Below, one piece after another: positions 1 to 64,000 of a stretch of 64,000 bases of DNA (the first letter of the stretch is position 1; each line of letters starts with the position of its first letter). The notes under the pieces are model-generated. The model saw only the letters and a list, made by a program, of their open reading frames with translations. It ran no database searches and was not told the origin of the DNA. The stretch covers positions 3,100,001 through 3,164,000 of the forward strand of contig NZ_CP141062.1 of NCBI RefSeq assembly GCF_034661295.1, in the 5' to 3' direction. The stretch comes from Faecalibacter sp. LW9. Lineage in GTDB: Bacteria > Bacteroidota > Bacteroidia > Flavobacteriales > Weeksellaceae. The position numbers and the translations under genes are program-made.

Positions 1-52
1 AAAAATAATTAATGATCACGTGACGGTGATTCGAAATCAAAAAAATGACTGA
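1..52 (+). CDS. C-terminal end of an upstream gene (partial)
   Basis: Reading from base 2, the frame is open for 16 codons (KIINDHVTVIRNQKND) and ends at TGA 50-52. That stop overlaps the ATG of the next gene at 45 (ATGACTGA), an arrangement typical of translationally coupled genes. Nothing in the short tail identifies the product. It could be a chance open frame, so the call rests mainly on the coupling geometry. Confidence 0.35.
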   Translation, partial: KIINDHVTVIRNQKND

Positions 53-650
53 TTCATTTAAAACCATTAAAGCACCTGTAGAGGATGTTATTTTTAAAGA
101 GTTAGGGAGTAAATTTATCAACTATGCTTATCCTGTGGAATCGGAAGAAGAAGTAGAATTTTACTTGAACCAATTGTACGAACGTTGGCCGGATGCAACC
201 CATCATTGTTATGCCTATGCCATTGGAATAGATGGAAAAACATTTCGAGCAAATGACGATGGGGAACCAAGTGGTTCGGCTGGGTTACCGATTTATAATC
301 AAATATTATCGCATGAGATAACAAATGTATTAATTGTATCGGTTCGTTATTTTGGTGGAACTAAGCTTGGGGTTCCTGGTTTAGTCAAAGCATATAAATA
401 CGCGGCCTAAGTGGCTTTGGAAGAAGCTGAAATTGTAGAGAAATTCATTACACAACGGGTAAAAATGATTTTTAATTACGATCAACAAGGAATTGTTGAA
501 CGAAATGTCGATCGAATGAATGGTGAAATAAAAGATAAACATTTTAGTGACAAATGCATGTTTACCATTGCAGTTCGTTCCAGTAAAATGGAAGAATTTA
601 TACGCCAGTTCGATGAATATTATCAAATGGAAATTAAAATATTAGATTAA
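45..650 (+). pseudogene. YigZ/IMPACT family protein interrupted by an in-frame stop
   Basis: The first 121 codons match the IMPACT N-terminal domain (UPF0029): HHCYAYAIG, DDGEPSGSAG and VRYFGGTKLGVPGL are all visible. The frame then hits TAA at 408-410 and continues immediately in the same frame as VALEEAEIVEKF, with a DUF1949-like C-terminal half of 79 codons ending at 648-650. Together the two parts give the usual length of about 200 aa for YigZ. Homologues have a sense codon between the helix residues YKYAA and the ALEEAE stretch, so a single substitution (for example AAA or CAA to TAA) explains the break. A GTG directly after the stop (411) could reinitiate the second half. YigZ function is poorly defined; it is related to the translation regulator IMPACT. 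The stop codon overlaps the ATG of the next gene (TAATG). Confidence 0.85.
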
Positions 651-1696
651 TGTTAAACAGCTTAACTTCACTGCGTTTCTTCTTCGCTTTCGCTGTGTTT
701 CTTTCCCATTTAACCTTTGTACAAACTGATTTGAAGTGGTACAATTGGCTAAAAAATGTGGTCTTCTTTGAAGGATATGTAGGGGTTGGATTTTTCTTTA
801 TCTTAAGTGGTTTTGTATTGGCACTTAATTACAAACACAAGATTATCGATCAGCCTCATTTTTCCTATAAGAATTTTTACATTGCCCGCATGGCAAGAAT
901 TTATCCTTTGCATGTCTTAACATTTGCAGTGATGATTCCATTGGTCATTGTTCAAGGATTATTTGGTTGGGATAAAGCTCTATTGAATATCAGTTTGCTT
1001 CATACCTACATTCCGATTAAAGATTATAATTTCTCAATCAACAATGTTTCTTGGAGTATATCAACAGAATTTTTCTTCTATTTGATGTTTCCCATGTATG
1101 TCATAGGATTGCATCGCTACAAATGGCTGAAATATGTATTGTTTATCATAGCCATACCATTGTTAATTTATTTTGAACCCTTTGTTACCGGAAATAAAGA
1201 TCTTGAAAAAGGAATTTATTATGTCAATCCTCTTGTAAGAAGTTTGGACTTTATCATTGGAATACTGTTGTGTGATGTATACCAAAAAATTAAAGACACT
1301 AAAATTTCAGTTGCCAAAGGCACCTTATTTGAAATAGGAGCTTTAGTTATATTTGTGTTATTTTTTAGCTTTTATGATGAGGTCGTTAGAACATTTCGAT
1401 ACAATATTTACTATTGGATTCCAATGATTCTCATTACGCTTGTGTTTGCTTTACAACGCGGAATGTTATCCAAAATTTTACAAAATAAACCTTTGATATA
1501 TTTAGGTGAAATCAGCTTTGGATTTTATATGATTCATATGATTGTCATCAAATATGGTAACTATTTCTTCCCTGAAGGAAATGATTTTATCAAAATTGGT
1601 GCTTATTTTATTCTTGCCATTATGTTGAGCATTATTTGCTTTGAATATTTTGAAAAACCATTGGCTAAAAAAATCAAAACTTATTTTTCGAAATAA
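650..1696 (+). CDS. Acyltransferase 3 family membrane protein
   Basis: This 348-aa polytopic inner-membrane protein resembles OafA/YrhL-type acyltransferase 3 enzymes, which move acetyl or other acyl groups onto surface glycans. The N-terminus LTSLRFFFAFAVFLSHL carries the conserved Arg and His of the first membrane helix. It is followed by GYVGVGFFFILSGFVLA and a basic segment with RMARIYPLH, both diagnostic of the family. About ten hydrophobic segments follow. Its start overlaps the stop of the broken YigZ frame, so the two are probably co-transcribed. The acceptor substrate cannot be inferred. Confidence 0.88.
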   Translation: MLNSLTSLRFFFAFAVFLSHLTFVQTDLKWYNWLKNVVFFEGYVGVGFFFILSGFVLALNYKHKIIDQPHFSYKNFYIARMARIYPLHVLTFAVMIPLVIVQGLFGWDKALLNISLLHTYIPIKDYNFSINNVSWSISTEFFFYLMFPMYVIGLHRYKWLKYVLFIIAIPLLIYFEPFVTGNKDLEKGIYYVNPLVRSLDFIIGILLCDVYQKIKDTKISVAKGTLFEIGALVIFVLFFSFYDEVVRTFRYNIYYWIPMILITLVFALQRGMLSKILQNKPLIYLGEISFGFYMIHMIVIKYGNYFFPEGNDFIKIGAYFILAIMLSIICFEYFEKPLAKKIKTYFSK

Positions 1697-1730
1697 TAAA
1701 AAAGCTGAATCTATAGGTTCAGCTTTTTTT
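1697..1730. terminator. Bidirectional hairpin terminator
   Basis: AAAAGCTGAA and TTCAGCTTTT form a 10-bp stem around an 8-nt loop. A-runs on one side and T-runs on the other serve both the acyltransferase (+) and the convergent porin gene (-). Confidence 0.85.
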
Positions 1731-1739
1731 ATTTTCCTC

Positions 1740-2972
1740 TTATATTCCAATTTCGACTTGTAGACGAGCATACCAATTGTTCTTGGATGTTTGATCAAAG
1801 AACTTTTGATTTTCATAGGTAACTTCCGCTTGAAGTTTAAACGCATGTTCCCAAATGTATTTCGTTAAACCTAAACTATACTGATCTGTATTGGGTGTAA
1901 ATTGAAAAATAGAATTTTTAACCCTTTGATTCGAATATCTTCCAATCACTTCGTAATTTTTTGGAAAAGTATATGAAGCTTGGAAATCATGTCCTCGACC
2001 TGCATAGACATATCTAAAATCAGTGATATCCTCTGGATTATATGATAAAATTCGATCTGCATTACGATTCATATAGGCATACATCAATGCCCAACCTCGA
2101 TATTTAAACATTGCATCTAAAAATAAGGATTGAATATTTGTCGGATTAAATAATTCATCACCTAATTGACCTTGTGTACGATGCGCATGATGATTGAATG
2201 AGTAGGCTGCAGAAACCATTAATTTTGGTTTGCTTTCTTTAAAAAGGTCGCCTTCGAAGTTGGTCCCGTCATTTGTGAATGATCCCAAAGGAAATAATTC
2301 GACTTTTCCTGTATAGGCTAACCCAGTATCATTAAATTCTGTCCAGTTTCGACCTTCTCCACTAGAAACAGCCCCTCTAACATGATATGAAAATTTATCT
2401 TTTCTTTTCTTGCTATGCTGCACTTGAAATCCAAAATCACGATCAATATTAAAATCAGCGTTATTGATCGAACGATCTGTAAGTTGTAAAGCTCCAGAAG
2501 AGTTGATGCGTTGTCTATTTCCTGGTAATTTGGTTTGACCAAATCCAAATGACCAATTCTTTGTTGGTTTATAGAAAATCATGGCATCACGAATGATATT
2601 GGTATTCTTCCCTTCCTCAGCTTTACCCACATCTCCTGATGCAAATGATAACTGAATCGAATATTCAAATTTTGGATTCCCAATAAACCCATCAAAGCGA
2701 AGCCTTAAACGGCGAATTTGTGCATCGATGGCATCTTCTTCATCTTGATTATCAAAATAGGTAACACGATTCTGCATTCGGAAACGAATATTGACTTGAT
2801 AGATACTATCTGCTGATGTTATTCCTAAGCCATCACCGTAGCTATAATACGGCAGCATATTCATTTTATATTCTTCATCTGCAGCCTCTTTTTTAGGTTT
2901 TATTGTATCTACCTGTCCAAAAGTTAGGGTACAGCAACATAGTGTAAATAATGATAAGAAAAGGTTCTTCAT
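1740..2972 (-). CDS. Phosphate-selective porin O/P family outer-membrane protein
   Basis: The protein has 410 aa when started at MKNLFLSLFTLCCCTLTFGQ, which gives a clean signal peptide; an ATG seven codons upstream (2993) would add a non-signal-like extension. The mature part has the OprP/OprO layout: an early QIRRLRLRFDGFIGNPKFEYSI segment, then IRDAMIFYKPTKNWSFGFGQTKLP and alternating aromatic beta-strands up to a C-terminal strand LQVEIGI. The family forms trimeric anion channels, classically for phosphate or pyrophosphate, but in Bacteroidota the substrate is usually unproven. The gene is monocistronic, and its upstream region carries three copies of an 8-mer (see repeat at 3002-3063). 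Confidence 0.88.
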   Translation of the reverse strand: MKNLFLSLFTLCCCTLTFGQVDTIKPKKEAADEEYKMNMLPYYSYGDGLGITSADSIYQVNIRFRMQNRVTYFDNQDEEDAIDAQIRRLRLRFDGFIGNPKFEYSIQLSFASGDVGKAEEGKNTNIIRDAMIFYKPTKNWSFGFGQTKLPGNRQRINSSGALQLTDRSINNADFNIDRDFGFQVQHSKKRKDKFSYHVRGAVSSGEGRNWTEFNDTGLAYTGKVELFPLGSFTNDGTNFEGDLFKESKPKLMVSAAYSFNHHAHRTQGQLGDELFNPTNIQSLFLDAMFKYRGWALMYAYMNRNADRILSYNPEDITDFRYVYAGRGHDFQASYTFPKNYEVIGRYSNQRVKNSIFQFTPNTDQYSLGLTKYIWEHAFKLQAEVTYENQKFFDQTSKNNWYARLQVEIGI

Positions 2973-3001
2973 GTTTGCAAAATTGTGTAGCAAAATTACT
3001 T

Positions 3002-3063
3002 AAATCTACGTTAGATCAAATTTAAGTTAAGGTTAAATCTACATCAACTATTTACAAATCTAC
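3002..3063 (-). repeat. Three copies of GTAGATTT upstream of the porin gene
   Basis: On the plus strand AAATCTAC occurs at 3002-3009, 3035-3042 and 3056-3063, i.e. GTAGATTT three times in the promoter region of the minus-strand porin, 30-91 bp before its start. The spacings are 33 and 21 bp, close to three and two helical turns. This looks like a set of operator sites, but no regulator is known to me for this word. Confidence 0.55.
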
Positions 3064-3066
3064 CAT

Positions 3067-3609
3067 TTAGATCATGGGCATTACTTCACTAAATTTGCTA
3101 ATTCGATGATCATCTTTTACCAAAATAATTTCCACATTCCCTGGATGATTGAAATCGTACATTTCAAAATGTGCTCTGGTTTGATTGGCATTTAATACCT
3201 CATCTTGTAAACCAATAATTACTTTGGTACGAATAAAATGATTCATTGGTTTTAAATATTGAAGTAAATGTTTCGGAAAATTATCTTCGTATTTGTACAT
3301 TATTTCTACGAGTGGATTAATCAAAATTAAATCACAAGAAATCCCCACTTCTAGCAACATGTGTTGAATTTGCCATGCAAAATTACCTCCTTCTGAACTA
3401 CCGATTAAGGTAATAGGCTCTTGCACCATTTCTAACATATGAAATGTATTTTCTATGAAATGCGTTAGATTATCATTAAATTTCCATTCCAAACAAATGG
3501 CTGTTGGATATTTTTCTTTGATTAAATTATACTTTCTAGAACTTCTTGATCCATACAATCCATGAATGTAAAACACTTTATTTCCCTCGTCAATCATCCT
3601 TATTTTCAT
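3067..3609 (-). CDS. YqiA/YcfP-like alpha/beta-hydrolase (UPF0227)
   Basis: This is a 180-aa small alpha/beta-hydrolase. VFYIHGLYGS holds the oxyanion-loop HG motif, IGSSEGG is the nucleophile elbow (GxSxGG), VIIGLQDEVL carries the acid, and KDDHRI the catalytic His near the C-terminus. Length and motif spacing match the YqiA/YcfP esterase group, whose members hydrolyse short acyl esters in vitro. It is cytoplasmic, with no signal peptide. It is transcribed toward the porin but no terminator separates them, so some read-through into the porin is possible. The natural substrate is unknown. Confidence 0.8.
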   Translation of the reverse strand: MKIRMIDEGNKVFYIHGLYGSRSSRKYNLIKEKYPTAICLEWKFNDNLTHFIENTFHMLEMVQEPITLIGSSEGGNFAWQIQHMLLEVGISCDLILINPLVEIMYKYEDNFPKHLLQYLKPMNHFIRTKVIIGLQDEVLNANQTRAHFEMYDFNHPGNVEIILVKDDHRISKFSEVMPMI

Positions 3610-3705
3610 TTTTAAGCGAAATGCAAAAATAATAAAAATGCTAAAAATTATTTATTAATACATTATAATTAAATGCAATACATTCATAGATATACTTTTA
3701 TTGAA

Positions 3706-3734
3706 TAAAAAAAACCCGCATGTAGCGGGCTTTT
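3706..3734 (-). terminator. Terminator of the S9 peptidase gene
   Basis: On the minus strand GCCCGC-TACAT-GCGGGU forms a 6-bp stem (one G-U pair), flanked by AAAA and a run of eight U residues. It starts 2 bp after the stop of the S9 peptidase gene. Confidence 0.85.
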
Positions 3735-3736
3735 AA

Positions 3737-6622
3737 TTATTTATTAGTCGTTGGATTTTCTTCATAATCGAATCCCCAATCGACTCCTTTTAAAGTGGCT
3801 GGAACTCCAGTTGTCATCCATTTTGGAGCTGGAGCATCTTTTAAGTAATGATCAAAGAATTGTTGTTGACGTTTTTGAATATCGTTTCGATTGGCACGAT
3901 TCATTAAGTTATGATCATCGTTATTGTAATTCAATAACCAAGCAGGTTTCCCTAAACGACGAAGAGACATAAACATTTCAATTCCTTGGTACCATGGCAC
4001 AGCTCCGTCTTCATCGTTATGCATAATGGCTACCGGTGTATTCACATTTGGGGTGAAAAATAAAGGAGAATTTTCAATGTATAAGTCTTTGGCTTCCCAT
4101 AATTTTTTACCAATTCGACTTTGTGTACGTTCGTATTGAAATTGTCTCGACATTCCTGTTCCCCAACGAATTCCACCATAGGCAGAAGTCATATTCCATA
4201 CTGGAGCTCCTGCCCATGCAGCAGCATACATATTGGTGCGTGTAATTAAATGTGCGACTTGATAACCTCCCCAACTTTGACCTTGGATACCGATTTTATC
4301 TCCTTTCACCCATTTATTTTTCTTTAAATGTTCTACACCAGAATTGATATAGTCTTCTGCAGATTTCCCTGGTTGTCCATCAATATACGAGATATCAGGA
4401 GTAAATACGAGATATCCATTGGATACAAAATAAGAATGGTTTAGACGAGATCGTGTAGGCGCTGGCTCTTGGTAGCGATGTAAATTATCTGACATTTTCT
4501 CGTAGAAATACACAATCATGGGGTATTGTTTATTCTCGTCAAAATTTTCAGGTTTATATAAAACTCCTGAAGCTTTTTTTCCTGAATAGGTTTTCCATTC
4601 TACCAATTCTGATGTTTCCCAAATGTAATCTTTTTGTTGAGGATTCAAGTTAGACACTTTTGTTTCTTGAATAAAATCTTTTGAAACATATACATCTGCA
4701 GGGTTAATCACAGATTCTTTGGAATACACATACACATCAGCATCTTTTGCCTTACGCATATTTTGTGCAGCATACATATTGGTCATGGTAACCAATTCAG
4801 GATTTTTTGATTTTTCAATCATCGTTTTAAATACTCCTGTTGCTTTCGTTTTGTTATCAAATGCTGTAAGGTAAATGGTCTGCTGACGATCTAAAGTTTT
4901 TATTTCATCATTCAAACGTTGGATGTTAAACGTCATATTATTTTTACGTCCAAATCCATTTGTAATATTATCTGGTTTTTTCTTTCCAGCTAAGTCAAAT
5001 TCCCAAATGTCATAACGGTCTTTGATTAATACCGTTTGATCATCTCTTGTAAAATAAGCGATTCCATATTCTCTCGCTTCCGTAGGCATATCATTTTCCT
5101 CATCTTCGAAAGAAACTTTTAACTTTTTATTTAATTCAACCGTTTGTTTAGTGAATGGATTATAAGAATACCACAAATGCGTTTCACGATTATAGTAAAC
5201 AATATATTTACCCGATGGAGAAGCTACTAATCGACCTACTAAACCGATAACAATTGGCTCACGTTTTCCTGTGGCAATATCCACCATATAATAATCTCTA
5301 CGACCCGAAGCATCCCATTGAGAAGATAAACGGTACATATTATCTGAAATACCAATAGCATATGGAGCATCCCCTTCATTTACTAAATCAATTTGATTCA
5401 TTGAAGCATCCGCTAATTGAACAAACTGATTGGGTTGAGTAGGATTAATATAAGCTAAATACGATCGTTTCTTTTCTCGCTCAAGATTTTTTAATTGCAT
5501 TGGTTGCGTATAATCTTCATTCCAATGCCAAATATCTACTTTAGCATGATCTTCCGCTATCAATGTCGTATCTTTTTCGATCGGTTTTGGTGCAATTCCT
5601 ATAAACAAATTTTTACCCGATTTACTGAAATTTGGTTTACGGTGTTCAGAGACTACCCAATCCGCTGGCATAGAATTCAAGGAAATTGAATCAATTTGAC
5701 CATTTAATGGTAATTTCGCATGATAAAATTGATAGGTTTTTGATTTCACTTTATCGCCTTCTCTCGTACCTACGAAAGCAATTTGAGATCCATTTTCATC
5801 AAAAGAAAATTGTTTAAAATCCCCCTTCCCTTCTACGATTAATTGTTTGGTAAAAGTAGAAGTATTGATCAAATAAACTCCGTATTTCGTTTTATCTGTA
5901 GAATCCTTTTTTTCTGGCTTTGTCGTAAATACTAAATGTTTTCCATTATCCGAAAAATCATAATTCACTACATTTTTAAATGTTTCTTTCTTTCCAGAAA
6001 CTAAATTTCTTAGGACCAAATCCAGGGGTTGATCCTTCTTTCCATCTATTTTAGGTTCAGCTTTTTTATCTTTACCTTTTACGGAATCCTTTTTCTCTTC
6101 TTTATGCAATAGGTAAGCAACAAAAGAACCTTCTTTTTCTGGAACTTTAAATGATTTTAAATTAGGTAATTTTTCAACTTTTTGTGTCGATAGATTTACG
6201 ATACCAATCGAATCTTTAGCAATTTCATGCTCTTTTTTCTTTTTGATTCGAACTTCTTTTAAATCTTTATAAAAAGGTTTGATATTAAATATAGCGAATT
6301 TAGAATCTGCCGTAAATTTAACTTGGTCACCACGGTGAAATTCTAGACTTTTTTGAGAAGGAATTCCAAAAACAGCTAACGTATTGTCACTTTCTTGGGT
6401 TTTTACTTGATAAGCTACCCAATTTCCATCATTCGATAACATCGAATATCCAATCGATTGCCATTCGTCATAAACGGTATGATCTAAAGGCTTTTTTTGA
6501 GCATCAACCTGTGTTGTAATAAATGTAACAGCGGCAAGAACTAATGCCTTTTTTTTAATAAAATCTTGTGCGTAGTCCAGAACGACATGCGCTTTCGATT
6601 TAGACATAAAATGTTGTATCAT
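3737..6622 (-). CDS. S9 family serine peptidase (prolyl oligopeptidase/DPP-like)
   Basis: The protein is a 961-aa exported peptidase. An N-terminal beta-propeller-like half is followed by the alpha/beta-hydrolase domain: GQSWGGYQ with Ser783 as nucleophile, DEDGAVPW with Asp872, and DDHNL with His904. This order and the length of over 900 aa fit the large S9 peptidases of Bacteroidota that trim peptides in the periplasm. The N-terminus is odd: about 25 polar residues precede the signal-like stretch KKKALVLAAVTFITTQVDAQ, so the signal peptide has an unusually long n-region. ATG at 6607 (MSKSKAH) is an equally good start. A Lys-rich insert near residues 185-200 (KKDSVKGKDKKAEPK) sits in the propeller. 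The gene is divergent from the phosphodiesterase gene, and its listed start overlaps the most upstream frame of that gene. Confidence 0.9.
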   Translation of the reverse strand: MIQHFMSKSKAHVVLDYAQDFIKKKALVLAAVTFITTQVDAQKKPLDHTVYDEWQSIGYSMLSNDGNWVAYQVKTQESDNTLAVFGIPSQKSLEFHRGDQVKFTADSKFAIFNIKPFYKDLKEVRIKKKKEHEIAKDSIGIVNLSTQKVEKLPNLKSFKVPEKEGSFVAYLLHKEEKKDSVKGKDKKAEPKIDGKKDQPLDLVLRNLVSGKKETFKNVVNYDFSDNGKHLVFTTKPEKKDSTDKTKYGVYLINTSTFTKQLIVEGKGDFKQFSFDENGSQIAFVGTREGDKVKSKTYQFYHAKLPLNGQIDSISLNSMPADWVVSEHRKPNFSKSGKNLFIGIAPKPIEKDTTLIAEDHAKVDIWHWNEDYTQPMQLKNLEREKKRSYLAYINPTQPNQFVQLADASMNQIDLVNEGDAPYAIGISDNMYRLSSQWDASGRRDYYMVDIATGKREPIVIGLVGRLVASPSGKYIVYYNRETHLWYSYNPFTKQTVELNKKLKVSFEDEENDMPTEAREYGIAYFTRDDQTVLIKDRYDIWEFDLAGKKKPDNITNGFGRKNNMTFNIQRLNDEIKTLDRQQTIYLTAFDNKTKATGVFKTMIEKSKNPELVTMTNMYAAQNMRKAKDADVYVYSKESVINPADVYVSKDFIQETKVSNLNPQQKDYIWETSELVEWKTYSGKKASGVLYKPENFDENKQYPMIVYFYEKMSDNLHRYQEPAPTRSRLNHSYFVSNGYLVFTPDISYIDGQPGKSAEDYINSGVEHLKKNKWVKGDKIGIQGQSWGGYQVAHLITRTNMYAAAWAGAPVWNMTSAYGGIRWGTGMSRQFQYERTQSRIGKKLWEAKDLYIENSPLFFTPNVNTPVAIMHNDEDGAVPWYQGIEMFMSLRRLGKPAWLLNYNNDDHNLMNRANRNDIQKRQQQFFDHYLKDAPAPKWMTTGVPATLKGVDWGFDYEENPTTNK

Positions 6623-6731
6623 GTGTTGTTTTATTTCTTTATTAGACCAAAATAATCATTTAAAGTTTAATCATCCTTTTAAAAAAGATGGAAATTCAGT
6701 GAAAGAAAGTAATTTTATCAAAAATTTAAAC

Positions 6732-7673
6732 GTGAAAAATATCCTTTTTGCAGCAGCATGTCTAATGGGTTCTTGGTCCTTTGCACAATCCATTGAAATT
6801 GTACCTTTAGGTGTATATGGCGGTTCAGATGAAAGTAATCTTTCCTCTTATTTGGTCGGTATTGAGCATCAAAATCAATACCTTGCGATGGATGCTGGGA
6901 CAATCAATCGTGGAATTCAATCTGCCATCCTTCAAAAGACTTTTACTACTGATGGGACTGATGTTTTACGAAACTACATTAAAGGTTATTTTATATCCCA
7001 TGGACACTTGGATCATTTAAGTGGAATGATTATTAATTCACCTGAAGACAGTAAAAAACCGATTTATGGAACAGCTGAAATGATTGAGGTCTTAAAAAAT
7101 AATTATTTTACCAATGCATCATGGGCTAATTTTGGTAGTGAAGGTGAATCGCCTATTTTGAATAAGTATCAATATGTAATTAAACAAAACTTAGAACAAT
7201 TTGAACTTTTAGAAACAGGATTGAAAGGTCAACTCTTTGAATTAAGCCATGTGAATCCTTGGAAAAGTTCAGCGTTAAAAGTCTCGACCGCGACACAATC
7301 TTTAATGTATTTTGGAGATACGGGAGCGGATCGAATTGAAAAAACCAATCATTTAAGAAACATTTGGAAAACAATTGCTCCTGAGATTAAATCTGGAAAA
7401 TTAAAAACCCTGATGTTAGAAGTTTCATTCCCAAATCATCAGCCTGAGCATTTATTATTTGGTCATTTAACACCCCGACTTATGATGGAAGAAATGCATC
7501 ACTTATCCAAGTACACAGGAAAAGAGGCATTAAAAAGTCTGAACATCATTGTTACGCATATTAAACCCAAAGACCAATATGAAGAGATTATTAAAAAAGA
7601 ACTTCAGGAAGCAAATGATTTGGAATTAAATTTCATCTATCCAAAACAAGGAAAGCGAATTGTTATCCAATAA
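6732..7673 (+). CDS. Secreted class II 3',5'-cyclic-nucleotide phosphodiesterase
   Basis: The protein has 313 aa from the GTG at 6732, which places a good signal peptide (KNILFAAACLMGSWSFAQ) at the N-terminus. The frame is open back to 6621, but that extension is not signal-like and overlaps the divergent peptidase gene. HGHLDH at residues 90-95 is the metal-binding HxHxDH motif of the metallo-beta-lactamase-type PDEase_II family (yeast PDE1, Vibrio CpdP). YFGDTGAD, LMLEVSFPN and LLFGHLTPRLM are the other family landmarks. The reaction is hydrolysis of cAMP or cGMP to the 5'-nucleotide. The signal peptide suggests action in the periplasm, as in CpdP, perhaps for scavenging external cyclic nucleotides. 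No adenylate cyclase is seen in the window. Confidence 0.88.
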   Translation: MKNILFAAACLMGSWSFAQSIEIVPLGVYGGSDESNLSSYLVGIEHQNQYLAMDAGTINRGIQSAILQKTFTTDGTDVLRNYIKGYFISHGHLDHLSGMIINSPEDSKKPIYGTAEMIEVLKNNYFTNASWANFGSEGESPILNKYQYVIKQNLEQFELLETGLKGQLFELSHVNPWKSSALKVSTATQSLMYFGDTGADRIEKTNHLRNIWKTIAPEIKSGKLKTLMLEVSFPNHQPEHLLFGHLTPRLMMEEMHHLSKYTGKEALKSLNIIVTHIKPKDQYEEIIKKELQEANDLELNFIYPKQGKRIVIQ

Positions 7674-7795
7674 TAAATTACACATTTATTAATTTAAGAC
7701 TCAATAAATTCAATATATTTTATTATAATCCGTCAATTTTCAATTAATTGTTAAAATTATGGAATTTTATTGCTGTTATTAGGAAGTTGCTTTTA

Positions 7796-7803
7796 TATAT
7801 TTG
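7796..7803 (+). promoter_or_regulatory. Possible -7 promoter box TATATTTG
   Basis: TATATTTG matches the Bacteroidota RpoD -7 consensus TAnnTTTG and lies 18 bp before the ATG at 7822. No convincing -33 TTG at standard spacing was found. Confidence 0.5.
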
Positions 7804-7821
7804 GGGTAAACCACACATCAG

Positions 7822-8262
7822 ATGACGCCACAAATAGGGGAAGTTTTCCTAATGGAAAATGAACAGTATTTTATAGATGAACAACCATTACACCAATATT
7901 TTTTAACATTAAATCATCCACCCTATTTTACACCGCCTTCACCTACATGTTGGAGAGGCTATTATGGAAAATGGGCCTTAATTGGAGATGAATTGTATTT
8001 GATTCATTTTAGAGGATATTTGGAAGGGTTTGATGAAGTTGATATTAATTATCTGTTCCCATTACAAGAACAGGTATTTGCCGACTGGTACTCAGGAACC
8101 ATACAAGTACCACAAGGGAAAGTTGTACAATGGAATGATACTTTGAATGCTTCCATTTACGAAGAATATTTGCATTTGACCTTTGAAAATGGAATTTTAA
8201 TTCATTACGAATGCAAAGATTCAAATTACGGAAAAGCGACAGAAACGGAACTTTCCCATTAA
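7822..8262 (+). CDS. Conserved-looking hypothetical protein (146 aa)
   Basis: I do not recognise the family. The 146-aa protein has no signal peptide or membrane segment and is rich in aromatic and acidic residues. CWRGYYGKWALIGDELYLIHFRGYLEG reads as a pair of beta-strands, and the remainder looks all-beta as well (VFADWYSGTIQVPQGK, LHLTFENGILIHYE). It is a single-gene unit with its own probable promoter (7796-7803) and a strong convergent terminator downstream. Base composition and codon use look like its neighbours. Confidence 0.75.
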   Translation: MTPQIGEVFLMENEQYFIDEQPLHQYFLTLNHPPYFTPPSPTCWRGYYGKWALIGDELYLIHFRGYLEGFDEVDINYLFPLQEQVFADWYSGTIQVPQGKVVQWNDTLNASIYEEYLHLTFENGILIHYECKDSNYGKATETELSH

Positions 8263-8287
8263 TTTACAAACAACTTATTGCACACAT

Positions 8288-8350
8288 TTTGGCGGTAAAC
8301 TATTAAGCAAAAGAAGATTCGATATAAAGCTTGATAGCTATATCGCCAAA
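8288..8350 (+). other. Nested inverted repeats in a convergent intergenic region
   Basis: TTTGGC (8288-8293) pairs with GCCAAA (8345-8350). Inside it GATATA-aa-GCT (8321-8331) pairs with AGCTATATC (8336-8344), giving an inner hairpin of nine pairs with a two-base bulge. It would form a 63-nt folded 3' region just after the 146-aa gene and before the terminator. Function is unknown. Confidence 0.4.
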
Positions 8351-8359
8351 TTTAAAGGA

Positions 8360-8390
8360 TAACCCCTTAAGAAATTTTCTTAAGGGGTTA
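8360..8390. terminator. Strong bidirectional terminator
   Basis: TAACCCCTTAAGAA and its exact complement TTCTTAAGGGGTTA form a 14-bp perfect stem with a 3-nt loop. It lies between the convergent 146-aa gene and the alkene reductase gene. Confidence 0.85.
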
Positions 8391-8404
8391 TATCATGAGA
8401 ATTA

Positions 8405-17255: not shown

Positions 17256-19034
17256 CTAGGATTGACGATCGTATAAACGATCATATACTTCTTTATATTT
17301 TGCTAAAACTGCTTTTCGTTTTAACTTAAGGGTTGGCGTTAAAAGACCTTCTTCGATAGTCCATTCATCTGGGACTAATTCAAATTTTTTGATTTGTTCC
17401 CAATGCCCTAATTTTTGATTAAAACCTTCGATTTCTTTTTCCAATTCAGCTTTTAATTCTGGCACTTTCACCAAGTCTTCTGTATTAGCAGGTATTGAAA
17501 CACCCTTTGAATGTAAAAAATCTTTTGTGACTTCAAAATTTGGTTTAATGATAGCACAAGGCATTTTTTTACCTTCTCCAACTACCATAACTTGTTCTAT
17601 AAAACGAGATTGTTTGAAAATATTTTCAATAACTTGAGGAGCAATGTATTTTCCTCCTGAAGTCTTAAACATTTCTTTTTTACGATCTGTAATACGTAAA
17701 AGTCCATTTTCTATTACACCTATATCACCTGTTTTGAAATATCCATCTTCAGTAAAGGTTTCTTTGGTTTTTTCTTCATCTTTATAATATCCTGAAAATA
17801 CAGATGGTCCTTTCACTATAATTTCACCATCATCTGCAATTTTAACATCTAAACCTTTTAACGGTGCTCCAATGGTACCAATACCAAACATACCTTTTTC
17901 CATTTTATTCACCGAAATTACAGGAGAAGTTTCTGTTAATCCATAACCTTCCAAAATTGGGATACCTGCTCCCCAAAATAAATGATTTAAACGTGGTGCT
18001 AATGGTGCTGAACCAGATACCATACAAACTAATTCACCTCCTACACCTTCTCTCCATTTGCTGAATACTAATTTAGATGCAATGGCATGTTTAATTTTAA
18101 ATAAAAAGCTTTGTTCTTTGTAGGGATCATAATCCTCCACTAAACGTAAAGCCCACATGAAAATTTTTGTTTTCAATCCTCCAGCGGTAGAACCAGTATT
18201 ATAAATTTTATCGTACACTTTTTCTACTAATCGAGGAACAACCGTCATCACATGAGGTTTTACTTCTTTCATGTTTTCACCTAAAGTTTCGATGCTTTCT
18301 GCATAATAAATTCCAATCCCCATGTATTGGTATAGATAAATCAGCATACGTTCGAATACGTGATTGATGGGTAAGAATGATAATGCTCTTGATCCTGAAG
18401 GGAAATGAGGAACACGTTCATGACTACCAAAAACGTTACTCACAATATTTTCGTGGGTTAATACTACACCTTTAGGTCGACCAGTCGTACCAGAAGTATA
18501 GATTAAAGTGGTAATATCATTTGGTTTAATCAAATTTTTAAGACTCTCAACCTCGTGCTGAGTTGAATCATCTTTTCCTAAATCAAGAATTTCTTGCCAA
18601 TTGGGAGCTCCAGAAACTTGTTCAAAGGAGTAAATTCCAATCAGACCAGTTACTTGGTCTTTAACCGCATTGATTTTCTTAAACAAATCAGCATCAGAAA
18701 CAATGCAAAATTTTGCTTCAGAATTATTTAAAATATATACAAAATCTTCAGGAGATAACGTGGGATACATTGGTACCGAAATTGCTCCGACTTGTTGCAT
18801 ACCAATATCGGCAATATTCCATTCCGTACGATTGTTCGAAGTGACAATCGCTATTTTATCTTGAGGTTTGATCCCTAATTTGATTAATCCACGACTGAAT
18901 GCATTAGCTTGAGAAACATATGATGAGGTGGATGTTTTAATCCATTCACCATTCACTTTGCTCACTAATGCATCCGCTCGGGGATTCTTCTCTAACTGAT
19001 AATAAGGGAAGTCAAATAGTCTTTTAATTTCCAT
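17256..19034 (-). CDS. Long-chain fatty acid-CoA ligase (AMP-dependent synthetase)
   Basis: This 592-aa enzyme activates fatty acids through an acyl-AMP intermediate to acyl-CoA. The P-loop-like TLIYTSGTTGRPKGVVLTH, LSFLPINHVFERM, the adenine-binding ILEGYGLTETSPV, GYFKTGDIG, ITDRKKEMFKTSGGKYIAP and the C-terminal catalytic Lys region (LTPTLKLKRKAV) are all present in order. Length matches the FAA1/long-chain bacterial group. It would feed fatty acids into beta-oxidation or lipid synthesis. Single-gene unit. Confidence 0.93.
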   Translation of the reverse strand: MEIKRLFDFPYYQLEKNPRADALVSKVNGEWIKTSTSSYVSQANAFSRGLIKLGIKPQDKIAIVTSNNRTEWNIADIGMQQVGAISVPMYPTLSPEDFVYILNNSEAKFCIVSDADLFKKINAVKDQVTGLIGIYSFEQVSGAPNWQEILDLGKDDSTQHEVESLKNLIKPNDITTLIYTSGTTGRPKGVVLTHENIVSNVFGSHERVPHFPSGSRALSFLPINHVFERMLIYLYQYMGIGIYYAESIETLGENMKEVKPHVMTVVPRLVEKVYDKIYNTGSTAGGLKTKIFMWALRLVEDYDPYKEQSFLFKIKHAIASKLVFSKWREGVGGELVCMVSGSAPLAPRLNHLFWGAGIPILEGYGLTETSPVISVNKMEKGMFGIGTIGAPLKGLDVKIADDGEIIVKGPSVFSGYYKDEEKTKETFTEDGYFKTGDIGVIENGLLRITDRKKEMFKTSGGKYIAPQVIENIFKQSRFIEQVMVVGEGKKMPCAIIKPNFEVTKDFLHSKGVSIPANTEDLVKVPELKAELEKEIEGFNQKLGHWEQIKKFELVPDEWTIEEGLLTPTLKLKRKAVLAKYKEVYDRLYDRQS

Positions 19035-19159
19035 TGATGTTTTCTCGTTTTTTTGTTAGTGCCAAAATAGAAATATTTTTAAAATAAACAATAACAATTA
19101 TCGAGAAATAACGTACTTAATACACTAATACTAAATACATTTATCAATATTTAACAAGA

Positions 19160-19396
19160 TTACTCTTCTCCTTCTAATTCAGACATTTCCTTGTCATAAA
19201 AATCTAATGCAAGTTCAATTAAGTTTGCTACTTCTGTATCAAACTCCTCTCCTTCTTCCTCTTCTGATAAATCTTCGAACCATTCCACTTCATCTGTTTC
19301 GACGTCTAATAAAAAACGAGGATATTCCGTATGTAAAATGAAGATTTTTTCAGGTAAATCTGAATTGTCAGCGATTAAAAATTTAGGTAATTCCAT
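19160..19396 (-). CDS. Small acidic conserved hypothetical protein (78 aa)
   Basis: This 78-aa, strongly acidic protein (EDLSEEEEGEEFDTE) starts with MELPKFLIADNSDLPEKIFILHTEYPRFLLDV and ends in an acidic helix. I recall similar 75-80-aa proteins in other Flavobacteriia, without a known function. It starts 5 bp after the MATE transporter stop and is clearly in its transcript. No membrane segments or metal motifs are seen. Confidence 0.72.
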   Translation of the reverse strand: MELPKFLIADNSDLPEKIFILHTEYPRFLLDVETDEVEWFEDLSEEEEGEEFDTEVANLIELALDFYDKEMSELEGEE

Positions 19397-19401
19397 TGTA
19401 T

Positions 19402-20814
19402 TTAAATATTTGAATTTTCAATAATTAATTTTTTAGTTTGTTGATGATAACGAATAATTAACATCACTGCACTCAGTGTTAATCCGACCCCTAAACCAAT
19501 CCACATTCCGAAAGCACGCATTTCGAAATAAACAGCTAATAATAACCCTATAGGAATTGCGATAACCCAGTAAGCGATAAACGTTAAGATCGATGGCACA
19601 CGTACATCAGTCATACCACGAAGAGCACCTAAGACTACCAATTGCACACCATCTGATAATTGAAATAAAGAGGCTACAATAAGTAATTTAGCTGCCAATG
19701 CAATTACTGCAGATTCTTCTGAATAAAATGTTGGTAGTTGGTAACGCAATAAAATAAAACTCACACCACAAATAAACATAAAGAGAATAACCATGATGAT
19801 ACACGACCACCCTGCATCACGTAATGTTTTATAATCTTTTAAACCTAACTGATTCCCTATTCGAACTGTTGCGGCAACTCCAAGACCCGTACACATCATA
19901 AAGGTTGTAGAAGCTAAATTTATCGCAATTTGATGAGCCGCTAAATTGACTTTAGCTAATTCCTGATCCATTAAACTGTCTGAAAATGTGTATCCACAGA
20001 TAAAAGCTGCCGTAGAAAAAGCTGTCATTTCAAAGAAAGATGTCAAAGCTGTAGGAATTCCTATATTGGAAATTTTCTTAAAGTATTCCATTTTTATTTT
20101 CTTGAAATCCACCAACTGTAAAATGCTTTTTGTTTTTTGAAAATTATATAAAACAATTATCAAGAAAATCATCATAACCACACGAGAACTAAATGTACCC
20201 CAAGCAGCTCCTGCTACTTCTAATCGTGGAAATCCCCAATTCCCATAAATCCAACCATAATTTAAGGCTACATTCACCACATTTCCTATAATCGTGGCTA
20301 TGGTTACAGGAATGGTAAGGGATAAACCTTCTGAAAATTGGCGAAACGATTGGAAAATCATCAAAGGTACCATAGAGAAAGTCATAATCGTTAAATAGGG
20401 TATACATAAATCAATTACATCTGCTGGTTGCTTAAGATAATATAAAACTGGACGAGCAAACAATAACAGTAAACACAATAAAACTGCCAATGTCACATTC
20501 AAGATTAAACTGTGTGTAAAATAATCCGCTACATTTTGCTTATTGTTTTTGGAATCTTCTGCTGCAACTAAAGGTGACAAAGCAAAACTAAATCCAAAAG
20601 CAAACACCAAAAATGCAAAAAAAATGGAATTTCCCAATGATGTCGCTGCTAAGGCCATTTTACTCAAATTATCATCTTTGATGACATCAAATTTTCCTCC
20701 AAGTCCTCCAACCATAATGGTATCGATGATGTTCACAGAAATTTGACCTGCTTGAGTAATCATAACCGGTAATGCAAGCGTTATATTTCGTCTTAAATGT
20801 TCTTTTAAAGTCAC
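19402..20814 (-). CDS. MATE family multidrug efflux transporter
   Basis: This is a 12-helix MatE-type cation-coupled exporter. I prefer the GTG start at 20814 (VTLKEHLRRNITLALPVMITQAGQ), which gives the typical N-terminus and about 470 aa. The frame is open to an ATG at 20874, but that adds 20 unconserved residues and would lie upstream of the probable promoter box at 20834-20841. Family marks include VNIIDTIMVGGLG, NVALNYGWIYG in the first half and a repeated inverted half with GLGVAATVRIGNQLG. Likely substrates are cationic drugs or dyes. It is co-transcribed with the 78-aa gene and divergent from nitronate monooxygenase. Confidence 0.9.
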   Translation of the reverse strand: MTLKEHLRRNITLALPVMITQAGQISVNIIDTIMVGGLGGKFDVIKDDNLSKMALAATSLGNSIFFAFLVFAFGFSFALSPLVAAEDSKNNKQNVADYFTHSLILNVTLAVLLCLLLLFARPVLYYLKQPADVIDLCIPYLTIMTFSMVPLMIFQSFRQFSEGLSLTIPVTIATIIGNVVNVALNYGWIYGNWGFPRLEVAGAAWGTFSSRVVMMIFLIIVLYNFQKTKSILQLVDFKKIKMEYFKKISNIGIPTALTSFFEMTAFSTAAFICGYTFSDSLMDQELAKVNLAAHQIAINLASTTFMMCTGLGVAATVRIGNQLGLKDYKTLRDAGWSCIIMVILFMFICGVSFILLRYQLPTFYSEESAVIALAAKLLIVASLFQLSDGVQLVVLGALRGMTDVRVPSILTFIAYWVIAIPIGLLLAVYFEMRAFGMWIGLGVGLTLSAVMLIIRYHQQTKKLIIENSNI

Positions 20815-20833
20815 GTTAAATTGATTTATTTCA

Positions 20834-20841
20834 CAAAGATA
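20834..20841 (-). promoter_or_regulatory. -7 promoter box TATCTTTG of the MATE gene
   Basis: On the minus strand TATCTTTG fits TAnnTTTG and ends 19 bp before the GTG at 20814. If it is used, translation must start at the GTG and not at the ATG at 20874. Confidence 0.5.
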
Positions 20842-20956
20842 ATTTGATTGATTGATTATGCCTTCATCTTTCATTTAAAATGTAATTGAAATCAAGTTTT
20901 CACCTGATATTTTTTTAATATCTTGCAAATTCAAAACTCACAAAAAAATATTTAAA

Positions 20957-21919
20957 ATGACAATAAACGAATTCAAATCGCGATTAGACATTCCTGTTAT
21001 TTCATCTCCTATGTTTTTGGTTTCAAGAACAGCTTTAGTCATTGAAGCTTGTAAAAATGGAATATGTGGAACTTTTCCTTCTCTTAATGGAAGAACCTCT
21101 AAAGATTTTGAACAAATGCTGATTGAAATCACAACAGAGCTTAAAAAATTTGAAGAAGAAACAGGGAAAAAAGCTGCTCCATTTGGGGTAAACATTATTG
21201 TAAATCATACGAATCCACGTATTCAGCCTGATTTGGAATTATGTGCAAAATATAAAGTGCCTTTAGTTATCACCTCATTAGGTGCAGTTAAAGAAATTGT
21301 AGATGAAGTTCATCAATATGGAGGTTTAGTCTTTCATGATGTCATCAAAAAACGTCATGCTGAAAAAGCTGCAGAAGCTGGCGTTGATGGTATAATTGCA
21401 GTGGCAGCAGGTGCTGGAGGACATGCAGGAACTTCATCACCATTTGCCTTATTGGCTGATATCAAATCGGTATTTGATGGTCCAGTTTTATTAGCAGGAT
21501 GTATCAATACTGGAAGCGATGTAGCTGCAGCTTTAGCAATGGGTGCTGATTTCGCGTATATGGGAACACGATTTATTGCCACAAAAGAAGGATATGCAGA
21601 TGATGCTTACAAAGATATGATTGTAGATTCGACGTTGGAAGATATTATTTACACCCCTCATGTTTCAGGAGTAAATGCAAACTTTTTAGTAAAAAGTTTG
21701 GAATTGGCTGGAGTAGATATAACAGAAGAAAAAGAAGAAGATTTTTCAAAGTTAAATGAAGATGGACAAAAAGCATGGAAAGATATTTGGTCTGCCGGTC
21801 ATGGTGTTTCAGGTATTCATGATATTCCTTCCACAAAAGAATTAATTGATCAAATTAAAGCAGAGTATAAAGCAGTTCTTCTAAAAAATAAAACCATTTT
21901 AGAACAATTGAATTTTTAG
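20957..21919 (+). CDS. Nitronate monooxygenase (NMO/2-nitropropane dioxygenase family)
   Basis: This 320-aa FMN enzyme has a TIM barrel. The N-terminus DIPVISSPMFLVSR binds FMN; VAAGAGGHAGTSSPFAL holds the catalytic His; LLAGCINTGSDVAAALAMGADFAYMGTRFIATKE is the phosphate-binding and family signature region. It detoxifies nitronates such as propionate-3-nitronate, although some family members are enoyl reductases. It is followed 4 bp later by a TesB thioesterase, which suggests an acyl/organic acid context. Confidence 0.9.
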   Translation: MTINEFKSRLDIPVISSPMFLVSRTALVIEACKNGICGTFPSLNGRTSKDFEQMLIEITTELKKFEEETGKKAAPFGVNIIVNHTNPRIQPDLELCAKYKVPLVITSLGAVKEIVDEVHQYGGLVFHDVIKKRHAEKAAEAGVDGIIAVAAGAGGHAGTSSPFALLADIKSVFDGPVLLAGCINTGSDVAAALAMGADFAYMGTRFIATKEGYADDAYKDMIVDSTLEDIIYTPHVSGVNANFLVKSLELAGVDITEEKEEDFSKLNEDGQKAWKDIWSAGHGVSGIHDIPSTKELIDQIKAEYKAVLLKNKTILEQLNF

Positions 21920-21923
21920 AAAA

Positions 21924-22793
21924 ATGAACACAACATCTGAACTAATCAACCTACTAACACTACAAAAAATAGGTAAAAACCTTTTTAAAGGAAATAGTTC
22001 ATACATGGGAAGTCCAAACGTTTTTGGCGGACAAGTTGTTGCACAAGCATTACATGCAGCCTATCAAACAGTTCCTAAAGATCGTTTTTGCCACTCATTG
22101 CATTCTTATTTTATTCTGCCAGGAAATCTAGAAATTCCGATTCAGTATGAGGTAACTATTCTTAGAGATGGAGGAAGTTTTACAACACGTTCAGTCACGG
22201 CAAAACAAGAAGGAAAAGCAATTTTTATGATGGCTTGTTCATTCCAATTGGATCAGGAAGGAGGATTAAATCATCAAATCGATATGCCTGAAGTAAAAGT
22301 GCCAGAAGACTTGATGAGTTGGAACGACATTGGTAAAATGTTTGGACCTATGCTCCCGAAACAAATTCAAAAATTTGTAACTACCGATCGACCTTTGGAT
22401 TTTAAACCCGTAGAAATTCCTACCCCCTTTGAGAAAAAGGATTATGAACCTGTGAGTAATGTTTGGATGAAATTTCTAGATGTAGAAGAATCTTCCTATA
22501 GCTTACCTCTTCTGCATCAATTAATTGCGTATAGTTCGGATTATAATGTGTTATCTACTGCATTAATGCCACATGCATCAAAAGCACATTTTGGAAATAT
22601 GCAATTGGCCTGTTTAGATCATTCGTTATGGTTTCATCGCAAACCCAATCTGACGGATTGGATGTTGTTAAATGTAGAATCCCCAAGCGCTTCAAACACA
22701 AGGGGATTTACAAAAGGTAATATCTTCAATCGCTCTGGCGAATTGGTATGCTCGTTGACACAAGAAGGACTAATTCGTCCTATCCAGCGTTAG
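21924..22793 (+). CDS. Acyl-CoA thioesterase II (TesB-like)
   Basis: This is a 289-aa double-hotdog thioesterase that hydrolyses acyl-CoA to the free acid and CoA. The first hotdog carries NVFGGQVVAQALHAAYQTV and HSLHSYFILPGN; the second has QLIAYSSDYNVLSTAL (Asp of the catalytic triad region), ACLDHSLWFHRK and LNVESPSASNTRGFTKG. Length is standard for TesB. It is in one unit with nitronate monooxygenase. Its last 14 bp overlap the end of the convergent DUF4126 gene. Confidence 0.93.
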   Translation: MNTTSELINLLTLQKIGKNLFKGNSSYMGSPNVFGGQVVAQALHAAYQTVPKDRFCHSLHSYFILPGNLEIPIQYEVTILRDGGSFTTRSVTAKQEGKAIFMMACSFQLDQEGGLNHQIDMPEVKVPEDLMSWNDIGKMFGPMLPKQIQKFVTTDRPLDFKPVEIPTPFEKKDYEPVSNVWMKFLDVEESSYSLPLLHQLIAYSSDYNVLSTALMPHASKAHFGNMQLACLDHSLWFHRKPNLTDWMLLNVESPSASNTRGFTKGNIFNRSGELVCSLTQEGLIRPIQR

Positions 22794-23394
22794 TATAGGC
22801 ATTTTGCATCGCATCAGATGCACGTTTTTTTACGCGTTTAAGCACTTTAAAAACACCAACTAAAAGTATTACAGTAATTAAGAAAGCTAATGGAGCAAGT
22901 ACGATTGCTGTAATACTTAAAAATAAAGCTCCAATAGTTTCTCCTGTATTAACCAAGAAGTTTCCAACTCCTCCAGTGGTAGTTGTAGAAATTGCACGTG
23001 CCGTTGCTGTGGTTGAACTAATAACCGCTGCTGTTCCTCCACCAGCTATTATTGCTAATGCCCAAGTTGCCACTTCGTTCATATCCACTAATGTTGCGCT
23101 AACAGCTAATGTCCCTGCAACTCCAGCCAATGGTACTGAAATTGTATCCAACATGTTATCAATCACTGGTAAAAAATAAGCTCCAATTTCGATAATCATG
23201 GCTACTCCTAAAGTAATTAAAGCTGGCCAGCTTCCTACCCATTGCAGACTTTCGTCTATCTCTACGAAATTTCCTGCAAAATGAGCAGATAAACTCAATA
23301 TAAATAATGGGAGAAAAACTCTGAAACCAGATGCCGCGGCTAATCCGATTCCGAGAAATAAGGATAATAAGGTTGATCCTGATAAAATATCCAT
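22780..23394 (-). CDS. DUF4126 domain membrane protein
   Basis: The protein has 204 aa from ATG at 23394 (MDILSGSTLLSLFLGIGLAAASGFRVFLPL); 48 upstream codons in the same frame are not protein-like for this family. DUF4126 features are the GFRVFLPL start, WPALITLGVAMIIEIGAYFLPVIDN, a Ser/Thr/Ala-rich loop (AVISSTTATARAISTTTTGG) and NTGETIGALFLSI. Five or so membrane segments are visible. Function is unknown. It overlaps the thioesterase gene tail to tail. Confidence 0.85.
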   Translation of the reverse strand: MDILSGSTLLSLFLGIGLAAASGFRVFLPLFILSLSAHFAGNFVEIDESLQWVGSWPALITLGVAMIIEIGAYFLPVIDNMLDTISVPLAGVAGTLAVSATLVDMNEVATWALAIIAGGGTAAVISSTTATARAISTTTTGGVGNFLVNTGETIGALFLSITAIVLAPLAFLITVILLVGVFKVLKRVKKRASDAMQNAYTNAG

Positions 23395-23714
23395 AATTAA
23401 TAATTGTTTTTTTTGTGGTTTTATAATATAAATATATGATAAAAATCTATTTTTATATGAGTTAATTTTGTTTTTTCTTTGCAGACGGTTTGATTTTGAA
23501 ATACAAGATTTTGTAGGAAGCGATACGTTTTCGATCATCTAATCGTATCAGTTTCATCACAATGATCTTAAATACACACACTTCAATCCAATCATAACTG
23601 GTTTGCACCCTTCATTAGCATTTTTCAATAAGTTTTCATTATCTTTAGAATGCTGAATGTAAAACGTGCACGGTTATCTCAATGGATCATAATAATAAAA
23701 ATATACGTTCAAAA
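23395..23714. promoter_or_regulatory. Divergent promoter region of DUF4126 and udk
   Basis: This 320-bp AT-rich region holds no convincing gene. A short inverted repeat, GATACG (23522-23527) and CGTATC (23544-23549), is separated by 16 bp. TATCTTTA at about 23640-23647 resembles a -7 box directed toward udk. No riboswitch-like structure was recognised. Confidence 0.4.
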
Positions 23715-24335
23715 ATGTTAGTTATAGGAATTGCAGGAGGGACAGGTTCTGGAAAAACAACCGTAGTAAATAATATCTTAAGAGATTTAAACACAGAAAG
23801 TGTCATTGTAATTTCGCAAGATAATTATTACAGAGACAATCACGATATGCCACTTGAAGAACGTTCAAAAATCAATTTCGATCACCCAAGATCTATTGAT
23901 TTTGATTTATTAAAAGAACACGTTCGTCAATTAAAAGAAGGAAAATCAATCGAACAACCTGTATATTCTTTTATTACACATACAAGAACAGGAGAAACTA
24001 TTTTAACTCATCCACAATCGGTAATTATTGTAGAAGGAATCTTAGTGCTTACGGATGCTGAATTACGTGATTTATATGATGTTAAGATTTTTGTTCATGC
24101 TGATTCAGATGAACGATTAATTCGTCGTGTACGTCGTGATATTCAAGAAAGAGGACGCGATTTAGATGAAGTTTTATCACGTTATCAAGATACATTAAAA
24201 CCTATGCATCAGCAATTTATTGAACCATCTAAAAACTACGCCGACATTATTATCCCGAATATGAAAAAAGGACATTCTGTTGCGGTGAAAATATTATCTT
24301 CTGTGATTAAAGAAAAACTGAATTCTCAAGTCTAA
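23715..24335 (+). CDS. udk: Uridine kinase
   Basis: This 206-aa enzyme phosphorylates uridine and cytidine to UMP/CMP with ATP or GTP in pyrimidine salvage. GIAGGTGSGKTT is the P-loop at the N-terminus; SQDNYYRD, NFDHPRSIDFDLL, VYSFITHTRTGET, IIVEGILVL and RRVRRDIQERGRDLDEVLSRY (lid) follow in family order. I start at MLVIGIAGG, the usual family start; an in-frame ATG 11 codons upstream (23682) is possible. Its stop overlaps the next ATG (TAATG), so it leads a co-transcribed group. Confidence 0.93.
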   Translation: MLVIGIAGGTGSGKTTVVNNILRDLNTESVIVISQDNYYRDNHDMPLEERSKINFDHPRSIDFDLLKEHVRQLKEGKSIEQPVYSFITHTRTGETILTHPQSVIIVEGILVLTDAELRDLYDVKIFVHADSDERLIRRVRRDIQERGRDLDEVLSRYQDTLKPMHQQFIEPSKNYADIIIPNMKKGHSVAVKILSSVIKEKLNSQV

Positions 24336-24715
24336 TGAATAAATTAATCGAAAAAATTTTAACTTCGGAGAAGTATATAAAATTCGCTCCTTATCTCAAA
24401 TGGTTAAACTATATTTTTAACCGTTATGTAATTATGAGTGTATGTTTTATCATCTGGATGATTTTTTTCGATCAAAACTCTTTATTCACCCATTTAGAAT
24501 TAGATAAGCAAATCAAAAATCTTGAAGCAGATGAGAGCTACTTCAGAGAAAATTTAGAAGCGGAGAATAAAAAACTGAAAATCTTAACTGAAAATCCAGC
24601 AGAAATTGAACGTATCGCTCGTGAAAAATTCTTTTTGAAAAAAGATAACGAGGATATTTTTATCATTCAGCAGGAAATTCAAAAAAAACCACAAGAAAAT
24701 AAGACGAATGAATAA
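24335..24715 (+). CDS. Septum formation initiator family protein (FtsB/DivIC-like)
   Basis: This 126-aa bitopic protein has a short cytoplasmic N-terminus, one membrane helix (VIMSVCFIIWMIFFD, about residues 32-46), then a periplasmic coiled coil (LELDKQIKNLEADESYFRENLEAENKKLKIL) and the FtsB-like block NPAEIERIAREKFFLKKDNEDIFII. It fits the division protein that joins FtsL and FtsQ. It overlaps both neighbours (udk by 1 bp, mutase by 8 bp), so translation is likely coupled. Confidence 0.88.
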   Translation: MNKLIEKILTSEKYIKFAPYLKWLNYIFNRYVIMSVCFIIWMIFFDQNSLFTHLELDKQIKNLEADESYFRENLEAENKKLKILTENPAEIERIAREKFFLKKDNEDIFIIQQEIQKKPQENKTNE

Positions 24716-25988
24716 TTTATTTGAGAATTTTGATTCTATTTCAGAAAAAGAATGGAAAACTAAAGTTCAAGTTGAATTAAAAGGATTAGAATATAATGAA
24801 ACATTAGTTTGGGGGACAAGTGATCAAATTAACGTTAAACCATTGTATACTAAGAATGATATCTCCTATCAAGAAGTTCAACCACTACCTAGAACAACAA
24901 CTGATTGGAAAATCATTTCCAAGTATACCGGTAATCCTAAACAAGACTATTCTTTCTTGTATGGTTTCGAAATTTCTTCTCATCAATTGATAGAAGCTCT
25001 ACCTTCGTTACCTCAATATTTAGATTTATTTATTTCAGTTGATGATTTAGCAGATATCCATGCATTTAATAGTGTTAAAAATTTAAAATATCTTGATTTC
25101 GATATTTTTGGTTATTATGCCCAAAATGGTCTATGGTCTACGGAAACTAAAGAAGAATCCTTTACACTTGTATCCGATATTTTAAAAAATGAGTCATTCG
25201 AAAAAGCAATTGCAATCCAAGGAGATGTATATCAAAATGCTGGAGCAAATCATGTACAGCAATTGGCAATAACTTTAGCACATGCGGTTGAATATTTAGA
25301 AACATTTGGTCCTGAAGCTGCTCATAAAATATGGTTTAAATTTGCCACAGGTAACAATTATTTCTTCGAAATTGCAAAATTTAGAGCTTTTCGTTTTTTA
25401 TGGAAACTAATTTTAGAACAATATGCTATTGATGCTGAGGCTATAATTTATGCAACAAATTCGCTACGTAACAAGTCGAAATTAGACCAATATAATAATG
25501 TTATTCGATCTTCAATCGAAGCCAATGCAATGGTTTTAGGAGGATGTGATATCATTAACATCCAATCCTATGATCAATTGTATGAAACGACTGATTTTGG
25601 ATTAGAATTAGCAGCGAAACAGCAATTATTATTGCAAAAAGAATCGAATTTAGATCAATTTTCAGATCCTGTTGCAGGTTCATATTACATCGAAAGTTTA
25701 ACCAATCAATTGGCTGAAAAAGCATTAGAGCTTTTCAAAACCATTCAAACGGTTGGGGGATTTGTAAAAGCTTTAGAAAATGAAACCATTCAAGATTACA
25801 TTTATACGAGTGCTCGTAAAGAACAGAAGGAATTTGACACACAAGGCATTCATTTAATTGGAGTCAACAAGTATAAAAATCCAAACGAAAAATTACCTGC
25901 AGTGAGAAAGGAAAAAGTGGTAAAACCTGCTTTATTCTTACCTATCGTCCCTTCTCGTTTAGCCGAAAAAATTGAAAGACAATCTTAA
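24708..25988 (+). CDS. mutA: Methylmalonyl-CoA mutase small (beta) subunit
   Basis: The 426-aa protein resembles the mutase TIM-barrel domain without the C-terminal B12-binding domain, as expected for the non-catalytic small subunit. Landmarks are FDSISEKEWKTKVQVELKG at the N-terminus, AIQGDVYQNAGANHVQQLAITLAHAVEYL, the adenosyl/CoA-site region ATNSLRNKSKLDQYNNVIRSSIEANAMVLGGCDIINIQSYD, and DPVAGSYYIESLTNQLAEKAL. The active heterodimer interconverts methylmalonyl-CoA and succinyl-CoA. The large subunit gene, often close by in relatives, is not here: a methyltransferase follows instead. Confidence 0.9.
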   Translation: MNNLFENFDSISEKEWKTKVQVELKGLEYNETLVWGTSDQINVKPLYTKNDISYQEVQPLPRTTTDWKIISKYTGNPKQDYSFLYGFEISSHQLIEALPSLPQYLDLFISVDDLADIHAFNSVKNLKYLDFDIFGYYAQNGLWSTETKEESFTLVSDILKNESFEKAIAIQGDVYQNAGANHVQQLAITLAHAVEYLETFGPEAAHKIWFKFATGNNYFFEIAKFRAFRFLWKLILEQYAIDAEAIIYATNSLRNKSKLDQYNNVIRSSIEANAMVLGGCDIINIQSYDQLYETTDFGLELAAKQQLLLQKESNLDQFSDPVAGSYYIESLTNQLAEKALELFKTIQTVGGFVKALENETIQDYIYTSARKEQKEFDTQGIHLIGVNKYKNPNEKLPAVRKEKVVKPALFLPIVPSRLAEKIERQS

Positions 25989-26006
25989 TAACGCCCGTGC
26001 GATTTT

Positions 26007-27176
26007 ATGATAAACAATACCATTTTAACTCCTGAATTTCAGGAGTTTTTAGTTTCTATCGAAAAAGAAGACATTCGAACTATAGGTTTAAAAAAATCAC
26101 CTTTTTTAGATGTTACTTCTGCAGAAATTGCCCAACAATTAAAAGGGCTTCAAGTGGCAAAACATAAATTCCCTACGTTATATCAAACAAAAGGAATTTA
26201 TTTCCCGCCTTCGATTAATCTTGAACAAGCAAGTTCTGAAGCTACTGCTAATTACAAAGCTAGTCTTGTAAAAGGTAAAAAAATGGTTGATTTAACAGCA
26301 GGCTTAGGTATTGATTCGATTGCTTTCTCATCCACTTTCGATTCAGTTATTCATATTGAACAAAATGAACAATTGAGTGAAATTGTAGCACGAAATGTAA
26401 AAACTCTAAACCGTAACATTAATTGCTTTCATGGAAGTTTTAATGCCTATTTCCAACAAAATCCGCATGAAACTTTTGATTTGATTTACTTAGATCCAGC
26501 ACGTCGTGATGGGTCTAGCCGTAAATTTATTCTAGAAGATTTAGAACCAAATATTCTAGAATATCTTGATCTTTTCTTTGAAAAAGCAGATCAAGTGATG
26601 GTTAAATTATCTCCCCTTTTGGATTTATCTTTAACCATTCAGCAAATCCCTTGTATCAAAGAAATTCATATCGTTGCCTTAAAAAATGAAGTCAAAGATT
26701 TTTTAATTGTCTTAGAAAAAGGATTAGTAACCACTAACCCTACTATTTTTTGTGTCAACTTAGAATCTAATCAAGAACACTATTCCTACGCTTTTGAATC
26801 AGAGGCCACTAAAATTCCTGCTTTCAGCGGTGTAAGAAAATACATCTATGAACCTAATGTTTCGATTTTAAAAGCAGGTGGATTCAAAGGAATTTGTGCT
26901 TCATTTGGAGTTTATAAACTTCATCAAAACACGCATTTGTACACATCCGATCAATATAAAGCGAACTTTCCGGGTCGTATTTTTCAAGTAGAGGAAATCA
27001 TTAAAAATCCTAAAAAAGAAATCGCTAAGACAAAAGCTAATTTATTGGTAAAAAACTATCCTGAAAATATTGATTTGATCAAGAAAAAACTAAAAATTAC
27101 TGATGGTGGATCTATTACCATAATCTTTACGCAAAGTATAGAAGGGATTCATATTTTAAAAACTTCAAAAGTATAA
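26007..27176 (+). CDS. Class I SAM-dependent methyltransferase with THUMP-like domain
   Basis: The protein has 389 aa. The Rossmann motif MVDLTAGLGIDSIAFS (SAM-binding glycine loop) and VIHIEQNEQLSEIVARNVK are followed by the catalytic-type motif DLIYLDPARRDGSSRKF. The C-terminal part (SILKAGGFKGICASFGVYKLHQNTHLYTS, PGRIFQVEEI) is the THUMP-like/PG_1098-type domain common in Bacteroidota. A nucleic-acid (RNA) substrate is likely from the DPAR motif and the THUMP-like tail, but it is unproven. It starts 18 bp after the mutase stop, in the same unit. Confidence 0.86.
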   Translation: MINNTILTPEFQEFLVSIEKEDIRTIGLKKSPFLDVTSAEIAQQLKGLQVAKHKFPTLYQTKGIYFPPSINLEQASSEATANYKASLVKGKKMVDLTAGLGIDSIAFSSTFDSVIHIEQNEQLSEIVARNVKTLNRNINCFHGSFNAYFQQNPHETFDLIYLDPARRDGSSRKFILEDLEPNILEYLDLFFEKADQVMVKLSPLLDLSLTIQQIPCIKEIHIVALKNEVKDFLIVLEKGLVTTNPTIFCVNLESNQEHYSYAFESEATKIPAFSGVRKYIYEPNVSILKAGGFKGICASFGVYKLHQNTHLYTSDQYKANFPGRIFQVEEIIKNPKKEIAKTKANLLVKNYPENIDLIKKKLKITDGGSITIIFTQSIEGIHILKTSKV

Positions 27177-27226
27177 GCTTACCATTTCAATAAAAGTTTC
27201 TAATTTTATAAGGAAATTCAACCAAA

Positions 27227-29368
27227 TTGCACTACCAAACGAAATTAGAAAACTTTATTAATAGTGAGATGTTTTCAGATGGACTGAAAACTGCATTTTC
27301 AATCATTATCCCTCCCATTATTTTGGGGTATTTTGGGATGATTGATATAGGTGTAAACATTTCATTAGGCGTTATCTTAACGCATATATGTGATATCCCT
27401 GGCGTTTTAAAGGATCGAAGAAATTTTATGCTTCTATCGATACTCTCTACATTTATCATCTCCTATATCACCCGTACATTTGCAAGTCACCAATTGTTTG
27501 TTTTTATTGGGCTTCCCATCATTACATTTACAATGTCAATGCTTACCGTTTATGGGCAACGATCAACAAATCTTGGAATGTCTGTCATGTTAAGTTTTGT
27601 GATGAGTCTTTCCACAACAAATACCCATGACTTTAATCCACTCGAAAATTCACTTTTAATTCTAATAGGCGGAATATGGTATATTATTATTGCATTGACC
27701 ATTTCCCAATTCAGACCCTACAAAATGGCTCAGCAATCCTTAGCCGATTGCATGACTCATGTTGCCGATTATATTATAATTAAAAGTAAATATTACGATA
27801 CTACGATCGATACGGAACGCATTACACGTCAGTTACTAGAGGAACAAATTGTAATCCACGAAAAACAAGATTTGGTCCGTGAATTGGTGTTTAACAATAA
27901 AAAACTGATTAAAGATACTACTGTAATTGGACGATCATTGGTTTTTATCTTTTCAGACTTAAATGATATTTTCGAAAGCATTAATGCAACACATTACGAA
28001 TACGATAAACTAAATGAACGATTCGGTAAAGATGAATCGTTCAGACAAATTAATCGCATTTCGAATAAAATAGGGAATGAACTTCATTCTATTGCTTATC
28101 ACATCAACACAGGACGTAAACCAAAATCCAAATTTGATTTTGCTTACGAATTGAATAAATTAAAGGAGCAGATTAATTTATACGATAATCCTGAAGATCA
28201 TTTGCTTTTGCATAATGTATATTTGAACTTAAAACACATTATTCAGAAAATAGGGTTTATTCATCGTTTCTTTTATGAAGATAAGGTCAAAGAAAAGAAA
28301 AAGAATCCATACGATCACTTAAACAAATTTACAGCGACTAAGAGTTATGATCTTAAGAAACTGAGAGATCATTTAAACTTACAATCATCTATTTTTAGAC
28401 ATGCACTACGATTAAGTATCGTTATTACTTTTGGATATTCCATAACTTTTCTCGTTCCTTATACCGAACATAGTCATTGGATTATTTTAACTATTCTGGT
28501 GATTATGAAACCAGGTTTTAGTGTAACAAAAAGAAGAAATTATCAGCGATTATTGGGAACGGTATTTGGCGGATTTATTGGGATTTTTGTGGTTTATTTT
28601 ATTGAATCTACAGAAATTAAATTTGCCATTATGTTGATCTTAATGATATTTGCTTACACCTATTTAAGACATAAATACGTTATTGGAACGTTATTCTTAA
28701 CCGCTTATATTCTAATATCATTTAGTTTTCTTACCCAATACAATACGTTTGAAGTCATTGGAGAACGATTAACGGATACATTGATTGGAGGTACTTTAGC
28801 CTTTGTTTCGAGTTATATCATCTTTCCTTCTTGGGAGAGCAAAAACATTAAACAAAGCATACAAAAAACATTAATCGCTAATTATGATTTCTTGTATTAT
28901 ATCTTTCATTATGTGATCTACCGTGATGTGAATATGACATCTTATAAATTAGCACGTAAGAGTGTATACGTCAATATGGCTTCTGTTACTTCTATTTTTC
29001 AGCGTGTCATTTCAGAACCTAAAAAGACACAAATAAATGCGAAAGAATTAAACCGATTTACCATATTCAATCATTCTTTTGTGTCCTATTCCTTAGGATT
29101 ATTACAATTGATGCAGCGCAAAAAAGATTTAACTGTCCGATTGGAACATGTGGATTTGATGATTAAAATTCTGCAACAATTGCATAGTGTAATCTTAATC
29201 TATGGTGATTTTAAACCTAAACATCATCACAAGGATTTAATGAAAGATTTCCAGACCCCCATCTTATTTGAAGAAACAGAATTAAAGCCGGATTTAATTA
29301 CTGAAGTGTTAGAACTTTTGGAAGAAATTGTCTATGATTTAAGAAAAGTATCGACCAAATTGAATTAA
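27227..29368 (+). CDS. FUSC/YccS-like family inner-membrane protein
   Basis: The protein has 713 aa and apparently starts at TTG 27227, preceded by AAGGAA at 27210-27215; the next ATG (27266) would cut into LENFINSEMFSDGLKTAFSI, which looks conserved. Two membrane blocks of about six helices (residues 20-160 and 395-530) flank a long cytoplasmic helical region. YGQRSTNLGMSVMLSF in the first block and HSHWIILTILVIMKPGFSVTKRRNYQRLLGTVFGGFIG in the second are the FUSC signature; a further soluble tail follows. Family members are proposed aromatic-acid or p-hydroxybenzoate efflux proteins (AaeB-like). The role here is unknown. Confidence 0.86.
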   Translation: MHYQTKLENFINSEMFSDGLKTAFSIIIPPIILGYFGMIDIGVNISLGVILTHICDIPGVLKDRRNFMLLSILSTFIISYITRTFASHQLFVFIGLPIITFTMSMLTVYGQRSTNLGMSVMLSFVMSLSTTNTHDFNPLENSLLILIGGIWYIIIALTISQFRPYKMAQQSLADCMTHVADYIIIKSKYYDTTIDTERITRQLLEEQIVIHEKQDLVRELVFNNKKLIKDTTVIGRSLVFIFSDLNDIFESINATHYEYDKLNERFGKDESFRQINRISNKIGNELHSIAYHINTGRKPKSKFDFAYELNKLKEQINLYDNPEDHLLLHNVYLNLKHIIQKIGFIHRFFYEDKVKEKKKNPYDHLNKFTATKSYDLKKLRDHLNLQSSIFRHALRLSIVITFGYSITFLVPYTEHSHWIILTILVIMKPGFSVTKRRNYQRLLGTVFGGFIGIFVVYFIESTEIKFAIMLILMIFAYTYLRHKYVIGTLFLTAYILISFSFLTQYNTFEVIGERLTDTLIGGTLAFVSSYIIFPSWESKNIKQSIQKTLIANYDFLYYIFHYVIYRDVNMTSYKLARKSVYVNMASVTSIFQRVISEPKKTQINAKELNRFTIFNHSFVSYSLGLLQLMQRKKDLTVRLEHVDLMIKILQQLHSVILIYGDFKPKHHHKDLMKDFQTPILFEETELKPDLITEVLELLEEIVYDLRKVSTKLN

Positions 29369-29409
29369 TTTTGAAATTTCGTTAAATTTATAGAAATCAC
29401 ACCATCACT

Positions 29410-31206
29410 ATGAATTTAATCGATCTTTTCAACAACATTAAACCCTACGTTAAACCTTATCGTACACTGGTAATTGCCACTTTAACACTTACATTCATTG
29501 GGTCATTTACTGCCCAAGTGAATGCTTTGATATTACAATATACAGTGGATTCCATAAATGAGTTAGTAGAAGCTGGTAAAGGTTTAAGTGATGGAATGCA
29601 GATTTTATTATTTATCTCTGCGATTTTATTGACAAAAGAAGTTTTGAATCTATTCATCACTTTTGGACAAAAATACTTTGGTGAGAAATTAAGAATTTTT
29701 GTCTCTCGTGACTTAGCTCAAGCCATTATCGAAAAGATTCTTACCTATCGGATGGCTTTTTATACCAATCAAGACAATCAATCGGGAAAACTTCAAACTC
29801 GTATTGACCGTGGAATTGAAAGTTTAACACGATTAGTTCAAAATTTCTTTATTGATATCTTACCACTATTTGCCAATTCGATTGTCGCTTTATTTTTTAT
29901 GTTTAATGCCAATTTTTATGTCGGATTAGTTGGGCTTTGTATTATACCGATTTATTTTTGGATTACTCAACGTCAAGCCTTAAAATTGGGCGGATGGCGT
30001 CGAAACCTTAGAACGTATCGTGAACAAAAATCGCAAGGTATTATTGGTATTATTGATTCAATCACCGTTATTAAATCTTTTAATCGTGAAAATATTGAAG
30101 CACAAAAACAATTGGATCTGCAACATCAATTGACCGAAAATCAATTGCAAACCCGCAAAACCAGTTTTTATTATGATGGTATCAAGACATTTATTGAACA
30201 AATTGGAGTGGTATTAATCATCATACTAACAGCATATTTGGTACTGGGACAGCAAATGACCATTGGTGCTATTATGTTTCATATTCTATTATTCAATAAT
30301 GTTTCAGCTCCTATTCGACAATTGCATCGTATTTATGATGAAATGAATGATGCCATGATTTATTCAGAAAGTTTCTTTTCGATCATCAATGCAGAAGAAG
30401 AAACAGAATCATCTGGAAAATATATTGCAAAAGAATTAAAAGGTGAATTCAGAATCGAAAATGTAGATTTTTATTATCCGAATGGATTACATGCTTTAAA
30501 AAGCATAAACATGACCATTGAACCCAACAAAATCACAGCTTTAGTAGGATTATCGGGTGCTGGTAAAAGTACAGTTATCAATTTATTGGATAAGTTTTAT
30601 CAACCCAATCGTGGTAAAATCTACTTAGACGGCATCGATTTAGAAGAATATGATACTCAATTTTTGCGCGAAAACGTAGGTCTTGTCTTACAAAAGAATC
30701 ATATTTTTAACGGAAGTATCGAAGAAAATATTCGATACGGAAATATTCAAGCTACTTACGAAGAAATAGTAAATGCAGCGAAACGAGCTTATATTCATGA
30801 TCAAATTATGGATTTACCTGATGGTTATGATTCTAAAGCGCTATTACTTTCAGGAGGTCAACAGCAACGCATTGCTATAGCCCGTTTATTTTTAAAAAAT
30901 CCTCCTATTATCTTCTTGGATGAACCTACAGCGAGTTTAGATGCCATTGCCACTGAACAAATTAAAAATAGTTTAGATGCGATTAAAAAAGATCGTACAG
31001 TCATTATTATTTCTCATAGCATATCTCAAATTATTGACTCGGATTATACCTATGTTATGAAACAAGGTGAAGTTGTTGAACATGGGGTTCATGAAGACGT
31101 TTACCATCAAGGTGGAACATACAAGGAAATTTTCGATGCGATGGCAAAAAGCCTAAATATCGATAAGATTGCTAAGACTTTTGATGATGAAGAAGAAACT
31201 TTTTAA
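29410..31206 (+). CDS. ABC exporter, fused permease and ATPase
   Basis: This is a 598-aa half-transporter that works as a dimer. Residues 1-320 form six membrane helices; the nucleotide-binding domain has Walker A GLSGAGKST, Q-loop LVLQKNHIFNGSIEENIRYG, signature LSGGQQQR, Walker B PIIFLDEPTASLD and the H-loop ISHSIS. The type is MsbA/multidrug exporter. No peptidase or substrate-specific domain is present. It lies 41 bp after the FUSC gene and is probably co-transcribed. Substrate is unknown (lipid or drug). Confidence 0.92.
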   Translation: MNLIDLFNNIKPYVKPYRTLVIATLTLTFIGSFTAQVNALILQYTVDSINELVEAGKGLSDGMQILLFISAILLTKEVLNLFITFGQKYFGEKLRIFVSRDLAQAIIEKILTYRMAFYTNQDNQSGKLQTRIDRGIESLTRLVQNFFIDILPLFANSIVALFFMFNANFYVGLVGLCIIPIYFWITQRQALKLGGWRRNLRTYREQKSQGIIGIIDSITVIKSFNRENIEAQKQLDLQHQLTENQLQTRKTSFYYDGIKTFIEQIGVVLIIILTAYLVLGQQMTIGAIMFHILLFNNVSAPIRQLHRIYDEMNDAMIYSESFFSIINAEEETESSGKYIAKELKGEFRIENVDFYYPNGLHALKSINMTIEPNKITALVGLSGAGKSTVINLLDKFYQPNRGKIYLDGIDLEEYDTQFLRENVGLVLQKNHIFNGSIEENIRYGNIQATYEEIVNAAKRAYIHDQIMDLPDGYDSKALLLSGGQQQRIAIARLFLKNPPIIFLDEPTASLDAIATEQIKNSLDAIKKDRTVIIISHSISQIIDSDYTYVMKQGEVVEHGVHEDVYHQGGTYKEIFDAMAKSLNIDKIAKTFDDEEETF

Positions 31207-31264
31207 AAAATATCGATTTTTAACAAATTAATGTTAAATTTAAGAGGAATAAAGATTGAACGAT

Positions 31265-31924
31265 ATGATCAGTAGAATAATTATATTATCGCTGTTTTTG
31301 ATGCTCCTAATGGGATGTGAATCAAAAAAATCTGAACCTCTTTCAGATGACCTTTCAGAAAATATATTGGATATTCCTGTAGGTAAAGTTGGTGTGGTGA
31401 TTTATGTTGACTCTTTGCATTGTTTTAATAAACATTCTTCGAATCAAATCATCCATAATCGATTGGATAACATTTTATCAGATCTAAAGAATAACAATGA
31501 AATTAAATCATTTGTCGAATCCAAAGCAGTAGAATTTTTAAAAAATAATTATTATCAATTTGAACTTTTAAAACATTACGACCCGAGAGATTTCCTTAAC
31601 AGTACTGAACCTATGAATGAGCACGTTAATTTTGATTTTAAGCAATTGAAATCAAAATATAACTATGATGATTTACTTTTCATTAAAGTAACCACAGGAT
31701 TAGATGAAGAATCCAATGAAATGAAAAATTTAGTAGCAAAAACCTACATTAACATTCAGATTCTTGATTTGATTCAAAAAAATGTGAAGTATACGGAGTC
31801 GATTGGTGGAAGCAAATACATCGACAAACCTCTTGATCAATTGACTCCGTCATACGCACACGCCATGATTTCGAATTCTGTTGTCGAAACCATTAACATT
31901 ATCGACCAAAAATTTAAAAATTGA
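31265..31924 (+). CDS. Hypothetical lipoprotein
   Basis: The protein has 219 aa from ATG 31265; a TTG at 31256 is better spaced from AGAGGAAT and would add three residues. The signal ISRIIILSLFLMLLMGC ends in a lipobox Cys, followed by a Ser/acidic linker. The mature part contains VGVVIYVDSLHCFNKHSSNQIIHNR, a DDLLFIKVTTGLDEE strand and a helical C-terminus ending SYAHAMISNSVVETINII. No family recognised. It follows the ABC exporter by about 58 bp and a possible terminator ends the unit. Confidence 0.72.
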   Translation: MISRIIILSLFLMLLMGCESKKSEPLSDDLSENILDIPVGKVGVVIYVDSLHCFNKHSSNQIIHNRLDNILSDLKNNNEIKSFVESKAVEFLKNNYYQFELLKHYDPRDFLNSTEPMNEHVNFDFKQLKSKYNYDDLLFIKVTTGLDEESNEMKNLVAKTYINIQILDLIQKNVKYTESIGGSKYIDKPLDQLTPSYAHAMISNSVVETINIIDQKFKN

Positions 31925-31957
31925 ACTATGCTGTCAATTCGTTGACAAAATTATTGG

Positions 31958-31996
31958 AAGTCCTGTATCTCTATTCGATTCAGGATTTTTTATTTT
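31958..31996 (+). terminator. Possible terminator before the TolC unit
   Basis: AAGTCCTG and CAGGATTT form an 8-bp stem (one G-U pair) with a 15-nt loop, followed by TTTTATTTTT. The loop is long, so it is weaker than others in the window. Confidence 0.55.
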
Positions 31997-32064
31997 TAAT
32001 GAAATTCTAATATTGACTTTTATTAATGGTATATTTATTGTTAATTTTTTACTAAAAGTTTAAG

Positions 32065-33447
32065 ATGCATAGTGTACAATATTTATCTTTTATTCTGTTA
32101 TTGACTCCTATTTCTGGATTTGCACAACAATTGATTGATCCGCAACTTCGATTACCTGTTGAAAAAGCGATTGAGTCGAGTTACGAATTAAAAAATAAAC
32201 AACTCGAAGTCGAAAAAAACAATCACCAATATAACGAAGTAAAAGGAAAAAAACAACCAAGATTATCTGCAACTGCGCTGAGTGGTTATCTAAACTCGAA
32301 CGGAATCATCGATATTTCAACCAAATCAATCGATATTTTGTCCACAGAATTGTTTTCGGGTAATCAAAGATTCAATACCTCAGCAGGATTATTTACTGTG
32401 GGAGTTAACGCTACTCAAATTATATTTTCGGGATTACAAATTCCAAATGCTTTGAATGCTATTCAGGAAAAAAGTACTGCTTTAGATTATTTGAAAGAAG
32501 CCGAAAAAGAAATGATTACAAAAGACATTTTACAAACCTTTGATCAATTGATGCTATTGAGCAAAGTAGAAGAATTAATTTCAAATTCTGCAAAACGCTT
32601 GGATAAAGAGCATCTTAAAGTACAGAAAGCAATTCAAAATGGTTTAGCTATTCCATACGATCGTGAAAAAATAAAATTAGCAATGCTAGAGTTAGAAGCG
32701 CGACAAGTAGATCTGAATGGTAATCGACAATTACTGTACAAAAAATTAGAAACGTTGACGCATCTGTCTGAACAAGATCTTCAACAAATTCAATACGAAC
32801 TTACACCTATTGATATTCTTGCTTCAAGTTATACTTTAGAAAATAAAAAAGAATTAAAAGCACTTGAACACTCTGTTAAAGCTTACGAATTTTTATATCA
32901 AAAAGAAAAAGGTTCGCACTTACCACAAGTTTTTGCATTCGCGAATACCAATTATACGTCAATTTTTGGAAGTCGTTTCAAATTAAAAGATGTTGATACA
33001 TTAGGTGATGTTAATTTGAAAATGAACCAATTTTCGATGTTTCCTAATATTTTAATTGGTATTGGCGCAAAGTGGGAATTGTTAGATGGAGGACAACATA
33101 AAAATAAATTAGCACAAGCGAAGACTGACATTTTAATAAATGAAAACAAGTTAAAAGATTCCCAAGAAAAACTGAATTTATTATTAAGTAAAAACAAAAT
33201 TGATTACGAAACTTCTATTGAAAAATTGAAAGTAAATAATCAACAAAATACCATTGCAACAAATAATTTAGAAATCGCATCAAGACAATTTCAAGAAGGA
33301 TTAATAGATGTAACCGAGCGTTTGGCTGCTGAAAATGATTATTACAAAGCCAATTTAGGTTATTATGCTCAAATCTTGGATCAACGCTCTAAAACCTACG
33401 AATTACTTCAAACTTCTGGAGAATTATTTAATCAATTATCAAATTAA
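32065..33447 (+). CDS. TolC family outer-membrane efflux protein
   Basis: This 460-aa protein has a signal peptide (YLSFILLLTPISGFAQ). Two long helical hairpin repeats of the TolC fold are visible: LPVEKAIESSYELKNKQLEVEKNNHQ and QPRLSATALSGY at the start of repeat one, and NKKELKALEHSVKAYEFLYQKEKGSHLPQVFAFANTNY in repeat two. LARQFQEGLIDV-like text (ASRQFQEGLIDVTERLAAENDYYKA) is the conserved end. It forms the outer-membrane channel of a tripartite exporter with the HlyD and permease genes behind it (5-7 bp gaps). Confidence 0.92.
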   Translation: MHSVQYLSFILLLTPISGFAQQLIDPQLRLPVEKAIESSYELKNKQLEVEKNNHQYNEVKGKKQPRLSATALSGYLNSNGIIDISTKSIDILSTELFSGNQRFNTSAGLFTVGVNATQIIFSGLQIPNALNAIQEKSTALDYLKEAEKEMITKDILQTFDQLMLLSKVEELISNSAKRLDKEHLKVQKAIQNGLAIPYDREKIKLAMLELEARQVDLNGNRQLLYKKLETLTHLSEQDLQQIQYELTPIDILASSYTLENKKELKALEHSVKAYEFLYQKEKGSHLPQVFAFANTNYTSIFGSRFKLKDVDTLGDVNLKMNQFSMFPNILIGIGAKWELLDGGQHKNKLAQAKTDILINENKLKDSQEKLNLLLSKNKIDYETSIEKLKVNNQQNTIATNNLEIASRQFQEGLIDVTERLAAENDYYKANLGYYAQILDQRSKTYELLQTSGELFNQLSN

Positions 33448-33451
33448 AATC

Positions 33452-34444
33452 ATGAAAAATACACTATACTATATTTTTGCTTTAAGCGGATTAATACTTT
33501 TTACAAATTGTAAATCAACTGACAAGGAAAATAAAAAAGAAGAGCAAACTGTTTTTCAAGGTAAAATTGAGCGCGATCAAATTAGCGTTGTAACAAAAAT
33601 TCCAGGAAAAATAGATCAAATATTAGTTAACGAAGGTGATGAGGTAAAAAAAGGACAAACGCTTTTTATCTTACAATTACCAGAAGTTGATGCGAAGAAA
33701 AGTCAAGCAAAAGGTGCTGTAAATTCTGCCGAAGCTCAATACGAAATGGCTAAAAAAGGTGCTACAGATAATCAATTGAAACAATTGCGTGCAAAAGTTG
33801 CTGGCTTGAAAGAGCAATTAGATTATGCAGAAAAATCAAATCATAGACTAAAAAATATGCTTCGAGATAGTCTTGTTCCACAACAAAATTATGACGAAAT
33901 TTATGCTAAATATCAAGGCGCTAAAAACCAATATTTAGCTGCAAAAGCAGAATTAGCTGATGCCGAAAATGGTGCGCGTGTAGAGCAACAACGAATGGCT
34001 TTGGGACAAAAAGAGCGTGCTTTGGGAGCTTTGCAAGAAGTAGATGTTGCTGAGGCGGAAAGATTCATCAAAGCACCACAAGATATGACGGTTGAAACAA
34101 TTAATCTAAAAGTTGGAGAATTAGCTTTGGCTGGATATTCTATTGCAAACGGAATTTTGGAAGAAACTACATTTTTTAGATTTACAATTCCTGAGAATAA
34201 AATCGGACAATTACAAAAAAATCAAATCGTCAATTTAAAAGTTCCTTATAAAAATAATATGGTTTTGAAAGGTAAAATTGTTTCGATAAAAGTGCTTAAT
34301 TCGTATGCTAATATTTCGACTGCTTATCCTGATATCGATCAACAACAATCGCAATATGAAGTGAAAGTTGTTCCTGTTGATTATAAACAAGCTGCTCAAC
34401 TGTTGACAAAAGCAAATGTAGTTTTAGATCTTAACGCTAAATAA
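33452..34444 (+). CDS. HlyD/EmrA-family periplasmic adaptor lipoprotein
   Basis: The protein has 330 aa from ATG 33452; the frame is open further upstream inside the TolC gene, but the lipoprotein signal MKNTLYYIFALSGLILFTNC fixes the start. The lipoyl-like half-motif GKIDQILVNEGDEVKKGQTLF is followed by a coiled-coil hairpin (residues about 95-210), then KAPQDMTVETINLKVGELALAGYSI and a beta-barrel domain. It bridges the inner-membrane permease and TolC. It sits 4 bp after tolC and 6 bp before the permease gene. Confidence 0.9.
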   Translation: MKNTLYYIFALSGLILFTNCKSTDKENKKEEQTVFQGKIERDQISVVTKIPGKIDQILVNEGDEVKKGQTLFILQLPEVDAKKSQAKGAVNSAEAQYEMAKKGATDNQLKQLRAKVAGLKEQLDYAEKSNHRLKNMLRDSLVPQQNYDEIYAKYQGAKNQYLAAKAELADAENGARVEQQRMALGQKERALGALQEVDVAEAERFIKAPQDMTVETINLKVGELALAGYSIANGILEETTFFRFTIPENKIGQLQKNQIVNLKVPYKNNMVLKGKIVSIKVLNSYANISTAYPDIDQQQSQYEVKVVPVDYKQAAQLLTKANVVLDLNAK

Positions 34445-34450
34445 ATTCTG

Positions 34451-35632
34451 ATGAAAACGATTTTTCATTTAATTATACGAGAATTCAAACTTTTCTTCAA
34501 GAATCCTGTTTTACCAATTTTATTCTTGGGTGCGCCTATTATGTATGGTGTTCTGATCGGAAATGTTTATAAAAAAGGGAATGTAACCGATTTACCAATT
34601 ATTGTTGTAGATGAAGATCAGACGACGACAAGTCAGAAAATTATTCAGATGTTGGATGAAAATGAATCGGTTAAAGTTGCTGAAGTTTTACCTACAACAT
34701 ATGACTCTAAGAATAAAGCTTTAGCAATCGGAGCTGAAGTTGTGGTTGTTATTCCTCGAAACTTTCAATCTGATGTACAACAAAAAAAATTACCCGAAAT
34801 CGCTTATTTTGTAGATGCTTCAAATACGTTAACATCCAACACAGCTGCTATTGCTGTAACAACAGTATTATCTACTATGAAAGCTGGAATTTCGATAGAA
34901 ACAGCTCGGAAACAAGGCGTTCCTGAATATATTGCAATACAAAGCTACGAACCATTCAAATCAACGATGATTCGTCAAAATATCAGAAGTGGAAACTACT
35001 TATATTTTATGCTTCCAGGTGTTTTATTAACCGTATTACAACAGGTTTTATTATTAGGTTTAGCACTTTCATTTGCTTCTGAATTTGAGAATAGGACATT
35101 TAATGAATTGATCTCAAAATCATCCAATCCATTTACCATTTTATTTGTAAAAACCTTCCCTTATTTATTTATGTCAGTATTTATATATATGCTGTACTAT
35201 TGGTTCGGAATGTTTTATGACATGAAGTTAGAAACCGAATTTTGGCCATTCTTTACATCTTCTCTTGCATTTATTTTAGCCGTTTGCTTTTTAGGATTTT
35301 TAGTCAGCATTCTCCTTCCAAGCCAACTAAAAGCAACCGAAGTTTTGATGGTTGTTGCAACACCAAGTTTCATTTTAAGTGGATTTACATGGCCTTTAAG
35401 TCAAATGCCAAAATGGATTCAAGCAATTGCAGATTGCATTCCGTTAACACATTATTTGAAAATATTCCGAATACTTTTCATCGAAAAAGGCGATCCTGCG
35501 TTAATTCAACCACATTTAAATAATCTAATTGTAATAGGAAGTATTTGCTTTGTCTTATCTTTGGCTATTCTAATCGTTAAAATAAGAAAAGCTAAACAGT
35601 CGATGAAACAAATCGAAACAGAAAAGATTTAG
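34451..35632 (+). CDS. ABC-2 type transporter permease (YhhJ/YbhR-like)
   Basis: This 393-aa permease begins with TIFHLIIREFKLFFKNPVLPILFLGAP, the ABC-2 N-terminal helix motif, then a large periplasmic domain (about residues 45-170) and five further helices including PSFILSGFTWPLSQMPKWIQAIADCIPLTHYLKIFR, diagnostic of ABC2_membrane_3. Such permeases need an ATPase and usually a second permease. Neither is encoded in this operon, and the next gene is an ABC-F protein without transport function. The partner ATPase must be encoded elsewhere, or the system has been reduced. Confidence 0.9.
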   Translation: MKTIFHLIIREFKLFFKNPVLPILFLGAPIMYGVLIGNVYKKGNVTDLPIIVVDEDQTTTSQKIIQMLDENESVKVAEVLPTTYDSKNKALAIGAEVVVVIPRNFQSDVQQKKLPEIAYFVDASNTLTSNTAAIAVTTVLSTMKAGISIETARKQGVPEYIAIQSYEPFKSTMIRQNIRSGNYLYFMLPGVLLTVLQQVLLLGLALSFASEFENRTFNELISKSSNPFTILFVKTFPYLFMSVFIYMLYYWFGMFYDMKLETEFWPFFTSSLAFILAVCFLGFLVSILLPSQLKATEVLMVVATPSFILSGFTWPLSQMPKWIQAIADCIPLTHYLKIFRILFIEKGDPALIQPHLNNLIVIGSICFVLSLAILIVKIRKAKQSMKQIETEKI

Positions 35633-35666
35633 CATCTTTTTTAACTTACAAAACAGATTATAAACT

Positions 35667-37556
35667 ATGAATTTTCTAACAGTTGAAAATCTTACAAAAT
35701 CATACGGAATACGAACATTATTCAAAGATGTAAACTTTCACGTCAATGAAGGAGATCAAATTGCCTTTGTTGCAAAAAATGGAAGTGGTAAATCGACTTT
35801 ATTACGCATTTTAGCCGGGAAAGATTCTCCTGATTCTGGAGTAGTTCAAGTAGGTAAAGGGGTTAAAATCTTAATGTTTGAACAATCAGATGATTTCGAT
35901 AACGAATTAAAAGCAGAAGAATATATTTTCAACCATTCCAATGAAGTGTTGGATGTGGTGCATCAATATGATTCGATGATTGAAAACGATCCAACCAATC
36001 CCGCATTAATTGATTTAATGGCTAAAATGGACATGTTAGATGCATGGAAAGTGGAACCAACGATTAAAGAAATCTTATCCAAATTAAAAATTGACTTTTT
36101 GGATCAAAAAATTGGAAAACTTTCAGGAGGACAACGTAAACGAATTTCATTGGCTAAATTTTTAATTGATTTAAGCTTCGAAACAGGTTATGTTTTATTG
36201 ATTTTAGATGAGCCTACCAACCATTTAGACATCGAAATGGTCGAATGGCTAGAATATTTCTTAAACAAAGAAAATAAAACATTAATCCTTGTTACCCACG
36301 ATCGTTACTTCTTAGATGCAATTTGTACTAAGATTTTGGAAATGGAAGACAAGACATTATACGTGCATTCTGGTAATTACGAAACCTATATCACCAATAA
36401 AGCCCTTCGTATCGAAAATCAAAATGCAACCATTGATAAAGCGAAGAACCTATACCGTAAAGAAATTGAGTGGATGCGTCGTCAACCAAAAGCTAGAACG
36501 ACAAAATCAAAATCAAGAATTGATGCATTTTATGGAACTGAAGAAGTTGCTAAGCGTAAGATTGTTGATCAGAAGGTTAAATTAGAGATGGTTATGACTC
36601 GTTTGGGTCAAAAAATCATCGAAATGGAACATGTCTCAAAAGCATTTGGTGAAAAGAAAATTTTAGATGATTTTTCATACATTTTTGCCCGCGGAGGTAA
36701 AATTGGTTTAGTTGGAAAGAATGGAGTTGGTAAAACAACATTCTTGAAAATGCTTGAAGGGATCGAAGAAGCTGACAGTGGAATCATCGAACGTGGAGAA
36801 ACCTTAAATATTGGACACTTTAAACAAGAAGGTATAAAATTTAATGAGGATTTACGTGTCATTGAATTTGTAAAAGACATTGCTGATTTCTTCCCATTAA
36901 CCAATGGGAAAGAAATGCGTGCAGAACAATTCTTGGAAACATTTTTATTCTCCCCAGAACAACAGCATACTCATATTGCAAAATTAAGCGGTGGAGAAAA
37001 AAAACGCTTACAACTGTTGGCTATTCTATACCGAAACCCAAACTTCCTTATTTTAGATGAGCCTACCAATGATTTAGACTTACCGACATTAACCGTTCTA
37101 GAAAATTTCTTAAGCGATTATCAGGGATGTTTATTGGTTGTATCTCACGACCGTTATTTTATGGACAAAGTGGTTGACGAATTAATGATCTTCGAAGGAG
37201 AAGGTAAAATTTCACGCTATATGGGTACTTATACGGAATATTATATCGAAAATAAAAATAGACCTGAAACAGAAGACATTAAAGAAGTAAAAGAAGTTGT
37301 TCCAAAAGAGGAAATTATAGCTCCCAAACCAGTTAAAAATAAACCTCGAAAGCTTTCTTATAAAGAACAGAGGGAATTGGAACAAATTAATAAAGATTTG
37401 CCTCTGTTAGAAGCGAAAAAGGAAGAACTAACAATGTTATTATCAGACCCTAATTTACCCTACGATAAAATTGCTAGTATTGGCGAAGAATTACAAAATG
37501 TTGTGGATGAAATCGAAGAAAAAGAATTCCGTTGGCTAGAATTATCAGAAGAATAG
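35667..37556 (+). CDS. ABC-F family ATPase (Uup-like)
   Basis: This 629-aa soluble protein has two ABC domains in tandem: GSGKSTLLRILAG, KLSGGQRKRISLAKF and LLILDEPTNHLDIEMVEWLE in the first; GVGKTTFLKML, KLSGGEKKRLQL and FLILDEPTNDLDLPTL in the second. They are joined by the ABC-F linker (RKEIEWMRRQPKARTTKSKSRIDAF). The C-terminal coiled coil (RKLSYKEQRELEQINKDLPLLEAKKEEL) is the Uup-type DNA/ribosome-binding tail. ABC-F proteins act on the ribosome, and Uup also affects transposon excision and replication forks. It is not part of the upstream transporter. Confidence 0.92.
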   Translation: MNFLTVENLTKSYGIRTLFKDVNFHVNEGDQIAFVAKNGSGKSTLLRILAGKDSPDSGVVQVGKGVKILMFEQSDDFDNELKAEEYIFNHSNEVLDVVHQYDSMIENDPTNPALIDLMAKMDMLDAWKVEPTIKEILSKLKIDFLDQKIGKLSGGQRKRISLAKFLIDLSFETGYVLLILDEPTNHLDIEMVEWLEYFLNKENKTLILVTHDRYFLDAICTKILEMEDKTLYVHSGNYETYITNKALRIENQNATIDKAKNLYRKEIEWMRRQPKARTTKSKSRIDAFYGTEEVAKRKIVDQKVKLEMVMTRLGQKIIEMEHVSKAFGEKKILDDFSYIFARGGKIGLVGKNGVGKTTFLKMLEGIEEADSGIIERGETLNIGHFKQEGIKFNEDLRVIEFVKDIADFFPLTNGKEMRAEQFLETFLFSPEQQHTHIAKLSGGEKKRLQLLAILYRNPNFLILDEPTNDLDLPTLTVLENFLSDYQGCLLVVSHDRYFMDKVVDELMIFEGEGKISRYMGTYTEYYIENKNRPETEDIKEVKEVVPKEEIIAPKPVKNKPRKLSYKEQRELEQINKDLPLLEAKKEELTMLLSDPNLPYDKIASIGEELQNVVDEIEEKEFRWLELSEE

Positions 37557-37576
37557 CATCAAATCATTTAAAATAC

Positions 37577-37610
37577 AAATGCCTTGATTCAAAATGAATC
37601 AAGGCATTTA
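37577..37610 (+). terminator. Terminator of the Uup-like gene
   Basis: AAATGCCTTGATTC and GAATCAAGGCATTT form a 14-bp perfect stem with a 5-nt loop, followed by a T-rich tract. Confidence 0.88.
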
Positions 37611-37636
37611 TTTTATTTTTAGAATTGAAACGAAAT

Positions 37637-37667
37637 AAAAAAGGCTGGTCAATGACCAGCCTTTTTC
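37637..37667. terminator. Second terminator, serving the T9SS cargo gene
   Basis: AAAAAGGCTGGTCA-A-TGACCAGCCTTTTT is an almost perfect palindrome with A and T runs on both sides, placed 16 bp after the stop of the minus-strand cargo gene. Confidence 0.85.
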
Positions 37668-37683
37668 TATTGATTAATACAAA

Positions 37684-40600
37684 TTACTCTTTGTTTTTTA
37701 AGGTGATGCTACCTGTATATTTGATTGCTTGTACCACACCTTCACCTTGAATGTCGATTGTGAACCAGTAATCAGTTGTTGGTAGAAGTTTACCTGCGAC
37801 TTTACCATCCCAAAGAATATCTTGGCTACCGCTTTGTTCGAACAAGATTTTACCAAAACGATCGAATATTTTTAAGTCTACCGATTGATTTAATTGGATT
37901 GGTCTAATTCTCCAAACGTCATTGTAACCATCATTATTTGGTGAGAAGAACGTAGGAATATCAATTACCTGAACTTCTTGAATTTCGAAAATACAATTTG
38001 CGATCTTCACATAAATTGTATAGCTCATTCCTCTTTGTGGAACAACTAATACATTCGATGATTGGAAGTTAATTCCATCTAAAGAATATTGAACATCGAT
38101 GTAATCTCTATTTGGAACAATGTTTACTGTTATTGTATTTTGTCCTACAATGATTTCTCTAACTGCTGGAGGATCAAAAGTTGCTAACTCAAATGCATAT
38201 TCAGAAGTACATCCAAATTCATTTTCAACGACAACATTATATACTCCTAATTGAGATAATCTAAATTTATTGTTTCCTAAGTTCACCACTCCTGCTCCAA
38301 TGACTTGGATATTTGTTGTGTAGTTTGATAAGTCTAATACATACTCATCACCTTCACAAATGTAATATTTATCTTCTATTTCAATCGCTGGTAAAGGATT
38401 AGCGATGTAATCGAAGCTAGAATATCCAGGGCATAATCCAGCAGCTTCAAACTTCACATAGATAGTTCCACGCGCTGTGATAGTCGTCCACACTGTAGGA
38501 TTTAAAATCTCATTTGTTCCATTTTGTAAATCTGTCAATGTTGGATAGTATGATAAAATATATCCTGCAGGAACGTTAAATTGAGAACGAACTGATGTTA
38601 AATCAAATTCTGCAACTCCGTTTTGGTCCATACAAACTTCTAATGGTGTAGTTGCTGGAGTCACAACAATTGAATCTCCTTGTACCAATTCGATTGATTT
38701 ATGTACGAAACATCCTGATGCAGTTGTAGCTTTAACCCAAATTTGAGCTGGTAAGCGCGTTAAGTATTCGCTTCCCGTAATCTCGTTTCTATCGGCTAAT
38801 AAATCAGCCTCTGTACGGAAATAAGTTAATGTTATTCCATTTGAATTCACTAAAACTACTTGAGATAAAACATCTAAGTTTAATTCATATTCACCATCTA
38901 CATTAGAATCACAAACTCCAAATGAATTAACTTCTGTAAATTCTGGTAAAGCATTGACAACTAAAGTAAACGTAAAGTTCGATGTACATCCTTTGTCTGA
39001 TGTTACTGCTATCGCATATGTTCCTGCAGTATTTAATTCAAATTTATTGTTTCCTAAAGCTACAACATTTGTACCTGTCAATTCAATTGTATAAGCAGTG
39101 TAAGCTGATAAATCTAAAACGTATGTTTCTGTATCACATATTTCTACTGTTGTTTCAAATGTAATTTCTGGTAATGGATTTACGACATATTGGAATGATG
39201 AAATCGTAGAACATAAGTCAGCTTGATCAAAACGAACATAAATTGTACCTTCTGTTGTAGAAGTTGTCCATGCATTAGGTGTTTGAATAGCGTTAGTATT
39301 GTTCTTCGCATCTTCTTCTGATGTATAGTATGTAATTGTTGCTGACGTATTAAATAAAGGTGCCATTGAAGTTAAATCAAATGTAACCTCTGATGCGTTA
39401 GGAACTTCACAAGTTTCTAATACTTGAGCAATAGGAGTAAATGTAATGGCATTTGCTGGGACAACATCTAATGAAGTCACTGCAAAACATACAGACTCGT
39501 CATTCGCTGAAGCTCTAAACCAAACTTTTGCAGGTAAAGCATCAACTTCAAACGTCGTTCCTGTCAATTCGTTTGTATTGGCAATGGCATCAGCTTCTGT
39601 TGCAAATGCTTTCACTTGATAAGTAAAAGCAGCTGTATTCACTTGAGCAGCTGCTAAGGCTTTTACTTGCTCTAAGTTGATTTCATAAATACCGTCCAAG
39701 TTCTCATCACAAATCTCAACATTTGCAATTGGAGCAAATACTGGCTGAGGCGCTATCGTTAAGTTTAATTCGAATATTGATTGACATCCTGAAGCTGTTG
39801 AAATCGTAATCGTATACGAACCTGCTTCTGTGAATTGGTAAACTTTTGTCGAAACTTCAGTATAATTTCCTGTTATTGCAAAAGAATAATTTTCGTAACC
39901 TGATAAATCTAAAGTATAGACTTCTCCTTCACAAATGATACCTTCTGAAACAACATCAATTGACGGTGCTTCAATTGTTATAAATTGAATTGGTACCAAT
40001 GCATCACATTTACCTTCTTGTTGTAATAAGATAAACACAGTTCCTTCTGTTAAAGCTGTTTGCCAAGCATTAGGGGTTGTTATCTCATTTGTATTTGCTA
40101 TCGCATCTTCTCTCGAAGGGAAATATTTATATGTTACACCATCTTCTAAAGCTAAAGTTGGTAAAACCATTGTTAAATCAAATGTAGTTAATCCTTCTGG
40201 ACCAACACATTCCTCTAATGCATTTCTAGGAGCAGTAAAAGTAATTGTCTCACCTACAGCTAAAGGTACTTCTCCAATTGAGAAACATCTGGCTTCAGAA
40301 TTTGTTCGAACAAATAATTTTTCACCTGGAGCGATTATTGCCACATCTCCTTGAATTGGATTTGTTTCATTTTGTGCATCTTCTAAAGTTTTGTAGAATG
40401 TATACACATAATCTCCGGTATTATCTCTTAAGAAATCTCGAATTGGAACTAAATTAACTTCATAATTTCCGTCAAAATCACTATCACACATTGTAAAATC
40501 AGACCAGAATTCAATGTATGGTGCTTCCGTCATATTTAAATTAATGACACCTTCACTGATACAGCTTCCATTTCCAATCTTAACTGTAATTTGAGCTGAT

Positions 40601-41910
40601 TCAGTTACTGTAAATTCAGCTGGATTAGTAATTTCAACATCTCCATAATAATATGTATATGTGTAATTATTTTCTTCTGGTACAAATTGATTTTGGAATT
40701 GAGTTAAATTAACCACTTCTTCGAAACATACATCCACATTAATAGTAGATTCTGCTAAAACAACACGAACAATTTCTAAGGTTACAGGAATTATTTTAAC
40801 ACATTTTGTTTCTTCCCCTAAATCATATTCTAAACGTACATAATAAGTTCCTGCAACAGCACCATGGTTGGTCCACGCACTTTCTGCAATTAGACCTGCA
40901 GTACCATTTGCTTCTGCTTGCGCACGTGTTCTAAATACTTTACGACTAATTAAAGCATCAGCAGCATATTCTGGAGGGAAAATCTCATTTAAATTAAAAG
41001 TACCTAAAACTGCTTGCGTTTGTGGATTTGTTCCAGCGTAACATCCATAGATGACATCCGATGCCGTATTTAACGGTGGTAAAGCCATTAAATTAAATTT
41101 AACGACATCCACATTCCCATTATTCTGAACAAAACCAACAAAAATTTCTTTACCATCTTCTGTATATGGCAATGAAATGATTGAATTGATACGTTGAGTT
41201 TCATCGTTTGCTTCAGCCGCTTCTTCTGTTTCATAAAAAAAGTAAGGGCTATTATCATTCGGAGGACGTACCTCATCGATATATGAATCTAAATTGAACG
41301 TTGCTAAACCAGTTTGTTCATCGATACATTCATAAAATGTCTTACCAAAGTAACAGTCCAATTGTGCATTTCCACCAAATGTGATGGTATAAGGATTGTT
41401 TGAACTCCAGTCATCCACCCCTATTAAGACAATATCTCCTGGAACAACATCATACCAACGCTCTAATCCATCACCTGCAACACCATTACATAAGTTGGTT
41501 GTATTTAACGACAAACCAATGGTAGTTCCTTGCCCTGCAGTATTACGGTTTCCGCGATCCCCTGGAGGTAAAGCATTAATATCTTGTAATGTGATATTAT
41601 GAATATCATTTAATGGAGGATTCTTCCAAGAAATGAAATCATAATCTCCTCCACCTTGAGGAGTTAACTGGAAAGTAAACGTAGATCCTGATCGAATCTG
41701 TACTAAATAGAATTTAAAACGGGTAGAATATCCGTCCGAACAAAATGATCTCACATCTACCCCTTGCATAGATTCTGGTGGATTTGCAGTAATGTTAACA
41801 TTAGAACAAACCAATCCAACATCTACCTGGGCGACTTGTGAGAACACAGATGTAGTGCTTATGAGCATCAATAGCATAAGCACTACTCTTTCGCAGAGTA
41901 ATTTTATCAT
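37684..41910 (-). CDS. Very large T9SS type B cargo protein with repeated modules
   Basis: This 1408-aa secreted protein has a signal peptide (VVLMLLMLISTTSVFSQ). The C-terminus IPTFFSPNNDGYNDVWRIRPI, LKIFDRFGKILFEQ and ILWDGKVAGKLLPTTDYWFTIDI is the gliding-motility-associated (CHU_C, T9SS type B) sorting domain, so it is exported through the type IX system to the cell surface. The middle is built of beta-rich modules. Three of them share a line of the form TNxIxxPNAWxTxxxxGTIYVxF and a following GxCTSxFxFxLxxxALPEF-type Ig-like strand set, repeating about every 260 aa (DNA spacing near 780-790 bp around 40.06, 39.27 and 38.49 kb). Likely an adhesin or surface-matrix protein. Single-gene unit. 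Confidence 0.9.
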   Translation of the reverse strand: MIKLLCERVVLMLLMLISTTSVFSQVAQVDVGLVCSNVNITANPPESMQGVDVRSFCSDGYSTRFKFYLVQIRSGSTFTFQLTPQGGGDYDFISWKNPPLNDIHNITLQDINALPPGDRGNRNTAGQGTTIGLSLNTTNLCNGVAGDGLERWYDVVPGDIVLIGVDDWSSNNPYTITFGGNAQLDCYFGKTFYECIDEQTGLATFNLDSYIDEVRPPNDNSPYFFYETEEAAEANDETQRINSIISLPYTEDGKEIFVGFVQNNGNVDVVKFNLMALPPLNTASDVIYGCYAGTNPQTQAVLGTFNLNEIFPPEYAADALISRKVFRTRAQAEANGTAGLIAESAWTNHGAVAGTYYVRLEYDLGEETKCVKIIPVTLEIVRVVLAESTINVDVCFEEVVNLTQFQNQFVPEENNYTYTYYYGDVEITNPAEFTVTESAQITVKIGNGSCISEGVINLNMTEAPYIEFWSDFTMCDSDFDGNYEVNLVPIRDFLRDNTGDYVYTFYKTLEDAQNETNPIQGDVAIIAPGEKLFVRTNSEARCFSIGEVPLAVGETITFTAPRNALEECVGPEGLTTFDLTMVLPTLALEDGVTYKYFPSREDAIANTNEITTPNAWQTALTEGTVFILLQQEGKCDALVPIQFITIEAPSIDVVSEGIICEGEVYTLDLSGYENYSFAITGNYTEVSTKVYQFTEAGSYTITISTASGCQSIFELNLTIAPQPVFAPIANVEICDENLDGIYEINLEQVKALAAAQVNTAAFTYQVKAFATEADAIANTNELTGTTFEVDALPAKVWFRASANDESVCFAVTSLDVVPANAITFTPIAQVLETCEVPNASEVTFDLTSMAPLFNTSATITYYTSEEDAKNNTNAIQTPNAWTTSTTEGTIYVRFDQADLCSTISSFQYVVNPLPEITFETTVEICDTETYVLDLSAYTAYTIELTGTNVVALGNNKFELNTAGTYAIAVTSDKGCTSNFTFTLVVNALPEFTEVNSFGVCDSNVDGEYELNLDVLSQVVLVNSNGITLTYFRTEADLLADRNEITGSEYLTRLPAQIWVKATTASGCFVHKSIELVQGDSIVVTPATTPLEVCMDQNGVAEFDLTSVRSQFNVPAGYILSYYPTLTDLQNGTNEILNPTVWTTITARGTIYVKFEAAGLCPGYSSFDYIANPLPAIEIEDKYYICEGDEYVLDLSNYTTNIQVIGAGVVNLGNNKFRLSQLGVYNVVVENEFGCTSEYAFELATFDPPAVREIIVGQNTITVNIVPNRDYIDVQYSLDGINFQSSNVLVVPQRGMSYTIYVKIANCIFEIQEVQVIDIPTFFSPNNDGYNDVWRIRPIQLNQSVDLKIFDRFGKILFEQSGSQDILWDGKVAGKLLPTTDYWFTIDIQGEGVVQAIKYTGSITLKNKE

Positions 41911-41941
41911 ATTAGTGTATTAGTTGTTAATTATACATTTT

Positions 41942-41956
41942 AACGAAATATTCGTT
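41942..41956. promoter_or_regulatory. Inverted repeat AACGAA-ATA-TTCGTT
   Basis: A perfect 6-bp inverted repeat with a 3-bp centre lies 32 bp upstream of the T9SS cargo start (41910) and 34 bp after the stop of the next upstream gene (41990, also minus strand). It could be an operator for the cargo gene. The AT-rich context makes chance occurrence possible. Confidence 0.35.
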
Positions 41957-41989
41957 TAAATATATTTAACAATTTTAACACTTATTTTG

Positions 41990-44900
41990 TTAAAATCCAA
42001 AATTTAGTCCAAAAACAATTCGCCCTGGATCAGAGCCTTTAAAATAAGAAATTGATGCAGTTAACATTTGGGCTCCGTTCAACCAAATCCCTCCTCCAGC
42101 TGAAGAATGCCATTTGTCTGAACCTTCGTTATTTAGCCAAACGCGACCATAATCAAATCCACCAAAAATACCTAAACGCATCGGGATTCCAGCCTTAAAC
42201 TTCACCATATCAAGACGTAAGTCCGTAGTCTGTAAAAATGATTTATCACCTGAAAAACGTCCAAAACGATATCCTCTTAAATCTTGATCACCACCCAATG
42301 TTATGGCTTGGTAAAATTCATAACCATTTCCAAAAATAGCCTTTCCTTTTACCATAGAAGCAATGGTCAATTTTCCGTTTGCAGATAATTTATGTGTAAA
42401 ACCTAAGTTCGCTTCTGTAGAAACAAAATTATTTTCTAATCGTTCGTTATTCGTAACCCATTTTGCATGAGCTAAAAACGTCATTCCTAAAGTTGGTAAT
42501 GACTCATTATCATAATTTCTATACAGATAATTTGCTCCAACTTCAGTAAAATTCTGACCCCTAAATACCTGAGGATTAACATCAGGAGAATCAAAGACAA
42601 CACGATCATGATTTTCTTCAACTTTAATAAACTTATAATTAGCGAAGAAATCCAATCGACCTGTATTTCTAAAGATTTTATATACCGAAGGTCCTACTTC
42701 ATAACTTTGTTGACGTACTCGGTTATAATCCATCCCTAAATCTTTTTGATTATTGATGGATTCATTACCTAATCCAAAGAAATTCGTACTGAACGCTGGA
42801 GTGGTATAACGACCATTAATATCCAAATGCCATTTACCAATTGCTTTGATAAAAGTTCCTTTATACGTTGCTTCTACCCCTTGTGTGGCGAAAAAGTAAT
42901 TTAATTTTAAAGTATGTCGTTGCGAAAATGGTTTACGATCAAAACCATTAATTGTATAAGTTGGTGATAAACCTAATTTAATTCCATCATCTGGGTTATA
43001 TCCAACATTCGGTAACATAGTAAATACATCATATATTGGTGCAGTATAATCATACGTATTGATTTCGTAATCATTTACAAATTTTTTCTGTGTTAAAAAT
43101 GAGGAAGCTTCAGCTGAATTCCCATTCTTATAATCATATACACGCACATTTTTCGAACGCTTTACTTCATATACATCATCATCAATACCACCAATTAAGC
43201 GTAATAAAATTGGATTACTACCTTTTCCATCAACTACAAATGTATCAGTATCATTTAAACCATATAAACGAATTTCTTTGGTTTCTTTACGGTCGAAAGT
43301 ACGATCCAATAAAACCTCATCTGTATTTTTTGATATAATTTTAATGTGAGTTTTTCCTTTCGGTAAACGTGTAATATGGAAATCTTCTGGATCATTTGTA
43401 CCTCTAATTATCACCAATTTCGATAAAACCTTATGATATTCTTTGGCAAAATTAACCAACTTTGTTTTTCGTTCAAGTAAACGATCTATGACCACTTGAT
43501 CATAATTATTTTTAACTTCTTTTGGGAGTTTTTCGAATGATTTTGTTATAATTTCCTCGGTTAAATTTTGTTGAATAAATTCAGCTTGTGTCGTCCATTG
43601 CTCTAAATCCGAAGCTTCTAATAAAGCCAAATCAAGGTTATAAGGCTCTCGATTGAACCATTTTAAACTTTTTATATCATCTTTAAAATCTTGCATGTGA
43701 CGCAATAATGGAATCCCCATGATGACATCAAATAATAAACCATCATAACGTGGAAATACTTGGTCACGATCTCTTGGTATAGGGCGATAAATGGTTGTAT
43801 TTCCTTCCTTAAATTCAGCCCAACGCCATTGATCAGCATGACGATCCCAATCTCCTACCAACATATCAAAAAGACGCACACGCATATACATTTCCTTATC
43901 CACAATTGTAGATGGTGATTTCTGTATATTGGCTAACATTTCATCTGTACTTACAATATCCAATGGATTTCCGAATCGTTCAACCGCATCATGTTCTACT
44001 GTTGGACGTTCTTCTATAAAGTATAATTCATCTCCAAATCGTTCATTATACTCTTTTAATTGTGTCTGTTTTGGAACATAATATAATTTGGGATCCGCAT
44101 GGAATATTCCTAATGCTTTTTGCATATCTGGAATAACCATCGGATAATACGGATGAGTTGTGGTATAAAAATCCAATAAGAATTTTTCTGTAAAAGTATT
44201 TTCAAACTCTTCAGCTACATATTCATTTTTGAATGCAACAGATTGAATAAAACGTGTTGCACTTTTCTTTACAGCACGCATATTATACTCTCTATTTTTA
44301 TCATCTACTAAACGAAGAGAATTCGTTTGATGCCCACCTCCAGCTCGAATTGGCGTTAAACCACCATATAATTTCGATAAATCAACCGATGGCACACTTA
44401 CATCAGTTCCATACGTTTTACGGTAATGACGGCCAAAGAAAAATTTATAGATATCATTTTTTCGAGTAGCTTCTTTATCGTATACTGTTGACTTAACCAA
44501 TCCAACGTCTGGATTTTGATAGCCTGGATCTTTATATTCTTTTTTTTCTTCCGTCAGTTGTTGAGAAAATAATAATTCGACATCCTCTTCTCTAAAACCA
44601 TAATATTTAATTCGAGAGGCACCATTGTCCATAATTTCTAAAACTGCATATCCTTTTCGTCCATACGAAAAATCATTTGGTCCCGATTTTTTTGCAGCTT
44701 GTTGTTTAGATGCCGATCCACTAATAATTTGTTTTAAATTATTTTGCTCTAAATATTGAAGATTATGATCATGTCCTGATACCACAATGACATTTGATCG
44801 ATCTTGTATTAATGTTGAAATACGCGAAGCAAAATCACGATAAAAAGAATTCTGTAAATCTTGAGGACTTAATCCTGAAGTTGCACGGATTAAGTTTAAT

Positions 44901-45706
44901 AAACTCCCCACAACCGGTAAAGGAAAGTAGTTATCAAACGGAAACAATTGTTGCTTTACACTATACTTTCCGCCATGAGAACCATTGGTAATTAATGGAT
45001 GATGTGTAACAAGAACAGTTGTACGATTTTGAAATTTATTCAATTGGGATTCGATCTCTTCGAAAAAAGCTTCTCGAGTTTTGACATCACATTTCTCATT
45101 CAAATTCGGATGTTTATCCCAATCCTCTAGATACCATTGTGAATCCAACGTTATGACACCAATACTATCATTAACTTTTATCTTATCAATTCCACAACCA
45201 TCTTTTGGTAGAAAGATCTTTTTTTGATCAATATGCTTTTTAATGTACTTTTCTTGCGCCTTTAAGCCCTCCAAACCATTATACCAATCATGATTTCCAG
45301 GAACAAACAATGTTTTTCCTTTAAAATTTTTCGCTAAGTTAATCTGAACATCCAATCGATTTTTACCTTCTCGATTTTCATCGGAATCTTTCTCAGGATT
45401 TAAACCTTTAGGATAGACATTATCCCCCAAAAAGACTAAATAGGATGAAGAATCTGCTTTTTCTAATTGAGCTTGTAAGAGTTTTAAATTGGACTGATTT
45501 TTTTCCAACGCTAATTCACCACCATCACCCAACAAGTAAAAGGATTGTATCACTTTTCCTTTAACTTGTACTTCTGTTTGATTTTTTACATTTTTACCAA
45601 ATTGTGCATGATGTGTCGCACAAGATGTTAAGTAAAAAGATGATCCAACCAATAGATAGAGTGGATAATTTTTCTTAAAGTTGCAAAAAGTTGGCAGAAT
45701 TTTCAT
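41990..45706 (-). CDS. Metallophosphoesterase - kinase-like - outer-membrane barrel fusion lipoprotein
   Basis: This 1238-aa protein has a lipobox LTSC (Cys29). Residues 55-370 form a calcineurin-like phosphoesterase: LGDGG (60-63), GDNVYPKG (94-101), GNHDW (137-141), HHPL (235-238) and GHDHN (311-315). Residues about 450-760 hold a segment with MRAVKKSATRF, LFDMLVGDWDRHADQWRWAEF (612-632) and YRPIPRDRDQVF (640-651), a pattern close to the CotH-type atypical kinases (GNWDRH...N, then PWDxD). From about residue 900 a repeated beta-strand pattern ending SDPGRIVFGLNFGF is a BamA/TamA-like surface-antigen barrel. The whole likely sits in the outer membrane with enzyme domains in the periplasm. 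The start lies only 25 bp from the divergent HD-PycTM gene. Confidence 0.8.
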   Translation of the reverse strand: MKILPTFCNFKKNYPLYLLVGSSFYLTSCATHHAQFGKNVKNQTEVQVKGKVIQSFYLLGDGGELALEKNQSNLKLLQAQLEKADSSSYLVFLGDNVYPKGLNPEKDSDENREGKNRLDVQINLAKNFKGKTLFVPGNHDWYNGLEGLKAQEKYIKKHIDQKKIFLPKDGCGIDKIKVNDSIGVITLDSQWYLEDWDKHPNLNEKCDVKTREAFFEEIESQLNKFQNRTTVLVTHHPLITNGSHGGKYSVKQQLFPFDNYFPLPVVGSLLNLIRATSGLSPQDLQNSFYRDFASRISTLIQDRSNVIVVSGHDHNLQYLEQNNLKQIISGSASKQQAAKKSGPNDFSYGRKGYAVLEIMDNGASRIKYYGFREEDVELLFSQQLTEEKKEYKDPGYQNPDVGLVKSTVYDKEATRKNDIYKFFFGRHYRKTYGTDVSVPSVDLSKLYGGLTPIRAGGGHQTNSLRLVDDKNREYNMRAVKKSATRFIQSVAFKNEYVAEEFENTFTEKFLLDFYTTTHPYYPMVIPDMQKALGIFHADPKLYYVPKQTQLKEYNERFGDELYFIEERPTVEHDAVERFGNPLDIVSTDEMLANIQKSPSTIVDKEMYMRVRLFDMLVGDWDRHADQWRWAEFKEGNTTIYRPIPRDRDQVFPRYDGLLFDVIMGIPLLRHMQDFKDDIKSLKWFNREPYNLDLALLEASDLEQWTTQAEFIQQNLTEEIITKSFEKLPKEVKNNYDQVVIDRLLERKTKLVNFAKEYHKVLSKLVIIRGTNDPEDFHITRLPKGKTHIKIISKNTDEVLLDRTFDRKETKEIRLYGLNDTDTFVVDGKGSNPILLRLIGGIDDDVYEVKRSKNVRVYDYKNGNSAEASSFLTQKKFVNDYEINTYDYTAPIYDVFTMLPNVGYNPDDGIKLGLSPTYTINGFDRKPFSQRHTLKLNYFFATQGVEATYKGTFIKAIGKWHLDINGRYTTPAFSTNFFGLGNESINNQKDLGMDYNRVRQQSYEVGPSVYKIFRNTGRLDFFANYKFIKVEENHDRVVFDSPDVNPQVFRGQNFTEVGANYLYRNYDNESLPTLGMTFLAHAKWVTNNERLENNFVSTEANLGFTHKLSANGKLTIASMVKGKAIFGNGYEFYQAITLGGDQDLRGYRFGRFSGDKSFLQTTDLRLDMVKFKAGIPMRLGIFGGFDYGRVWLNNEGSDKWHSSAGGGIWLNGAQMLTASISYFKGSDPGRIVFGLNFGF

Positions 45707-45731
45707 AAATTAACTATTAAATTTTAGCGTC

Positions 45732-46922
45732 ATGCTTGATCCTTTAAATACGATCGAAAACTACATTTTTTCGTTGTTCAAAGATAACCTTTCTTTCGAC
45801 TACACTTACCATAATTTTATGCACACAGTAATGGTAGTTGAAGCGGTTAAAAAACTGAGCAGACTTTCCGATGTATCACCTGAAGATGAATTTAATCTTT
45901 TGGTTGCCGCGTGGTTTCATGATACTGGTTATACCAAATCTTTGGAACAACATGAAAAACATAGTGCTACGATTGCAGCAGACTATTTGCGAGAACATCA
46001 ATTTTCAGACCTAATTATTCAAGAAGTTGAAAAATTAATTCTTTCTACTGCAATTCATACAACTCCACAATCCTTACCAGAATTTATTATACGAGATGCA
46101 GATGGATTCCATCTGGGTCATGAAGAATACCCAAAATTTGCGGAATTACTTCGTAATGAAATTGCAAAAACCCATCATAAAGAGTTTACAGATTACGAAT
46201 GGCATTTAGAAAATCGTAGTTTCTTTTTGAATCACCATCGATATTACAGTGATGCTGCTAAACAATTATGGCAAAATCAAAAAGATATGAATTTGATTTG
46301 GATTCAAAATAAAATCACTGAAATTGAAAAGATTGGTGAATCATTGAATAAATATGAATTAAAGAAAAAGAAAAATGATAAGATCCAACAAATGGATCGC
46401 GGAGTGGATACGTTATTTCGTGTAACTCTAAGTAACCACACCCGTTTAAGTGATATTGCGGATTCTAAAGCAAATATTTTACTTTCAGTTAATGCCATTA
46501 TTATATCCATTGCGCTATCGACTTTAATTCCAAAATTAGGTTCGCCTAAAAATGAATATTTACTGATACCTTCCATTGTATTATTGGTCTCTAGCGTCGT
46601 TTCTATTGTATTTGCCATTCTTTCCACTAAACCAAAAGTGACCTATACCAAGTTCACAGAAGAAGACATTAAAATGAGAAAAGTAAATTTATTATTCTTT
46701 GGAAACTTTTATCAAATGGCAATTGATTCATATGAAGAAGCAATGGACGAATTAATCAAAGATCGAGATTATGTCTATAATTCATTAACCCGAGATTTAT
46801 ATTTTTTAGGCAAAGTATTAGAGCGTAAGTATCGTTTATTAAACATTACTTACACCCTATTTATGATTGGAATTATTTTATCTGTTTCGGCTTTTGCGAT
46901 TGCATTATTCATTAATAATTAA
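45732..46922 (+). CDS. HD-domain phosphohydrolase fused to a Pycsar-effector-like membrane domain
   Basis: The protein has 396 aa. Residues 20-190 are an HD phosphohydrolase: H27/H31 in YHNFMH, WFHD with H63-D64, EKHS around H77 and the late RDADGFH (D122). A basic, charged helical linker (200-222) leads to residues 224-395, which match the PycTM/DUF5706 domain: DTLFRVTLSNHTRLSDIADSKANILLSVNAIIISI, two helices to about 298, GNFY (324-327), EAMDELIKDRDYVYNSLTRDLYFLGKVLERKYRLL, and a last helix (372-393). PycTM proteins are the membrane effectors of Pycsar anti-phage systems, activated by cCMP or cUMP, and usually stand next to a pyrimidine cyclase. No cyclase is near. The HD fusion suggests either nucleotide turnover coupled to the membrane domain or a housekeeping role. 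Confidence 0.82.
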   Translation: MLDPLNTIENYIFSLFKDNLSFDYTYHNFMHTVMVVEAVKKLSRLSDVSPEDEFNLLVAAWFHDTGYTKSLEQHEKHSATIAADYLREHQFSDLIIQEVEKLILSTAIHTTPQSLPEFIIRDADGFHLGHEEYPKFAELLRNEIAKTHHKEFTDYEWHLENRSFFLNHHRYYSDAAKQLWQNQKDMNLIWIQNKITEIEKIGESLNKYELKKKKNDKIQQMDRGVDTLFRVTLSNHTRLSDIADSKANILLSVNAIIISIALSTLIPKLGSPKNEYLLIPSIVLLVSSVVSIVFAILSTKPKVTYTKFTEEDIKMRKVNLLFFGNFYQMAIDSYEEAMDELIKDRDYVYNSLTRDLYFLGKVLERKYRLLNITYTLFMIGIILSVSAFAIALFINN

Positions 46923-49207
46923 TGATATACGATAGGAACTCGTATTGCTCGTAACCCTCCTAGGCTTTGGAGTTCCTCTACTTCTAAATATTCAATAGTA
47001 TGATGTAAAAAACCTTGTGCAATCAATTGATTTATACAATAGGTATATTCATCACGTAAAATATCTTCTGTGTAAATCACGCAGATATGTCCAGGAATAT
47101 TAATACGTTCATTACTTCCTTTGACATAAGCTTTGTTGATTCGTTTTTTAATGATTTCATATTTGGCATTATTATACCCATCCACATCAAATCGTTTTTC
47201 ATCCAATTTAAACGTGATATCTAACGTTAAATTAGAACTTAAGATCAGACTTGCAATTTCCAAAGGCATTGGCAATTTTGTTTTAATGGCATGATAGCTT
47301 TGCTCTAATAAAATCATTGTTTTAATTTGCCAAAAGCGCAACTGACGAACAATTGAATAATCAAATGTATATTTAGGCGAAATACTGCGACCAACATACA
47401 AATTAAAATCAATACCATCGGTTTTAAATCGTTCGTAATAATGTGGTATAATGGTTTGTGCCTCTACCTGATATTGATCAAGCCCTGTAGATATTGTTTT
47501 ATTTAATATTTGTATGGATTCATCAAACTTCTTACGTTCTACATAAAATAACCCTGTATAAGCATCTAATTTTCCTAAATAATCTGCAATGATGGATTCT
47601 TCGTTTTCGAGAGTATAATTGGGAATTTCAGGATGTATATTCAAAGAAATAAATTCAAAGATTTCACGTTCAAAATAGATTTTTTCTACTTGATCGATTC
47701 GGCTCAGAAACTTATGTAATTGTTCAATATCTTCTAAAAATTTCGTTTTACCTGAACGTCGGTACATTTCTTCACATACTTTGATCAAGAAATTCATTTG
47801 GTTCTGATAATCCATTTTCATGCATTGATTGCGTAGCATTGATGAACTTCGGACATCCAATTCGCCATAAAAAGGATAAACATCATTAAATGAAATTTCA
47901 GATTTCTTTTCCGCTGAATCTGGATTTAAAATAATTTCAATTGCTTTATTTTTAAACTTCCATTCGACACTAGGATGTAAAGAAGTGTATTCGGTCTGAA
48001 TAAAGGAATTCACTTGATGCATAAATTCGATCGAATAACGATGAATAGAGTCTTCAATTAAAGGCAATAAATCTTTTAATAACGATGCATTGATTCGGTT
48101 GAAAACTCCTGGAATTGAAGAGGCTATTTCCAAAATCCCTAAATTTTCATCACCTTTTCTTAAAGGATAAAGGATTATACTTTTTATGCCTTGCACTAAT
48201 AAATTATCAATCATTATATCACTTGAAAAACGTTCTTTATATTTTTCAATATTAGAGATGACATAATAATTGGATGAAACAATTTGATCAATAAAATTGG
48301 TACAGAATAAATCGTCACGTTTCATGGTTTTACCATGATTAAGGATTAAACTTTCTTTAATGGATTTATTTTGTAGACCTTCAATGGTGTTATTTTCGTC
48401 ATTTAAACTTGAGAATCCAATAATTAAATCACTAATTCGAAAGATGGATTTCAAAGATTTTACAGCTTCGTCATTGATATTATCCAAAATTTCGTTAATG
48501 GAAATCAAATTGGTTTTCAGATTCGATAACGCAATCTCAGTGGTGTTATCAAATAATGAAGCTATCGCTATTCCTTTTGCAACCCAAGAATTAGGAGGCA
48601 TGTATTCGTACCAAAGTGATGTATTTTCATAATTATTTAATAAATCATCAATTTGATCTTTTGTTAATTCATATGATGGATTAATAGGATAAACATCAAA
48701 ATAATCGATATCATAATGAACAGTATAAAAACTACTGTAACCTAAACCTTGATCAACTTCTATGGTATTGGTTTGGTTGGATTCTAAATTTATACCATAA
48801 TAACGACTTAAAATAAAGCAACACGCAAATTTATAATAGTCAAAAGCATTTAAATCTTGATATTTTGTTTTAATCACAACATGGTGACCATCGATAATCT
48901 GGTGCAATGATTCTGTCGGATAAATGTATTTCTCAATCATCGGAAAACATAACGCTTTCAGATTATTTTTCGTCATTGCACTCGGAATAATTTGTTCCAA
49001 CAGGGGTGAAACATCTTTTAATAACTCCTCAAATTTATCAATTGAATCAACCCCATTAATAAGCTGCTCGACATTAACATGTAAAGAAGTTAAAAAAGTA
49101 CGGATATCGACCATCTTATCATTTGAATTTTCTAATTCTTTGATAATACTGGCAAAACTATAAATCGGTTGAAACGGTAATTGAAATTGATTCGTTGAGT
49201 TATCCAT
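46919..49207 (-). CDS. GAF-domain protein, otherwise uncharacterised
   Basis: This is a 762-aa soluble protein without signal peptide or membrane helices. A GAF domain covers roughly residues 270-395 (LILNHGKTMKRDDLFCTNFIDQIV, YYVISNIEKYKER, IKSIILYPLRKGDENLGILEIASSIPG). The N-terminal 250 residues are a mixed region with a long helix at the start; the C-terminal 360 residues are largely helical with no kinase, cyclase or phosphodiesterase motif that I can see. Similar-length GAF proteins occur in Flavobacteriia with unknown function. Its stop overlaps that of the convergent HD-PycTM gene by 4 bp. It lies after the yaaA terminator, so it has its own promoter. Confidence 0.78.
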   Translation of the reverse strand: MDNSTNQFQLPFQPIYSFASIIKELENSNDKMVDIRTFLTSLHVNVEQLINGVDSIDKFEELLKDVSPLLEQIIPSAMTKNNLKALCFPMIEKYIYPTESLHQIIDGHHVVIKTKYQDLNAFDYYKFACCFILSRYYGINLESNQTNTIEVDQGLGYSSFYTVHYDIDYFDVYPINPSYELTKDQIDDLLNNYENTSLWYEYMPPNSWVAKGIAIASLFDNTTEIALSNLKTNLISINEILDNINDEAVKSLKSIFRISDLIIGFSSLNDENNTIEGLQNKSIKESLILNHGKTMKRDDLFCTNFIDQIVSSNYYVISNIEKYKERFSSDIMIDNLLVQGIKSIILYPLRKGDENLGILEIASSIPGVFNRINASLLKDLLPLIEDSIHRYSIEFMHQVNSFIQTEYTSLHPSVEWKFKNKAIEIILNPDSAEKKSEISFNDVYPFYGELDVRSSSMLRNQCMKMDYQNQMNFLIKVCEEMYRRSGKTKFLEDIEQLHKFLSRIDQVEKIYFEREIFEFISLNIHPEIPNYTLENEESIIADYLGKLDAYTGLFYVERKKFDESIQILNKTISTGLDQYQVEAQTIIPHYYERFKTDGIDFNLYVGRSISPKYTFDYSIVRQLRFWQIKTMILLEQSYHAIKTKLPMPLEIASLILSSNLTLDITFKLDEKRFDVDGYNNAKYEIIKKRINKAYVKGSNERINIPGHICVIYTEDILRDEYTYCINQLIAQGFLHHTIEYLEVEELQSLGGLRAIRVPIVYH

Positions 49208-49221
49208 AAGTTAAAAATAAA

Positions 49222-49246
49222 AAAAGGCTACATCATGCAGCCTTAA
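49222..49246 (-). terminator. Terminator of the tsaC-yaaA unit
   Basis: On the minus strand AAGGCUGCA-UGA-UGUAGCCUU is a 9-bp stem with one G-U pair, followed by a U-run. It separates yaaA from the GAF gene. Confidence 0.8.
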
Positions 49247-49267
49247 TAAAATATAATGCCACGACGC

Positions 49268-50023
49268 TTATCGTGTAAAAATAAGTAAATTTTCTTTTGA
49301 TAAATTTTCATCAAAACGATATCCATCCACATTAAAAGCTTTCACTTCTTCTAAGGTTTGGACATTATTCTCTGCACAGTAACGCGCCATAGCTCCCCTA
49401 GCATGTTTAAAGTACATCATGATTTTCTTTAATTTCCCATCTTTATAATCCTGAAATTCGACCTCTACCATTGGTACTTTCAATGCTTTTTTATCTAAAA
49501 CTTTAGCATATTCATTACTTGCTAAATTCAAAATAAATTCGTCTTTCTTCAATTTAGAATTAAAGAATGGTGTTAAAATTTCTTTCCAAAAACCATAAAG
49601 ATTTTTAGAACCATTAACATCTAGTTTAGATCCCATTTCTAAGCGATAAAGCATCACTTTATCTGTCGGTCGAAGCATTCCATACAAACCAGACAATAAA
49701 AATACGTTCTGATTCAAATAATTTTGAGCCTCTACTGAAAGTGTTTCTGCATCCAAAGCACGATAGACTTCACCTTTAAAAGCTAAAGCTGCTGAAACCG
49801 ATTGTTTTGCAGTCGGTTTTATATTCCACGCCTGATTACGTTCCACATTCATCGTAGCAATATCCTTAGAAATTTTCATCAATTGTTCTAAATCGTTTGC
49901 ACTCATCTCTTTCATTACATTCATAATCTCTTGTGAATGTTCTAAGAATTGAGGAGTTGTCGTTTTCCAATTCGCATTGGTTTCTAAACTCATCATTTTA
50001 GCAGGCGAAAGTAATATCTTCAT
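49268..50023 (-). CDS. yaaA: Peroxide stress protein YaaA (DUF328)
   Basis: This 251-aa cytoplasmic protein begins MKILLSPAKMM, the invariant YaaA start. AFKGEVYRALDAETLS, LSGLYGMLRPTD, RLEMGSKLDV, NLYGFWKEILTPF, LNLASNEYAKVLD and YFKHARGAMARYCAENN follow the family in order. E. coli YaaA limits intracellular iron during hydrogen peroxide stress and binds DNA. It lies 15 bp after the TsaC/Sua5-type gene, in one unit. Confidence 0.94.
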   Translation of the reverse strand: MKILLSPAKMMSLETNANWKTTTPQFLEHSQEIMNVMKEMSANDLEQLMKISKDIATMNVERNQAWNIKPTAKQSVSAALAFKGEVYRALDAETLSVEAQNYLNQNVFLLSGLYGMLRPTDKVMLYRLEMGSKLDVNGSKNLYGFWKEILTPFFNSKLKKDEFILNLASNEYAKVLDKKALKVPMVEVEFQDYKDGKLKKIMMYFKHARGAMARYCAENNVQTLEEVKAFNVDGYRFDENLSKENLLIFTR

Positions 50024-50038
50024 TCTTAATATATCGTA

Positions 50039-50659
50039 TTATAAATATTGTTCTATATCTCCTTTTCCCTCACGCAGAACTTCAACTCCATCAGTCATGT
50101 CCACAATAGTAGATGCCACATTATCACCATAACCACTATCCACTACAGCATCGACCAAATTTTCCCATTTCTCAAAGATCAATTCTGGATCTGTTGTATA
50201 TTCAATGATTTCATCTTCATCACGAATTGAAGTGGATGCAATTGGATTACCTAATTTTTCAACAATCATCTGTGGCACTAAATGATCTGGAACACGAATA
50301 CCTACTGTTTTCTTCCCTTTGTATGCTGAGGGTAGATTTTTGGAAGCATTCATTACAAACGTAAAAGGGCCCGGTAAAGCACGTTTTAAAATTCGAAATG
50401 TACTGTTATCAATAGGTAAAGTAAAATTAGAAAGATGACTCAAATCATTACAAACAATCGAAAATTGCGATTTGTCCAATTTAACTCCTTTAATTCGAGC
50501 TAATTTCTCCATTGCCTTTTGATTGGTAATATCACAACCTAAACCGTAAACGGTATCTGAAGGATAAATAACTAAACCTCCATCACGTAGAATTTTAACG
50601 ACTTGATCGATTGCTTTTTCTTGAGGATTTTCTGGATGTATTCTGATATATTCTGCCAT
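50039..50659 (-). CDS. L-threonylcarbamoyladenylate synthase (TsaC/Sua5/YciO family)
   Basis: This 206-aa protein has a YrdC-type fold. GGLVIYPSDTVYGLGCDITNQKAMEKL and RIKGVKLDKSQFSIVC form the nucleotide and bicarbonate site; ALPGPFTFVM, VGIRVPDHLV, GNPIASTSI and the C-terminal STIVDMTDGVEVLREGKGD follow. The enzyme makes threonylcarbamoyl-AMP for the t6A37 modification of tRNAs. It lacks the extra Sua5 domain. Some YciO paralogues do a weaker version of the reaction, so the exact paralogue is not certain. It is preceded by a good promoter box. Confidence 0.88.
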   Translation of the reverse strand: MAEYIRIHPENPQEKAIDQVVKILRDGGLVIYPSDTVYGLGCDITNQKAMEKLARIKGVKLDKSQFSIVCNDLSHLSNFTLPIDNSTFRILKRALPGPFTFVMNASKNLPSAYKGKKTVGIRVPDHLVPQMIVEKLGNPIASTSIRDEDEIIEYTTDPELIFEKWENLVDAVVDSGYGDNVASTIVDMTDGVEVLREGKGDIEQYL

Positions 50660-50674
50660 GGTTGATTATTTATT

Positions 50675-50682
50675 CAAATATA
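50675..50682 (-). promoter_or_regulatory. -7 promoter box TATATTTG of the tsaC-like gene
   Basis: Minus-strand TATATTTG fits TAnnTTTG exactly, 15 bp upstream of the ATG at 50659. This leaves a leader of under 12 nt. Confidence 0.6.
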
Positions 50683-50750
50683 CAAATTATCAAAGAGATG
50701 AAGTTTAAACCGAATTGTACTTTCAAATCACACGATAAATTTAAGATATT

Positions 50751-50779
50751 AAAAAAGCTATCCTTTAAAATAGCCTTTC
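50751..50779 (-). terminator. Terminator of the M42 peptidase gene
   Basis: On the minus strand AAAGGCUAU and AUAGCUUUU form a 9-bp stem with one G-U pair, followed by a U-run. Confidence 0.75.
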
Positions 50780-50784
50780 GATAT

Positions 50785-51876
50785 TTAATAGTTATGATAT
50801 TTAAAATTGTGACCCGATTTAATATTTTTTACTGACTGGTAAATTAATTCAATCACGTTTTTTACATCCGATTGATGGACCATTTCAACCGTGGTATGCA
50901 TATATCGTAAAGGTAATGAAATTAATGCTGAAGGAACACCTCCGTTGCTATAAGCAAATGCATCCGTATCTGTACCTGTTACACGGGAAGCTGCTGCACG
51001 TTGAAAAGGAATATTATTTTTTTCTGCTGCATCAATAATTAATTCACGTAAGTTATTTTGTACCGCTGGCGCATAATAAATAACAGGTCCATCACCACAT
51101 TTTTGTTCACCTTCCTTCGATTTTGTAATCATTGGAGTTGTCGTATCATGAGTAACATCTGTAATAATAGCTACATTGGGTTGAATGGTTTGTGTTACCA
51201 TTTCTGCACCACGCAATCCAACTTCTTCTTGAACAGCATTAACGATATATAATCCGTAATCTAATTGATCTTTGTTTTCAAATAATTTACGAGCTACCTC
51301 TGCAATCATAAATCCACCCATTCGATTATCAATGGCACGACACACAAAATAACGATCGTTCAAAGTAAAGAATTCATCAGGATAAGTAATAACGCACCCT
51401 ACGTGGATACCTAATTCTAACACTTCATCTTTTGATGTACATCCACAATCAATCCAAATTTTATCTTGTGTAGGAGCTTCTTCTTTCCCTCCTTGACGTA
51501 AATGAATCGCTGGCCATCCGAACACTCCTTTTACAATTCCTTTTTTCGTATGGATATTTACAACTTTTGAAGGAGCAATCATATGATCTGATCCCCCATT
51601 TCGTACAACATAAATTAAACCATCCTCGGAAATGTAATTTACAAACCAAGATATTTCATCGGCATGAGCTTCTATCACAACTTTATAAGGAGCTTCTGGA
51701 TTAATAATACCATAAGCTGTCCCATAATTATCGGTTCTAATTTCATCCACATAAGGTTGGATATAATCAATCCAAACTTTTTGTCCTGCTGATTCAAAAC
51801 CTGTTGGTGATGCCGTATTTAAATATGTAGTTAAAAAATCTAATGATTGTTTATCAAATAAATTATTTGTTGCCAT
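50785..51876 (-). CDS. M42 family metallopeptidase (glutamyl aminopeptidase-like)
   Basis: The protein has 363 aa from ATG 51876; the frame extends 7 codons upstream, but the promoter box at 51895-51902 sits inside that extension. The two-metal site is clear: VVIEAHADEISWF (His, Asp), CRAIDNRMGGF (bridging Asp), NAVQEEVGLRGAEM (catalytic Glu and Glu ligand), AIITDVTHDTT and the last ligand in RYMHTTVEMVHQSD. M42 enzymes form tetrahedral dodecamers that degrade peptides in the cytoplasm. Single-gene unit, divergent from the DUF4294 gene. Confidence 0.93.
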   Translation of the reverse strand: MATNNLFDKQSLDFLTTYLNTASPTGFESAGQKVWIDYIQPYVDEIRTDNYGTAYGIINPEAPYKVVIEAHADEISWFVNYISEDGLIYVVRNGGSDHMIAPSKVVNIHTKKGIVKGVFGWPAIHLRQGGKEEAPTQDKIWIDCGCTSKDEVLELGIHVGCVITYPDEFFTLNDRYFVCRAIDNRMGGFMIAEVARKLFENKDQLDYGLYIVNAVQEEVGLRGAEMVTQTIQPNVAIITDVTHDTTTPMITKSKEGEQKCGDGPVIYYAPAVQNNLRELIIDAAEKNNIPFQRAAASRVTGTDTDAFAYSNGGVPSALISLPLRYMHTTVEMVHQSDVKNVIELIYQSVKNIKSGHNFKYHNY

Positions 51877-51894
51877 GTTATGTTTTATTTCAAA

Positions 51895-51902
51895 CAAATA
51901 TA
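51895..51902 (-). promoter_or_regulatory. -7 promoter box TATATTTG of the M42 peptidase gene
   Basis: Minus-strand TATATTTG (plus CAAATATA) fits TAnnTTTG, 18 bp from the ATG at 51876. It supports the shorter start. Confidence 0.6.
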
Positions 51903-51936
51903 CTACATTAGGAACAATTTTTGAAGTTGATTGAAT

Positions 51937-52578
51937 ATGAAGTTTTACATTAATTTACTCCTTTGTTTTGTTGGAATGAATATGGTAAATGCTCAAGTTT
52001 TTGGGCTTGATTTAGGAGTATCTTCAAGCAATGAAATTAAACAAAATGAATTCCTTGACGAAGATATTGTGCCCATCGATACCATTTATTTAAAAGATTC
52101 TGAATTCTATTCCGTTCAACTCAAAACAGATCTCGAAAAAAAATATTATTATTGGCTTAGAAAAAGGGTTCATGATGTTTGGCCATATGTTCGTACTGCG
52201 GTAAGAGAGTACAATGAAGTGATGGATACGGTAAGTACCATGGATAAGCGTAGAGATCAAAAACGTTACATCAAACAACGTCAACGCGCACTAGCAGAAC
52301 AATTTGAGTCTCAATTAAAGAATATGACCGTTTCTCGAGGTCAAATTCTTACCAAATTAATACATAAAGAAACCAATAAAACAACTTACGATATTATCAA
52401 AGAACTTCGTGGAGGAGTTTCGGCGTTTCTATATAACACAGCAGGTGGTGCTTATAATATCAATTTAAAAGAAACTTTCGACCCCAAACGAACACGAGAA
52501 GATTTATATATTATTGTCATAATACAACGGGATATCGCTAGTGGAATTCTCAAACCTATTTATGATGACAATGAATAA
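51937..52578 (+). CDS. DUF4294 domain secreted protein
   Basis: The protein has 213 aa from ATG 51937; TTG 51931 would add two residues. The signal peptide is MKFYINLLLCFVGMNMVNAQ. The body is DUF4294: KKYYYWLRKRVHDVWPYVRTAVREYNEV, MDKRRDQKRYIKQRQRALAEQFESQLKNMTVSRGQILTKLIHKETNKTTYDIIKELRGGVSAFLYNTAGG. The family is nearly confined to Bacteroidota, has no assigned function, and is usually periplasmic. It lies upstream of pfkA, but pfkA has its own promoter. Confidence 0.88.
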   Translation: MKFYINLLLCFVGMNMVNAQVFGLDLGVSSSNEIKQNEFLDEDIVPIDTIYLKDSEFYSVQLKTDLEKKYYYWLRKRVHDVWPYVRTAVREYNEVMDTVSTMDKRRDQKRYIKQRQRALAEQFESQLKNMTVSRGQILTKLIHKETNKTTYDIIKELRGGVSAFLYNTAGGAYNINLKETFDPKRTREDLYIIVIIQRDIASGILKPIYDDNE

Positions 52579-52609
52579 TCATATTTTAGTATCGATTCAA
52601 CATATTTAT

Positions 52610-52617
52610 TATATTTG
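52610..52617 (+). promoter_or_regulatory. -7 promoter box TATATTTG of pfkA
   Basis: TATATTTG fits TAnnTTTG and lies 22 bp before the GTG start of pfkA, directly in front of the repeated leader at 52618-52637. Confidence 0.6.
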
Positions 52618-52637
52618 AAATAATAAAAGGGAAAAAA
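52618..52637 (+). repeat. 20-bp leader repeat, copy 1 (before pfkA)
   Basis: The 20-mer AAATAATAAAAGGGAAAAAA occurs here, one base before the GTG start of pfkA, and again exactly at 53630-53649 before gapA. It contains a purine-rich AAAAGGGA that may act as a weak ribosome-binding or translation-enhancing element. Confidence 0.75.
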
Positions 52638-52638
52638 C

Positions 52639-53625
52639 GTGACTTCATCTACTATAAAAAAAATTGGTGTCTTGACCTCAGGTGGAGATGCACCAGGAAT
52701 GAATGCTGCCATACGTGCAGTCGTTAGAGCGTGTAAATATTATAATGTAACTTCTATTGGTATTAAACAAGGTTACGAAGGTTTAATCCAAAATGATATG
52801 GTCGAATTAGGACCACGTTCAGTAAAAAACATTATTAATCAAGGAGGAACTTTCTTAATGACAGCGCGTTCAGAAGAATTCAGAACCAAAGAAGGTCGTC
52901 AAAAAGCATATAATCATTTAAAAGAAAATGAAATTGATGCATTAGTCGTTATCGGTGGTGATGGATCTTTTACTGGAGCCAATATTTTTCATCAAGAATT
53001 TGGAATTCCATTTATCGGTGTACCTGGTACAATAGACAATGACATTTTCGGTACTGATTTTACCATTGGTTATGATACAGCTTTAAATACAGTGGTAGAA
53101 GCCATTGACAAATTACGCGATACAGCAACTTCTCATAACCGAGTATTTTTCGTAGAAGTGATGGGACGTGATGCTGGTTTTATTGCTCTTAATAGTGGTA
53201 TAGCCTCTGGTGCTCAAGATATTTTAATACCAGAGGAAAAAGATAGTGTTGAAGAATTGTGCGAATCTTTAGAACGTTCTTCAGAATCGGGCAAAAATTC
53301 TTCAATTGTAGTTATTGCTGAAGGGGAACAATTAGGTGGTGTTTATGAAATCGCCAAACAAGTGAAAGAAAGACATCCTGAATATGATATCCGAGTAACA
53401 GTATTAGGACATATCCAACGTGGAGGTTCGCCTTCATGTCATGATCGTGTCTTAGCTTCTCGTTTAGGAATTGCTGCCGTAGAAGGTTTACTTGATGGTA
53501 AAACTAATTTAATGGCTGGGATCCAATCCAATAAAATAGTTTTTACACCAATTGAAGAAGCCATAAAAAAACACAATGAAATCGATAAAGAATTAATCAA
53601 AGTTTCTAATATTCTAGCGATTTAA
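52639..53625 (+). CDS. pfkA: ATP-dependent 6-phosphofructokinase
   Basis: This 328-aa protein starts at GTG. It phosphorylates fructose 6-phosphate to the 1,6-bisphosphate, the committed step of glycolysis. GVLTSGGDAPGMNAAIR (ATP-binding), VVIGGDGSFTGANI, GVPGTIDNDIFGTDFTIGYDTALN with the catalytic Asp, VEVMGRDAGFIALNSGIASGAQDILIPEE and VLGHIQRGGSPSCHDRVLASRLG (effector and substrate Arg) are all present. It lies 37 bp before gapA with no terminator between them, so the two are one glycolytic transcript. Confidence 0.96.
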   Translation: MTSSTIKKIGVLTSGGDAPGMNAAIRAVVRACKYYNVTSIGIKQGYEGLIQNDMVELGPRSVKNIINQGGTFLMTARSEEFRTKEGRQKAYNHLKENEIDALVVIGGDGSFTGANIFHQEFGIPFIGVPGTIDNDIFGTDFTIGYDTALNTVVEAIDKLRDTATSHNRVFFVEVMGRDAGFIALNSGIASGAQDILIPEEKDSVEELCESLERSSESGKNSSIVVIAEGEQLGGVYEIAKQVKERHPEYDIRVTVLGHIQRGGSPSCHDRVLASRLGIAAVEGLLDGKTNLMAGIQSNKIVFTPIEEAIKKHNEIDKELIKVSNILAI

Positions 53626-53629
53626 TTTC

Positions 53630-54667
<1,038 letters not shown>

Positions 54668-54696
54668 TAAATTAATAATTTTAAACAACATTTATT

Positions 54697-54726
54697 AAAA
54701 GCTCTTCAATAGAAGGGCTTTTTTTT
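54697..54726 (+). terminator. Terminator of pfkA-gapA
   Basis: AAAAGCUCUUC-AAUA-GAAGGGCUUUU is an 11-bp stem with one U-G pair, followed by a T-run. Confidence 0.85.
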
Positions 54727-54770
54727 GTATTTTTTTATGTTAAAATTATACTTTTAATAAGATTTAATTT

Positions 54771-54778
54771 TATATTTG
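54771..54778 (+). promoter_or_regulatory. -7 promoter box TATATTTG of the sigma-factor gene
   Basis: TATATTTG fits TAnnTTTG. It implies a 5' leader of nearly 80 nt before the ATG at 54862. Confidence 0.55.
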
Positions 54779-54861
54779 ATTCAATAATCATAAACAATAC
54801 TGCTTATCGAAACATATTCTACTTTATAAATTTAAACACAACTACTATAATTTAACATCAT

Positions 54862-55455
54862 ATGAATAACGTGGATGATTCTCTACTAATCGCTTCGTAC
54901 CAGCAAGGGAACGAAGGGGCATTACAAACGTTAATAGAAAGATATAAAGGTAGAATATACAGTTTTATTTACTCTAAGGTTCTAGATCGAGATGTAACAG
55001 AAGATATCTTTCAAGATACTTTTGTTAAAGTTATTCTTACATTAAAAGGTGGGAAATACAACGATGAAGGAAAATTTTTACCTTGGGTAATGCGAATTGC
55101 TCATAACCTAACAATTGATCATTTCCGTTTAAATAAACGCCACAACATTATTAACGAAACTTCTCATTATAACGATGAATATAATATTTTTGATTACATC
55201 GGAATAATGGATGAATGTTCTGAAACTAAAATCATCAAAGAACAAATTGACGTGGATTTAAAAAATCTTGTCAAACAATTACCTGATGATCAACGTGAAG
55301 TCTTAGAATTACGTATTTTTAAAGACTTAAGTTTTAAAGAAATTGCGGAGGAAACGAATGTAAGCATCAATACTGCATTGGGTCGTATGCGTTATGCATT
55401 AATTAATTTAAGAAAAGTTATTGATAACAATAACATTATTTTAACAGTGGAGTAA
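54862..55455 (+). CDS. RNA polymerase sigma factor (ECF/sigma-70 family)
   Basis: This 197-aa protein has region 2 (LIERYKGRIYSFIYSKVLDRDVTEDIFQDTFVKVI... KFLPWVMRIAHNLTIDHFR) and region 4 (VKQLPDDQREVLELRIFKDLSFKEIAEETNVSINTALGRMRYALINLRKVI) of ECF-type sigma factors. No region 1.1 or 3 and no transmembrane anti-sigma gene follows. Instead a 42-codon gene lies 46 bp downstream, before a shared terminator. The target regulon is unknown. Confidence 0.9.
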   Translation: MNNVDDSLLIASYQQGNEGALQTLIERYKGRIYSFIYSKVLDRDVTEDIFQDTFVKVILTLKGGKYNDEGKFLPWVMRIAHNLTIDHFRLNKRHNIINETSHYNDEYNIFDYIGIMDECSETKIIKEQIDVDLKNLVKQLPDDQREVLELRIFKDLSFKEIAEETNVSINTALGRMRYALINLRKVIDNNNIILTVE

Positions 55456-55501
55456 AAATAATTCAAATCATTTAGCGTTTATTAAAAAATGATTGACAAC
55501 G

Positions 55502-55630
55502 ATGAATGACCCACAACCAAAATTAGAACCTAAAAATTCAACAATTCAAAAATTGCTATTGTATTCAAAGAGTATTAATTTACTCCAATCAAATATTTTA
55601 AAAGATAGAATTTTAATTCATATCAATTAA
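55502..55630 (+). CDS. 42-aa small protein behind the sigma factor
   Basis: This short frame runs ATG 55502 to TAA 55628-55630: MNDPQPKLEPKNSTIQKLL followed by LYSKSINLLQSNILKDRILIHIN. It lies 46 bp after the sigma-factor stop and 18 bp before the shared terminator, so it is co-transcribed. The Pro/Lys start, a central STIQKLLLYSKSINLL helix and a basic end are protein-like. I have the impression that comparable small frames follow this sigma factor in related bacteria, which a search must confirm. It could be a tiny sigma regulator or 3' UTR noise. Confidence 0.55.
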   Translation: MNDPQPKLEPKNSTIQKLLLYSKSINLLQSNILKDRILIHIN

Positions 55631-55647
55631 AGTTGTTTTAAATCAAT

Positions 55648-55683
55648 AAAAAAAATCCGAAGTTACTTCTTCGGATTTTTTTT
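55648..55683. terminator. Bidirectional terminator
   Basis: AAAATCCGAAG and CTTCGGATTTT flank a 6-nt loop, with A/T runs on both sides. It serves the sigma-factor unit (+) and the convergent dipeptidase gene (-). Confidence 0.88.
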
Positions 55684-55700
55684 ATTTACAATATATTAAA

Positions 55701-57188
55701 TTATATATTTTTTGCATTTGCACAGCTAAAATCAACAGTATCCATTGGAATTTCTTTTAAAATATCTAACAAATAATCCCAGAATTTTTGAACAGATGCG
55801 ATCTCAACTTTCTCATCAGGCGAGTGAGCTCCTGTAATATTTGGTCCGAATGAAATCATATCCAATCCAGGATAATTTGTTCCAATAATTCCACACTCTA
55901 ATCCTGCATGACATGCAACAACACGAGGTTCAGCTCCAAATTTATTTGCATAGATTCCTTTCATAATTTCTAAGATCTCAGAATGTGGATTTGCTTTCCA
56001 ACCTGGGTAAGAACCTGAAAATTTCACGTCGTATCCTGCTAATTCAAAACTTGATTTTAAAGTTTCTGCTAATGCCATTTTGTTTGACTCTACAGATGAA
56101 CGTGTTAAACATAAAACTTTTACATTTCCATCAATTACCTCAACACGAGCTACATTATTAGATGTTTCAACTAAACCTTCTACATCTGGAGACATTCGAT
56201 ATACTCCATTAAAAGCCGCCATGATTGATTGAACAAATAATTTCGTATCTACTGTAGACATTGCCATATTTGCTTGGTCCGCTTCTTCTAAAGTAATCGT
56301 AATATTTTTTTCGATTGATTGATATTCTTCTAGAATGTCAGCACGTAGCGCTTCATAAATCGTTTTAAAATCAGCTACGTTCGCCGTAGGAACAACAAAT
56401 TTCACCCATGCTTCACGAGGAATCGCATTACGTAAACTTCCTCCTTCCATATGAACAATTTGTATCCCTTGTGCTAATCCAGCATTCAACAAACGAGCGA
56501 TTAATTTATTTGAATTTCCTAATCCTTCATGAATTTGCATCCCTGAGTGACCACCATTTAAACCTTTTAAGGTTACAATAAACGTTTGTCCATCCACAGC
56601 AACAGGAGTATATTCTTTTTTCGCTGTAATATCAATTCCTCCAGCACAACCGATATCTAATTCATCATCTTCTTCTGTATCTAAATTCAATAAAATTTTA
56701 CCGGATAAGAAACCTCCCTTTAATCCTAAAGCTCCTGTCATTCCTGTTTCCTCATCAATCGTAAAGAAAGCTTCAATGGCTGGATGAGGAATATTTTTGG
56801 ATTCTAAGATAGCCATGATAGTAGCTACTCCGATTCCATTATCTGCCCCTAAAGTCGTTCCATTTGCTGTAACAAAACGTCCGTCTTCAATGTACATTTC
56901 GATTCCTTGTGTATCGAAATCAAATTCAACATCATTGTTCTTTTGGCAAACCATATCCAAGTGAGATTGCATCACGATGGTTTTACGATCTTCCATTCCT
57001 GGATAAGCTGCTTTTTTGATTAAAACATTTCCAACTTCATCCGTCTCCACTTTCAATCCTAAATTCTCACCAAATTTAATGATAAACTCACGTACTTTTT
57101 CTTCTTTTTTAGAAGGTCTTGGAACAGCATTTAAAGCCGAAAAATTCTTCCACAATGCCTTTGGTTCCAATGATAATATCTCTGACAT
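55701..57188 (-). CDS. pepD: Aminoacyl-histidine dipeptidase (PepD, M20 family)
   Basis: The protein has 495 aa from ATG 57188 (MSEILSLEPKALWKNFSALNAVPRPSKKE); the open frame continues 29 codons upstream, but this is the family start. Metal-site motifs are VMQSHLDMVCQKN (His, Asp), TTLGADNGIGVA (bridging Asp), FFTIDEETGMTGA (catalytic Glu, Glu ligand), LLNLDTEEDDELDIGCAGG and CHAGLECGII with the last His near GPNITGAHSPDE. GLNGGHSGMQIHEGLGN is the dimer-domain His loop. The enzyme cleaves carnosine-like and other dipeptides in the cytoplasm. Confidence 0.94.
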   Translation of the reverse strand: MSEILSLEPKALWKNFSALNAVPRPSKKEEKVREFIIKFGENLGLKVETDEVGNVLIKKAAYPGMEDRKTIVMQSHLDMVCQKNNDVEFDFDTQGIEMYIEDGRFVTANGTTLGADNGIGVATIMAILESKNIPHPAIEAFFTIDEETGMTGALGLKGGFLSGKILLNLDTEEDDELDIGCAGGIDITAKKEYTPVAVDGQTFIVTLKGLNGGHSGMQIHEGLGNSNKLIARLLNAGLAQGIQIVHMEGGSLRNAIPREAWVKFVVPTANVADFKTIYEALRADILEEYQSIEKNITITLEEADQANMAMSTVDTKLFVQSIMAAFNGVYRMSPDVEGLVETSNNVARVEVIDGNVKVLCLTRSSVESNKMALAETLKSSFELAGYDVKFSGSYPGWKANPHSEILEIMKGIYANKFGAEPRVVACHAGLECGIIGTNYPGLDMISFGPNITGAHSPDEKVEIASVQKFWDYLLDILKEIPMDTVDFSCANAKNI

Positions 57189-57208
57189 TTTATTAAAATT
57201 ATTTCCTT

Positions 57209-57216
57209 CAAAATTA
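57209..57216 (-). promoter_or_regulatory. -7 promoter box TAATTTTG of pepD
   Basis: Minus-strand TAATTTTG fits TAnnTTTG and lies 20 bp before the ATG at 57188, inside the open-frame extension. This supports the shorter start. Confidence 0.5.
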
Positions 57217-57277
57217 AGAAACATAAAGCAAAAAGATGTAATTTCCCCTATTATATTAACACGTTTGGATAACATTT

Positions 57278-57363
57278 ATGAGAAAATTTTTACTCCCTCT
57301 TATTTTATTGGAGAATTTTGCGTTTCCCCAAGTGGCAGACCAAGGGACGATTTATAGTGACTA
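57278..57363 (+). pseudogene. 5' fragment of a secreted-protein gene cut off by the IS element
   Basis: ATG 57278 opens a 28-codon frame that starts like a signal peptide (MRKFLLPLILLENFAFPQ) and continues VADQGTIYSD. The stop TAG begins with the first two bases of the IS element. The right flank of the IS is the terminator of the M28 gene, so the rest of the interrupted gene is missing and was probably deleted. The product family is unknown. Confidence 0.6.
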
Positions 57364-57397
57364 GTCCTAAAATAGATTGACAGTTATTAAACAATAT

Positions 57398-58213
57398 TTA
57401 TATCCGAAGAGATTTTATTTCTTCGGATTTTTTGTGTCTCATTTCAGGGGTCTGCATATTGAGACTTAAATGAGGTCGTGTATTATTATAAAGATACACA
57501 CTTTGTTCTACCATTTTGGTTAGTTCAGTAATATCTTTTGTCTTTTCGATTAAAAATTCTTGTTTCAATATCCCATTAATTCTTTCCGCTAAAGCATTTT
57601 GATAACAATCATAGCCATCTGTCGTCGATGGTATGATCTGATTTTGTTTTAAAATTGTCTGATAATATTCCGAACAATATTGCAATCCTCTATCCGAATG
57701 ATGGATTAATTTCTCATTATTTACTCTATTTTTAATAGCCATTTTTAGCGCCATAGATACATTTTCTGCATTCATATTTTCATTTACAGAATAACCCATT
57801 ATTTTTCGACTATAGGCATCTGTTACCAAAGAAAAATAACAAACAGCTTGCTTGGTTTTTACATATGTTATATCACTTACGAAGACCTGTTCCGGTTTAT
57901 TAATCTCTATTTCTTTGTATAAATTAGGATGTTTCCTTAACTAATGTTTAGAGAATGTGGTTCTTGTGTATTGTTTTTTAGGTTTTATGAGCAAATTTTC
58001 TCTTCTCAGATAATCAAACAAAGCATCTCTACCTATTTTTATGTTAAGCTCTTTTAGTTGTTCACTCAGAATATAGTAAAGCTTTCGAGTTCCTAATCGT
58101 GGTAATTTCATTCGAACTTCCAGAACTAATTTTTTAACGTGTAAAAGCTCTGATTCTCGAATAGAATGACGTTTTAATGCCGCATAGAAACTTTGGCGAC
58201 TTAACCCAAGCAA
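57398..58213 (-). pseudogene. IS3-family transposase OrfB (DDE integrase), broken by an amber codon
   Basis: In one frame this reads an N-terminal HTH_21-like part (LGLSRQSFYAALKRHSI ... RLGTRKLYYIL ... GRDALFDYLRRENLL) to TTFSKH, then TAG at 57941-57943, then LRKHPNLYKEIEINKPEQVFVSDITYVKT and the rest of the integrase core. The DDE residues are Asp in VSDITY, Asp in HHSDRG and Glu in ALAERING. Trp (TGG) at the stop position fits the family, so one G-to-A change accounts for it. The frame also runs upstream from 58213 into the end of orfA, as expected for -1 frameshift expression of an OrfAB fusion. Confidence 0.88.
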
Positions 58214-58233
58214 TCTACATGAGTAAGAAACAG

Positions 58234-58623
58234 TTATTTCTTGTTTTTGGAGTTTGAGGATTGTTGGGTATTGTACTTTTTTCTGATTTGAGTACCAAGC
58301 TGTTCATCGGCTATATCAATCATTGTGTTGAGAATTTTGACTCTTAGCTTTTCGTCAGCCAATTCTTGTTCTAACCGTTTAATTTTTTGCGCTGGAGTTT
58401 CTTCTGATTTTGACATAGTATGAATAATTGGTTTGCTCCAATCTAAGTTACCATATTTTCTGAGCCAAACCAAAACTGTACTTCTTCCTTGTATTCCATA
58501 GCATTTTTGAGCTTGTTTGTAAGTAAAGTCGCCTTTTTCGACTTGAAATACAACTGCTAATTTAAAGCCTAAGGTGTAATCGCGTTGTTTTCGCTTTTTT
58601 GTCTCTAAATCTGATGAGTTCAT
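58234..58623 (-). CDS. IS3-family transposase OrfA (helix-turn-helix)
   Basis: This 129-aa protein has an HTH_Tnp_1-like N-terminus (YTLGFKLAVVFQVEKGDFTYKQAQKCYGIQGRSTVLVWLRKYG) and a leucine-zipper-like coiled coil (AQKIKRLEQELADEKLRVKILNTMI). It is intact. Its 3' end NSKNKK contains an A-rich stretch (CCAAAAACAAG) suitable for the -1 frameshift into orfB. Confidence 0.9.
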   Translation of the reverse strand: MNSSDLETKKRKQRDYTLGFKLAVVFQVEKGDFTYKQAQKCYGIQGRSTVLVWLRKYGNLDWSKPIIHTMSKSEETPAQKIKRLEQELADEKLRVKILNTMIDIADEQLGTQIRKKYNTQQSSNSKNKK

Positions 58624-58673
58624 AATAAGTTGATTTTAGTGTCAACTTATTTCAGGACGGGACAGATCAAATA

Positions 58674-58705
58674 AAAAAACCCTTCTAATCGAAGGGCTTT
58701 TTATT
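58674..58705 (-). terminator. Terminator of the M28 peptidase gene
   Basis: On the minus strand AAAAGCCCUUC-GAUUA-GAAGGGUUUU forms the stem (one G-U pair) with a U-run. It begins only about 14 bp from the IS boundary. Confidence 0.82.
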
Positions 58706-58709
58706 TATA

Positions 58710-59744
58710 TTATCGACCAGTAGTCGGCATTGGTGATTCTTTATCTACCACTGGTCTATTTTCTGCATTTGCTAATTTCCAAATGGTATTGAAAGCTAAC
58801 TTTGTTCTTCTTGTTAATAAATCATATTCGATTTTATCTGGCGTATCTGACGGACGGTGGTAATCGTCATGTACTCCATTAAAAAAGAAAACCGATGGAA
58901 TATTATGTTTTGCAAAGTTATAGTGGTCTGAACGATAGTAAAAACGATTCGGATCATCTGGCGTATTATAACGCATATCCAAATCAATTCCTAACCCTTC
59001 GTTGGCTGCTAATACCGCTTTATGCAAATCAGAAGATAACATTTCAGATCCAATTACATAAACAAAATCTCTTGTTTTCTCATCATGATCTTTATCTACA
59101 CGACCAATCATATCGATATTCACATTGGCAATGGTATTTGCTAAAGGAAAAATCGGATGCTCTGAATAATATTTAGAACCTAATAATCCTTTCTCTTCTC
59201 CAGAAACGTGCAAAAACAAAATTGAACGTTTTGGACGAATTCCTTTTTTCTCTGCTTCACGGAAAATGCGACCAATTTCCATTACGGCAACCGTTCCTGA
59301 ACCATCATCATCAGCACCTGGGTATAATTCTCCATTTTTGATTCCATCATGATCATAGTGTGCTGAAATCACAACAATTTCTTCTGGTTTCTCTGATCCT
59401 TCAATAAATCCCATCACATTTCGCATCTCCCCTTTTACACGGTTAAATGTTGCTGCTGGAATAATTTGGAAATAATTTCCTTTTGGTCCATTAATTCCTA
59501 ATTCTTTATAATAATTAGCAATATAGTTACCTGCTCTTACTTCTCCTTCGGTTCCTGCATTACGACCTTCCATTTCTGGACCTGCTATAATATATAGCTG
59601 TTTTTTTAACTGTGCTTCAGAAATCTGATCAACGTACTTTGGTAATATTTTTTCATATTTCTCTGTTGTCAGAGCCGTATGAGTTGAACACCCCGTAGCC
59701 GTAAAAAACGTCAACGCAGTTAATGCAATTAAAATCTGTTTCAT
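58710..59744 (-). CDS. M28 family metallopeptidase lipoprotein
   Basis: This 344-aa protein has a lipoprotein signal (LIALTALTFFTATGC, Cys19). The co-catalytic zinc site is complete: VISAHYDHDG (His, Asp), GADDDGSGTVAVMEIGR (bridging Asp), LFLHVSGEEKGLLGSKY (catalytic Glu, Glu ligand), NIDMIGRVD and YRSDHYNFAKHNIPS with the last His. A PA-like insert is not evident. It likely acts as an aminopeptidase at the periplasmic face of the membrane. Single-gene unit, divergent from the amino acid permease gene, which fits peptide use but is only inference. Confidence 0.92.
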   Translation of the reverse strand: MKQILIALTALTFFTATGCSTHTALTTEKYEKILPKYVDQISEAQLKKQLYIIAGPEMEGRNAGTEGEVRAGNYIANYYKELGINGPKGNYFQIIPAATFNRVKGEMRNVMGFIEGSEKPEEIVVISAHYDHDGIKNGELYPGADDDGSGTVAVMEIGRIFREAEKKGIRPKRSILFLHVSGEEKGLLGSKYYSEHPIFPLANTIANVNIDMIGRVDKDHDEKTRDFVYVIGSEMLSSDLHKAVLAANEGLGIDLDMRYNTPDDPNRFYYRSDHYNFAKHNIPSVFFFNGVHDDYHRPSDTPDKIEYDLLTRRTKLAFNTIWKLANAENRPVVDKESPMPTTGR

Positions 59745-59849
59745 GTGAATTTTTTAAATTAGTTTGCTGATAATTATGAATTTTATTCAGTATAACTTGG
59801 ATTACTTTATAAATAAACAAAAAATAAACGAATTTTTATATCTTGTAAT

Positions 59850-59857
59850 TATATTTG
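59850..59857 (+). promoter_or_regulatory. -7 promoter box TATATTTG of the permease gene
   Basis: TATATTTG fits TAnnTTTG and lies 23 bp before the ATG at 59880. Confidence 0.6.
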
Positions 59858-59879
59858 TCCCCTAAATTTTAACCAATAT

Positions 59880-61562
59880 ATGTCCCAATTATTCAAGAAA
59901 AAATCGGTTGATCAAATTTTATCCGATGCAGAAAAAAATCCCAACTCGCTATCAAAAACACTTAGCATAACAGACCTTGTAAGTTTAGGAATTGCTGCTA
60001 TTGTAGGAGCTGGAATTTTCAGTACAATTGGATTAGCGGCATTTAATGGAGGTCCTGCAATTTCACTTTTATTTGTATTTGTTGCCTTTGCTTGTGTATT
60101 TACAGCACTTTCATATGCACAATTTGCCAGTACTGTGCCCGTATCAGGCTCTGCCTATACATATGCCTATGTGGCGTTTGGTGAATTATTCGCGTGGATT
60201 ATTGGATGGGCATTAATTCTTGAATATGCGGTTTCTAATATGGTCGTCGCCATCTCATGGTCTCAATATTTTGTATCTATGTGCGAAGGCTTTGGAATAC
60301 ATATTCCTAAATGGTTGACCATGGCACCTCAATATGCGACTGAAGCTTATCAAAAATCAGTTGATCTTGGTTTAGATAAGTTAACTGGAGTTGAAAAAGT
60401 GGCGCTAGAAGCCTATAATACGGCTCCAAACATCGGTGGATTGCCTATCATTTTCGATTTACCTGCTGGGATTATTACAGTTTTAGTAACTATGTTAGTA
60501 TATATTGGAATTAAAGAATCAAAACGTGCGAGTAATATCATGGTTATGATTAAAATTGGAATTATTTTAGCGGTAATCATTGGTGGTGCTTTCTTCGTAA
60601 AACCTGAAAACTGGATACCTTTTGCTCCTAATGGTTTAGGTGGAGTTATGGGCGGAGTTGCTGCTGTATTTTTTGCATTTATCGGTTTCGATTCAATTTC
60701 TACAACTGCTGAAGAATGTAAAAATCCACAACGTGATTTACCGCGTGCAATGATTGCTTGTTTAATTATTTGTGCAATTCTTTATGTATCGATCACATTA
60801 GTTTTAACTGGTATGGTTAATTATACCGAATTAAACGTAAAAGATCCATTATCATATGTTTTCCACTATGTAGGTTTTGATCATATGGCTGGAATCATTT
60901 CTGTAACATCTGTTGTTGCCATCACAAGTGCTTTATTAGTTTTTCAATTGGCACAACCACGTATTTGGATGACAATGTCTCGTGACGGATTAATGCCTAA
61001 AAAATTCGCTCAAATTCACCCTAAATATAAAACGCCATCATTCGCTACAATTGTTACAGGTTTTGTAGTAGCAATCCCTGCATTATTCTTAAAAATGGAT
61101 TTCTTTGTGGATTTAACTTCCGTTGGAACATTCTTCGCGTTTATCGTCGTTTGTGGAGGAGTTTTATATATGGATCATACTGGATTATCTAAAAAAGCAA
61201 AATTTAAAGTACCTTATATTAATGGGAAATACTTAATTGGTTTAGGATTTATCGTTGGATTAATTTTATCATTTAAATATGGACATGAAGAATTAAGCCA
61301 ATGGAAAGATTTAGGTGCTGATATTTTAATTCACAAATCTTTAGTTATTTTCTTTTGGTTCGTTTGGTTGACGTTAAGCATCTTGGCTTTCAAATACAAA
61401 TTCTCTTTATTACCAGTCATTGGAATTATGATTAATCTATACTTAATGAGCGAACTAGGTGCAAGTAACTGGATTATTTTTATCATATGGTTATTGATTG
61501 GATTAGTAATCTATTTTATTTATGGTAAAAAACACAGTAAATTAAAAGATCAAAATTCATAA
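59880..61562 (+). CDS. APC family amino acid permease
   Basis: This 560-aa inner-membrane transporter has at least 12 helices. SITDLVSLGIAAIVGAGIFSTIGLAAFNGGPA is the APC helix-1 substrate loop (GAGIF); SYAQFASTVPVSGSAYTYAYVAFGE and FFAFIGFDSISTTAEECKNPQRDLPRAM (the APC loop with E...NP..DLP) mark the cationic amino acid transporter/YfnA subgroup, as does QPRIWMTMSRDGLMPKKFAQIHPKYKTP. Two extra C-terminal helices explain the length above 500 aa. Substrate specificity is not certain. Confidence 0.92.
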   Translation: MSQLFKKKSVDQILSDAEKNPNSLSKTLSITDLVSLGIAAIVGAGIFSTIGLAAFNGGPAISLLFVFVAFACVFTALSYAQFASTVPVSGSAYTYAYVAFGELFAWIIGWALILEYAVSNMVVAISWSQYFVSMCEGFGIHIPKWLTMAPQYATEAYQKSVDLGLDKLTGVEKVALEAYNTAPNIGGLPIIFDLPAGIITVLVTMLVYIGIKESKRASNIMVMIKIGIILAVIIGGAFFVKPENWIPFAPNGLGGVMGGVAAVFFAFIGFDSISTTAEECKNPQRDLPRAMIACLIICAILYVSITLVLTGMVNYTELNVKDPLSYVFHYVGFDHMAGIISVTSVVAITSALLVFQLAQPRIWMTMSRDGLMPKKFAQIHPKYKTPSFATIVTGFVVAIPALFLKMDFFVDLTSVGTFFAFIVVCGGVLYMDHTGLSKKAKFKVPYINGKYLIGLGFIVGLILSFKYGHEELSQWKDLGADILIHKSLVIFFWFVWLTLSILAFKYKFSLLPVIGIMINLYLMSELGASNWIIFIIWLLIGLVIYFIYGKKHSKLKDQNS

Positions 61563-61581
61563 AACATTAAAATATAATTCT

Positions 61582-61610
61582 AAAGGACTTTAATTAAGAG
61601 TCCTTTTTTT
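61582..61610 (+). terminator. Terminator of the permease gene
   Basis: AAAGGACT and AGTCCTTT form an 8-bp stem around an A/T loop, followed by seven T residues. Confidence 0.8.
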
Positions 61611-61666
61611 ATTGCATTTAATCATTCAAAATCGATAAATATCTTCTTTAATTCACCTCAAAACTT

Positions 61667-61674
61667 TACATTTG
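61667..61674 (+). promoter_or_regulatory. -7 promoter box TACATTTG of aspS
   Basis: TACATTTG fits TAnnTTTG and lies 21 bp before the ATG at 61695, leaving a leader of about 14 nt. Confidence 0.6.
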
Positions 61675-61694
61675 CACTATAAATTTTACGACAG

Positions 61695-63455
61695 ATGTTT
61701 AGATCACATACTTGTGGAGAATTAACACAAGCCAACATTAATGAAAAAGTTACGTTAAGCGGATGGGTTTCAACGTTACGTGATAAAGGTTTTATGATGT
61801 GGATTGATTTACGTGACCGTTACGGAATCACGCAAATTATCTTAGATGAAGAACGTTCTTCGAAAGAATTATTTGAAACTGCTCGTTCATTAGGACGTGA
61901 GTACGTGATTCAAGTAACAGGTACAGTAATCGAAAGAGCTTCTAAAAACCCAAATATTCCGACAGGAGATATCGAGATTTTAGCAGAAAACATTACAATT
62001 TTAAATGAATCTGCCTTACCTCCATTCACAATCGAAGACAATACAGATGGTGGTGAAGATATCCGTATGAAATATCGTTACTTAGATATTCGTCGTAATC
62101 CTGTAAAAGATAAATTAATCTTCCGTTCAAAAGTTGCTCAGGAAGTCCGTAAATATTTAGACGCACAAGAATTCGTAGAAGTTGAAACACCAGTTTTAAT
62201 TAAATCTACACCAGAAGGTGCACGCGATTTCGTGGTTCCATCTCGTATGAATCCAGGAGAATTCTATGCATTACCACAATCACCACAAACATTCAAACAA
62301 TTATTAATGATCGGTGGTTTAGACCGTTACTTCCAAATTGTAAAATGTTTCCGTGATGAGGATTTACGTGCAGACCGTCAACCAGAGTTTACACAAATCG
62401 ACTGTGAAATGTCGTTTGTTGAACAAGAAGATATTATGAACGTTTTTGAAGGGTTAGCAAAACACTTATTAAAAACATTCAAAGGATTAGAATTTGATCA
62501 ATTCCCACGTATGACTTTTGCTGAAGCAATGCGTCGTTACGGAAATGATAAACCAGATATCCGTTTCGGAATGGAATTCGGTGAAATTACAGACATAGCA
62601 AAAGGAAAAGATTTCAAAATCTTCGACGAGCAAGAATTAATCGTTGGTATCGCTGCTGAAGGATGTAACTCTTACACGCGTAAAGACATCGATAAATTAA
62701 TCGAATGGGTACAACGTCCACAAATTGGTGCAACAGGATTAGTTTGGGTACGTTACAACGAAGACGGAACATTCAAATCTTCAGTTGATAAATTCTACAC
62801 TCAAGAAGATTTAGCTGCTTGGGCAGAGCGTATGAACGCTAAACCAGGTGACTTGATGTTAGTAATGTCTGGAAACACAAACAAAGTTCGTGCACAATTA
62901 TCTGCTTTACGTATGGAAATTGCTGAGCGTTTAGGTTTACGTAATCCTGAAGTATTCGCGCCATTATGGGTTGTCGATTTCCCTTTATTAGAATGGGACG
63001 AAGAAACAGAACGTTACCACGCGATGCATCACCCATTTACTTCTCCTAAGCCAGAAGATATGGATTTAATTGCAACTAATCCAGGTGAAGTTCGTGCTAA
63101 TGCTTACGATTTAGTATTAAACGGAAATGAAATCGGAGGAGGTTCTATCCGTATTTTTGATAAAAATATTCAAGCAAGAATGTTCGAATTATTAGGATTT
63201 ACGCCAGAACAAGCAGAAGCGCAATTTGGTTTCTTAATGAATGCATTCAAATATGGTGCGCCACCGCACGGAGGTTTAGCTTTCGGATTTGACCGTTTTG
63301 TATCCATCTTAGATGGTTCTGAAACGATTCGCGATTACATCGCATTCCCTAAAAACAATTCAGGTCGTGATGTCATGATTGATGCGCCATCTCCAATTGA
63401 TGAGGCACAAAAACAAGAATTATTTATTGCTTCTACTTTCACAGGAAAAGAATAA
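61695..63455 (+). CDS. aspS: Aspartate-tRNA ligase
   Basis: This is a 586-aa class IIb synthetase. The N-terminal OB fold ([32 protein letters not shown]) binds the anticodon; motif 1 lies in [24 protein letters not shown], motif 2 in [24 protein letters not shown], the bacterial GAD insertion around residues 290-410, and motif 3 in [15 protein letters not shown]. The length and GAD domain mark the bacterial-type enzyme. Whether it also charges tRNA-Asn depends on a GatCAB amidotransferase that is not in this window. Codon use appears more biased than in neighbours (GTT/CGT, ACA), as expected for a highly expressed gene. Confidence 0.96.
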
Positions 63456-63479
63456 TACTTCAAACTTTATAAATTCTAC

Positions 63480-63506
63480 AAGCCACTCCTTCGAGTGGCT
63501 TTTTTC
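63480..63506 (+). terminator. Terminator of aspS
   Basis: AAGCCACTC-CTTC-GAGTGGCTT is a 9-bp stem with a four-base loop, followed by a T-run. The next 270 bp are AT-rich with no gene; the only structure seen is TTATAG (63739-63744) with CTATAA (63755-63760). Confidence 0.88.
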
Positions 63507-63779
63507 TTGTTTTAACTTTTAATTTATAATTCATTTTCTGTATGAATGCCCCCTTTCTAATGATAAAATCTATTTCTTCATAAATAGAAATAAATAGAAT
63601 CAAGATTTCATTCATTACAAAATCAACAATAAATTATTCAAATTAAACAATAGTCCAAATAATAATATCTTAAGTTTTATTAAAATCAGAAATTTCTTCA
63701 TTTTAAATGTTAAAATTACCTTAATGATATTTTAATTTTTATAGCTTAGTAAGACTATAAACGAATTAACAATTACATT

Positions 63780-64000
63780 ATGAAGAAAATTTATTTACTC
63801 TTACCATTAGTATTTACAGCTTTTGTAAATGCACAAACTACTCAAGACGTTCAAAACCATTTAGAAATTCAAAAGAACGTTATCCTGCAAAAACAGCGAA
63901 CTTTAAAGACGCCTTCTGTTATTACTTTAAATCATGCAGAAGAAAAAGTGATCAAAGAATATTTAGCTACTAAAGGGATTCAATTATCACCTCAGCAATA
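63780..64000 (+). CDS. 5' end of a secreted protein (partial)
   Basis: ATG 63780 opens a frame that runs off the window after 73 codons. KKIYLLLPLVFTAFVNAQ is a clear signal peptide, followed by a helical, Gln-rich propeptide-like region (TTQDVQNHLEIQKNVIL) and ITLNHAEEKVIKEYLATKG. This layout often precedes peptidase domains in T9SS or periplasmic proteases, but nothing decisive is in the window. Confidence 0.8.
   Translation, partial: MKKIYLLLPLVFTAFVNAQTTQDVQNHLEIQKNVILQKQRTLKTPSVITLNHAEEKVIKEYLATKGIQLSPQQ

Follow-up and report, generated by a model that had tools for sequence, protein, structure and literature searches.

A purple-acid-phosphatase-type domain, a putative CotH-like kinase and an Omp85-type barrel in one chain from Faecalibacter

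A gene on the minus strand (41990..45706) of the 64,000-nucleotide stretch of Faecalibacter sp. LW9 DNA analysed here (the window) encodes a chain of 1238 residues, in which a purple-acid-phosphatase-type phosphoesterase is followed by a kinase-like domain, a beta connector and an Omp85-type barrel. Our analysis suggests that the protein is probably an outer-membrane-anchored phosphotransfer enzyme, with a CotH-like kinase and the barrel as its core and the phosphatase as an optional part. The barrel and a lipid on Cys29 would tether the kinase domain to the membrane, most likely facing the periplasm, where it would phosphorylate an envelope substrate (a protein, a glycan or a lipid head group); the N-terminal phosphatase domain, where present, would dephosphorylate, or recycle the donor, at the same spot. 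We infer the catalytic activity, the periplasmic location and the pairing of opposing activities from the evidence set out below.

The reading frame is open on the minus strand, whereas stop codons crowd the plus strand here. It is not a chance frame, since many genera carry full-length homologues at 27-75% identity; the carriers include three named Flavobacterium species. An earlier sequence-only reading had proposed, without naming a strand, a single-chain fusion of three parts, and AlphaFold2 models made without templates bear this out with three confident folds (residues 40-1238: pLDDT 88.4, pTM 0.85). The motifs it had named all lie at the residues it gave them in the translation: GDGG (60-63), GDN (94-96), GNHD (137-140), HH (235-236) and GHDH (311-314) in the phosphatase, and VKKS (479-482), GDWDRH (618-623) and PRDRDQVF (644-651) in the kinase-like part. 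In a phylum sample of 296 genomes, 150 show a match of some kind at E<=0.001, weak barrel-only and phosphatase-only matches included, and 146 have none. A phage origin of the family was rejected, as a phage search gave no match. Conservation is given below for a nearer set of 114 homologues and a more distant set of 52 (L190-L241); 12 of the distant loci (L190-L201) were selected for odd architecture, some belong to the same order or class as the window, and a single genome may supply two of them, as with L198 and L209.

Fold and conserved residues of the kinase-like domain

The middle domain (residues 437-762; 43421..44398, minus strand) is assigned a CotH-like kinase fold from its AlphaFold2 model, Foldseek, VIA-align and a profile match to CotH. 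The model, made without templates, has a pLDDT of 89.6 and a pTM of 0.90. In VIA-align comparisons of residues 437-759, CotH scores highest (5jd9: Z 15.1, rmsd 4.0, 248 aligned), followed by PI4K-II beta (Z 14.7), CtkA (Z 13.3), HipA (Z 11.3) and a Golgi casein kinase (Z 10.5) that we take to be of the Fam20 type; these HipA, CtkA, Fam20-type and PI4K type II kinases share the kinase fold with the window domain at lower or tied scores. Foldseek placed CtkA first (E 2.2e-5) and gave CotH an E of 6.1e-4, in loose superpositions with an rmsd of 8.7-14 A and, for CtkA and CotH, a query TM of 0.23-0.32. The elements follow one another in a kinase-type order (DSSP of the model): a strand, a GGG loop, a strand, a strand ending in K481, helix 505-514 with a conserved D512, helix 604-617, GDWDRH, a beta hairpin and PRDRD. 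The model supports a protein-kinase fold closest to CotH for residues 437-759, and hence a putative kinase. The sequence-only reading had likened residues 440-760 to atypical kinases of the CotH/HipA kind, and the predicted fold, a kinase fold with CotH as best VIA-align match, agrees with it.

Four candidate catalytic elements can be placed in this fold, all encoded on the minus strand. GGGHQ (456-460; 44327..44341), between strands 451-455 and 461-467, is a candidate glycine-rich loop by DSSP and conservation, and Lys481 (44264..44266), at the end of strand 473-481, is a candidate beta3 lysine by conservation and position in the model. The conserved GDWDRHADQ (618-626; 43829..43855) aligns to the GNWD loop of CotH, with D621 as candidate catalytic aspartate, and the conserved PRDRDQVF (644-651; 43754..43777), at the DFG position, aligns to PYDYD of CotH, with D648 as candidate metal aspartate. 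Among the 114 nearer homologues, K481 and D648 are kept in 114, D621 in 112, and H623 and D646 in 110 each; in the 52 distant ones the counts are 50 (K481), 49 (D621), 47 (H623), 48 (D646) and 48 (D648). D621/H623 and D646/D648, whose conservation the sequence-only reading had proposed as a check, do not vary freely (110-114/114; 47-49/52), and its kinase interpretation is supported by the fold together with conserved D621, H623, D646, D648 and K481. The trio K481/D621/D648 is intact in 112/114 nearer and 47/52 distant homologues, the exceptions being D621N in 2/114 and the absence of at least one of the three in 5/52. As judged from these alignments, the kinase-like part is the most strictly conserved part of the chain. 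The position five after the catalytic aspartate is a glutamine, Gln626, in 109/114 nearer and 49/52 distant homologues; the HipA sequences examined have Asn there, and metal binding by the kinase-like domain may therefore differ. E507, the candidate helix-C glutamate, is kept in only 5 of the 52 distant homologues.

Profile comparison with hhalign gave P values of 8.7e-5 and 2.8e-4 against full CotH proteins and of 1.6e-4 to 7.8e-4 against CotH domains trimmed by Pfam coordinates, at probabilities of 25-60%, in a register that places GDWDRH on GNWDNY, PRDRD on PYDYD and the hinge LYFIEE on LYLNVE. A motif-trimmed CotH set, in which 4 of 30 sequences were kept, gave P 0.013 and a probability of 3%, and the best of 39 unrelated control families gave P 0.016 (41 families were run, and two that were the window protein's own family were set aside). 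For the same domain, hhalign P values were 0.037-0.062 against HipA (PF07804; fold Z 11.3), 0.034-0.044 against the phosphatase and 0.19-0.2 against the barrel. No kinase model of Pfam or NCBIfam matched the window protein. PF08757 (CotH) gave no match in it at E<=10, and matched one place in its genome, other than this gene. In a Pfam scan of 85 members, the best 25 of 41 matched families were scattered and chance-like, and included no kinase family except FAM198, presumably a Fam20-type Golgi kinase, in 1 member (E 0.059). A profile search of PDB sequences gave no identity for the middle domain; PADLOC PDC-M03A matched residues 592-627 (E 1.8e-4). Compared with CotH (5jd9, 5jda; PF08757), the window domain has the same fold, with catalytic loop, DxD and hinge aligned, but it lacks a Pfam CotH match, has GDWDRHxDQW instead of GNWD and is fused to an outer-membrane barrel. 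Being CotH-like in fold and motif register without a PF08757 match, it is thus not a CotH family member by Pfam, and its activity is predicted.

Phosphatase, connector, barrel and membrane anchor

Residues 50-388 (44543..45559, minus strand) form a purple-acid-phosphatase-type metallophosphoesterase of predicted activity, as confirmed by a match to Pfam Metallophos (E 5.9e-8) and, for the modelled fold, by a VIA-align Z of 27.5 to 2bq8, with 268 residues aligned to a target of 304 at an rmsd of 2.8. The sequence-only reading had taken this part of the chain for a complete metallophosphoesterase. Its motifs GDGG, GDNVY, GNHD, THH and GHDH correspond to GDxG, GDxxY, GNHx, H and GHxH, which we take to be the ligand motif set of purple acid phosphatases. 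Fold and metal-ligand motifs are common to tartrate-resistant purple acid phosphatase (2bq8) and GAP50 (3tgh); the window domain differs from these in its GNHD, at which position animal purple acid phosphatases have GNHE, and in its fusion to a kinase-like domain and a barrel.

All six core metal ligands are kept in 93 of the 114 nearer homologues. The phosphatase is clearly degenerate in 18 (the 21 with fewer than six ligands, minus L031 with five of six and the truncated L109 and one L103 copy), and the K481/D621/D648 trio is intact in all of these. Two-copy genomes, for example of the Dokdonia type, pair an intact with a degenerate-phosphatase paralogue. The phosphatase is absent from the open frame in 30 of the 52 distant homologues; absence here refers to that frame alone, and in L190, L191 and L199 an adjoining gene encodes the phosphatase. 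In L190 and L191, from one genus, the three parts are three adjacent genes on the same strand, spaced 13 and 6 bp beyond the stop and then overlapping by 4 bases; in L199 the phosphatase adjoins the kinase-like frame. A quick tree with SH-aLRT support only suggests that the decay occurred more than once, with 4 and 6 changes for degenerate and absent phosphatases, each possibly one too many because the degenerate rows include the truncated L103 copy and the L114 row without phosphatase is a long branch. Among 63 genes classified from the 52 loci, 24 are kinase-barrel forms, which are about 860 residues long without the phosphatase, 20 are phosphatase-kinase-barrel forms, and none has phosphatase and barrel without the kinase-like part. 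Since the trio is kept (112/114, 47/52) while the phosphatase is degenerate (18/114) or missing (30/52), the kinase-like part and the barrel are the core, to which, on the strength of these sequences, the phosphatase is an optional addition.

In place of POTRA domains, the chain has an all-beta connector (763-889; 43040..43420, minus strand; DSSP of both models) with GLNDTDTF and GGIDDDVY turns, in which D821, G839, G840, D844 and Y846 are conserved at 95% or above. The barrel (892-1236; 41999..43033, minus strand) is placed by model strand count, VIA-align and NCBIfam: 16 long strands in residues 855-1197 of the whole-chain model, a Z of 25 to BamA/Sam50 and a match to NCBIfam Omp85_fam at E 3.6e-16, which is below that model's cut-off. 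The strands and the BamA/Sam50 match uphold the BamA/TamA-type barrel proposed from the sequence. LRGY (1143-1146; 42269..42280, minus strand) is a candidate for the loop 6 motif of Omp85, which we take to be (V/L)RG(F/Y), and R1144, R1147 and R1150 are conserved at 95% or above. No POTRA model of Pfam or NCBIfam matched the window protein, and both models make the stretch preceding the barrel all-beta; the protein thus has an Omp85-type barrel but is not a classical Omp85 protein, these having at least one POTRA domain according to the abstract on PlpD.

The first 29 residues (45620..45706, minus strand) read as a signal peptide with the lipobox LTS-Cys29. No acidic residue occurs at positions +2 to +6 after Cys29, and the chain therefore lacks the acidic type of Bacteroidetes surface-export signal. 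A lipobox pattern is present in 80 of 116 homologue rows, two of which are the window's own protein; each frame was opened at the earliest start codon behind a stop, so that the remaining rows count as unread, not negative. By analogy with the Omp85 protein PlpD, for which a periplasmic location of the patatin domain has been demonstrated, the soluble domains more likely face that compartment than the surface; passages of the same paper describe the periplasm as being without ATP (PMC11116518).

Neighbouring genes and alternative readings

The divergent neighbour (45732..46922, plus strand; 396 residues) carries an HD phosphohydrolase and a PycTM membrane domain (Pfam HD 3e-8, PycTM 4.9e-34), and an HD(/PycTM) relative lies beside the family gene at 63 of the 79 nearer and 25 of the 52 other loci, both sets having been selected by family match and not at random, the former nearly all from Flavobacteriia. 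Beyond it, a protein of 762 residues (46919..49207, minus strand), with no Pfam family at E<=0.1, has relatives in 46/79 and 8/52 loci. Polyphosphate kinase PPK1 adjoins the family in 15 of the 52 other loci, where simple arithmetic for a 4-Mb genome puts the chance of a PPK1 gene at a distance of up to about 9 kb at about 0.5% per locus. Neither PPK1 nor a SixA-like phosphatase was found in the 79 nearer loci, and the PPK1 of the window's genome lies 1.2 Mb from the gene. A SixA-like phosphatase and an SdiA-regulated/phytase-like lipoprotein are further neighbours in relatives. These adjoining genes hint at a tie to the polyphosphate and nucleotide phosphate economy of the cell. The T9SS-B protein encoded downstream (37684-41910) was rejected as a member of the unit, as its relatives occur in 0/79 loci.

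If the kinase-like domain is active, an outer-membrane-bound kinase would operate, in a family found across the sampled phylum, in a compartment described as without ATP, which raises the questions whether phosphate is transferred on the inner side of the outer membrane and, if so, from which donor. A normal ATP kinase would have no obvious donor there, given how passages of PMC11116518 describe the periplasm. An ATP-independent periplasmic kinase that draws on, for example, polyphosphate or a lipid or sugar intermediate carrying pyrophosphate, while the fused acid phosphatase runs the reaction backwards or recycles the donor, is in our view unlikely; if it were true, the lineages in which PPK1, a SixA-like phosphatase and the HD hydrolase adjoin the gene would display the link directly. 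The lack of a known ATP supply (PMC11116518, same passages), the Gln where HipA has Asn and the want of a conserved helix-C Glu would also suit a kinase fold without kinase chemistry. The domain would then control the barrel as a scaffold, as a sensor of a ligand or as an enzyme that transfers AMP, its conserved residues binding nucleotide or metal. We regard this as unlikely, for K481, D621, D648, R622 and H623 are near-invariant while the phosphatase decays repeatedly, and catalytic-type residues held more strictly than in the adjoining phosphatase are not expected of a mere scaffold.

The barrel could instead insert or export envelope proteins or lipids in the manner of BamA or TamA, with the soluble domains replacing POTRA. 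Its 16 Omp85-type strands and LRGY motif fit such an assembly or translocation factor, and the Omp85 relatives characterised earlier mostly do this, according to passages of PMC11116518. That role is nevertheless quite improbable here, as there is no POTRA match and an all-beta stretch precedes the barrel, 146 of 296 genomes in the phylum sample do without any match, unlike what holds for an essential factor, and PlpD offers, in the same source, an Omp85 enzyme with a role in lipid homeostasis. Plain phosphate scavenging, with phosphate released close to the membrane by the phosphatase and the remainder of the chain serving as an anchor, would account for the purple acid phosphatase fold and the six ligands intact in 93/114. 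It is very improbable, however: loss and decay affect the phosphatase (18/114 degenerate, 30/52 frames without it), and 0/63 classified genes combine phosphatase and barrel without the kinase-like part.

The favoured phosphotransfer enzyme has a near relative, in plan, in PlpD, likewise a fusion of an enzyme and an Omp85 barrel, which dimerises and alters membrane lipids; PlpD has a patatin and a POTRA domain, whereas the window protein has a phosphatase, a kinase-like domain and a beta connector (passages of PMC11116518). Heinz and Lithgow (2014) described a 'Metallo' subfamily of Omp85 proteins with a PF00149 domain before the barrel (passages of PMC4104836). The window protein fits this definition, and the domain pairing suggests that its family is the same or an overlapping group. 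The PF00149 domain is labelled a metalloprotease there, whereas the window domain is a purple-acid-phosphatase-type phosphoesterase, so that the 2014 label would be corrected for such proteins. The words 'kinase' and 'phosphatase' are absent from the main text of that paper (PMC4104836), and the portions of the open-access literature consulted contain no report of a kinase-like part in phosphatase-Omp85 proteins. Two Riemerella proteins were set aside as counterparts of the window protein: the metallophosphoesterase of Niu 2021, known from a citation and one entry in a tabulation of T9SS effectors (PMC10202324), and OMP76, described as TonB-receptor-like. Our analysis also offers a reading for a large protein of which five plasmid-borne relatives are annotated as 'hypothetical protein' or not at all.

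The three-part chain and its kinase-like middle

The gene at 41990-45706 on the minus strand is, by ORF search and translation, a single open frame of 1238 aa that joins phosphoesterase, middle part and barrel in one chain, as the sequence-only reading had proposed. A signal peptide with a lipobox (LTS-Cys29) is followed by a metallophosphoesterase (Pfam Metallophos, residues 75-256, E 5.9e-8), an unannotated middle and a barrel (NCBIfam Omp85_fam, 1029-1236, E 3.6e-16, under the family cut-off); Pfam and NCBIfam recognise only these two ends and give no match to the middle. An all-beta connector (43040-43420, minus strand) stands where a POTRA domain would be, and its conserved GG-x-DDD-x-Y turns resemble calcium-binding RTX repeats. 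No second copy was found in the 3.17-Mb genome at E<=0.001. Faecalibacter, Empedobacter and Chishuiella hold its closest named relatives (62-75% identity in the best segments).

Template-free models were built of residues 40-1238 (62 sequences, pLDDT 88.4, pTM 0.85) and 400-880 (85 sequences, pLDDT 89.6, pTM 0.90). The models agree with the phosphoesterase and BamA/TamA-type barrel assigned earlier: in VIA-align the amino-terminal part has a purple acid phosphatase fold (2bq8, Z 27.5, rmsd 2.8, 268 aligned), and the carboxy-terminal part, with 16 long strands, matches BamA/Sam50 at Z 25. The kinase-like reading of the middle part also gains support from its modeled fold. Judged by title, 49 of the best 50 VIA-align matches are kinases or kinase-fold toxins, LepB being the exception; CotH is best (Z 15.1, residues 437-759), followed by PI4K-II (Z 14.7) and CtkA (Z 13.3), with lower scores for HipA (Z 11.3) and Golgi casein kinase (Z 10.5). 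Foldseek likewise ranks kinases top (CtkA E 2.2e-5, CotH 6e-4), with loose superpositions (rmsd 8.7-14 A, query TM 0.23-0.32) that may be expected for a remote relative within a 481-residue model.

In the model of the middle part, two strands flank a GGG loop (456-458) and a third strand ends at K481; next come a helix (505-514) with the conserved D512 and a further helix (604-617), from which the chain passes through GDWDRHADQ (618-626) and a beta hairpin to PRDRDQVF (644-651). By our assignment these elements would occupy the glycine loop, beta3 lysine, helix C, catalytic loop and DFG positions of kinases. K481 is Lys in 114/114 nearer and 50/52 more distant homologues. D621 and D648, singled out in the sequence-only reading, do not vary freely but are near-invariant (Asp in 112/114 and 114/114 nearer, 49/52 and 48/52 distant homologues), and the trio is complete in 112/114 and 47/52. 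Two features speak against an ordinary kinase: residue 626 is Gln where HipA sequences carry Asn, and Glu at 507 is not conserved in the distant set (5/52).

Structure-independent profile-profile alignment against a set of 30 CotH proteins, drawn from 25 genomes, gave P 8.7e-5, or 2.8e-4 with a broader alignment of the family; GDWDRH falls opposite GNWDNY, and PRDRD opposite PYDYD. Trimming CotH to its domain gave P 1.6e-4 to 7.8e-4, with the hinge LYFIEE opposite LYLNVE, and an alternative trimming that retained just 4/30 sequences gave 0.013. The best of 39 unrelated control families reached P 0.016 (41 were run, and two, being the family itself, were set aside). HipA scored 0.037-0.062, and the phosphatase and barrel of the same family scored 0.034-0.044 and 0.19-0.2. 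Because the probability column reads just 25-60%, this profile evidence for CotH is modest and relies on the fold match for support.

Dispensability and modularity of the parts

The phosphatase is the dispensable part of the family. A full set of six core metal ligands is kept in 93/114 homologues; the domain is clearly degenerate (<=4/6 ligands) in 18/114, all of which retain K481/D621/D648. In the distant set, which includes loci picked for odd architecture, the phosphatase domain is in frame in 22/52 and absent in 30/52. The 63 classified genes of these 52 loci comprise 24 kinase-barrel genes, 20 with all three parts, 7 phosphatase only, 7 barrel only and 5 kinase-like only, and none of the 63 is a phosphatase-barrel gene lacking the kinase-like part. 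A quick tree built from 91 kinase-like domains needs 6 changes to explain absence of the phosphatase, of which starred branches force at least 4, and 4 changes to explain its degeneration, with at least 3 forced; each count includes one doubtful row.

Two family genes occur in 6/79 nearer loci. In five (L040, L041, L043, L048, L080) the neighbouring paralogues have one intact and one degenerate phosphatase and kinase-type residues intact in both, which hints at hetero-pairs and a possible hetero-oligomer; the sixth, L103, pairs a degenerate copy with a cut one. A seventh locus, L109, looks like one gene split over two frames. The parts also occur as separate genes. L190 and L191, loci in two genomes of a single genus, each encode the parts in three consecutive same-strand genes: kinase-like (545/518 aa), phosphatase (403 aa) and barrel (395/394 aa). 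Intergenic distances after the stop codon are 13 and 6 bp, and 4-base overlaps come next. L199, from another family, has a phosphatase frame that adjoins and overlaps a kinase-like frame truncated at the contig end. In L193 and L192 the kinase-like gene (423 and 498 aa) lacks a barrel. A family copy in another genome (G226:C1:402038-405748) carries one in-frame TAA.

Neighbouring genes and a second kinase-looking family

The divergent neighbour (45732-46922, plus strand) encodes an HD phosphohydrolase with a PycTM (Pycsar effector) membrane domain. Its relatives occur in 63/79 nearer and 25/52 other loci; the relative scanned from L194 has an HD match and no PycTM match. Of the copies, 56 are divergent (50 within 500 bp), 24 same-strand and 10 convergent, and this synteny suggests a non-defence role for the HD-PycTM protein. 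An SdiA-regulated/phytase-like lipoprotein is found in 10/79 nearer and 21/52 other loci (20 copies same-strand, median gap 14 bp; 11 convergent). PPK1 is present in 15/52 distant loci, spread over nine family codes, and a SixA-like histidine phosphatase in 9/52; both occur in 0/79 nearer loci. Since the PPK1 of the window genome also lies 1.2 Mb from the gene, the polyphosphate link belongs to other lineages and is inferred here.

Relatives of a 762-aa protein without a Pfam family (46919-49207, minus strand) lie close to the gene in 46/79 and 8/52 loci. The gene is followed after 79 bp, on the same strand, by one for a 1408-aa type IX secretion (type B sorting) protein (37684-41910, minus strand), whose relatives are near the family gene in 0/79 loci. 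In L200, L208 and L210 the kinase-barrel gene has a CotH gene and a second gene nearby, the latter with a Porin_O_P match in the copy scanned (L200). The sole CotH match in the window genome (G000:C1:951728-952708) has one in-frame TAG.

At the distant locus L196, lipoproteins of 565-568 aa adjoin Omp85 barrel genes and purple-acid-phosphatase-like genes. They look kinase-like in sequence (an LIKFDG strand, SSWLNDTDRRDANTM, QDFGNTLG), and the two scanned had no Pfam match. Compared as a family profile, they match HipA (P 8.4e-4), across 61 columns only, and neither CotH (P 0.45) nor the window-gene family (P 0.13). Relatives are rare (8 copies in 5/247 genomes). These HipA-like lipoproteins include L196 951-2654 and 9939-11633 (plus), L251 7722-9404 (minus), L252 7408-9204 (minus), L253 7583-9550 (plus) and L254 6826-8496 (plus). 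An Omp85 barrel gene is directly adjacent to 6/8 copies, with a purple-acid-phosphatase-like gene also adjacent in L196 and L251, and the catalytic-loop pattern was recovered in 3/8. If this kinase reading is true, kinase-like domains and Omp85 barrels have come together twice.

Proposed location and relation to described Omp85 proteins

Outside the periplasm, Omp85 POTRA domains have yet to be observed, and a periplasmic position of the PlpD enzyme domain has been tested (PMC11116518). Together with the lack of acidic residues after the lipobox Cys29, this would place the phosphatase and kinase-like parts at the periplasmic side of the outer membrane. There an envelope substrate may be phosphorylated by the kinase-like part and dephosphorylated by the phosphatase; the activity, the substrate and the donor are all putative. 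As the periplasm is described in that paper as an environment without ATP (PMC11116518), the phosphate donor is the central question for the kinase reading.

Omp85 proteins with a PF00149 domain were named 'Metallo' and labelled metalloprotease by Heinz and Lithgow in 2014, whose main text contains neither 'kinase' nor 'phosphatase' (PMC4104836); here, in contrast, the PF00149 part is a phosphatase by fold. Beyond that description, this analysis adds the enzyme class, a kinase-fold domain that is conserved more strongly, and the neighbourhood; no published report of the kinase part was found in the open-access literature searched. Five plasmid-borne relatives are annotated 'hypothetical protein' or carry no annotation. 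The Parabacteroides distasonis plasmid NZ_OY725747.1 encodes a kinase-barrel form (131106-133481, query 404-1238), annotated as a hypothetical protein.
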